A program made the translations under genes and the position numbers. DNA of 33,625 nucleotides from Akkermansia muciniphila (lineage in GTDB: Bacteria; Verrucomicrobiota; Verrucomicrobiia; Limisphaerales; BJHT01). The notes beneath the pieces were generated by a model. That model saw nothing but the letters and a program-made list of their open reading frames with translations. It was not told where the DNA came from and did no database searches. Positions within the stretch are counted from its first letter, which is position 1. Each line of letters starts with the position of its first letter. The stretch covers positions 1-33,625 of the forward strand of contig CAMAUZ010000083.1 in NCBI GenBank assembly GCA_945861535.1, written 5' to 3'. Positions 1-33,625 of this stretch are shown one piece after another.

Positions 1-1
1 C

Positions 2-130
2 CTGTCCCAAATGCTACAGATTGTGAGCGTCAACGCGTTTGAGCAAGTGCCTATGGCTGAGCTGTTTGCCAATATCGGCTCTCAAGATGAGGCTACCGCC
101 TCTCGTAACCAGTTGATGCTGTGGGACTAA
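2..130 (+). pseudogene. IS4-family transposase, C-terminal end only (window-truncated)
   Basis: An open frame enters from the left edge and stops at TAA (128-130), giving 42 residues. The tail contains LQIVSVNAFEQVPMAELFA and ends in QLMLWD. This is the typical end of IS4-family (DDE) transposases, which finish with a hydrophobic 'L-F-E-x-x-P' stretch and a short 'NQLxLFD'-like tail. Only the C-terminus is visible, so it cannot be said whether the element is intact upstream; it may be a complete gene cut by the window. The right end of the insertion sequence should lie in the roughly 50 bases before the next gene, but I cannot identify a terminal inverted repeat without the left end. Confidence 0.7.
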
Positions 131-178
131 TATCCGGATGGTTATGACCCGCTATATGCAACCAGACCGCGCAGCGTT

Positions 179-1276
179 ATGAGACAGATTCTTACCATTT
201 CACTTTTCATCGCCGCCGTTTTCGTGCTGGTCTTCGTCGGCAACGCACACAATGGCGGACACATCGACCCCGGCCCACCTGCGATCACCAGCGTATGGCC
301 GAATCCAGCCACCGGTTCGGCCAGCGCGCAGGAGTTCACCATCTACGGCAGCAACTTTGTCTTCGACTGCAACGTGACGCTACGCACCGGCAGCTCCACC
401 TACACCAATCGGCCCATCAGTTCGTTTAGCGGCATGGCCCTCACGATCAACCCGAACTTCACGACCACGACGGCAAGCTGGACGGTGGAAGTCGTCAACC
501 CGGACGGGCGGACTTCCGGCGAATACACCTTCACCGTCAACGCACCATCGAGTCCGGCATTTGGCACGTTGATCGGCTCATTCAATGAAATCCCGGCGTA
601 TTCAAATGGCTCAATCAATAATGATAGCGGGGATTACAATTCAGACGCTGGCACAAATACCGGTCTCAAATGGCAATGCGTGGAATATGTAAATCGCTAT
701 TACTATGTCCACTACGGCCTCAACATTCGTATTCCTGGTCAAAACGCCAATCAGTATTTTCCGAACGCATCCGCACGCGGTTTGATCGGTATTCCAAATG
801 GTAGCGGCATGGCGGTTCAAGTAGGTGATATTCTGTGCTTCGAGGGGGGATCGGCAGGGCACGTGGCGATCGTTCGCGATGTTAGCTCCAGCCAGATTAC
901 AGTCATTCAGCAGAACGTCGCGCAGGACAATCGAGATGAATACTACACCTATTCACTTAGCGTTTCTGGTGGGACATACACTGTTGATGGCTCCCGCCTT
1001 GGAGCGGCTTATTACTGCCAAGGATGGCTGCGAAAGTCACCCACACAGCCTCCTTCGCAACCACAAACCATTGGCAGTCTGCTAATGGTGGCGAGGACCT
1101 TTTCCTTTACCATGCCGACGCAGGCGGGGGTCACCTACGTTACAGAATTCAAGGTCCTTTTGAGTGATCCCGGCTGGACTGCTTTTCAAACCAATACCGG
1201 GAACGGCAATCAAATGTCTTTTACCGACTCCGTAACTACCGGAATGAGCCGCTACTATCGCAGTCGCGTGCAGTAA
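179..1276 (+). CDS. Secreted IPT/TIG plus CHAP-domain amidase-like protein
   Basis: A 365-residue protein with an N-terminal signal peptide (hydrophobic residues about 4-21). Residues about 36-120 resemble an IPT/TIG Ig-like domain (AITSVWPNPATGSAS at the start, VVNPDGRTS near the end). Residues about 130-285 look like a CHAP cysteine peptidase/amidase: the nucleophile region KWQCVEYVNRYY has Cys167, GHVAIV has His228, and a polar residue follows in VIQQN (about 244-246). CHAP domains cleave peptidoglycan cross-bridges or amide bonds. Residues about 296-365 form a small beta-rich domain ending in SRYYRSRVQ, a tail often seen on secreted Verrucomicrobiota proteins. Base composition is lower in GC than the rest of the window, especially residues 140-200, and the gene follows an IS4 end, so transfer is possible. 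The role (cell-wall remodelling, or lysis of other cells) is not shown by the sequence. Confidence 0.75.
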   Translation: MRQILTISLFIAAVFVLVFVGNAHNGGHIDPGPPAITSVWPNPATGSASAQEFTIYGSNFVFDCNVTLRTGSSTYTNRPISSFSGMALTINPNFTTTTASWTVEVVNPDGRTSGEYTFTVNAPSSPAFGTLIGSFNEIPAYSNGSINNDSGDYNSDAGTNTGLKWQCVEYVNRYYYVHYGLNIRIPGQNANQYFPNASARGLIGIPNGSGMAVQVGDILCFEGGSAGHVAIVRDVSSSQITVIQQNVAQDNRDEYYTYSLSVSGGTYTVDGSRLGAAYYCQGWLRKSPTQPPSQPQTIGSLLMVARTFSFTMPTQAGVTYVTEFKVLLSDPGWTAFQTNTGNGNQMSFTDSVTTGMSRYYRSRVQ

Positions 1277-1570
1277 CCCAAACTCCGCCGAACCATACTC
1301 GCCCAATCGGATTGTAGTCGGCTGGACCGCGCCGGAACTCACCGATCTGGGTGCGGCCCTCGCACCGCACCAGCGATCCATGCCAACTCGAACGCTCGAC
1401 TGCCCGAAGCTTCCGGGGCGGCGCAGTTCTAGCGCGCACCGCGCGCCGCCCTCACGCCGCTACCGCAGTCGTCCTCGGCTGTGACTGGCGGGGCGTCGGG
1501 GATCCAGCCGTCGGTCCGGGCGGCAAGACGCCGCGCGAACTTGCAGGCGAGGACGCCTGCGGTGCTGGCT

Positions 1571-1645
1571 ACCGCTCCAGCAACCGCCTCCGCCCAGTCG
1601 ACCGCGTCGAAGCGGTTCCCATCTCCCGCGTCCGGCACCGCCAGC
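1571..1645 (-). pseudogene. Relic of an NPCBM-type protein C-terminus
   Basis: The minus strand reads DAGDGNRFDAVDWAEAV here. The large secreted protein encoded at 10624-15762 ends in DAGDGNRFDAADWAEAVLER, and the DNA matches as well. The match is limited to about 25 residues. No upstream part of the gene is recognisable, so this is a decayed fragment. It shows that a related gene once lay here or that a piece was copied here. Confidence 0.5.
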
Positions 1646-1699
1646 AGACTGCCCCGGCGAGCGGACGGACCGTCAGCAACTTTCCAGACCGAGTTTGAA

Positions 1700-1797
1700 A
1701 GTTCAGGAAACCGCCGCGCGGAGGCACGCGGTCTCCAAGATTCTGCCAAAAGGCCGGGCGCCAGTAGGCCCGGTGCCTTCACCGGGTCAGTTTTCAA
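1700..1797 (+). repeat. Palindromic interspersed repeat, copy 1 (inverted relative to copy at 3822-3915)
   Basis: The block contains CCGCCGCGCGGAGGCACGCG and GTAGGCCCGGTGCCTTCACC. Its reverse complement matches 3822-3915 along most of its length. Each copy is built of two short hairpins, CCGCCGCG..CGCGG and CCCGGTGC..CACCGGG. This is the pattern of a dispersed extragenic palindromic element. Confidence 0.6.
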
Positions 1798-2047
1798 ACG
1801 CCCTCTCAACCGTTGGCGGTTCAATCTGTGGTTCGCTCCCGGTGAGGACATCCACCGTTTCCCCGATGGCATCGAACACGTCCATGGTATAGCCCGGCTT
1901 CTGTCCCGGGCGGCCCGGATGGAACCAAAGGAAGGACTGCGGCATGAGCGGAGCCTTCGGACACCCTGCTGGATGTCGAACCCGTTTTCGTCCGCAGGGA
2001 TTGTTCGGGTGTGATCGACACTGCCCCCCGAGCAACGCTGGCGCTGG

Positions 2048-2118
2048 GTTTGGAGTTCCGCAGTTATGCGGCCCGGTAGATTGAACCCGCCGAACCGCCT
2101 AAAGGCGGGACTCCAAAC
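2048..2118. repeat. Palindromic element GTTTGGAGTTCCGC...GGACTCCAAAC, copy 1
   Basis: The ends GTTTGGAGT and ACTCCAAAC are inverted repeats, with an inner CCGC..GCGG stem. A second copy with the same ends is at 4804-4875. Both sit just upstream of a Phd/VapC module, so they were probably duplicated with it. Confidence 0.65.
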
Positions 2119-2194
2119 GGGGGCAGTGTCGAGTTGCGCTCAGGTTGCCCCCGAACTCGCTTGCGAAAGTGCGCATTGTCTGTACTTTTGCAGC

Positions 2195-2392
2195 ATGACT
2201 GCCACGCTCACTGAACTTCACCGCGACACCTCCAAAGTCGTGCGGACCGCCATTCGGGACGGGGAAAAAGTCATCCTCACCGAACACGGCGAGCCCTGCG
2301 CCGAGCTGGTGCCGGTGCGGAAGCTCGACCGCCAGCAGGCCTTGCAAGATCTGATCGCCATCGGCCCGGTTGACTTCCTGCCGCTCCGATGA
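2195..2392 (+). CDS. Phd/YefM-type antitoxin (copy 1)
   Basis: A 65-residue protein starting MTATLTELHRDT. The pattern 'L-x-x-D-x-x-K-V...VILTEHGEPCAELVPV' is that of Phd/YefM antitoxins: an N-terminal DNA-binding fold with a 'TxxGxPxAxLVP' strand, followed by a short toxin-binding tail. Such antitoxins bind their own promoter and neutralise the partner toxin. The stop codon overlaps the toxin start (ATGA), as in an active module, but the partner toxin has a nonsense codon, so this is now an orphan antitoxin. It differs from the second copy (5105-5302) at only two residues (S/A at position 13 and L/R at 64), so it could still neutralise the toxin of that copy. That last point is inference. 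Confidence 0.85.
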   Translation: MTATLTELHRDTSKVVRTAIRDGEKVILTEHGEPCAELVPVRKLDRQQALQDLIAIGPVDFLPLR

Positions 2393-2808
2393 GCTAGCTG
2401 CTCGACACCAACGTTCTCTCCGAGATTTGGAAACCCCAACCGCCCCACCGTGTCCTCTTGTTCCATAATTCCGTCGAATGGTTCCTCCCCGTGCCCGTGA
2501 TTGCCGAAATCCAAGAGGGCGCGGAAGCCTCGCCCAGCGCTGCCCGCAAGGTGGAGATCAACGCCCGGCTCGACCGCTTTCTTGAGCGGAACTCGGCGGC
2601 AGTCCTCGAATGGGACGCCGATTCGACCCGCACCTGGGGCAGGCTCAAACACTCGCCGGAAGTCAAACGCCAACCGCAATCCTTTTGGGACAGTCTGATT
2701 GATGCTATGGCCCTCCGGCACGGCTGCACCGTCGCCACCCGCAACGGGAAGGATTTTCGCCACGCCAGGACCTCCAACTCGTGGGAAACAAAACTGCCGG
2801 TTGCCTGA
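2389..2808 (+). pseudogene. VapC-type PIN toxin (copy 1), broken by a stop at codon 3
   Basis: The frame starts ATG AGC TAG, whereas the intact copy at 5299 starts ATG AGC TAC, so a single C-to-G change makes codon 3 a stop (2395-2397). The rest of the frame is open to TGA at 2806-2808 and retains PIN-domain residues E40, D105 and D122 (numbering as in the intact copy). The first metal-binding aspartate (D6, in LLDTNVLSE) lies just after the stop. A TTG at 2458 could restart translation, but it would omit D6 and so should not give an active ribonuclease. PIN toxins of this type cleave RNA, often tRNA. A sequencing error is the main alternative. Confidence 0.8.
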
Positions 2809-2939
2809 TACCAGACCGATGGGTATTTCGGCCCTGATTTTGTGTCGATAGTGCGGACTGGCCACTCTGCGCCTTTCGCCCGAGCAGCGCGCCATTGGCG
2901 GCGAGGGCTTCGATTCTTTGCTTCCCCGATTCCGGCAGT

Positions 2940-3185
2940 TCAGGCGGCGGCGGCCATGGGCGATTCGTGCAACACAATCAGTTTTCCAGCCGGCACGGGC
3001 AGCAGCGCATACGCCCGACCGTCACGCCCGGCGAATTCCACTTCAAACGCCGACCCGTCATAGGTCATCACCACCGTCCCGATTTGTCCGCGACGCAACC
3101 GGAGCGGCTGGCCGGTTTCAAAATGTTGGGTGGCCACGTCGTCCAGCGGGGCGACCACATCGTGCATCTGGATGGCTGAATTCAT
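2940..3185 (-). CDS. DUF4926-domain small protein
   Basis: An 81-residue protein. The core pattern 'LRRGQIGTVVMTYDGSAFEV' followed by EFAGRDGRAYALL and a terminal KLIVLHE is characteristic of DUF4926 proteins, which are small beta-rich proteins of unknown role. The start used is the ATG at 3185; the internal methionine at residue 7 (MHDVV) is a reasonable alternative start and matches the usual family start better. It lies 3 nt after the stop of a small ribbon-helix-helix-like gene on the same strand, so the two are probably co-transcribed. The pairing resembles a TA operon, but DUF4926 is not an established toxin. Confidence 0.7.
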   Translation of the reverse strand: MNSAIQMHDVVAPLDDVATQHFETGQPLRLRRGQIGTVVMTYDGSAFEVEFAGRDGRAYALLPVPAGKLIVLHESPMAAAA

Positions 3186-3188
3186 GGT

Positions 3189-3431
3189 TCACACCTCAGG
3201 ACGCGCACGGCCGGCGGACGCCTGCTCCACCTGCGCCCATTCCGCATCCGGAGCATAGACCAAGGCGGCCTCGGCGGCGGTCGACGGCGCCGGAGTTAGG
3301 TAGCCCAGCGCCTCGTCAGCTTCCAAGCGTCGCACCGCCTCCGTGACCGCTTCTTGAGGAGAGGCAAACCGCCCAGCAGCGACGAGGCGGGAGAGGAAAC
3401 TGTCCTGTTCGGCTAGCAAGGAGATCGTCAT
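3189..3431 (-). CDS. Small ParD/RHH-like protein, probable antitoxin or regulator
   Basis: An 80-residue protein. The stretch LLAEQDSFLSRLVAAGRFAS followed by PQEAVTEAVRRLEADEA has the form of a ParD/CopG-type ribbon-helix-helix domain ('F-x-x-x-x-V-x-x-G-x-F-x-S-x-x-E-x-V-x-x-A-x-R-x-L'). The C-terminal 35 residues are acidic and probably flexible, as in antitoxins. No ParE toxin follows. The next gene, 3 nt on, encodes a DUF4926 protein. The assignment to the RHH family rests on pattern only. Confidence 0.6.
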   Translation of the reverse strand: MTISLLAEQDSFLSRLVAAGRFASPQEAVTEAVRRLEADEALGYLTPAPSTAAEAALVYAPDAEWAQVEQASAGRARPEV

Positions 3432-3542
3432 AGGTCAAATGCGAATGATCGGACGCTGCCATCGCGGATCGAGGTGGTCAATAATCCATCCCCGCTGCAA
3501 TTCAACGCGGGGCGCATTTCAGTTTTTTTGCAACACCCAGCC

Positions 3543-3750
3543 CAGTCCCTGCGGTCCCGGAGGGACACTTGAGAATAGCCCAGCACTTCAGTGCTGGGTC
3601 AGTGATGGGGAGGAACCAAGTCCCGACAGGGACGGCAGACCCTCGTGCCGATGGCTCGGTCGTCCCTGCGGGACTTGCGGATTGAATCAGCGCGTACCCA
3701 GCACTCAAGTGCTGGGCTATTCTCGGTCGTCCCGCCGGGACGGCCAAAAC
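3543..3750. repeat. About 200-bp imperfect inverted repeat with CCCAGCAC..GTGCTGGG hairpins
   Basis: The left arm (about 3553-3599) contains GAATAGCCCAGCACTTCAGT and the right arm (about 3696-3742) contains CAAGTGCTGGGCTATTCTC. Each arm holds its own hairpin, CCCAGCACT..AGTGCTGGG. Outer GTCCCGG..GGGAC motifs also pair across the element, so the whole segment can fold as a cruciform. Confidence 0.7.
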
Positions 3751-3821
3751 CGTGCCGCGTCCCTGCCAGAAACTGAGATGCGCCCAATCAACGCGCCAGA
3801 AAATGGGGCAGGCCCAAAGGT

Positions 3822-3915
3822 TGCCAACTCGCCCGGTGAGGGCACCGGGCCTACAGGTGCCGGGCTTTCCAGCCAAATCGTGTAGGCCGCGTGCCCTCAC
3901 GCGGCGGTTCCTGAG
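3822..3915 (-). repeat. Palindromic interspersed repeat, copy 2
   Basis: Contains CCCGGTGAGGGCACCGGG and GCGTGCCCTCACGCGG hairpins. The reverse complement corresponds to 1700-1797. Confidence 0.65.
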
Positions 3916-3982
3916 AGTTTTCACACACGCATGGCCCCCTTTACGCCGGAGCCGTAGCGGTGGGCGTGGCGGAGCCTCGGGG

Positions 3983-4179
3983 CTAGCCCGGATATTTCAC
4001 ACTCATTTTGTAGCGCAGGCTTCCAAGCCTGCTGTATCGCGGGTTTCTAAACCCGCGGCGCGTCCGGCGAGGCCGACCCTCTGCCGACTTGGAAGTCGGC
4101 GACACAGCAGGTTTGGAAACCTGCGCTACAAGGCCGCGCGGCGCGCGGCGGCGATGGGACTGTGAAATATCCGGGCTAG
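3983..4179. repeat. 197-bp CTAG-bounded MITE-like element
   Basis: The ends are a perfect 19-bp inverted repeat, CTAGCCCGGATATTTCACA (3983-4001 and 4161-4179). A second palindromic element (4009-4130) lies inside. The structure is that of a miniature inverted-repeat element without coding capacity. The terminal CTAG may be part of the ends or a 4-bp target duplication, since CTAG is its own reverse complement. The right end overlaps the stop codon of the RelE/ParE-type toxin gene (TAG, 4176-4178). Confidence 0.8.
4009..4130. repeat. TGTAGCGCAGG...CCTGCGCTACA palindromic element (nested)
   Basis: Outer ends TGTAGCGCAGG and CCTGCGCTACA are inverted repeats. Inside are further hairpins: TTCCAAGCCTGC, GGGTTTCTAAACCC and CGACTTGGAAGTCG. 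It is the same family as the three tandem copies at 24063-24646, which are 158 bp each; this copy is 122 bp, with a shorter centre. Confidence 0.8.
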
Positions 4180-4436
4180 AAGTCTTTGCCAAAGGACTGG
4201 CGGGTGCCGATCCAGAACCAGGTGACCTCGGCACCATCCCGCTGGCAGACGGCGCGGTATTCCCCGCCGATGCGGACGGACCAGCGTTCGCCGGGGCCGT
4301 TGAGCTTTTTGAATCGCAGGCTGGGGTGATCCGGGTCGGCCATGAAGAGCGCGTAGGCCCGTCGTGCCTGCGCCTGCACGCTGGCGGGGAGTGTGTGGTA
4401 GAGCCGCCAGAAGCTGGGGGCAGTGCGGGACTTCAC
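4176..4436 (-). CDS. RelE/ParE-superfamily toxin-like protein
   Basis: An 86-residue protein, the usual length for this superfamily. The pattern FWRLYHTLPASVQAQARRAY, then HPSLRFKKLNG, WSVRIGGEYRAVCQRDG and WFWIGTRQSFGKDF follows the RelE/ParE order: helical hairpin, then the beta sheet with 'W-S-V-R-I-x-x-x-Y-R', then a final strand 'W-x-W-I-G-x-x'. These toxins either cut mRNA on the ribosome or poison gyrase; the sequence does not tell which. Its start overlaps the stop of the upstream gene by 4 nt (ATGA), so it belongs to a two-gene operon with the antitoxin placed first. Its stop codon TAG lies inside the end of a MITE-like repeat, so insertion may have altered the last residues. Confidence 0.8.
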   Translation of the reverse strand: MKSRTAPSFWRLYHTLPASVQAQARRAYALFMADPDHPSLRFKKLNGPGERWSVRIGGEYRAVCQRDGAEVTWFWIGTRQSFGKDF

Positions 4437-4702
4437 AGCCGGGAGAGATCGAGCGGTTCGGAGGGGCCTTCGGCAAGGGCCTGGTCGGCGCAGCGGTGGA
4501 AGTTGGCCATCTTGGCGGGGTCGGCGAAGACTTTATCCCACTCGGTTTCCTCGGCTTCAGCCACTGGCTCCAGCCCGTCTTGCGCTTCGCGGCTTTTGAG
4601 AAACTGGGCAAACTGCACCAGCGTATCCTGGCTGGCGGGACGGAGGGAGCGCCAAGCCTCGGCAAAGGCGTCCGGCACTTCGATGGTCAAGGTGTGCGGC
4701 AT
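4433..4702 (-). CDS. Probable antitoxin partner of the RelE/ParE-like toxin
   Basis: An 89-residue protein starting MPHTLTIEVPDAFAEAW. A short beta strand followed by helices with QDTLVQFAQFLKSREAQDG suggests a small DNA-binding or dimerisation domain. The acidic C-terminal half (EETEWDKVFADPAKMANF) resembles toxin-binding tails of antitoxins. I do not recognise a named family, so the role rests on size, order and the 4-nt overlap with the toxin gene. The upstream flank from about 4698 rightward is shared with the upstream flank of the first Phd/VapC module. Confidence 0.65.
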   Translation of the reverse strand: MPHTLTIEVPDAFAEAWRSLRPASQDTLVQFAQFLKSREAQDGLEPVAEAEETEWDKVFADPAKMANFHRCADQALAEGPSEPLDLSRL

Positions 4703-4803
4703 GAGTGGAGGATACTGACATCCGTCTGGGTGTCGAACCCGTTTTCGTCCGCGGGGATCGTTCGGGTGTGATTGACACTGCCCTCGCGGAACGCTGCTGC
4801 TTG

Positions 4804-4875
4804 GTTTGGAGTTCCGCGTTTACGCGGCCCGCGGGTCGGGCGACGCCGGAACCGCGTAAACGCGGGACTCCAAAC
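4804..4875. repeat. Palindromic element GTTTGGAGT...ACTCCAAAC, copy 2
   Basis: Inverted repeats GTTTGGAGTTCCGCGTTTAC and GTAAACGCGGGACTCCAAAC form a long imperfect stem. It is homologous to 2048-2118. Confidence 0.75.
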
Positions 4876-4892
4876 GGGTGCATGGGCCAGCG

Positions 4893-5002
4893 GGCGCAGC
4901 GAACCGCGGGGCGCCGCCGGGCAACCCGGTTGGGAACAGATCATGGGCGAAGTCTGGCGCGAGCAGAGCACTCTGAAGGGCAAAAGACTGCAGTCGCTGT
5001 GA
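4893..5002 (+). pseudogene. Phd-type antitoxin relic (C-terminal part)
   Basis: The plus strand reads GWEQIMGEVWREQ and ends at TGA (5000-5002). It matches GWDQIMGELWRVQ in the longer relic at 5883-6113. Nothing before the 'GRSEPRGAAGQ' stretch resembles an antitoxin N-terminus. It is a truncated copy, and the DNA resemblance suggests both relics come from one ancestor. Confidence 0.55.
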
Positions 5003-5104
5003 AAAGCGAAACGGCTCCCGCACGGCCCCGCCATGCGCCCGAAATCATTGTCGGTTGACCCCGAACTCGCTTGCGAAAGTGCGCATTGTCCATATTTTCG
5101 GCGC

Positions 5105-5302
5105 ATGACTGCCACGCTCACTGAACTCCACCGCGACACCGCCAAAGTCGTGCGGACCGCCATTCGCGACGGGGAAAAGGTCATCCTCACCGAACACGGC
5201 GAGCCGTGCGCTGAACTGGTGCCGGTGCGGAAGCTCGACCGCCAGCAGGCGTTGCAAGACCTGATCGCCATCGGTCCGGTTGACTTCCTGCCCCGCCGAT
5301 GA
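5105..5302 (+). CDS. Phd/YefM-type antitoxin (copy 2)
   Basis: A 65-residue antitoxin, 63 of 65 residues identical to the copy at 2195-2392. It has the Phd/YefM pattern VILTEHGEPCAELVPV and a C-terminal toxin-binding tail (QALQDLIAIGPVDFLPRR). The stop overlaps the start of the toxin gene (ATGA), so the two are translationally coupled. Antitoxins of this type repress their own operon, alone or with the toxin, and the shared upstream sequence before both copies is the likely site. Confidence 0.88.
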   Translation: MTATLTELHRDTAKVVRTAIRDGEKVILTEHGEPCAELVPVRKLDRQQALQDLIAIGPVDFLPRR

Positions 5303-5718
5303 GCTACCTGCTCGACACCAACGTCCTCTCCGAGATTTGGAAACCCGAGCCGCACCACCGCGTTCTGTTGTTCCTTAATTCCGTCGAATGGTTCCTCCCC
5401 GTGCCCGTGATTGCCGAAATCCAAGAGGGCGCGGAAGCCTCGCCCAGCGCTGCCCGCAGGGTGGAGATCAATGCCCGGCTCGACCGTTTTCTCGAACGCA
5501 ACTCGGCGGCGGTCATCGAATGGGACGCCGATACGGCCCGCACTTGGGGCAGGCTGAAACACTCGCCGGAAGTCAAACGCCAGCCACAATCCTTTTGGGA
5601 CAGCCTGATTGATGCCATGGCCGTCCGGCACGGCTGCACCGTCGCCACCCGCAACGGGAACGATTTTCGCCACGCCAAGACCTTCAATCCGTGGGAATTC
5701 AAACTGCCGGCTGCCTGA
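5299..5718 (+). CDS. vapC: VapC-type PIN-domain ribonuclease toxin (copy 2, intact)
   Basis: A 139-residue PIN-domain protein. The acidic metal-binding residues are visible: D6 in LLDTNVLSE, E40 in VIAEIQEG, D105 in SLIDAM and D122 in NGNDFRH. The spacing and length fit VapC/FitB-type toxins, which are Mg-dependent RNases that block translation by cutting RNA. It is coupled by a 4-nt overlap to the Phd-type antitoxin upstream. A diverged copy with a stop at codon 3 lies at 2389-2808; about 15 other residues differ. This is the only complete toxin of this module in the window. Confidence 0.88.
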   Translation: MSYLLDTNVLSEIWKPEPHHRVLLFLNSVEWFLPVPVIAEIQEGAEASPSAARRVEINARLDRFLERNSAAVIEWDADTARTWGRLKHSPEVKRQPQSFWDSLIDAMAVRHGCTVATRNGNDFRHAKTFNPWEFKLPAA

Positions 5719-5882
5719 TACCCGACCGTTGGCGGCCGATTGCGTGTCGCTTTCAAAATGCACGAAATCCCGACTCGCGCGGCCGCCGGGCAGGCCGGCG
5801 AGACCAAGCCCCTGACCTGATCCGCAAATCCGGGGACGGCAGTTGGAACTCAGAGACCACGGATACACACCGATAAACACGG

Positions 5883-6113
5883 CTGAAAACGCATCAGGAA
5901 ACCAAGGCTATCCTCAACCCGCTTGAGCAGGGCGAATCCTTGGTCATCACCCGCGATGGCCGGGCCAACGGGCGCAGCGAAGCGCGGGTCGCCGCCGGGC
6001 AACGCGGTTGGGATCAGATCATGGGCGAGCTCTGGCGCGTGCAGAAAAGGGTCAAGGCCGCCCGCCGGGTTCCGAATCCAGTGCTGCAGGAACGCCAGCG
6101 CCGCCGGCGATGA
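5883..6113 (+). pseudogene. Phd-type antitoxin, 5'-truncated
   Basis: An open frame of 76 residues ends at TGA (6111-6113). It begins within the antitoxin fold (KAILNPLEQGESLVITRDGR) and continues to GWDQIMGELWRVQ and NPVLQERQRRR, which fits a Phd-type antitoxin including its C-terminal tail. There is no start codon at the proper place: an in-frame TAA lies just upstream (5874-5876), and the only in-frame ATG is deep inside. No toxin frame follows. The sequence before it (ACCACGGATACACACCGATA) is unrelated to the gene. Confidence 0.6.
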
Positions 6114-6135
6114 CGATTCATGCCGATACCTCCTT

Positions 6136-6350
6136 TCAGTCGGCCGCAGCCGCTTCGACCACCCGATGGAAACGGTTCGGCAGGAGGATATACGCGTGAA
6201 TCTGCCAACCGGTCATGGCACCCCCGCCCAGCGTTTCGGCGACGGTTGGCAACTCACCTCCTTCTTGAACACCGGTTCGCAGCCGTCGCCTTGATTCAAG
6301 CCGTGAAAAACTGCGCCAGGATACTCGGCCCTCACTTTGCGGGAGAAGAC
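6136..6350 (-). pseudogene. REP-associated tyrosine transposase relic (Y1/HUH family), frameshifted
   Basis: Two frames on the minus strand carry pieces of one protein. From about 6350 the sequence reads RKVRAEYPGAVFHGLNQGD, matching the usual start 'RKxRxEYPGAxYHVxNRGD'. In another frame, down to 6136, it reads TGWQIHAYILLPNRFHRVVE, matching 'TGWxxHAYxLMxNHxHLxxE'. The HUH metal site is damaged, with NRFHR in place of NHFHL, and the catalytic tyrosine region is absent. It is a dead remnant. Enzymes of this family move REP palindromes, which is notable given the many palindromic repeats here. Confidence 0.65.
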
Positions 6351-6383
6351 GCGGATGTGTCCAAGTCCCATCGGTGGTCATTT

Positions 6384-7097
6384 TCAAGAACCGACCCCGT
6401 TAGGAGCCTTCGAGCGAGCGGGCGCAATCCGGACATCCACCCAAAGATGATCCAGCCTGAATGGCGATATGGGGAAGGAACGCGCAAACGAATGCTCCAG
6501 TTTGCTGACCCCTCCGGGTTGCCATCCGCCGGTCAATGCCAGATTGGGTAAACCGTGTTTCTGACCGGTAGCGTTTACCTCGGTGAGGATCGCATCGGGT
6601 TCCATGGTCTGCCAGTAACCCACCATCACGCCGCTGGCAAAGCGTTGGCCGTATCCCCAAGCTTGGTCCGCAAACCGGCACACCCCGTCTGTCACGTAGT
6701 TCACGTTCAGAATCCAGTTGCGGCTCGTGGGAAAACCCAGCCGCTTACATTCACACACGAACTGCTTGGCGCTCCGGCGGATGTCCGGCTCGTGCGGGTC
6801 GGTGAAGGCCCACTGGAAGTCAGGGCGCTTGTCCTCCCGCTTTGAGCGGACTGCATAATCCGGGTCCGGCTGGTTGCAACACTCGGTTAGGGCACGGGGA
6901 TACTTGGCCCGAGGATCCAGTTCGCGGCTGGCCTCCAATAGACAGAAGTAGAGCTCCCGATTCAGGCCAACTTCGTCGGTAGGCAGTGCGGCACGGTGGC
7001 GCAATAATTCCAAGGCCCGGACGAGCTGTGACAGGAAGAACGCTTCGCGCTGCGCCCACAGGCGGCGGGAAAGCAGGCTGGGCTGGCGGTCATTCAT
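6384..7097 (-). CDS. Putative PD-(D/E)XK nuclease subunit of a restriction-modification operon
   Basis: A 237-residue protein. I see a candidate nuclease core: E48 in NRELYF, D93 in KRPDFQW and the E116-x-K118 pair in FVCECKRLG, in the order and spacing of PD-(D/E)XK enzymes. No other domain is recognised. The start codon overlaps the stop of the methyltransferase gene by 1 nt (TGATG arrangement), so the two are translated together. This suggests a cleavage subunit for the methyltransferase, giving a two-gene restriction-modification or phage-defence unit. The nuclease call is pattern-based. It could instead be an accessory protein with an inactive fold. Confidence 0.6.
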   Translation of the reverse strand: MNDRQPSLLSRRLWAQREAFFLSQLVRALELLRHRAALPTDEVGLNRELYFCLLEASRELDPRAKYPRALTECCNQPDPDYAVRSKREDKRPDFQWAFTDPHEPDIRRSAKQFVCECKRLGFPTSRNWILNVNYVTDGVCRFADQAWGYGQRFASGVMVGYWQTMEPDAILTEVNATGQKHGLPNLALTGGWQPGGVSKLEHSFARSFPISPFRLDHLWVDVRIAPARSKAPNGVGS

Positions 7098-10000
7098 CAG
7101 TCCCCCGTCGCCTCCTGTAGGTTGGCAAGCTTCACGAAAGCCGCTTCCGCGTCCTCACGGGCGGCGGTGCGGGTCCAGAAGCGCTGCTCGTTCCGCTTGA
7201 TGAGGAGAATCTCGTGTTCGCTCACATGGCGGATGAAGGTGTCGGTGAAGATGCGCGAACTGCCTGCCGGAATATGGGTGTCCTTTTCTAGCCGCGCGAG
7301 CAGTCCCCGCCAGGCTTCGGCATCCGTGTCGGGGGTCTGAGGCAACGGACCGTTCCGATAATGTGTGGTGAAACTGACGGCCAGCAGCGGTGCGCGGGAC
7401 GGGGGCGACAGCACCCGCCAGATAAACTCGCCGTCGGGAGCCAGGTCGTCGTTCCAGATTTCCAGAAAGGTCCGGAGGTAGACTGAGAGGTCAGTTTCCG
7501 ACTCGGCCACATCCGCCAGCCTGCCTAAGCTGCACTGGGGGCGGATCACTTCACTCGCCGCCGCGCTGGTCTGATGGCGGTAGAACAAATCCAATCCGAC
7601 GGAGCACATCTCGCGCACCAAATCACGCTCGGCTGGGTTCAGTTCGTAGAGGTCGAAGATGGCGTCGTCGAGCCGGTGCTCAAGCTCTGGGAGTCGCCGC
7701 TGTGCGACCATGCCAGCCAATTCCAAACCTTCCGGTTGTAGGTCTAAACGTTGTAGCTCCTCTACGATTCCGGCTATTCGGTTTCGGAGCCTACTGGTAT
7801 TTGGAAAGCGAATGGGCATATCCCCAACTGTTTCCAAGTGCAACTGATCGTGCCAAAGCCCCCAAGAACCGGCTGTGGCGAAGTAGTAATAACGAGGTAA
7901 GGAAGACCAAAAAATACCCAAGAGTGAAAGTTGCTGCCAGCGGTCCAGGCCCGTCAGCAAGACGCCATGAACAGAGTTTCGAAAGGCAAGCGGCACATCA
8001 ATAAGCCGAGCACAAATTCGCCCGTCCGCGATGCCTTGGCGGACGAGCAAACGATCCCCTTCGTAGACTTCGCGCTTTCCCTTTCGTTTGACAGTCAGTG
8101 GCACGGGGCGAAGCCATGCCTCTTTGAGCGGCCCGTAGCTAGTCAAGCAGTCAGCAGGAAGCTCCTTGTATTGCCGCAACCAACCGCTCGAAGCCTTTTC
8201 CCGCTTCGCTTCAGTAAAGCCTTGTCCGAATATAATCGCTGGCAGGTTCAGATGCTGCGAAAGCGCTTCAAATTTTGGGAACCTATTGAGACTCCCGATC
8301 ATTGCCGCATCCCGATGCCCGCCCCACCAGTAGATTTTCCACAGCTTCTCGTTCGCGAGGCAGTCTCGCTGCGAGAGCCAGTGCATATCGCCTTGGTTCA
8401 ACACGACGCACTGGGTGTGCTCGATGAGCGCCGTCCGCTTGGCCGACCAATACTCGAACCGGCTGTCGAGGGCAGGCCCGCCGGGCATCTTCTCGAAGAC
8501 TACGGACGCAAATGGAGAGATGCCCTTGGCCTCACGCTGCGGACCGGAGAAGAAGACTTGCCGAACATGCGCAAAGTTGACGACGTGTTCCAGCCGGGCG
8601 GACGTGAGCCACACGCGACGGAAGCTGCGGCTGTTCTCGTGGTGCTTGAAGAACACGCCGGAGGAAACCAGCAGGCCAGCCTTGCCGCCGTCTTGGAGGA
8701 GTTCCAGAGCCAGATGGATGAAGGCCTGGGAAAGCTCCTTGTCGCCGATCGGGCGGCCTGACTTCGCCGCGCACCATTGCACCGCTTCGCACAGCGCCTG
8801 CTGCCCTTCCGTGTCGTCGCGCTTGGGATACCCCCACGGCGGATTACCGACGACCACGGTGGCGCTGCCGGGACCAAACCGGCGAGTTACTTCAGGCGGC
8901 AGCTTTCCTGCAATCGCCGTGAAGGCATTTGCGTTCAGCAGCACTTCGAAGAACTCGGCCCCTGGCTTCCGCGCTTGCCGCTGCTTGCATTCTGCCTCCG
9001 GCACCCATTTCAGATGCGGCAGCCGTGGCTGCGCAAGAATGTCCGGTGGATCTTGGTAGTGCAGGAAGGCGAGGTAGAGACTGAAGGCGGCGACCCGGAT
9101 GGCCTCCTCATTGATGTCCATGCCGGCGACCTGCTCGCGGAGGACTTTCAGAAGCTGGGCGCGACTGGGCCGCCGCCCCCCCTGCTGGCTCCAGAGGTGG
9201 CGCACCATGCGCCGGAAGGCCTCCACGAGGAAGATGCCTGAGCCGCAGGCCGGATCGAGCACGCGCGGCATGGTCGCCAGCACCTCCGGGGTGAGGGTGT
9301 GAGCCAGAACGAACTCGACCAGCGCCGGGGGCGTGTAGTGCGAGCCTTGATTACGCTCTTTACTCACCTGCTCGTTGTAAAACTCCTCGTAGATGCTGCT
9401 GATGAGTTCGATGGGAATGACATCAAACCGGTAGGCGTAGAAGAACAGCGAGGCTTGCGCGGACAGATCGCCGAGGAGGAAACCCCGCAGCTTGTCCAGA
9501 TGCCCTTGATGGATGGACGCGCGCTCCAGGTCTTCCACCGGGAACGTGTCGCCGTTGAAATCTTCCGCCAGTTGGTCGAACAGGGCGTAGGTGAAGTCCT
9601 GATTCTGAAGCACGCGTGGAAACAGCAGGTGCCCCATCTCCGGATCAAGCGGAGTGCCCGGCGCGGGCTGCTGAAGTAACCGAATCCACTCCTTGCGGCG
9701 GCCAGCCACTTTATCAAAATACCCGGGCTGCAGAACCTTCCGGTCCTCCAGATAGCGCACGAAGATGACACGACCGATGAGCGAGTGGAGATGGGCGAGC
9801 GCCGGCCGCTTGCCGCCACGCGCCGCAGGAACCCCGGCCAGTTCGCTGCGGACAGTTTTCAAGTCGCGAATCAGCGCCCGGTCTGCCCGGTTCAGGGATT
9901 CGCGGAACCGCTCCTCCCCGAACAGAGCGCCGGTTTCCAGCCGTTCTCGATGGAATTCAGCCAATCGAGTCTGCACTTCGAGGACGGCGATGACCGTGCC

Positions 10001-10378
10001 CAGCAAACGGTTCTGGCTGTGAATATTCTCATCCAGTCTGAGGGGAGCCTTGGTCAGGTCGTAAACGGCCAGCTCACCCGGCCTGGCGATGAAAAGCAGT
10101 AGCGGACGCGCCATGCACCACGCCCGATTATACAGGCGCGCAAGCAACTCACCGTCCGAGCTTCCCAGCCTGGCAAAAACGGCTACCGGGTCGTCACCCA
10201 CAAAGAATATCCGCTCCGCTCCGACCTTCTCCGCCAAAGCCTGCCAGTCGCCCTTGGTGACCCAAGTGGCTTTGGAGTTCGATGCTGGTTTGTCCGCAGC
10301 TGGCAACAGACAACCCTGCTCAAATTCAAGCTGCGTGTAGGCAGCTTCGAGCAATTCTGAGGGTGAAGGTTGTTTCAT
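7097..10378 (-). CDS. Eco57I-like N6-adenine DNA methyltransferase (type II/IIG-like)
   Basis: A 1093-residue protein. The N-terminal 340 residues are mostly helical and unassigned. The methyltransferase part begins at GSHYTPPALVEFVLAH (about 346-360), continues with SAM-binding motif I VLDPACGSGIFLVEAF (373-388), then GMDINEEAI (419-427), and has catalytic motif IV NPPW (512-515), preceded by VVVG. These are hallmarks of N6-adenine methyltransferases. Residues about 660-900 include probable target-recognition segments (IIFGQGFTEAKR, then YYYFATAGSWGLWHDQLH). The C-terminal 200 residues are unassigned. Length and layout fit Eco57I/type IIG-like enzymes, but I see no clear nuclease motif in this chain; the nuclease is more likely the next gene. 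A BREX PglX-type role is less likely, since no BREX genes are nearby. Confidence 0.8.
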   Translation of the reverse strand: MKQPSPSELLEAAYTQLEFEQGCLLPAADKPASNSKATWVTKGDWQALAEKVGAERIFFVGDDPVAVFARLGSSDGELLARLYNRAWCMARPLLLFIARPGELAVYDLTKAPLRLDENIHSQNRLLGTVIAVLEVQTRLAEFHRERLETGALFGEERFRESLNRADRALIRDLKTVRSELAGVPAARGGKRPALAHLHSLIGRVIFVRYLEDRKVLQPGYFDKVAGRRKEWIRLLQQPAPGTPLDPEMGHLLFPRVLQNQDFTYALFDQLAEDFNGDTFPVEDLERASIHQGHLDKLRGFLLGDLSAQASLFFYAYRFDVIPIELISSIYEEFYNEQVSKERNQGSHYTPPALVEFVLAHTLTPEVLATMPRVLDPACGSGIFLVEAFRRMVRHLWSQQGGRRPSRAQLLKVLREQVAGMDINEEAIRVAAFSLYLAFLHYQDPPDILAQPRLPHLKWVPEAECKQRQARKPGAEFFEVLLNANAFTAIAGKLPPEVTRRFGPGSATVVVGNPPWGYPKRDDTEGQQALCEAVQWCAAKSGRPIGDKELSQAFIHLALELLQDGGKAGLLVSSGVFFKHHENSRSFRRVWLTSARLEHVVNFAHVRQVFFSGPQREAKGISPFASVVFEKMPGGPALDSRFEYWSAKRTALIEHTQCVVLNQGDMHWLSQRDCLANEKLWKIYWWGGHRDAAMIGSLNRFPKFEALSQHLNLPAIIFGQGFTEAKREKASSGWLRQYKELPADCLTSYGPLKEAWLRPVPLTVKRKGKREVYEGDRLLVRQGIADGRICARLIDVPLAFRNSVHGVLLTGLDRWQQLSLLGIFWSSLPRYYYFATAGSWGLWHDQLHLETVGDMPIRFPNTSRLRNRIAGIVEELQRLDLQPEGLELAGMVAQRRLPELEHRLDDAIFDLYELNPAERDLVREMCSVGLDLFYRHQTSAAASEVIRPQCSLGRLADVAESETDLSVYLRTFLEIWNDDLAPDGEFIWRVLSPPSRAPLLAVSFTTHYRNGPLPQTPDTDAEAWRGLLARLEKDTHIPAGSSRIFTDTFIRHVSEHEILLIKRNEQRFWTRTAAREDAEAAFVKLANLQEATGD

Positions 10379-10623
10379 CTGTCGTGCGCGAAATTATTGT
10401 CAGGTCTGGCCGTTTGCCAGCTTCAACTCGGAACGTCGTCAGTCCGAAAAGTTGACAGCAGATATCTGCTCCCGGCACTCACCGCACCGTCGAGCTTGGG
10501 ACAGCGGATTCGCCACGCTCGCCCATGCAACAGACCGCGGCGACAATGACCCCGAGTTCAGTGTGGTCCGCGCCGTTCGTAAACCCTTCGGTCACCAACC
10601 CATTTTTCTGCCAACCTCCTCCC
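10379..10623. other. Intergenic region between the large operon end and the methyltransferase operon
   Basis: 245 bp separate the stop of the NPCBM protein from the start of the methyltransferase gene, both on the minus strand. It holds a perfect 14-bp palindrome (10457-10470). I see no clear terminator hairpin with a T tract and no gene. Confidence 0.5.
10457..10470. promoter_or_regulatory. Perfect 14-bp palindrome upstream of the methyltransferase operon
   Basis: AGCAGATATCTGCT is its own reverse complement. It ends about 79 nt before the start codon of the methyltransferase gene, a plausible place for an operator. No regulator gene is adjacent. Operator function is inferred from position and symmetry only. 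Confidence 0.35.
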
Positions 10624-13600
10624 TCACCGCTCCAACACCGCCTCCGCCCAGTCTGCCGCATCAAACCGGTTCCCATCCCCCGCATCTGTCACCACCAGGC
10701 GCAATCGCTTCACGCCGGCGACGTCCACCGCCGCGTCGCGCACTGGATCAAATCCCGACACCAGCGCGGAATTCCACAGTTTCTTGCCGTCGCCCCAGAC
10801 CTCGAAGACCACGGAGCCGCGGCCGTCGGTGGCGGCGTCGATGCCGTATTTGGTGCGGAATTTCTTGAATTGGCCGTTCACGGAAAACTCGACCAGGCTG
10901 TTCGCGAACACGCCCAGGCCGTTCTCGAAACCCGTCTGCCCGATGCGCAGCGGGGAGCCGATCATGTTCCGGGCGATGCGCGGACGGCCGACGTTCTGGT
11001 TCGCGTGCAGCGGCCCCAGCGCGCTCAGCGGGAAGGTGCCGCCGCGATATTCCAGCACCGTCCAGCCCGCGCTGGTCGCGCGCGTCGCGTATTGCACCAC
11101 GATTTCGGCCTCGGATTTGCCGGCCAGCGTTTCCGCGGCGATCACAAACTCCGCCTCGCGCAAACCCTCGTTCAAACCCGCGCCCGCGTGGCGCAAATCC
11201 CATCGGCCCGCCGTCGCGCCATTCACGCGCACCTCGGCCTCGAAGCCCGTCTGGTCGAGCTGGAAGCGCTTCCGCAGCACCACGCCCGCGCCCGCCGGCA
11301 CGCGCACGCGGAAGGTCTCGCTGCCGCCGCTCGCAAACTCCACGCCCGCCCACGACCCCACTTCGCCGCCCACGTTCGCGCCGGTCAGCACTGCGGGTTT
11401 GCCGCCCGTCTGCTGATACCCGGCCACCGCGCCCGTCGCCGGGGTGAAGTTCGCCAGCACCCGTTGCGGCCACTCGCCCTCGGCCCCGTCGCGCACCTGC
11501 AAGCGCTGCAACGCCTCCGCCGCCGCTTCCTTGCCCGCCGCAATCGTCAGCAACACCGGCACCGTCCCCACCGGATACCAGCCGCTCTCCGCGTCCACGA
11601 CGCTGCCGAAAGCATCCTCCGCCGCCTCGACCTTCAATCCCGTCCCCGCGAGCGACAGCCCGCCCAGCGGCCCGTTGCGCCACGTCACCAGCAGTTGCTT
11701 CCCGCCCTCTTTGCGGCGGAACAGCGCGTACCGCGTGCGCCCCGGCAGCACGTCCGGCACCTCGCCGTCGGCCAGCGGTTCGAGCTGGTCGAGCAGCGGA
11801 CGCAGCCGCGCCAGCGCCCACCACGCGGGCTTGAGCTGATACGTCAGCGGCTTCTCGATCAGCGGCGGAATGTTCAGCGAACGCCGGTGCAACAGGCCCG
11901 TGCCCGGCCGCTCGTAATCGCCGTTGTGCATCGAGAGCGCGGGCCGCACGCCGAGGCTGCGCAACAGCAAATCCGTCCGCACCAGATACCCCGCCTGCTC
12001 AAACACATTCAGCCCGTCGCGCGTCGTCTCGACCGCCCAGTCCAGCTCGGTGAAATACAGCACCTTCTCGCGTTTGCCCGGCGGATTGATGAGGTCGGAC
12101 AGCTCGCGCGCAAACCGCGTCACCTCGAAATCCTCCGGCGACATCCGCCCCGCATCGAGCCGCACGTTCACGCCGCCGAACGTGTCGAGCGCACCGAGCT
12201 TCTTCAGTTCCGCGAGATACGGCAGCGCCGTCGCGCGGTTCATGCCCCCGATGATCAGCGGCGTCTGTGGGCAATACGCGCGCCGCCACTTGTCCGTCAC
12301 CTGCAAAAATTTCACGAACTTCTCCGGCGGCATCGCCAGCGTGCTCGTGCCGTCCGGATTGTCCCACAGCACGAAGCCGCCCACGTCGCGGCCCATCGCG
12401 CGCATCACCTCGCGCACGTAATTTTCCCAATCCTCGATCCGCTGCGGGATCAGGAAAATGTCCACGCCCTGCCCGACGTGACGGAACAGCCGCACAAAAT
12501 TCCCCGCCTTCACCCGCTCGTAGCCGATGCCCGCCGCCCAGTACGAACTGAACCCGAGCAGCATCCACGGCTCGGTGCCGTTCTCGCGCACCCGGGCAGC
12601 GCGCGTGCGCATCGTGTCCGGCTGGAAATTGCCCGGATGATATTCCACCCAGTCCCAGTCCTCATCGAGCGGCGTGATGGGATCGCGCAGCGGCCCGCGC
12701 AGCTTCCATTCGTCCTGCAACGCCGCGACGACATTCGTCCCGAGCAACGGCTCGAGCGCGCCGACGATCACGTCCTCCTCCACGCTGCCGACCGTCTTGC
12801 CGTTCTCTTGCAATTCGAGCCGCACGAGAAACGCCCCCGCGTTCAGCGCCGGTTCCAGCGCCACTTCCACCGGCTTGCCCGGCGCGAGCGCCACCTCGCC
12901 CGCGGGCGGCGCGGCCACCCGGCGACCGCGCCAGTCGAACACGCCGCCCGTCACGCGCACCGTGCGCGGCGTGGTGTCGGCGTTGCCCACGCGCACGCGC
13001 ATCCGTCCGCCCGGCGCGAGCACATTCGCCTCGCCCGCCTGCACCAGCTCGAACGACAGCCGCGCCGCCGGCTCCGCGTGCGTCCGCACCTCGACATCGT
13101 CCACGTACAAAACCCCGCTCGTGACATTCGTCCCTACCAGCCGCGTGTCCGTCGCGAGATGCAATCCCAGCGGATAACTCGGCGTGAATGACAAAATCGG
13201 CAGCGCCTGGTCCCACGTCGGCGGCACCACCGGAAGCTGGAACTGCAACTGCCGCCAGCCCGTCCAGTCCACGCGCACCGCGTTTTGCAACTCGCCCGCC
13301 ACGCGCGGCAGGAACAGGTCGAACTGCAACGCGTTCAACCCGTGCTTCACCCCGCGCTTGTCGCCAATCAGCGGATAAAACAACACGCCCGAGTTGTCGC
13401 CGAAGAGCCACAGCGACAGCTCCACCGCCTGTCCGGGCAGCGGCGGATCGACGGAGACCAATGAAATCGGCTTCTTCTCCTTGTCCCACCGCAGCGCCAG
13501 AGAGCGCTTGCCCGAGTGCGCCTGTTCGGTCGTCGTCTGCGCGTCCGTCTCGCCCTCGCCCGGCGCGTCCTTGATGCCCTGCGCCTTCAGCCCGAGAAAG

Positions 13601-15762
13601 CCGCGCGGCGTTTCGAAATCAGCGACCCGCGCAACCGTGTCCGGCTTGGACAACGCGATCGCCCGCGTCGCCGACACCGACGCGTCCTGCGTGTCCACCA
13701 CCGTCACCTTCAACCGCAACGGCCCCGCCGCCGCCGCGAGCTGCGCCGCCACCGCCGCGAGGTCAATCTTCGTCTCGTGCGCGCGCCCGAAGCCCAGCTC
13801 GAACTTGAACTGCCCGGTCGCCACCACGCGGTTCTGCCGGTCCTGCACCTCCCAGTTCGCCTCGACCTTGCGCGACCCCAGCCGCGCGCCGTTGTGAACC
13901 GTCAGCCAAGCGTTGCGATTCGCCGCCCACGCCTGCCCCGGGTCCTCGTAGCTCACATGCGCCGTCAGCGTCTCCGCGTTCGCCACCTGCGTCTCCGCAT
14001 ACACCGGCCCGAGCAGCACCGTGCCCGGCTCGACGGATTGCCCCGCGTAAATGCGAAACGCCGTCAGCTCCAGCGGCATGTCCAGGTCGGGACTTGATCC
14101 TTTGAGCGTGTTGCTCCCGATGCCGTTGCCCGGCAGCTCAACGCGGAAATAACGCCAGTCGGTGAAGTCCAACGTGCAGACCTTGCGCTCGCCGTGGTCG
14201 ATGCGCTTCCAGCCGCCGGTGTAGAAATCCGCGAGGTCCGTGTAATCCAGAAACAGCGCGTACAAATCCGACTTGCTCCCGTCGCCCTTCACCCACACGC
14301 CGACGGCGTACGCGTTGCCCGCGAGAAAGCGGTCAATCCCGCGATACACCACGCCCTCGCCGCCGCTGTACTCGAGCTTCATCGCCAGGCGTCCCGGCGG
14401 CTGCGCCAGCGGATTCGCCGCGGCCGCGGCCTTGAGTTCATCCGCGCCCACCTCGACGCGGCTGAGGCGCGTGCTGGTCTGCGTGAGCGGATTGCCGCGC
14501 TGCGATTCGCCGTGCGCCCAATAAATCCAGTTGCGGTGATCGCGCGCGATGGTCGCGCCGTTGGCCGACATCGTGCCGCTGGTGAACCAGTGCGAATACA
14601 GCATCCCCATGTCCGCGTGCAGCACGGTCGCGTTGCCCATCACCAGCGTCTGCTCGATCCGCTCGTTCAACGTCGGCAGGTCGGGACTCACGATGTCGCC
14701 CGTGATTTTGAACGGCGGCAGGAACGCGGCGAGCTGATCGGGCTTCAACGCCAGCAGCACTTCCTTCGACTCGCGCGCGCCGAGTTGCAGCGTGAAATCG
14801 CGGTCGGCCACGAGGTTTTGGTTGCGGTCGGTCATCGCGATACGCAACTGCAGCTTCACCGGTTGATTCGCAAAATTGCGCCCGTCGAGAAACAGCGACA
14901 CCGCCGGGTCAAAATTCCGCACCAGCGGACCGAACACACCGCCGCTCACCGCAAACGCCGGCGCATTCGCCGTCGGATACAGCCGCAGGTCATCGAGAAA
15001 AATCGTCCCCTGCAACGGCATCCCCTCGCCCGCCTTGCCCTGCTTGCCCGAAATACTGATGCGCTCCAGCGCCGCCACTCGCCCCTCGGGAATGCCCGTC
15101 GCGTCGAGCGTGAGTTCGCGCCACTCCGTGAAATCCAGCGGCACCCCGGGCAGCGTGAGCGACGACACCCGCACCGCCCGTTTGCCTTTCGCGTCCGACT
15201 CCATCTCCGCGTGCCGCAGCACGAACTGGAGCGTGTTCGTCGAGCCGTCGCCCTTGACCCACACCTTCACGCGCCCCGCCGACAGCGTGTACGGCTGCTC
15301 GCCCAGCGGCAGGTCCGCGCTGCGCCGCTGCGCATCCAGCGTGTACTCGAGCCGCGCCGCCGCGAGACCGACCTTCACCTCATTCGTCTGCAACATAGTG
15401 CGGATGCTCGCGCTCGACGGCAGCGCCGTGGAAAAATTATGCCCCACCACATGCGGCTGCGCGCCGAGCGAAACCACGCACGCGAGCAAGGCGAACAAGA
15501 GCGCGGGAAATAGTCTGGGGAGCGCACGCGGCCCGCGTGCCGGTTTGGGCGGCCCGCCCAAACCATCGTTCCCCAGTCTGCCTGCTTCCCCGAAAAAGCA
15601 AGAGCGGGGAACGAAGTTTTCGGCGGGCCGCCGAAAACGGCACGCCAGCGGCGTGCGCTCCCCGGGGAGCGTGCTGCGCTCGTTGCCGCACGGCGTGGAG
15701 GTTCCGGCAGATCGCGGGACTTCGGAGTTCGGATTCATGATCACGGGCGTGGAAATTTGCAT
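10624..15762 (-). CDS. Very large secreted glycosidase-like protein with C-terminal NPCBM domain
   Basis: A 1712-residue protein, last gene of the five-gene operon, starting 24 nt after the PQQ protein. The first 82 residues are odd: residues 34-82 are encoded by a 147-bp palindromic repeat, and only then comes a signal-peptide core (LFPALLFALLACVVSLGAQ, about 83-101). Several beta-sandwich segments with 'DFTEWREL'-type motifs follow (about 120-900) and look like carbohydrate-binding modules. Residues about 1010-1320 resemble a TIM-barrel glycosidase (GGFVLWDNPDG, IIGGMNRAT, VLYFTELDWAVET), but the usual clan-A 'NEP' acid is not seen. Residues about 1570-1712 form an NPCBM (novel putative carbohydrate-binding) domain, ending DAGDGNRFDAADWAEAV. 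A role in binding or processing glycans outside the cytoplasm is likely. The ATG at 15738 is an alternative start. Confidence 0.7.
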   Translation of the reverse strand: MQISTPVIMNPNSEVPRSAGTSTPCGNERSTLPGERTPLACRFRRPAENFVPRSCFFGEAGRLGNDGLGGPPKPARGPRALPRLFPALLFALLACVVSLGAQPHVVGHNFSTALPSSASIRTMLQTNEVKVGLAAARLEYTLDAQRRSADLPLGEQPYTLSAGRVKVWVKGDGSTNTLQFVLRHAEMESDAKGKRAVRVSSLTLPGVPLDFTEWRELTLDATGIPEGRVAALERISISGKQGKAGEGMPLQGTIFLDDLRLYPTANAPAFAVSGGVFGPLVRNFDPAVSLFLDGRNFANQPVKLQLRIAMTDRNQNLVADRDFTLQLGARESKEVLLALKPDQLAAFLPPFKITGDIVSPDLPTLNERIEQTLVMGNATVLHADMGMLYSHWFTSGTMSANGATIARDHRNWIYWAHGESQRGNPLTQTSTRLSRVEVGADELKAAAAANPLAQPPGRLAMKLEYSGGEGVVYRGIDRFLAGNAYAVGVWVKGDGSKSDLYALFLDYTDLADFYTGGWKRIDHGERKVCTLDFTDWRYFRVELPGNGIGSNTLKGSSPDLDMPLELTAFRIYAGQSVEPGTVLLGPVYAETQVANAETLTAHVSYEDPGQAWAANRNAWLTVHNGARLGSRKVEANWEVQDRQNRVVATGQFKFELGFGRAHETKIDLAAVAAQLAAAAGPLRLKVTVVDTQDASVSATRAIALSKPDTVARVADFETPRGFLGLKAQGIKDAPGEGETDAQTTTEQAHSGKRSLALRWDKEKKPISLVSVDPPLPGQAVELSLWLFGDNSGVLFYPLIGDKRGVKHGLNALQFDLFLPRVAGELQNAVRVDWTGWRQLQFQLPVVPPTWDQALPILSFTPSYPLGLHLATDTRLVGTNVTSGVLYVDDVEVRTHAEPAARLSFELVQAGEANVLAPGGRMRVRVGNADTTPRTVRVTGGVFDWRGRRVAAPPAGEVALAPGKPVEVALEPALNAGAFLVRLELQENGKTVGSVEEDVIVGALEPLLGTNVVAALQDEWKLRGPLRDPITPLDEDWDWVEYHPGNFQPDTMRTRAARVRENGTEPWMLLGFSSYWAAGIGYERVKAGNFVRLFRHVGQGVDIFLIPQRIEDWENYVREVMRAMGRDVGGFVLWDNPDGTSTLAMPPEKFVKFLQVTDKWRRAYCPQTPLIIGGMNRATALPYLAELKKLGALDTFGGVNVRLDAGRMSPEDFEVTRFARELSDLINPPGKREKVLYFTELDWAVETTRDGLNVFEQAGYLVRTDLLLRSLGVRPALSMHNGDYERPGTGLLHRRSLNIPPLIEKPLTYQLKPAWWALARLRPLLDQLEPLADGEVPDVLPGRTRYALFRRKEGGKQLLVTWRNGPLGGLSLAGTGLKVEAAEDAFGSVVDAESGWYPVGTVPVLLTIAAGKEAAAEALQRLQVRDGAEGEWPQRVLANFTPATGAVAGYQQTGGKPAVLTGANVGGEVGSWAGVEFASGGSETFRVRVPAGAGVVLRKRFQLDQTGFEAEVRVNGATAGRWDLRHAGAGLNEGLREAEFVIAAETLAGKSEAEIVVQYATRATSAGWTVLEYRGGTFPLSALGPLHANQNVGRPRIARNMIGSPLRIGQTGFENGLGVFANSLVEFSVNGQFKKFRTKYGIDAATDGRGSVVFEVWGDGKKLWNSALVSGFDPVRDAAVDVAGVKRLRLVVTDAGDGNRFDAADWAEAVLER
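15517..15663. repeat. 147-bp palindromic element inside the 5' end of the NPCBM-protein gene
   Basis: Ends GGGGAGCGCACGC (15517) and GCGTGCGCTCCCC (to 15663) are inverted repeats. Internal arms GGTTTGGGCGGCCCGCCCAA and TTTTCGGCGGGCCGCCGAAAA are two more hairpins. The length is exactly 49 codons and it is open in the gene frame. Confidence 0.75.
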
Positions 15763-15786
15763 GGGCGTGTTCTCAAAACCACCGCG

Positions 15787-18700
15787 CTACTTCTTCTTCG
15801 GCGCCGCCGCCGGCTTCGGCGTGGTCCCGGCCTTCGCGGGCGGACGCGGCGCGGGCTTCGAGGCCGGCCCCGAGCCTTTCACCTGCCACACGCTCGCCGC
15901 GCCATCGAACAGCGCATACGTCCGCGGCGGGCTTTTGAAATTCACCGACGCCTGGCCCGTGACCAGCAGCAGCTTCCCCTGATACGCCAGGACCGACAGC
16001 ACCTTGCCCGTCCGCGACGGCGCGACGAAGCGCTCGTCGGCCTTGCCATCCGCGCGCACCAACACCTGCAAACCCTCCGTTGTCGGCACCAGCACCTGCG
16101 TCTCCGTCGCGATCGGTTGCCCCGAGACAAACGCGTCCAGCCGTCGCTGCCACTGCACCTTTCCATCCGTGCCGAACAACGCCGCGTCGCCCTGTTCGCT
16201 CAGGAAAAACACACCATCCGGCGTCACCAACGGACACGCCGTGACATACCCGCCGACCGGTTTCTTCCAAATTTCCTTTCCGTCCGCCGCCGCAAAACAA
16301 TGCGCCACGCCCTGCTCGTCGCCCACGTACACGCGCCCGCCCGCGACCGCCACGCTCCCGCGCGTGTGCGGCGCGACCGGCGCTTTCCACACGAGCAGGC
16401 CCGACGCCGCATCCACCGCGTAACAGAAGCCGTCGCCCGACGCGAAGATCACGCGCCCGCCCGCGAGCGCCGCGCTGCCGCGCACATCGCCGCCCGTGGC
16501 GAACTCCCACAGCAACGTCCCCGAATGCACGTCCAGCTTGTACAGCCGCCCGTCATCCGAACCGAAATAAACGTCGTCCCCGTCCGGCACCGGCGACGAA
16601 TACACGCGTCCGCCCGTCGGGAAACCCCACAGATACGTGCCGTTGTCCGCCACCGCGTGCAGCCGGTTGTCCGCCGAACCCACCAGCAACCGCCCGAGAT
16701 GCCGTGCGGGCGTGGTCGTGGGCGTGATGGTTTGCAGCGGCCAGGTCGGGCCGTTGCCGAGCCGCCGCGCGGCCGCCGGCGCGTCGGGCGCGGGCAGTTG
16801 CAGCGAACGAATCTGCCCCGCGGGATCGGCCAGCGTCAGCACGCCGTTCAGCACCGTCGCGCCCGCGTGAAACGCCGGGTCCAGCCGCTGGCTGCCGAAC
16901 ACTTCGTAATCACCCGTGAAATCCGCCGGCAGCTTCGCCGGCACATGCGTCGGGCCGCCCATGAACATTGGCCACGCCTCCGCATCGGCGAGCTGCGTCC
17001 CGCCCTCCTGCTCCGGCCCGCCCAGCGGACCATAGACCTCGATCTCCGTGATGCTTTCGTGATGCGCGCGATACAGCGGCAGAATCTTCATCGAGTCCGT
17101 GAACACCGGCTTGGCGAAATGCACCACGACGAAGCGCTTCTTGTTGCCCCGCACGAGCGCGACCGACTCGGGCAGTTTCGTCTTCGTGTTGTTCGCGAGA
17201 ATGCTGAGCGTCGTGTACACATCGTCCGGCCGCGCGTTGTTCAGATAAATCACCAGATGCGACACGTACGCAGGCTTCGGCATCACCACGCTGAACCCCA
17301 TCACGTCCGGTTGGTACGACCACACCGCGCCGACGTCATCGAGCCGGCCGTTGTGGAGAAACGCCTGCTCCTGGGTGTAGATCGTCGCCACGTTCGACGG
17401 CCCCTGCTTGTAGCCGGCGACGTGGTTGCGGTTCATCAGGCGCGAGCGCAGCGACTGCGGGATGCGGTCGTACTGCACGCGGATGTCGCGCACGAAGGTC
17501 GGGTCCACGGCCGCCAGCTCCGGGTCCGCCAGCAGGTTCGCCGACGGGAACCGCACCGCGCGCAGGCTCACCGCATCCAGCACCACGCGCCCGCCCACGG
17601 CCTCGAAACCCACTTCGAGCGACTTCGTCCCCGCGTAACTTTTCAGCGCCAGCCGCCCGAACAACCACTGCCCCGGACGCCCCTTGAACTCCGACGCCGT
17701 CAGCGCCGACTTCGCGCCGTCCTTCAATTCCACGCCCGCCGTCAGCGTCGCGCCCGCGCCCTCGAGCCGGTAGCGAAACTCCAGCAGATACGTCGCCGAC
17801 GGCACCACGCGCCGCCCGACCGCCTGCGTCACCAACTGCCCGTTCAACGCCAGCGCCCGCTTCCCCGCGAAGCCCGGCGTGACGAATTCCAGCTTCCCCG
17901 TCACGGCTTTCCACGCGTCGTCGGACTCGAAGCCGCCGTTCGTCAACTGCTCGATCCCGTGCCGCAGAATCTGGTCGTACTCGCCCGGCTGATCATCGTT
18001 CACCGGGAAAAAGTCCGGCGTGGAATCCAAGTCGCGCTGGAGCGCGGTCTGCACATACCCGGCGTAATTCGTTCCCGGCAATTCGTGCAACTTCGCGAGC
18101 CGCGTCTCCCACAGCAGCTTCCCGGTCGCGTCCACGCGCGCCACGCGGCCCGACTTGTCGCCGGCCGTCAGCAAGTCGCCCGTCGCGTCCATGACCGCAC
18201 CGAACGGCAGCTTCTGCGTCCACAGCAATTTCCCATCCGCCAGCGTGTGGCAGGAGATGTTTCCGTCGCGGTCGCAGCGATACAGGCGTTTCGCATCCGC
18301 GCTCACCACGTCGAGATCGGGCAGCACCGTCTCCGGCGCGGCGATGCGCCACAGCGGCTTCCCTTTCGCGTCGCGCCGCACGGCCTCGGTGCGGTCCAGC
18401 ACCAGCGTGCCGCCATCGGCCAGCGTGCGTCCGACCAAATCCTGCGGCGAGCCGAGGCTCGCGTCCTCTTTCAGCGGAATCGCCAGCCCCTTCGTGTGCG
18501 CAAACGGCACGGGCGAACTCGCCGGCCAGCTCACGCTCCAGCCGCGCGGCGCGGCCGAGCTGCCCGGATCATCCTTGCCCTCGGCGAGCACCTTGCCCGT
18601 CTTCGCTTCAATGATGAGCGGTCGGAACGCCCACAGCGTGTCCACCGTGCCCGGCACCTTGCCCGGCGTGGAACCCACGATCAGAAATTCCCCGTGAACA

Positions 18701-21700
18701 ATCTTCGTTCCGTCGGGACTGAGCTGCGCATTCGCCAGCACCACGCTGCGGCTGAACTCCGCCGCGAGACTTTGCTCGGCCTCGACCGGATACGTCGCGA
18801 TGGCCTCCGCGCGGTCGCGCAGCCACATGCGCTTGCCCTCGAAATCCACCGCCAGAATCCCCGTGCGCCCGAGCAGCAACACCTGCCGCAGCCTGGTGTT
18901 GATCACGATGGGCACCTCGGTATCGACCGGCCCTTCCGTGTAATGAAAATCCGCCCAGCCCGTCGTCGCGAACTTTCGCAGCACCTTCCCGTCCTTCGCA
19001 TCGAGAATGAAACACAGCCACCCGCGCCCCGTCGCCGCCACGATCTTTTTCCCGTCGTCGATGAAGCCCGCGAAATACACGTTGTGCTCGGGCAAGAACG
19101 TCTTCCACAGCAGCGTCCCGTCGGCGGCGAGGCAGAACAGATTGTCGCCGTAACCCGCCGTGCCCACGACCGTGCGGCCCGTCGCCGCATCGACATCCAC
19201 CATCCGCACCCAGTCCGGCCACGCGATCGCGTCGGCCATCGCTGACGGCGCTTTCGCCTTCGCCTCGCCCGCGGCCAGCGCGGCCTTCGGATCCGGCGCG
19301 GACCGCGTCACGACGGGCGCGACGATCTCGGTGCCCTTGCCCGCCTCGGGCGCAAGCACGGCATCGACGCCGCGCGTCAGCCCCGCCTCGTCCTGGCTGA
19401 GGATGCTCAGCGTGTCGTGATAGTTGGAGAAGGCCCGCACCGTCACGTTCACCAGCGCCCGCCCGCGGCCGGGGAAATTGGCCGTCAATGGCTCCGGCAA
19501 CACGTCGCGCCGGATCAACGCCTCGATCAACCGGCTCTCATACCGCCGCCCCAGCAACACCATCGGCGCTTCGACAAACAGCCCCGGCTCGACCACGTCC
19601 CCGCGCCACAGCCGCGTCCCGTCGATCTCCGCGCGCGTCATGTTCCATTCGCCCGGCAGCTTGATCACCTCATCCGCGTTCACGATGCGCGCCTCGCGGC
19701 CCTTCGCGGCCAGCGCCTTCTGCAACCGCTCCGCCTGCGGCCGCACCCACGCCTGGTCCGCGTCCGTCACGATCAGCACCGGCGTTTTGCCCGCGAGAAA
19801 TTTCGCCACGCGCGCCGGCTCGTTCACCCACACCGACCGCGCGTCCAGCGTGCCCGTCGGGACCGCGCCCGCACTGATTTCGATTCCCGCCTCCGCCACG
19901 CAGCCGCTCATCAACTCGCGCACCCGCAGCGTCCAGCGGCCCGCCGCCGCATTGGCGCCCACGCGATACACGCCACGAAACTCCGGCGCGGCCGCGCGCC
20001 ACACCTGCTGCACCGTCTTGCCCGCCGCGTCGCGCAGCTCGATCTCCAGCGGAAATGCCGCGTCAATCGCCTGCCCGTCCGCGCCCGCCACGTTGACCGC
20101 GTAATTCAAATCTTCGCCCGCCGTCACCCGCGCCGTCGCACCGAGCTTCACGCCCGCAATGGCCGTCGGCAGAAACGCCAGCAACTTCCCCGGCACCGCG
20201 CGCATGTCCGCCGTCAGCGTCATCCACTCGCCCTCGGTCTTCACGTCCGTGACCGGCTTCATCGCCAGCACGTCGTAGCAAACCGGCGGCCGCCGCGGGA
20301 ACCGCAACTGCGGCGCGTCCGGCGCCTGATGCAGCGCGCGGCCGAGACTGCTGAAACCGGGATCGGCGAAGTTCGGCAGGAACAGGTACTGCCCCTGCCC
20401 GCGCTTCTGCCAGTCGGGACCGACGAGCAAATTGTGCTGCGCGGCGGGGGGAATGCGCTTGGCCAAAAACTCGCGCACCGTCTTCGTGATTTCCTCCGAC
20501 TGGTCGAACACCTGCCGGAACTCGAAATCCAGCCCGCGCGGAAACGCCCCGCCCAGCTTGTCGTCGAACTCATCCAGCTCGGAATCCAGCCGCACCACGC
20601 CCTCGAGATCGAGCTTGCTCGAACGCTCGACGACGATGGTTTTGCCCGCCGAGATCAGCCGTTGCAGCGCCGCGCGCACCGTCGGCGCGATCTCCTGCTC
20701 GATGGTGAAACCGGGCGCGAAGATCACCTGGTATTCCAGCCCCTTCCCCGCGAGCAACTGGTGGTCGTAGAGAAAATCCGCCGGGAAACCCGCGCGCATG
20801 CAGCCCACCCAGATGCCCTCGCACGCGTGCGACACCGTCGTCTGTTTGCGCTGCGAGAGATGATCCGCCTGCCGCGAGTAATACACCGCCACCTGCTGGT
20901 AGCCGCGTTCGAGCGCGAGCAGAAAGTCGCCGTAGGGCCGCGTTAGTTGCCTCGTCACGTTGCGCGCCGTGTCCGCGGAATCGGTGTGATGCCGGTGCGC
21001 CGCATCGTGTCCGGACTCGAAGAACGAGATGCCTTCGACCTTTTGCGACAGCGCGAAAAACGTGTTCCGCAACTGGCTTTCCCCGTGCCGCCCCGAGACG
21101 TGGTGCGCGTCGATTTGCGTCCACACCGGCTGGCCGTCGCGCACGCGCAGGATGTCCGCCATAATCGCGCCATACGCGGGCCGAGGGCCGTAGCCGCCGT
21201 CCTTGTACATCACGCACGTCGCGATATCGAGGCCGCCCTGGACATCGAGCACCGTGCCGTTCCCCGCGATGTTGCCGCCGTTCCCGCCCCATTGCCGCTG
21301 AAACACAAAGTTCGCCGAGTGCGGCATCAGGTCCTTCGCCACCGCGCCGATGCGCCGCGAGAAGTCCGCCCATTCCTGGTCTTGAAATTCATTCCACGTC
21401 AGGAAGGTCGCGAGGTCCTCGTAATTCCGCTGGCCCGCCGGACGCCCCATGAAGCGGTCGATCGCCCGCGTCGCCCGCGCGCCCGTGAGGCCGCGGTCCT
21501 TGTGCTTCTCGCGGAAGGCCATCTCCTCCGCGGTGTCGATCGCCACGATCACCGGCGGCGGCAGGCCGATGATGCTCGTCCAGTAAAACTCGTCGTAGAG
21601 CGCCGCGCCGAGATACGCCGGGTGATGCCGCAGCGAGGCAATTTCCAGGCTCGCGTACCGCTCGCTGGCATCGATGAACAGCGGCAGGCGCGGCACCTGC

Positions 21701-24699
21701 GTGTCGTTGTAGGTGAAGAGGTCCTCGTAGAACCGGAGATTGTGCCGCAGCGCCGCCGTCATGAACCGGTCGCGCCCGCTCGCCTGATAATGGCTTTCCC
21801 ACGGCCCGAGTTCGGGCCGGTCGCGCACGAGCTGTTCGAGATCGGCGTGGTGGCGGTTCACGCGGTCCTGGTCGTAGCTCATGCCGCTGAAACCGTTGTA
21901 TCCGAGCGACTGAATCTCGCGCGCCAGTTCCTCCGCGCCGCGGCCCGTGCGCAGCGAACTCGAATACGCCGCGCCGAGCGGGCTGTACTTGCCGTTGGAG
22001 AGATTCACGAAATGCGTCTCCGGCTCGGAATCGACGAGATCAAACGCCAGCGGGGCCGCCGCGTAATCTCCGACCTTCGCCTCGAAGCGATACCGCCCCG
22101 GCGCGAGCGACCGGCTCAGCGCGTCGGGAATGCGCACGACGAACGTGTCGCGCTCGATCACCGCCGCCGCCAGCTTGTGCCGCAACAGCGGGAATTTCTT
22201 TCCCGCCGCATCCACCAAATCCACGTCCACCGCCGCGCCCGTCGGCGGCGACTGCCCCTTCACGAGCACCGCGACCGCGACCCAGAACGACTCGCCGCGC
22301 CAGAACGCGTCGCGTCCGCGCAGCGTGAACAAGCCCACGCCCACGGGCTTTTTCGTCGCCACGGAAATCCGCACCGTCGTGCGCAATGACAACGCCTCGG
22401 GATCGTCCGGCGCCATGCCCAGCTCAAGCTGATACACGCCATCGACCAGCGTCGCGGGCAGCGGAATTTCCAGTTCACCGGGAACGCCGTTCGCCACGGC
22501 CTTCGTCGGCAGCGCGGTCCACGCCGTTTCCTTTTCGCCGCGCAGACGCGCGAAGGGCTTCCAGTTCTCCGCCGTGTTCACGCCCTCGACCGCCTCGACC
22601 TTCGCGGACGCGTTGGTGAGCGCCGTCTCGGCGAGCGCCAGTTTCGCCTGCACCGTGGGGATTTGCGGCAGCAACTCCTCCAGCGCCTTCATCGCGTCGG
22701 TGACTTTCGCCCGCGCGTCGTCGATGTCCTTTTGCAGATCGGTGGTCACGACGTCCGGGTCTTTCACCTTCGCCGCGTCGAGCGCCTTCAGTTTCGCACC
22801 GACCGAGTTCGTCGCGGATTTCCACGCGTTCGTGCCCTGCGTGAGCTTGCTGTTCAACGCGCCCAGCGCGGTCTGCGCCGCCTTGAACGCATTCGTCGCC
22901 GCCCGTGCCCCGCGGTCCGCTTCGACAATCGGCCACGGATCAATCACGCGCACCGACGCGCGCACGCCCTGGCCCGGCTCCCAGTGGCGGCCCGTCAACT
23001 CGGCGACCAGCCCGCGTTGGGCGCCCTTCACGCGGTCGCCCGTCGCGACGCGAAACGACTTGATGGGAAACTTCGACAGATCGCCGTCCACGAGAATCGC
23101 CGGGCCGACCTCGGCGACCTTGAATTCATACGGCTGCTTGCGCGGATACCACGTCGTGAGCTTGCGCGCGCCGGCCTCGTGTCCGGCCCAGGTGTATTGT
23201 TCGACCCCGGGCACGATGGCCTTCGAGCCTGGCTCGCCCTCGACCGGAAAGCCGTACACCGGCACCTCGATCACGCTCTCCTTCACGTTCAAACCCGCGA
23301 TGGCCGCGCCGCCGCCCGCGCCCGCCTGCACGCCCGCCGCGCCGAGATGAAAAGTCTGCCCGAGCGGATGCAGCACGTAGCCCTGCGTGTCCGTGTTCGC
23401 CGGCAGCCAGATTGTGAGCGGCGCGAATTTTTCATAAACCGGCAGCAGCTCGCGCGATTTGTCCGCGCCCTTGCCCATGCCCTTCGCCGCGTCGTCCGCG
23501 TCGCGCAGCGTGAGGTTCGGCAGCGCCGCCACGCGCATCGACATCGGCAGATCGCTCTCGTCGGGATTCGCGCGATACGCGCGGACGCTGACCGGATACG
23601 CCTTGATCCGCACCACGCCGCCCTCGACGAGCAGCTCGGGATCCTTGGTCGAAAGCGCGCCGTTCGTGGCGACATTGAAAACATGCTTCCCCGGCCACAG
23701 CACATGCTCGCCCGGCTTGAGCACGGCGCGCGCGATGGGCAGGCGGTCGATGTATTTCCCCTCGTGAAAGCGCTCGAAGAACGGCTTGTCATCCAGCAGG
23801 ACATTGCGCGCCCAGCACACGACCTCCACGCCGACCTGCCGCATCTCGATGCCCGTCGGCGTCGAGACCGGATTGATGATCGGCTTGCGGCGCTCGAGCT
23901 TGTCCACCGTCGTGTCCGGCTGATTGAACGGCACGAGCCGCAGCTCGATCTCGAAACTGCCCTTCGGCACCTCGGCGGAAATGGCGGAGAACGGGGAGAG
24001 CAGTGTGAGCAATGCAAGAGCCAGCGCGGTGCCGAGCCGGGCGCATCCGCGCACGGCTCCCGTGTAGCGCAGACTTCCAAGTCTGCTGTATCGCGGGTTT
24101 CCAAACCCGCAGACGCTCCGACCACCCGCAGCGCCGCGGCTTGTCTCACGCGTCCGAAAGTCCGTGGCCGCCGCCGATTTAGAAATCGGCGACACAGCAG
24201 GTTTGGAAACCTGCGCTACAGGGGCGGTGCGCGAATCCGCGCCACCAAGCTGGGAGCTTCCGCGCTCGGCTCCGGTGTAGCGCAGACTTCCAAGTCTGCT
24301 GTATCGCGGGTTTCCAAACCCGCGGACGGTCCGACCACCCGCAGCGCCCCTGCTTGTCTCACGCGTCCGAAAATCCGCAGCCCCCGCCGATTTGGAAATT
24401 GGCGACACAGCAGGTTTGGAAACCTGCGCTACAGGGGCGGTGCGCGAATCCGCGCCACCAAGCTGGGAGCTTCCGCGCTCGGCTCCGCTGTAGCGCAGAC
24501 TTCCAAGTCTGCTGTATCGCGGGTTTCCAAACCCGCGGACCGTCCGACCACCCGCAGCGCCGCGGCCTGTCTCACGCGTCCGGAAATCCGCAGCCCCCGC
24601 CGATTTGGAAATCGGCGACACAGCAGGTTTGGAAACCTGCGCTACAACGGCCGCGCACGGCGTGCGCCGCAAACCCGGATTGCCCTCTTTGATCTTCAT
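15787..24699 (-). CDS. Giant secreted glycosidase-like protein with coiled coil and PQQ propellers
   Basis: A 2970-residue protein. Start choice: the ATG at 24699 has GGGGA 7 nt upstream, the same layout as before the neighbouring DUF4159 gene; a GTG at 24054 directly before the signal peptide is the alternative. Residues about 19-213 are encoded by three tandem palindromic repeats. The signal peptide core is LGTALALALLTLLSPFSAIS (about 223-242). Then come a beta-rich region, a helical Ala-rich coiled coil (about 600-703), a glycosidase-like domain (about 890-1470, with GYNGFSGMSYDQD, YLGAALYDEFYW and FLTWNEFQDQEW), a first set of PQQ-like repeats (about 1830-2230; DGTLLWKT, DGKLLWTQ), a galactose-binding-like sandwich, a second PQQ-like beta-propeller (about 2640-2950; SGTLLWEFATGG) and a Pro/Lys/Ala tail. 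It is probably an exported glycan-active or scaffold protein. The exact reaction is unknown. Confidence 0.7.
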   Translation of the reverse strand: MKIKEGNPGLRRTPCAAVVAQVSKPAVSPISKSAGAADFRTRETGRGAAGGRTVRGFGNPRYSRLGSLRYSGAERGSSQLGGADSRTAPVAQVSKPAVSPISKSAGAADFRTRETSRGAAGGRTVRGFGNPRYSRLGSLRYTGAERGSSQLGGADSRTAPVAQVSKPAVSPISKSAAATDFRTRETSRGAAGGRSVCGFGNPRYSRLGSLRYTGAVRGCARLGTALALALLTLLSPFSAISAEVPKGSFEIELRLVPFNQPDTTVDKLERRKPIINPVSTPTGIEMRQVGVEVVCWARNVLLDDKPFFERFHEGKYIDRLPIARAVLKPGEHVLWPGKHVFNVATNGALSTKDPELLVEGGVVRIKAYPVSVRAYRANPDESDLPMSMRVAALPNLTLRDADDAAKGMGKGADKSRELLPVYEKFAPLTIWLPANTDTQGYVLHPLGQTFHLGAAGVQAGAGGGAAIAGLNVKESVIEVPVYGFPVEGEPGSKAIVPGVEQYTWAGHEAGARKLTTWYPRKQPYEFKVAEVGPAILVDGDLSKFPIKSFRVATGDRVKGAQRGLVAELTGRHWEPGQGVRASVRVIDPWPIVEADRGARAATNAFKAAQTALGALNSKLTQGTNAWKSATNSVGAKLKALDAAKVKDPDVVTTDLQKDIDDARAKVTDAMKALEELLPQIPTVQAKLALAETALTNASAKVEAVEGVNTAENWKPFARLRGEKETAWTALPTKAVANGVPGELEIPLPATLVDGVYQLELGMAPDDPEALSLRTTVRISVATKKPVGVGLFTLRGRDAFWRGESFWVAVAVLVKGQSPPTGAAVDVDLVDAAGKKFPLLRHKLAAAVIERDTFVVRIPDALSRSLAPGRYRFEAKVGDYAAAPLAFDLVDSEPETHFVNLSNGKYSPLGAAYSSSLRTGRGAEELAREIQSLGYNGFSGMSYDQDRVNRHHADLEQLVRDRPELGPWESHYQASGRDRFMTAALRHNLRFYEDLFTYNDTQVPRLPLFIDASERYASLEIASLRHHPAYLGAALYDEFYWTSIIGLPPPVIVAIDTAEEMAFREKHKDRGLTGARATRAIDRFMGRPAGQRNYEDLATFLTWNEFQDQEWADFSRRIGAVAKDLMPHSANFVFQRQWGGNGGNIAGNGTVLDVQGGLDIATCVMYKDGGYGPRPAYGAIMADILRVRDGQPVWTQIDAHHVSGRHGESQLRNTFFALSQKVEGISFFESGHDAAHRHHTDSADTARNVTRQLTRPYGDFLLALERGYQQVAVYYSRQADHLSQRKQTTVSHACEGIWVGCMRAGFPADFLYDHQLLAGKGLEYQVIFAPGFTIEQEIAPTVRAALQRLISAGKTIVVERSSKLDLEGVVRLDSELDEFDDKLGGAFPRGLDFEFRQVFDQSEEITKTVREFLAKRIPPAAQHNLLVGPDWQKRGQGQYLFLPNFADPGFSSLGRALHQAPDAPQLRFPRRPPVCYDVLAMKPVTDVKTEGEWMTLTADMRAVPGKLLAFLPTAIAGVKLGATARVTAGEDLNYAVNVAGADGQAIDAAFPLEIELRDAAGKTVQQVWRAAAPEFRGVYRVGANAAAGRWTLRVRELMSGCVAEAGIEISAGAVPTGTLDARSVWVNEPARVAKFLAGKTPVLIVTDADQAWVRPQAERLQKALAAKGREARIVNADEVIKLPGEWNMTRAEIDGTRLWRGDVVEPGLFVEAPMVLLGRRYESRLIEALIRRDVLPEPLTANFPGRGRALVNVTVRAFSNYHDTLSILSQDEAGLTRGVDAVLAPEAGKGTEIVAPVVTRSAPDPKAALAAGEAKAKAPSAMADAIAWPDWVRMVDVDAATGRTVVGTAGYGDNLFCLAADGTLLWKTFLPEHNVYFAGFIDDGKKIVAATGRGWLCFILDAKDGKVLRKFATTGWADFHYTEGPVDTEVPIVINTRLRQVLLLGRTGILAVDFEGKRMWLRDRAEAIATYPVEAEQSLAAEFSRSVVLANAQLSPDGTKIVHGEFLIVGSTPGKVPGTVDTLWAFRPLIIEAKTGKVLAEGKDDPGSSAAPRGWSVSWPASSPVPFAHTKGLAIPLKEDASLGSPQDLVGRTLADGGTLVLDRTEAVRRDAKGKPLWRIAAPETVLPDLDVVSADAKRLYRCDRDGNISCHTLADGKLLWTQKLPFGAVMDATGDLLTAGDKSGRVARVDATGKLLWETRLAKLHELPGTNYAGYVQTALQRDLDSTPDFFPVNDDQPGEYDQILRHGIEQLTNGGFESDDAWKAVTGKLEFVTPGFAGKRALALNGQLVTQAVGRRVVPSATYLLEFRYRLEGAGATLTAGVELKDGAKSALTASEFKGRPGQWLFGRLALKSYAGTKSLEVGFEAVGGRVVLDAVSLRAVRFPSANLLADPELAAVDPTFVRDIRVQYDRIPQSLRSRLMNRNHVAGYKQGPSNVATIYTQEQAFLHNGRLDDVGAVWSYQPDVMGFSVVMPKPAYVSHLVIYLNNARPDDVYTTLSILANNTKTKLPESVALVRGNKKRFVVVHFAKPVFTDSMKILPLYRAHHESITEIEVYGPLGGPEQEGGTQLADAEAWPMFMGGPTHVPAKLPADFTGDYEVFGSQRLDPAFHAGATVLNGVLTLADPAGQIRSLQLPAPDAPAAARRLGNGPTWPLQTITPTTTPARHLGRLLVGSADNRLHAVADNGTYLWGFPTGGRVYSSPVPDGDDVYFGSDDGRLYKLDVHSGTLLWEFATGGDVRGSAALAGGRVIFASGDGFCYAVDAASGLLVWKAPVAPHTRGSVAVAGGRVYVGDEQGVAHCFAAADGKEIWKKPVGGYVTACPLVTPDGVFFLSEQGDAALFGTDGKVQWQRRLDAFVSGQPIATETQVLVPTTEGLQVLVRADGKADERFVAPSRTGKVLSVLAYQGKLLLVTGQASVNFKSPPRTYALFDGAASVWQVKGSGPASKPAPRPPAKAGTTPKPAAAPKKK
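24063..24646. repeat. Three tandem 213-bp repeats, each with a 158-bp palindromic element
   Basis: Palindromic elements with ends TGTAGCGCAG and CTGCGCTACA lie at 24063-24220, 24276-24433 and 24489-24646. Starts are exactly 213 bp apart (71 codons), so the array is a tandem repeat that includes a 55-bp spacer. All three are open in the frame of the giant gene and encode segments with VAQVSKPAVSPISKSA and NPRYSRLGSLRY. An 11-bp direct repeat, CCGCGCACGGC, flanks the array (24047-24057 and 24651-24661). The family also occurs at 4009-4130. Confidence 0.85.
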
Positions 24700-24706
24700 G
24701 AAAATT

Positions 24707-24711
24707 TCCCC
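24707..24711 (-). promoter_or_regulatory. Ribosome binding site supporting the distal start of the giant gene
   Basis: GGGGA on the minus strand lies 7 nt before the ATG at 24699. The same arrangement precedes the ATG at 25671. This favours initiation upstream of the repeat array rather than at the GTG next to the signal peptide. Confidence 0.5.
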
Positions 24712-24714
24712 GGT

Positions 24715-25671
24715 TCAATGCGTGTAAACAAACAACACCCAGTTGGCCATCCACTGGTACATGGTCTCGCGCTGGCGGTTGTCGCCGCCGTGCCCGATGC
24801 CTTCACCGATCGGATTCGAGGCGCTGGGCGGCGTCGAGATTTCCCAGCCGCAGCCGTCGTCGTTCGGGCTGAAGAAAATCGCCGGCCGGTTATCCAGCGG
24901 GAAATACAGCCACGCGCGGTTCTCGAACTCCGCCGCGCCCGGCCACGGCGTCGGATAGATCATCTTGAAACAGTCCTTCACCAGCACGTCGTCCTGCGCC
25001 AGCACGCGCGGCTCCGCGCCCACGATCATCTTCGCCACTTCGGGCCGCACCGACTCGGCGAACGGGCTGCCGCGATTGTAGCAATCATCCAGAAACAAGG
25101 TGCCGCCGCGCTTGAGAAACAGCGTCAGGTTCGCGTTCTCCTTCTCATTGAAACCCCAGCGGTAATGCGACGTGAGATACAGCACCGTCTCCTGAAAGAT
25201 GTCGTCCTTCCCCGTGTTCAGCCCCTCGTTTTCGATATGCACCGGCAGGTCCGTGCGCTTGCCGATCTGGTAGAGCATGTAGGGAACGGCCGTCGGGTCC
25301 GTGTTCCAATCCACGCTCGGCATCGCCGGCTGAATCTTGCGGATGCGAATCTTGTTCCGCCGGTCCGCCTCGCCCTGCTCTGACCGTTTCACCGCCTCCG
25401 TCGCCGAAATCTCCGTGCGGTTCATCTGCCGCGCCCGCTCGGCCCACGACTGCGCGTGCGAGGCGGGCGTGAGCAACAACAGCGCGACAAAAAACGCGAG
25501 CAGGCAGAACGCCGGCAGCGTGGAGCAATTCGAAAATTGGTAGGGCGCGTCTGTCCTCAGCGCGCCGCTTCGGTGTACGCACGGTCCGCGGCGCGCTGAG
25601 GACAGACGCGCCCTACCATCCCGCTCACGAAAACTCCCCGCCAAATCCAGATTCCCACCAACAGTCTTCAT
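24715..25671 (-). CDS. DUF4159-domain secreted protein (paralog A)
   Basis: A 318-residue protein with start ATG 25671 (GGGA 7 nt upstream), 14 nt after the stop of its paralog. Residues 19-45 come from a 79-bp palindromic element. The signal-peptide core follows (AFCLLAFFVALLLLTPASHA), with probable cleavage after A73. From about residue 105 the DUF4159 domain runs to the end: VDWNTDPTAVPYMLYQIGK, then VLYLTSHYRWGF, GGTLFLDDCYNRGSPF (about 188-203) and ENRAWLYFPLDN. DUF4159 is predicted to have a class I glutamine amidotransferase-like fold; no enzymatic role is established. The C-terminal 250 residues differ from the paralog at only a few places (LNTGKDD for LNVAKDD; WMANWVLFVYTH for WMTNWVLFAYTH), which marks a recent tandem duplication. 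Confidence 0.82.
   Translation of the reverse strand: MKTVGGNLDLAGSFRERDGRARLSSARRGPCVHRSGALRTDAPYQFSNCSTLPAFCLLAFFVALLLLTPASHAQSWAERARQMNRTEISATEAVKRSEQGEADRRNKIRIRKIQPAMPSVDWNTDPTAVPYMLYQIGKRTDLPVHIENEGLNTGKDDIFQETVLYLTSHYRWGFNEKENANLTLFLKRGGTLFLDDCYNRGSPFAESVRPEVAKMIVGAEPRVLAQDDVLVKDCFKMIYPTPWPGAAEFENRAWLYFPLDNRPAIFFSPNDDGCGWEISTPPSASNPIGEGIGHGGDNRQRETMYQWMANWVLFVYTH
25539..25617. repeat. 79-bp palindromic element in DUF4159 gene A
   Basis: Two perfect 29-bp inverted arms begin GGTAGGGCGCGTCTGTCCTC and enclose a 21-nt loop that starts CTTCGGTGTACGC on the plus strand. It lies between the start codon and signal-peptide core of the gene and is read through in frame. Confidence 0.85.
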
Positions 25672-25678
25672 AAAATTT

Positions 25679-25682
25679 TCCC
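25679..25682 (-). promoter_or_regulatory. Ribosome binding site for DUF4159 gene A
   Basis: GGGA on the minus strand lies 7 nt before the ATG at 25671. It places the start codon upstream of the 79-bp repeat. Confidence 0.45.
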
Positions 25683-25685
25683 GGT

Positions 25686-26681
25686 TCAATGCGTGTAAGC
25701 GAACAACACCCAGTTGGTCATCCACTGGTACATCGTTTCGCGCTGGCGGTTGTCGCCGCCGTGGCCGATGCCTTCGCCGATCGGGTTCGACGCACTCGGC
25801 GGCGTCGAGATTTCCCAGCCGCAGCCGTCATCATTCGGGCTGAAGAAAATCGCGGGCCGGTTATCCAGCGGGAAATAGAGCCACGCGCGATTCTCGAACT
25901 CCGCGGCCCCCGGCCATGGCGTGGGATAGATCATCTTAAAACAGTCCTTCACCAGCACGTCGTCCTGCGCCAGCACCCGCGGCTCCGCGCCCACGATCAT
26001 CTTCGCCACCTCGGGCCGCACCGACTCGGCAAACGGGCTGCCGCGATTGTAGCAATCATCCAGAAACAACGTGCCGCCGCGCTTCAGAAACAGCGTCAGA
26101 TTCGCGTTCTCCTTCTCATTGAATCCCCAGCGGTAGTGCGACGTGAGGTAGAGCACCGTCTCCTGAAAGATGTCGTCCTTCGCGACGTTCAAGCCCTCGT
26201 TCTCGATATGCACCGGCAGGTCCGTGCGCTTGCCGATTTGGTAGAGCATGTAGGGAACGGCCGTCGGGTCCGTGTTCCAGTCCACGCTCGGCATCGCCGG
26301 CTGAATCTTGCGGATGCGGATTTTGTTCCGCCGGTCCGCCTCGCCCTGCTCCGAGCGCTTCACCGCCTCCGTCGCCGAGATTTCCGTCCGGTTCATCTGC
26401 CGCGCCCGCTCCGCCCACGACTGCGCGTGCGCCGCCAGCGGCAGCAGCACGGTGCAAAATGCGAGCAGGCAAAACCCCAGCAGCGTGGACCCTCTGGGAG
26501 CTTGGTAGGGCGCGTCTGTCCCCAGCGCGCCGCGGGCCGTGCGGACGCCGAACCGGCGCGCTGAGGACAGACGCGCCCTACCAGTCCGCTTTGGAAAACT
26601 CCCGCCCCCCGCCGCGCCAGCCTGTGTCTCCCCACCAACCAAGTCCGGAGGCTCCTGGCCGACAAAGAATCCACATGTCAT
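25686..26681 (-). CDS. DUF4159-domain secreted protein (paralog B)
   Basis: A 331-residue protein if started at the ATG at 26681; a more distal start at 26729 is open, and a TTG near the VGG stretch is possible. Residues 34-60 are encoded by a 79-bp palindromic element. The signal core follows (LLGFCLLAFCTVLLPLAAHA), with cleavage likely before QSWAERARQ. The DUF4159 domain (VDWNTDPTAVPYMLYQIGK, GGTLFLDDCYNRGSPF) is nearly identical to that of paralog A, while the N-terminal 80 residues differ more. The sequence VGG...GSF just before the element is recognisable in both paralogs, so the duplication covers the 5' end as well. It stands about 100 nt after the nagA-like gene and 14 nt before paralog A. 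Confidence 0.8.
   Translation of the reverse strand: MTCGFFVGQEPPDLVGGETQAGAAGGGSFPKRTGRARLSSARRFGVRTARGALGTDAPYQAPRGSTLLGFCLLAFCTVLLPLAAHAQSWAERARQMNRTEISATEAVKRSEQGEADRRNKIRIRKIQPAMPSVDWNTDPTAVPYMLYQIGKRTDLPVHIENEGLNVAKDDIFQETVLYLTSHYRWGFNEKENANLTLFLKRGGTLFLDDCYNRGSPFAESVRPEVAKMIVGAEPRVLAQDDVLVKDCFKMIYPTPWPGAAEFENRAWLYFPLDNRPAIFFSPNDDGCGWEISTPPSASNPIGEGIGHGGDNRQRETMYQWMTNWVLFAYTH
26504..26582. repeat. 79-bp palindromic element in DUF4159 gene B (loop inverted)
   Basis: The 29-bp arms match those at 25539-25617 with one mismatch. The 21-nt loop is CGGGCCGTGCGGACGCCGAA(C) on the plus strand. Its reverse complement, GTTCGGCGTCCGCACGGCCC(G), matches the other loop at 17 of 21 positions, whereas the direct orientation does not match. 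Confidence 0.85.
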
Positions 26682-26783
26682 GCGCGTGTTTATGCGGGCG
26701 ACGCTTGCCCAAACAAAACAGCCCCACAAGCTCCAATCCGGTTCGCACGCGCGCTGCGCCGCAGCCCGCCGGTATTGAGTCCC

Positions 26784-27983
26784 TCAGCGGCGAACGTTCA
26801 CGCCGTCCAGCCACACCTGTTTCACCCGCAGGGTCGGACTGAGCACGAGAATGTCCGCGCGTTTGCCGGGTTCGAGACTGCCGCGGTCGGACGCAAGGCC
26901 GGTGCGTTCGGCGGGCGTGAGGCTGGCCATGCGGATCACGTCGCACAACGGCGCGGGGGTGCGGGCCTTCATCACCCGGACCATGTGGTCCAGGCCCATC
27001 ACCGAGCTGGCGAGCGAGCCGCCGGGCGCGCGGCCCACCTTTCCGTCGTGATCGAAGTCGGTGCCGGTGAGCGGGTGCCCGAACTTGTAACGCCCCGGCG
27101 GCCGGTCGAGCGCGCGGCTCGAATCAGTGACAAGGAGCAGTCGCTCGGGGCCGATCATGCGCCAGGCAAACTCGAGCAACTCCGGCGCGAGATGCTCGCC
27201 GTCGGCGATGACCTCGGTGCTCATGGCGCGATTCGCCAGGACAAACTGCTCCATGCTGCCCTGCATCGGCGTGCCCAGCCGGGCGCGCACCGAAGGTACG
27301 CTGCTCATGGCGCACCAGAAGTGGTCCACATGCCGCATCCCGCCGCGAAAGGCCCGCGCCATCTCGGTCCACGACGCGTTGGAATGGCCGCAGGTGATGA
27401 AACAGCCGTGCCGCTGCGCTGCGCGATAAAACGCCGCTGCACCGGGCAATTCGGCCGCGCACGTGGCGATGCGGACCAGACCCGTGGCGAAATATTTTCC
27501 AAACTCCGCCGCCGTCGGATCGCGCCGCCCATCGACCGCGTGGCAGCCCACTTTGTCGGGCGCAAAGAAAGGCCCGTAGAGATGCACGCCGGCAATACGC
27601 GCGCCGTTCGCGGGACTGGCTTCGTCGCGCACCGTGCGGCAGGCGGTCAGCAGGGCGTGAATCTCGGCGGGCGAGCCGGTGGTGGTGGTCGGGAAAATCG
27701 TGGTGGTGCCATGCCGCGCATGAGCGCGACAGGCGGTGCGGACGGCCTCGGCGGTGCCGTCCATGAAATCCGCGCCCGCGCCGCCATGCACATGGACATC
27801 AATGAATCCGGGCGACACGTAGCCACCGGCGGCGTCCACCACCACGGCGTCGCGCGGAACCCGCGCGCGGTCCTTGGTGATTTCCAGAATGCGGCCGGCA
27901 CGCAGAAGCACGCGCGCGGCGGGCAGGAGCCGGTCCGGGAGAATGGCGGTGGCGTTGCGGATGACGGTAAGCGGGGCGGTCAT
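26784..27983 (-). CDS. nagA: N-acetylglucosamine-6-phosphate deacetylase-like amidohydrolase
   Basis: A 399-residue protein of the usual NagA length. It shows the amidohydrolase layout: N-terminal beta domain, GFIDVHVHGG with H64 and H66, THGT-like HGTTTIFPTTTTG, CGHSNAS with H200, RHVDHFWCAM with H221, VTDSS with catalytic D287, and a C-terminal GSLEPGKRADILVL. NagA removes acetate from GlcNAc-6-P in the cytoplasm, feeding amino sugars into glycolysis or cell-wall synthesis. One oddity is HLYGPF at 134-139, where classical NagA has HLEGPF. The glutamate is a metal ligand, so metal binding must differ, or this is a subfamily acting on another N-acetyl sugar. The start is the ATG at 27983; no strong ribosome binding site is visible. 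It is first in the minus-strand operon with the DUF4159 and giant secreted genes. Confidence 0.82.
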   Translation of the reverse strand: MTAPLTVIRNATAILPDRLLPAARVLLRAGRILEITKDRARVPRDAVVVDAAGGYVSPGFIDVHVHGGAGADFMDGTAEAVRTACRAHARHGTTTIFPTTTTGSPAEIHALLTACRTVRDEASPANGARIAGVHLYGPFFAPDKVGCHAVDGRRDPTAAEFGKYFATGLVRIATCAAELPGAAAFYRAAQRHGCFITCGHSNASWTEMARAFRGGMRHVDHFWCAMSSVPSVRARLGTPMQGSMEQFVLANRAMSTEVIADGEHLAPELLEFAWRMIGPERLLLVTDSSRALDRPPGRYKFGHPLTGTDFDHDGKVGRAPGGSLASSVMGLDHMVRVMKARTPAPLCDVIRMASLTPAERTGLASDRGSLEPGKRADILVLSPTLRVKQVWLDGVNVRR

Positions 27984-28556
27984 GAGTTGGCGGATGGAAC
28001 GGCAAATGGATCGGCCGCGAAAGGAACAAAAGCGAGTCGAGGTGAACCCGAGTGCCGCACCGGCGCAGCCTGTAGCCAACTCACTTGATTGGCGGAGGGG
28101 GCAGGGACGGCTGGTGGAGGCGGCGGCGCGGAATATCCATGGGGAAAGATCCACGGGCTTGGACCGGGGAATTTTTGACAGAAAAATTAGGGACAGAAAG
28201 ATTCAGGCCAGGAAAATCGGATTTTTCTGTCCCCAATGTTTCTGTCAAAAACTCCCGGCTCCCGGCGGTCGGGAGATCAGAACCAACCGAACCACTGAAC
28301 GGGGGGAGAACCCGGGCACCGCGCCGGCGCAGTCGGGGCCACCATTTTCGGCGGATGGAAACGAGCATCGTTCGCAGACGGATTTAGGCGCAGGCTGCGT
28401 GACTTGCCGCCGCCTCGTCACCTCGGCGGCTACGTTTTCACACAGTCCGTGAAGCCGGGTGCTAATGAGAAGAGCGACAAACCGAACTGAGCTCCGCCGC
28501 TCTCCGCCGGCACCGCGCGCTTGCCAGCCCACCCGCCCGGGCGTAGCACTGGTCCC
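27984..28556. other. Divergent intergenic region with inverted repeats
   Basis: The 573 bp between the divergently transcribed nagA-like gene and the prepilin-like gene must hold both promoters, but I cannot assign them. It contains an inverted repeat at 28172-28251 and a short GCCGCC..GGCGGC hairpin at 28409-28430 that resembles dispersed repeats. Frames open here look like read-through of the repeats, not genes. Confidence 0.5.
28172..28251. repeat. Imperfect inverted repeat with GACAGAAA / TTTCTGTC arms
   Basis: The left arm TTTTTGACAGAAAAATTAGG (28172 on) and the right arm ending AATGTTTCTGTCAAAAA (to 28251) are inverted. GGGACAGAAA and TTTCTGTCCC pair inside. It is clearly AT-richer than its surroundings, so it stands out as an inserted element. 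Confidence 0.65.
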
Positions 28557-29330
28557 ATGATTTACCCGTTTCATGGCCGCACATTCCGCCCGTCTGGCCC
28601 GCCAGATCGCCGCGACTGGGGGTTCACCTTGATCGAGCTGCTGGTCGTCATCGCGATCATTGGCATACTCGCCAGCCTGCTGCTGCCCGCCTTGGGCAAG
28701 GCCAAGCAGAAGGCCAATCAGGCCAAATGTCTGAGCAACAACGGGCAGTTCGGTCTCGCCGCGCGCCTCTATGTCGAAGACTTCAACGACCGCTTCCCGC
28801 CGACGCGCATCATCAACACGCTCGGGGCGGCGACAGATTCGCAGTTCGCGTGGTTCGGCAAGCGCGGCAACAACGCGCTGTATCTGCTGTTCGGCGCGGA
28901 CCGGCGGTATGTGAACAGCTACATCAGCAAGTTCGGGACGAATGACGAAGTGGAGGTGGCGCATTGCCCCGCGGATCGCACGGTCGGGGCGACCGCCTCC
29001 TCGTACGATTTTTACGGTTCCTCCTACACCCCCAACGCTGGCGCGCAGCTGAACCCGACGATCAACTACATCACCAAAGATCTGAACCTGAACTCGGTGT
29101 TCATGGCGGAAATCAACTCGCCCGTGCGCATGTTGGTGAACAGCGAGCCGGGTATCTGGTCCCCCATCTGGCCGATCACGTATGCCAACGCCGCGCAGCA
29201 GTTCTTTTGGCATAGCCCGGTGAACGACAATCGCTTCAACGCGACCTTTGCCGACGGCCACGCCGAGTTCCTCCGCGTGTTCGTGGGCGTCAACGCCACC
29301 AACACGTACACGTCCAACCGGGATTTGTAG
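28557..29330 (+). CDS. Prepilin-type (type II secretion/pseudopilin-like) protein
   Basis: A 257-residue protein from the ATG at 28557; an upstream TTG frame is possible but less likely. The type IV prepilin signal [20 protein letters not shown] is textbook: cleavage after G22, F23 methylated by a PilD-type prepilin peptidase, and E27 as the Glu+5. The long hydrophobic helix is followed by a globular domain with two cysteines (residues about 58 and 142) and a C-terminal [14 protein letters not shown], the DG motif of the many-copy 'H-X9-DG' prepilin-like proteins of Planctomycetota and Verrucomicrobiota. Here the preceding histidine (FWHSPVNDN) is 14 positions before the DG, longer than the standard spacing. 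Such proteins are membrane-anchored or pilus-like surface proteins; their function is not known. Confidence 0.82.
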
Positions 29331-29436
29331 CGGGCGTCGGTGGCAGGGCTGAGTTGCCGCTCGGCCCAAACTTTTCCCCGTCCGAACGCGGGAGATTTCC
29401 ACCGTCGCCTGGTGAGGACGGGGACGTCGGTGAAGA

Positions 29437-29520
29437 GGCCACGGCCGCGCGCAGCCCTACCTCATCCCGGTAGGGACGCGCTGCCGTGCGTCCGTGATCT
29501 CTCCCCCGTCCGCCGCGTCC
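29437..29520 (+). repeat. Interspersed repeat with GTAGGGACGCGCTGCC core, copy 1
   Basis: Starts GGCCACGGCCGCGCGCAGCC and includes GGTAGGGACGCGCTGCCGTG. It is repeated in the same orientation 131 bp further on. Confidence 0.65.
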
Positions 29521-29567
29521 GCCCACAAACCACGCCGCCTCCGTCCCCACGCGCCCGAACGAAGACA

Positions 29568-29651
29568 GGCCACGGCCGCGCGCAGCGCAGCCCTACCCCA
29601 TCCCGGTAGGGACGCGCTGCCGCGCGTCCGTGACCTTTCCCCGCCCGCCGC
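29568..29651 (+). repeat. Interspersed repeat with GTAGGGACGCGCTGCC core, copy 2
   Basis: A direct copy of 29437-29520 with a 5-6 bp insertion near the start (GCGCAGCGCAGCC) and a few substitutions. Confidence 0.65.
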
Positions 29652-29774
29652 GTCCTCCCCAAAATCCATGCCACCTTCATTTGCCGCGGCCCCTCCCGTT
29701 TCCCCTCCTCAAGTTCTCCCCCGGACCCAAAACACGGCTTGCCAACCACCCACGTCGGCGCAAATTCCCCGGTA

Positions 29775-32444
29775 ATGATCCCGCTTCCACAGCTCTCCCC
29801 TTCCATTCTCGGAGCTTGGACGCCATTCTCCCGCCACGCCCGCATTCACCTCGCGCCCCTCATCGCATTGCTGCTCTCCCTCGCTAGCGTGAGCGCCATC
29901 GCCGCCGCCACGAGCGCCGACGAACCGCAGTTCGGCCGTCACGTCGTCCCCCTTCTCAGCAAGCTCGGCTGCAACGGCGGCGCCTGCCACGGCGCGGTGC
30001 AGGGGAAAGGCCGCTTCTCGTTGTCGCTGTTCGGCGGCGATCCGCAGGCGGACTACGCCCAAGTGGTCCATGCCTTCGCCGGTCGCCGGATCAATCCCAT
30101 TGAGCCGGCGAAGAGCCTGTTGCTGCGCAAGCCCACCCAAGACCTCGCGCACGAGGGCGGCCTGCGCTTGGAACCCGGCAGCTTCGAGTACAACCTGCTG
30201 CTGCGATGGATCGCCGGTGGTATGCAGCGCGACCATCCCGACGATCCCCGGCAGGTAGCGCGCTATCGCGTCAAGCAACTGCGCATCACTCCCGCCGAGC
30301 AGGTGCTCGATCCGGGCAAGACCTACACCCTGCGCGTCGAGGCCACGTTCGCCGACGGCACGGTCGAGGACATGACGCGTTTCTGTTCCTTTGAGTCGCG
30401 CGACAAATCGGTGGTGACAGTGGACCGCGCGGGCCTCGTGCGGGGCGTCGGCGTCGGTGACACCTCCCTGGTCGCGCGTTACCGGGGCGATCCCATCGCG
30501 GCGACAGTGCTGGTGCCGCGCGGCGGTGCGGTCGGCAACGAGCCGTTCCCGAGGGTCACGCCGCACAACTTCATCGACGAGCACATCCTCACCAAACTCC
30601 AGCGCCTGAACATCCCGCCCTCGGGCCTCGCTGATGATGAAACCTTCCTCCGCCGCGCTTCGCTCGACATCGCCGGGGTGCTGCCCACGCCCGAGGAGAT
30701 TCGCGCCTTTCTGCAAGCCGGCCCTGCGGGCGACGTCGCCAAACGCGCGAAGAAGATCGACGAACTCCTCCTTCGCCCCGGGCACACGGCGCTCTGGACC
30801 CTCAAGTTCTGCGACCTGCTCAAGGCGACCGATTTCGGCGTCTATGCCGATGGGCTGAAAAACGAGGACGACGCCCCGCGTTTCGCCGCCTGGGTACGGG
30901 CGCGGCTCCAGGAAAACACGCCTTACGATCAGTTCGTCGAGCGCATCCTGCTGGCGACCAGCCGCGAGGGCAAAAGCGTCGCGGCGTGGGGCAAGGACGT
31001 CGAGAAGCTCTACGAACTCTCCACCGCCGACTGGGGCGAGACCGCGTTCTACAGCCAGCGCCGGTCGCTTGATCTTTACTGGCAGCGCAAGGGCGCGAAC
31101 GGCGTCCCCGGCACGCTTCAGGTCGCTCACGCCTTCCTTGGTCTGCGTCTCGAATGCGCCCAGTGCCACCGCCACCCGCACGATGTCTGGCAGCAGGACG
31201 ATCTGCTCAGTTTCGCCAACTTCTTCACCCGCGTCCGCAAGCCCGGCTTCGAAGGTGGCAACGAAAAGAAATTCCCCGAGCACGCCAAAGTATTCCAAGC
31301 CTACGAAGCCGAGGGCAAAAGCCTCACCGCCGAAGTGAAGAAGCTGAAGGAAGGCGAACTCAAGGCTCTTACCGATAAGATGACCAAGGCTAAGTCAGAA
31401 AAAAGCCCGGACTATGACTCACTCAAGACCGAGCACGAAGCCATGAGCGAGCGCGTCCGACAGCTCGAGCGGCGCGGCAAATACCTGGTGGATAGTGTCG
31501 CCAAGCGCGTCCTCCACACGGACATTTTCTGGCAGCAGGATGACAAGGCCTGGGCCAGCGTCGTCAGCCCGCTCGGCTCGCAGAAGTCGATGCAGTTCCG
31601 CCTGCTGGGTGACACCGAACCCGCCACCATTGATAACTCGGAAGATCCCCGCCAGCGCGTGATGGACTGGCTCCGTCGTCCCGACAATCCCTACTTCGCC
31701 AAGGGAATTATCAACCGCGTCTGGGCGCACTATCTCGGCCGCGGCATCGTCGATCCGCCCGACGATCTCTCGCCGCTGAATCCGCCGACCCATCCGCGAC
31801 TGTTCGATGAGTTGGCGAAACAATTCATCGCCCATAAGTACGATCTCCGCTGGCTCCACCGCACGATTCTCAACAGTCGTACCTATCAGCAGAGCAGCAC
31901 CCCGACGCCCGCCAACGCGATGGACCGCGCCAACTACGCCCGCTTCTATTTCCGCCGCCCGCCCGCCGAGGTGCTGCTCGACGCCATCGACCAGGTCACC
32001 GGCACCCGCGAAAACCTGGACATGAAATTCCATCGCTGGCCCGACAAAGTCACCACGGTGGAAAGTCCCTTCACTCCGCGGAATCCCTACGTCGCCTTCA
32101 TGCTCGAACAGTTCGGCCAACCCAAGCGCAATGCGGGCGTCCAGTGCGACTGCGAGCGCGATTCCAACGCCTCGATTCTCCAAGTCATGAGTCTGGCCAA
32201 CCACCCGCGCATCCTGCAAAAAATCGCCGACCCCGCCGGCCGCGCCGCCGCCCTCACCAAGTCCGCCACCACCGACGACGCGCGGATCAGCGAGGCCTTT
32301 CTCACCGTCCTAAGTCGCTCGCCGAACGACGCGGAAAAGACCGCGTGCCTCGACTATCTCAAGAGCACAGATTCAGCAGAAAAAGGATTGCAGGGTATAA
32401 TGTGGGGTCTGATGAACACCCGTGAGTTCCTGTTGCAACATTGA
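29775..32444 (+). CDS. DUF1549/DUF1553 secreted cytochrome-like protein with BIG2 domain
   Basis: An 889-residue protein from the ATG at 29775, with a signal-peptide core (LAPLIALLLSLASVSAIAAA, about 27-46). A first Cys motif, GCNGGACHGA (C66, C71-H72), is of the planctomycete cytochrome type. Residues about 168-250 are a bacterial Ig-like (BIG2) domain (VEATFADGTVEDMTR). DUF1549 follows (about 267-480) and includes a true CXXCH haem-binding motif, ECAQCHRHPHD (C461, C464, H465). A charged helical stretch is at about 510-570. DUF1553 covers about 624-840 (FAKGIINRVWAHYLGRGIVD, LHRTILNSRTYQQSS). These proteins are typical of Planctomycetota and Verrucomicrobiota, are exported, and nearly always pair with a DUF1501 protein, as here 36 nt downstream. 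They are thought to take part in electron transfer or polysaccharide/sulfatase-linked processes, but no reaction is proven. Confidence 0.88.
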   Translation: MIPLPQLSPSILGAWTPFSRHARIHLAPLIALLLSLASVSAIAAATSADEPQFGRHVVPLLSKLGCNGGACHGAVQGKGRFSLSLFGGDPQADYAQVVHAFAGRRINPIEPAKSLLLRKPTQDLAHEGGLRLEPGSFEYNLLLRWIAGGMQRDHPDDPRQVARYRVKQLRITPAEQVLDPGKTYTLRVEATFADGTVEDMTRFCSFESRDKSVVTVDRAGLVRGVGVGDTSLVARYRGDPIAATVLVPRGGAVGNEPFPRVTPHNFIDEHILTKLQRLNIPPSGLADDETFLRRASLDIAGVLPTPEEIRAFLQAGPAGDVAKRAKKIDELLLRPGHTALWTLKFCDLLKATDFGVYADGLKNEDDAPRFAAWVRARLQENTPYDQFVERILLATSREGKSVAAWGKDVEKLYELSTADWGETAFYSQRRSLDLYWQRKGANGVPGTLQVAHAFLGLRLECAQCHRHPHDVWQQDDLLSFANFFTRVRKPGFEGGNEKKFPEHAKVFQAYEAEGKSLTAEVKKLKEGELKALTDKMTKAKSEKSPDYDSLKTEHEAMSERVRQLERRGKYLVDSVAKRVLHTDIFWQQDDKAWASVVSPLGSQKSMQFRLLGDTEPATIDNSEDPRQRVMDWLRRPDNPYFAKGIINRVWAHYLGRGIVDPPDDLSPLNPPTHPRLFDELAKQFIAHKYDLRWLHRTILNSRTYQQSSTPTPANAMDRANYARFYFRRPPAEVLLDAIDQVTGTRENLDMKFHRWPDKVTTVESPFTPRNPYVAFMLEQFGQPKRNAGVQCDCERDSNASILQVMSLANHPRILQKIADPAGRAAALTKSATTDDARISEAFLTVLSRSPNDAEKTACLDYLKSTDSAEKGLQGIMWGLMNTREFLLQH

Positions 32445-32480
32445 CCCACCCGGCACCCTGGCATACAACCTGACTCACCC

Positions 32481-33625
32481 ATGAACACCGCTTGCTCCTC
32501 CTTCCGCCGCGCCAGCCGCCGCGACTTCCTCCGCATCGGCGGCCTGGGCCTCTGCGGCCTCGGTGCCCTCGATGTTATCAGCGCCCGGCAATCCGCCCTC
32601 GCCGCCGCCTACCAAGGCATCAAGCTCCGCGCGCCCAAGGCCAAGCAGCTTCTCGTCGTCTGGATGGCCGGCGGCCCGCCGCACACCGACATGTTCGACA
32701 TGAAGCCGCAGTCACCCACCGGCTACGCCTCCCCTTACAAAGCCATCAGCACCAACGTCGCCGGCCTTCAAGTCTGCGAGCACATGCCCAAGCTCGCCAA
32801 AATGGCCGACAAATATTGCGTCATCCGCTCCGTCACCACCATGAACAAGCCCGGCGACCACGCGCGGGCGCCCATGTATTGGCTCACCGGCAATCCGCGC
32901 CTCCCCTCCGGCACCGACGAGTATCCGATGTACGGCTCCGTCCTCAGCAAGCTCCGCCCCGGCCCCAAGGACCTGCCCACCTTCGCCGTGCTCAACAAGA
33001 TCGACCACCACATCGGCAACTCCATCGCCAACAGTTTCCTCGGCCCCGCCCACGCGCCCCTCATCTTCGACCCGCTCCAGCAGAAAGATGACATCGCGAA
33101 AATGCTCAAGCCCCAACTCGAACTCCCCAGCTTCGAGCGCAACGCCGACCTGCTGAAAGCCCTCGACCGCCGCCTCCGCACCCAGGACCAGCTCGACCCC
33201 GTCATCGCGGGCCTCGACCAACACCAGCAGACCGCCTTCGACATGCTCCGCTCACCCCGGCTCCGCGAAGCCCTCGACCTCTCCAAGGAAACGGAAGCGA
33301 CCCTCCAACGCTACACCGCCAACGACCCGGCCAAAATCGACTACACCAACGACGGCAACTCCAAACACTTCCTCATGGCCCGCCGCCTTATCGAAGCCGG
33401 CGTGCCCGTCGTTCACTTCAGCTACGGCTACTGGGACTGGCACGGCAAAAACTTCTCCACCGGCCGGCGCATGATTCCCAAGTTCGACGCCGCCTTCAGT
33501 TCCCTGCTCGAAGACCTCGACCAGCGCGGCCTGCTCGCCACCACCATCGTCCTCGCCCTCGGCGAGATGGGCCGCAAACCCAAGTTCGACAACGGCACCG
33601 ACCCCGGCCGCGACCACTGGGACTA
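32481..33625 (+). CDS. DUF1501 Tat-exported sulfatase-like protein (3' end beyond window)
   Basis: 381 codons are visible from the ATG at 32481 and the frame is still open at the window end. The start carries a twin-arginine signal, SRRDFLRIGGLGL, so export is folded, by the Tat route. DUF1501 features follow: AKQLLVVWMAGGPPHTDMFD near the start (residues about 55-75), MNKPGDHARAPMYWLTGNP, WDWHGKNF, and near the end ALGEMGRKPKFDNGT then GRDHWDY. DUF1501 proteins have an alkaline phosphatase/sulfatase-like fold, but many lack the formylglycine cysteine. I see no CxPxR motif here, so sulfatase activity is not supported. It is probably co-transcribed with the DUF1549/DUF1553 gene, 36 nt upstream, and expected to act with it in the periplasm. 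Confidence 0.88.
   Translation, partial: MNTACSSFRRASRRDFLRIGGLGLCGLGALDVISARQSALAAAYQGIKLRAPKAKQLLVVWMAGGPPHTDMFDMKPQSPTGYASPYKAISTNVAGLQVCEHMPKLAKMADKYCVIRSVTTMNKPGDHARAPMYWLTGNPRLPSGTDEYPMYGSVLSKLRPGPKDLPTFAVLNKIDHHIGNSIANSFLGPAHAPLIFDPLQQKDDIAKMLKPQLELPSFERNADLLKALDRRLRTQDQLDPVIAGLDQHQQTAFDMLRSPRLREALDLSKETEATLQRYTANDPAKIDYTNDGNSKHFLMARRLIEAGVPVVHFSYGYWDWHGKNFSTGRRMIPKFDAAFSSLLEDLDQRGLLATTIVLALGEMGRKPKFDNGTDPGRDHWD

What the first reader, a model, noticed from the sequence alone, without database searches (positions are those of the whole stretch)
15517..26582. Palindromic repeats read in frame between start codon and signal peptide in four consecutive secreted-protein genes
Four adjacent minus-strand genes (NPCBM protein, giant PQQ protein, DUF4159 A and B) each carry a palindromic element after the start codon and before the signal-peptide hydrophobic core. 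Three unrelated element families are involved: 147 bp at 15517, a 3x213-bp array at 24063, and 79 bp at 25539 and 26504. All are open in the gene frame. For two genes a GGGA/GGGGA ribosome binding site sits 7 nt before the upstream ATG, which argues that the inserts are translated as long n-region extensions. Rickettsial palindromic elements are the known case of repeats domesticated in frame. A targeting to the signal-peptide 5' end, where extra residues are removed on export, is not something I know to be described. The caution is that true starts could lie after the repeats (GTG or TTG).
Basis: partly seen in the sequence, partly recalled or inferred. Interest (0 to 1): 0.8.

Follow-up and report, generated by a model that had tools for sequence, protein, structure and literature searches.

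The report
Mobile palindromes translated as signal-peptide leaders
In this lake Verrucomicrobiota lineage, small mobile palindromic DNA repeats that normally sit between genes have repeatedly landed just after the start codon of exported-protein genes and appear to be translated as a throw-away leader in front of the export signal, with the reading frame kept while the repeats are swapped between species.

Summary
All four window genes carry palindromic elements in frame between an upstream ATG and the signal-peptide core: 147 bp, 3x213 bp and two of 81 bp (not 79). The two DUF4159 genes are tandem paralogs, so there are about three insertion histories, not four. The elements are high-copy REP/BIME-like repeats; two of the three families bear the GTAG tag. 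In 2.03 Mb of this genome, copies of these three families near gene starts sit in an open frame for 18 of 25 signal-peptide genes but 9 of 38 other genes (Fisher 2e-4). A same-genus genome has the same operon with different inserts in the same places, still open. Over 11 signal-peptide genes with a conserved upstream ATG, length changes of 3 to 468 nt always kept frame. Best explanation: tolerance, not targeting: the n-region is cleaved off, so it accepts repeats like intergenic DNA provided the frame stays open. REPs inside ORFs and one repeat inside a predicted signal peptide were published; a systematic signal-peptide niche with frame-preserving turnover was not found. Not proven by proteomics.

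The parts
10624..15762 (-). NPCBM-domain exported protein gene, start ATG 15762, signal-peptide core about 15466-15501
   Evidence: Pfam PF08305 E 3.4e-37; start-context score 2.7, 97th percentile of internal start-like codons
15517..15663 (-). Z element, 147-bp palindrome read in frame (GERTPLACRFRRPAENFVP...KPARGPRALP) between ATG and h-region
   Evidence: inverted arms 15517-15588/15592-15663; 7 of 21 Z copies in 2.03 Mb lie in open frame before an h-region; at least 2 tandem in-frame copies in G001
15787..24699 (-). giant PQQ/beta-propeller exported protein gene, start ATG 24699, signal-peptide core about 24001-24036; alternative GTG 24054 after the array
   Evidence: Pfam PF13360; ATG context 3.4 (98th percentile) against GTG 24054 at -7.6 (39th percentile); ATG conserved in G001, +159 nt, open
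24025..24663 (-). Y array, 3 x 213 bp GTAG-tagged hairpin clusters read in frame as 213 codons before the signal-peptide core
   Evidence: G001 has one Y unit plus another palindromic family at the same place, in frame
24715..25671 (-). DUF4159 gene A, start ATG 25671 (18 nt after the preceding stop), signal-peptide core about 25471-25506
   Evidence: Pfam PF13709 E 3.5e-24; no ATG/GTG/TTG between element and h-region; ATG context 5.7, 99th percentile; conserved in G001, -207 nt, open
25538..25618 (-). X element in gene A, 81 bp, two inverted GTAG-tagged half-sites, read GRARLSSARR...GALRTDAPYQ
25686..26681 (-). DUF4159 gene B, tandem paralog of A, probable start ATG 26681, signal-peptide core about 26448-26483
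   Evidence: Pfam PF13709; ATG context 1.3, 94th percentile; conserved in G001, +87 nt, open
26503..26583 (-). X element in gene B, inverted relative to the copy in A; G001 keeps only the right half after an 87-nt in-frame deletion

Best explanation
The elements are non-autonomous REP/BIME-type palindromic repeats that transpose or spread through this genome, mostly into noncoding DNA. When one lands between the start codon and the hydrophobic core of a signal peptide, in an orientation and frame without stops, the gene survives. Ribosomes start at the old upstream ATG, translate the element as an extra n-region of 27 to over 200 residues, the internal h-region still engages the export machinery, and signal peptidase removes the whole extension, so the mature protein is unchanged. 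The n-region therefore behaves like intergenic DNA with one constraint, an open frame in phase; elements there are gained, tandemly multiplied, deleted and replaced between species while phase is kept. Shown here: positions, frames, enrichment, frame-preserving turnover, start contexts. Inferred: translation from the upstream ATG, export and cleavage of the long precursor, and transposition (by RAYT transposases, shown only as neighbours of two of the inserted families).
For: Genes A and B have no ATG/GTG/TTG between element and h-region, yet their mature proteins are conserved. Sister genome G001 (BJHT01 record) has the same operon with different in-frame inserts. In 11 of 11 signal-peptide genes with a conserved, in-frame, open upstream ATG and no separate normal start before the h-region, length differences of 3 to 468 nt keep phase and open frame; intergenic length changes do not show this. 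Filled/empty pairs: C4 gene with normal MKLKTFSLAVFLCVFCASLFAAE in G001 against MKLKT plus 468 nt of repeats, open in frame, in G000; C3 gene with a 219-nt insert containing Z. Upstream ATGs of the four window genes score 94th-99th percentile by a model of 122 unambiguous starts. X/Y/Z copies near 5' ends: signal-peptide genes 18 open, 7 closed; others 9 open, 29 closed; Fisher 2e-4. Long n-regions defined without reference to repeats are repeat-enriched (8/32 against 30/338, p 0.01). Palindromic elements: 16 in pre-signal-peptide translated positions with ordinary n-regions totalling 9.2 kb, 18 in 1675 kb of core interiors, 204 in 355 kb of noncoding DNA. A distant homolog has an ordinary short signal peptide (L162).
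Against: No expression, ribosome or N-terminal data. GTG 24054 (giant) and TTG 15561 (NPCBM) could be starts; non-canonical starts such as CTG are not excluded for A. Some other cases have poor upstream start contexts (C4 ATG -4.6, C22 ATG -10.9), and in G001 the C6 gene has a stop inside the element and a GTG right after it, so not every case is translated through. Gene calls and signal-peptide calls are home-made (hexamer model; hydrophobic window plus AxA), not SignalP. Both genomes are draft or metagenome assemblies. The 11/11 count excludes three genes judged to have a nearer ATG and one gene (C26) whose alignment was inconsistent.
Confidence: 0.8

Rival explanations
1. The elements are untranslated 5' leaders. 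Translation starts downstream at GTG, TTG or a non-canonical codon; the upstream open frame is accidental because GC-rich palindromes have few stops.
For: GTG 24054 and TTG 15561 exist; Z is stop-free in six frames; Di Nocera and colleagues warn that many N-terminal intragenic REPs are misannotated (PMC3733652); several genome-wide cases clearly have a normal ATG after the element.
Against: No start codon after the element in A and B; poor start contexts for the alternatives; 11/11 phase conservation; closed frames are common for the same families before non-secreted genes but not before signal-peptide genes; upstream ATGs follow the preceding stop by only 18-24 nt in A, giant and NPCBM.
Confidence: 0.13
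2. The placement is targeted or functional: elements insert preferentially at signal-peptide 5' ends, or the translated hairpins and Arg-rich leaders regulate translation or export and are kept for that.
For: 25 of 63 X/Y/Z copies near gene starts are at signal-peptide genes, which are 28% of genes; Z has 7 of 21 copies there and none closed; hairpins are extremely stable.
Against: Inserts are replaced by unrelated families between sister species; the same element is used in different frames (Z in NPCBM against C22), so no peptide is conserved; the excess in number is modest compared with the excess in open frames; many copies lie elsewhere.
Confidence: 0.08
3. Chance or assembly artefact.
For: MAG-type assemblies with many repeats; single elements have a fair chance of being open.
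Against: Independent assembly G001 reproduces the arrangement; single-copy flanks align; statistics.
Confidence: 0.02

Closest known systems
GTAG-type REP elements and BIMEs, with REPs inside ORFs of Opitutus terrae and others (Di Nocera 2013, PMC3733652)
   Same: Short GC-rich palindromes, GTAG tag on X and Y, inverted dimers, high copy number, mostly intergenic, reported in Verrucomicrobia, some inside ORFs and at NH2 ends.
   Different: That paper considered many NH2-terminal cases to be misannotated and described no link to signal peptides. Here comparative evidence supports translation and shows a concentration before signal-peptide cores.
Rickettsial palindromic elements (RPE)
   Same: Palindromic repeats inserted in frame in many unrelated genes and translated; N-terminally decorated proteins are reported as expressed in vivo (cited in PMC3733652).
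   Different: As described there, RPEs are spread through mature proteins; here the in-frame inserts concentrate in a region expected to be cleaved off, and unrelated families replace each other.
Enterobacterial RU-2 element forming part of the predicted signal peptide of YPO1552 (Delihas 2007, PMC2759123)
   Same: A MITE-like repeat translated at the N-terminus of an exported protein.
   Different: Single case in which the repeat contributes signal sequence itself; here repeats lengthen the n-region ahead of a pre-existing h-region, in many genes and families.
Extended signal peptides (autotransporter long signal sequences, PMC2805444; Planctomycete extended signal peptide)
   Same: Long n-region before a Sec-type h-region is compatible with export.
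   Different: Those are conserved domains; these extensions are repeat-derived and turn over between sister species.

Membership tests
GTAG REP/BIME | palindromic core with GTAG at one end | tested here: met
   X begins TGGTAGGGCGCG, Y TTGTAGCGCAGG, each as inverted pairs; Z begins GGGGAGCGC and lacks GTAG, so Z is not a GTAG member
GTAG REP/BIME | many copies, mainly intergenic | tested here: met
   40/36/21 copies in 2.03 Mb; palindromic regions 204 noncoding against 43 in or before coding
GTAG REP/BIME | cognate RAYT transposase flanked by the same repeat | tested here: not met
   9 RAYT (PF01797) genes in G000; none flanked by X, Y or Z within 1.5 kb. Met for other families: GGAGCGCCGAGCATTGCTC and GGAGCGCGGCTGTG flank RAYTs L260 and L262, and those families occur in the in-frame inserts of the C15:10559 and C4:6.8k genes
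Rickettsial palindromic element | in-frame insertion into ORFs with translation | tested here: inconclusive
   in-frame and phase-conserved; translation itself not measured
Rickettsial palindromic element | sequence homology to RPE-1 to RPE-8 | not tested
   no RPE sequences were compared; the claim is only 'works like'
Planctomycete extended signal peptide (Pfam) | match to the Pfam model | tested here: not met
   full-length proteins scanned against Pfam at E 1e-3: no N-terminal family
Sec signal peptide | hydrophobic core plus AxA-type site after the insert | tested here: met
   A ...CLLAFFVALLLLTPASHAQ, B ...LLGFCLLAFCTVLLPLAAHAQ, giant ...LALALLTLLSPFSAISA, NPCBM ...LLFALLACVVSLGAQ; home-made criterion, no SignalP
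Sec signal peptide | export and cleavage of the long precursor | not testable with these tools
   needs N-terminal proteomics

The most novel reading that the evidence does not exclude
Signal-peptide n-regions are a genuine genomic niche for REP-type mobile elements: families with modal lengths divisible by three and few stops (X 81, Z 147) have been shaped to survive there, and the translated hairpin leader may also tune translation or export.
Probability: 0.15. Interest if true: 0.85.

Novelty: new variant of a known kind. Interest (0 to 1): 0.64.

Why it matters
It addresses, by comparison of two sister genomes, an open point in the REP literature: whether REPs at the NH2 ends of ORFs are translated or misannotated. 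It shows a simple route by which mobile DNA enters proteins at little cost, and it means that start-site prediction, signal-peptide prediction and proteomics of such Verrucomicrobiota will miss or truncate exported proteins with leaders of 60 to 240 residues. The C3, C4 and C8 filled/empty pairs make the tolerance model directly testable.

Tried and rejected
Shine-Dalgarno scoring of starts: rejected, SD is not used here. L163, a distant homolog with a long n-region: its leader is not made of abundant repeats in its own genome, so not counted. Automatic phase test on all variable blocks was noisy and was replaced by the conserved-ATG test. X/Y/Z copies beside RAYT genes: none found. Literature searches for REP or palindromic inserts in signal peptides found only PMC2759123 and PMC3733652; open-access papers only.

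Full report
Setting. The window is contig C83 of a 7.94-Mb draft genome. The closest named relative found is LBMAG_Verrucomicrobia_hypo.bin2 (BJHT01), which appears to be G001, the only same-genus genome listed in the relatives search (same contig number and coordinates). The four genes run on the minus strand as NPCBM, giant PQQ/beta-propeller, DUF4159 A and DUF4159 B, in that order of increasing coordinate.

Observation. All are open in the gene frame. X folds into a 30-31-bp stem of about -76 kcal/mol; Z and Y are similarly stable, with z-scores of -6 to -13. A and B are tandem paralogs with the element at the homologous place but inverted, so probably one insertion followed by inversion, or reinsertion.

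Are the inserts translated? In A and B there is no ATG, GTG or TTG between element and hydrophobic core. In the giant gene GTG 24054 follows the array, and in NPCBM TTG 15561 lies in the element. A position-weight model from 122 unambiguous starts gives the upstream ATGs scores of 5.7 (A), 3.4 (giant), 2.7 (NPCBM) and 1.3 (B). The median real start scores 5.9 and the median internal start-like codon -6.3; GTG 24054 scores -7.6 and TTG 15561 scores -13.0. The ATGs of A, giant and NPCBM also lie only 18-24 nt after the preceding stop.

Sister genome. In G001 the operon is the same and the mature proteins are mostly 95-99% identical (B is more diverged), but the leaders differ. A carries another palindromic family (GEPQRGSVLQPRVARNELPW...) in frame. 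The giant gene carries that family plus a single Y unit. B keeps half of X after an 87-nt in-frame deletion. NPCBM has at least two tandem Z copies, at a contig break. A more distant homolog, L162, starts with an ordinary short signal peptide, MKPHPAMNPAVCLLALAFVLLATSTNAQ.

Genome-wide test. 2.03 Mb were fetched. A home-made gene finder called 1337 genes, of which 375 have an N-terminal hydrophobic core with an AxA-like site. Repeats make up 12.7% of noncoding and 0.3% of coding-core bases. Among genes with a repeat within 250 nt upstream, 18 of 115 signal-peptide genes against 7 of 234 others have it in the open gene frame with no start codon in between (Fisher 7e-5). Using only the three window families, open:closed is 18:7 before signal-peptide cores and 9:29 before other genes (p 2e-4). 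With no start codon after the element the counts are 10 of 25 against 1 of 38 (p 2e-4; p 0.001 when A and B are counted once and NPCBM is dropped). Seven of 21 Z copies are in open frame before a hydrophobic core, none closed; one of the seven has a normal ATG after it. One of the non-signal-peptide exceptions is a prepilin (Y element before GFTLIELL), which also has a cleaved leader.

Frame-preserving turnover. 82 G001 loci were aligned. For 11 signal-peptide genes with a conserved, in-frame, open upstream ATG and no separate normal start before the core, the ATG-to-core distance changes by -207, +87, +159, -69, -159, -3, +468, +219, -18, -243 and +126 nt, always a multiple of three and open in both genomes. 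In two of them (C28 and the C1 sulfatase) a TTG lies near the core, in the giant gene a GTG, and in C16 an ATG inside the core, so these four are weaker. Three genes that break the rule have a normal ATG just before the core, and one (C26) was inconsistently aligned and is left out. Upstream intergenic length changes show no such rule (for example 89, -221, -19, 14, 167, 206 nt). The clearest pairs are C4 (MKLKTFSLAVFLCVFCASLFAAE in G001; MKLKT followed by 468 nt of repeats in G000, open in frame, with 4 and 3 stops in the other frames) and C3 (219-nt insert containing Z). The C4 upstream ATG has a weak context score and a GTG near the core, so its start is less certain than its phase.

What the elements are. 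X and Y carry the GTAG tag and inverted-pair layout of REP/BIME elements described in Verrucomicrobia (PMC3733652). Y relatives occur in at least seven other families of the order. RAYT transposase genes are present. None is flanked by X, Y or Z, but two are flanked by GGAG-tagged palindromes that occur in the in-frame inserts of C15:10559 and C4. So membership is: X and Y REP-like without demonstrated RAYT; Z REP-like without GTAG.

Mechanism. Insertion into the n-region is tolerated because everything before the cleavage site is discarded. In non-secreted genes the same elements upstream are mostly in closed frames. Density of palindromic elements is about 1.7 per kb of ordinary n-region, 0.57 per kb of noncoding DNA and 0.011 per kb of core interior (the first figure compares 16 elements with 9.2 kb of ordinary n-region and is rough). 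This supports tolerance under a frame rule rather than targeting. The same element is used in different frames in different genes (Z in NPCBM and C22), which argues against a peptide function.

Prior work. Intragenic REPs are known, with a warning that N-terminal ones may be misannotated (PMC3733652). One repeat within a predicted signal peptide is known (PMC2759123). Rickettsial elements in ORFs are known. No description of a signal-peptide niche was found in the open literature searched. Hence 'new variant of a known kind'.

Noticed in passing
window 3553-3598 (-) and 3697-3742 (+): Rfam family RF01687 (Acido-Lenti-1, listed as an sRNA) occurs here as an inverted pair and at least 135 times in this genome, often as -/+ pairs about 146 bp apart. 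In G001 C219 two copies flank a RAYT transposase gene on both sides (L248). It looks like a RAYT-mobilised REP element rather than an sRNA gene.
   Followed up: partly
L253, L255, L260, L262: RAYT genes in this genome are each flanked on both sides by a different palindromic family (CCCGGCTAATTTC, CCACCGGCTAATTTC, GGAGCGCCGAGCATTGCTC, GGAGCGCGGCTGTG), i.e. several RAYT/REP pairs coexist.
   Followed up: partly
window 25538-25618 against 26503-26583: The X copies of the tandem paralogs A and B are inverted relative to each other (94% identical reversed, 85% direct) at the homologous site: in-place inversion of a hairpin, or independent reinsertion.
   Followed up: partly
G000:C1:121407-121545 and G000:C8:90667 (minus-strand offsets of the fetched stretches): Prepilin-like genes also carry palindromic elements in frame in the leader before the cleavage site ([19 protein letters not shown]), suggesting that the tolerance extends to type IV pilin leaders.
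   Followed up: no
G000 starts genome-wide: Shine-Dalgarno motifs are depleted rather than enriched before clear signal-peptide starts; the upstream region is AT-richer than the genome instead.
   Followed up: partly
G000:C22, a large gene classed as non-secreted (about 2400 codons): Several palindromic elements (six hits listed for this contig and strand) appear to be read in frame inside the interior of one large protein, an exception to the rule that interiors are avoided.
   Followed up: no

Follow-up and report, generated by a model that had tools for sequence, protein, structure and literature searches.

In-place inversion of loops in a family of REPIN-like repeats, probably including a pair of copies in tandem DUF4159 genes

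Results

Two palindromes lie in the 5' regions of tandem DUF4159 genes

We analysed a window of 33,625 nt (contig CAMAUZ010000083.1, positions 1 to 33,625) from a lake bacterium whose assembly is assigned to Akkermansia muciniphila (GCA_945861535.1; hereafter G000, a draft of 7.94 Mb in 169 contigs), and used the genome of a congeneric sister species (hereafter G001) for comparison. The features considered here are the following, with positions given on the window.

24715-25725, minus strand: open frame with DUF4159 gene 1 (constrained core, 24715-25449)
25539-25617: copy 1 of a REPIN-like palindrome, with GTAG-tagged REP arms of about 29 nt each, inverted around a 21-nt loop; it lies within the 5' region of gene 1
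25568-25588: copy-1 loop, which reads CTTCGGTGTACGCACGGTCCG on the plus strand
25618-25638: copy-1 upstream flank, which aligns without gaps to the copy-2 flank and carries GAAAACTCCC
25686-26729, minus strand: open frame with DUF4159 gene 2 (constrained core, 25686-26420)
26504-26582: copy 2, the palindrome within the 5' region of gene 2, with a single arm mismatch at position 19
26533-26553: copy-2 loop
26583-26603: copy-2 upstream flank, homologous to 25618-25638

Both genes match the DUF4159 profile (PF13709; E = 3.5e-24 for gene 1 and 1.2e-24 for gene 2), and their cores are identical at 686 of 735 nt (93.3%; dS = 0.33, dN/dS = 0.03), which agrees with their earlier description as near-identical tandem paralogs. 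The two 79-bp palindromes of the original prediction were likewise confirmed, and their arms, said to match, differ at only one of 58 positions. The arms of copy 1 are perfect (31 nt when flanking bases are counted), and as single-stranded DNA this copy is predicted to fold at -47.4 kcal/mol (z = -11.3). The loops are indeed flipped relative to each other, being identical at 17 of 21 positions when one is reverse-complemented and at 2 of 21 when compared directly. Elsewhere in the window, a palindrome-rich 213-nt unit occurs three times head-to-tail at 24025-24663 (the later units are 91% and 86% identical to the first), near the start of a minus-strand frame at 15787-24699.

The palindromes most likely occupy non-coding leader DNA

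Codon-position bias is absent upstream of the gene-2 signal peptide: between G000 and G001, the 5' stretch of gene 2 carries 8, 9, and 10 mismatches at the three codon positions and has a dN/dS of 0.63. This ratio and the even spread of mismatches argue that the element most likely sits in non-coding leader DNA of the DUF4159 genes, and the two peptides read from the loops are most likely chance readings of a GC-rich frame. We therefore rejected a loop translated as a selected peptide, since the 5' segment evolves like non-coding DNA while the core is strongly constrained. The original prediction had also proposed that inversion changes the encoded peptide and could act as a small switch; this found no support, as the repeat belongs to a large dispersed family and the segment shows the behaviour of non-coding DNA.

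Between the element and the presumed signal-peptide hydrophobic stretch, neither copy has an in-frame ATG, GTG, or TTG. Within that stretch, a GTG occurs in gene 2 and TTGs in gene 1, and some DUF4159 orthologs have an ATG at about the element-to-signal-peptide interval. Given the lack of an in-frame start in both copies and the ATG of some orthologs, the true starts of the DUF4159 genes are uncertain.

The element belongs to a dispersed REPIN-like family

The 18-nt outer arm has 164 forward and 158 reverse matches in G000 (322 in total, at most two mismatches), which suggests about 160 copies of the element. In the G000 DNA examined, we catalogued 107 two-arm and 24 one-arm groups. Among the first 93 two-arm copies examined, 89 are 78-80 nt long with a loop of 20-22 nt. 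Each arm begins with GGTAGGG, so that the GTAG tag of each REP lies outermost; a single arm is predicted to form a small hairpin behind this GTAG (-11.1 kcal/mol, z = -4.4), and a related arm type also makes hybrid doublets. The loops are variable around a shared consensus and occur in both orientations relative to the strand (56 and 33 of 89). Flank preference is weak (G at -3 in 64%, T at -2 in 43%), no target duplications were found around the elements, and the element has no Rfam match. At equal stringency the arm has 71 matches in G001, so that the repeat is far commoner or better kept in G000. Two elements about 1.4 kb apart in G000 (L069:4220 and L069:5625; G000:C128:12719 and 14124) have similar flanks and loops in the same orientation.

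This anatomy is that of a REPIN, or 'HH' GTAG dimer, in which GTAG-tagged REPs stand inverted around a spacer of 20-100 bp, according to the available text of PMC3116915 and PMC3733652. The association with a RAYT gene (REPtron) was not found. G000 has nine Y1_Tnp matches, and within 1.5 kb of these nine loci the arm pattern (up to four mismatches) does not occur; the closest arm copies seen lie about 2.8 kb from one Y1 locus, and no Y1 gene was found flanked by the element. Of four Y1 proteins scanned, three are of the IS200 type and the fourth scores 50 bits against a RAYT cut-off of 80. The element is therefore REPIN-like by anatomy.

Loops are inverted at orthologous sites between two species

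We compared loop orientation at orthologous elements of G000 and G001 that had both flanks and comparable loops (n = 14), and found ten in unchanged orientation and four inverted. The rule for scoring, set after the rows had been seen, was a smaller distance of at most 8 edits and a margin of at least 3. The inverted pairs are L152/L101 (13 edits direct, 3 reversed), L169/L098 (10 and 6), L131/L234 (10 and 5), and L120/L089 (13 and 8), the last being the weakest, with 8 edits and a right arm that is truncated in G000 and G001 alike. Flank conservation reaches the element from either side in L152/L101 and L169/L098. The L131/L234 pair combines a reversed loop with position-19 arm variants that stay on the same sides, which places the exchange points inside position 19. 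Two of the ten unchanged pairs (L167 and L181) are elements with unlike arms.

From the G000 side, 26 of 131 groups had both flanks in G001; these gave 13 comparable loops, eight dropped cases (L148 twice, L177, L182 twice, window gene 2, L035, and L046), and five sites without an element in G001. Cases were dropped for degenerate elements, one-armed or chance arms, a smaller distance above 8, or a margin below 3, and they include four that automatic scoring had also called inverted (two loci in L148, L182, and L046). Starting from G001, both flanks were located for 19 of 49 groups, of which eight repeat unchanged pairs, four repeat the inverted pairs, one is a new unchanged pair (L236/L045), and the remaining six were dropped or lack an element. 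One further G000 group with flanks found in G001 has no element there, and inspection by eye revealed no clean empty sites in G001 among the listed both-flank loci without an element. Among hybrid elements with unlike arms (n = 17, G000 and G001, ortholog rows not collapsed), the orientation of the loop to the arms is kept 14 to 3, which may indicate that mismatched arms invert less.

An alignment scan of 186,270 columns (redundant) yielded six candidates for in-place inversion, all in palindrome loops: four in the REPIN-like family and two in another palindromic family. One scan candidate, L069/L238, has a single aligned flank, lies in a repeated unit, and was left out of the 14 pairs. The two candidates of the other family, marked by TACCGCAGGCG, are the inverted loops at L304:3872 versus L329 and at L148:5953 versus L237, with the alignment mainly on one side in both cases in the DNA covered. 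In a further family, marked by GGCAAAGGAATGG...CCATTCCTTTGCC, the longer loop of L157:5747-5842 is inverted in place relative to L263 between the species. A first generic test of inverted repeats mixed non-orthologous copies, and its inversion candidate L174/L082 is weak and of uncertain orthology; a stricter test of non-REPIN inverted repeats found 43 unchanged and none inverted, 39 of the 43 having stems of 9-10 bp. Together, the four inversions among 14 orthologous sites and the confinement of scan hits to palindrome loops indicate that in-place loop inversion is real and recurrent.

We considered whether an assembler might have set loop orientation arbitrarily between perfect arms. G000 is a draft, and because the copy-1 arms are identical over 31 nt, the assembled orientation of that copy hinges on k-mers longer than 31. 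Against such an artefact, the arms are mismatched in copy 2 and in the six copies that form three of the four inverted ortholog pairs; the identical stretches in these arms measure 10-22 nt and are resolved by k-mers above 22, so the inversion seen in the family is independent of copy 1. The artefact thus fails for the three measured pairs with mismatched arms, and for window copy 1 it is a slim possibility.

The window pair shares a site and probably an ancestral element

Aligned without gaps, the window copies have flanks that agree at 53 of 80 positions on the coding side and 16 of 21 upstream; just 27 of 21,945 flank pairs from other elements do as well as the upstream figure. Among 93 G000 and 13 G001 copies examined, an exact GAAAACTCCC at the same offset occurs solely at the two window elements. 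The earlier claim of an equivalent codon position thus stands as far as the nucleotide is concerned, given the ungapped homologous flanks, and its codon part holds only inside the long open frame. G001 has both DUF4159 genes: in gene 2 the same boundary holds just one arm, in degenerate form, and in gene 1 the site lacks the element and has other repeats. The loop divergence that would remain after inversion (4 of 21) is consistent with that of the flanks and with the core dS.

Two independent insertions into the same nucleotide of both paralogs, in opposite loop orientation, would explain the pair differently. The repeat is dispersed and probably mobile, the loops of unrelated copies can be equally similar, and the first 14 nt beside the element on the coding side are identical between the window copies at only six positions. 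Nevertheless, one nucleotide must be hit twice by an element with a weak flank preference and no target duplication, and the arm at the gene-2 site predates the species split. We therefore regard independent insertion as unlikely.

The similarity of the loops has to be read against the family. The 17 of 21 match is far beyond chance relative to random sequence and ordinary among family members: 5.3% of G000 loop pairs lie within 4 edits in their better orientation, and four other elements, at 3 edits, lie nearer to the copy-2 loop than copy 1 does. Since some family pairs are equally close, the loops alone do not make the window copies sisters, and we rejected the match as proof of common loop descent.

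The same four neighbours would suit a replacement of the loop from another genomic copy, by ectopic gene conversion or by template switching between arms that are near-identical genome-wide. Gene conversion is also suggested within the tandem: the gene-2 cores of G000 and G001 are 89.4% identical, compared with 93.3% for gene 2 and gene 1 within G000, and this greater closeness to gene 1 makes gene conversion or a more complex history likely. Replacement nevertheless predicts unchanged orthologous pairs at a family-level distance (7-9), and none was seen; moreover, the four reversed distances are smaller than those of random between-genome loop pairs (P(sum <= 22) = 0.0086, post hoc), a result that speaks for the same loop having been inverted. 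Replacement is thus an improbable source of the flipped loop, and the loop of the window pair was likely flipped in place.

Discussion

Template switching between the arms may account for the inversion

Our preferred account, which we hold with moderate confidence, is that a REPIN-like element present before the duplication later had one loop inverted by template switching, as a passive by-product and not a programmed switch. A GTAG-tagged REP doublet of the dispersed family would first have come to lie in the 5' region of one DUF4159 gene, and a tandem duplication of the gene would then have carried the element along. After that, one of the two copies would have had the loop between its near-perfect inverted arms reversed in place: the nascent strand at a replication fork may have switched to the opposite strand in one arm, copied the loop, and returned by a second switch within the other arm. 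For the window locus, we infer both this process and the order of events; more generally, inversion may be a passive and recurrent by-product of long perfect arms. Hairpin-mediated strand switching fits the long near-perfect arms, the strong single-stranded hairpins, the recurrence in unrelated palindrome families, and the unchanged flanks. The proposal of the original prediction that the element inverted through its arms after duplication is thereby strengthened by the four of 14 inverted orthologous sites and the homology of the flanks on both sides, and is likely for this particular pair.

Three observations count against the full account, namely that the 17 of 21 loop match is at family level only, that the adjacent coding-side bases agree at 6 of 14, and that G001 gene 1 lacks the element. 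In addition, the REPIN-like family lacks arm homogenisation, which is otherwise a common trace of template switching: only one of about 90 arm variants outside position 19 is shared between the two arms. In yeast, the arms were already perfect in nine of ten spacer inversions in the part of that work available (PMC8604942), so homogenisation is not a required feature of template switching.

The loop might instead be flipped by an enzyme, either a Y1 transposase (RAYT-like or IS200-type) or a site-specific invertase, which would make it a real switch. A loop of about 21 nt is very short for an invertase, the arm pattern (up to four mismatches) is missing within 1.5 kb of all nine Y1 loci, and unrelated palindrome families invert as well. 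The nine Y1_Tnp matches themselves are on the side of this reading, as is the description of GTAG-tagged REPs as RAYT substrates (PMC8266576, available text). On balance, we consider enzymatic flipping very unlikely and retain passive template switching as the preferred explanation.

Implications

Overall, the small inversion is real, recurrent, and of a mechanistically known kind in a REPIN-like family, and no switch has been demonstrated. What appeared to be a gene-specific switch belongs to a large repeat family. A stronger possibility, which we consider doubtful, is that REPIN loops across the genus invert so often, through a Y1/RAYT-like enzyme or as hot spots with long perfect arms, that over the lifetime of a genus their orientation is near random; if so, a repeat in a 5' leader would provide two heritable leader sequences per gene. 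Loop orientation can be scored at the numerous near-perfect-armed copies that occupy fixed sites in G000 and G001, so the family forms a natural experiment for measuring how fast hairpin loops invert in a bacterial chromosome. Such copies also call for caution, as loop orientation in REP doublets is unreliable evidence of independent insertion and a hazard for assembly. Within a partial full-text coverage of the literature, we found no report of REP loop inversion or of spacer inversion in bacterial palindromes, and REPIN inversion was absent among the matches listed in a broader search, which does not by itself prove novelty.

Comparison with known systems

In intragenic and promoter invertons, a segment between inverted repeats reverses. 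The REPIN-like loop likewise reverses between inverted repeats; unlike invertons, the window elements give no sign of switching or of translation through the segment. With REPINs, the family shares high copy number, GTAG at both outer ends, hairpin arms, the inverted arm pair ('HH dimer') around a spacer, degenerate single arms, and hybrid doublets (PMC3116915, PMC3733652, available portions). It differs from them in that no Y1/RAYT gene was found flanked by the element, and the likeness is one of anatomy. In contrast to the REPIN accounts in those portions, loop inversion at fixed sites was seen here. Small inversions of 4-50 bp in chloroplast genomes have been attributed to hairpins (review PMC12371153, in part); the present case differs in lying on a bacterial chromosome, where the hairpin is a dispersed repeat. 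Inversion of loops or spacers by template switching has been described for rRNA and microRNA hairpins (PMC8794818) and for yeast genes (PMC8604942). As far as the available text of these two papers goes, the process matches ours in that the segment between inverted arms is reversed in place, the arms usually stay unchanged, and the event is reversible and recurrent. The loops in those cases are about 2-8 nt long, whereas here they are about 21 nt, and longer in another family, and are carried by many dispersed repeats within one genus.
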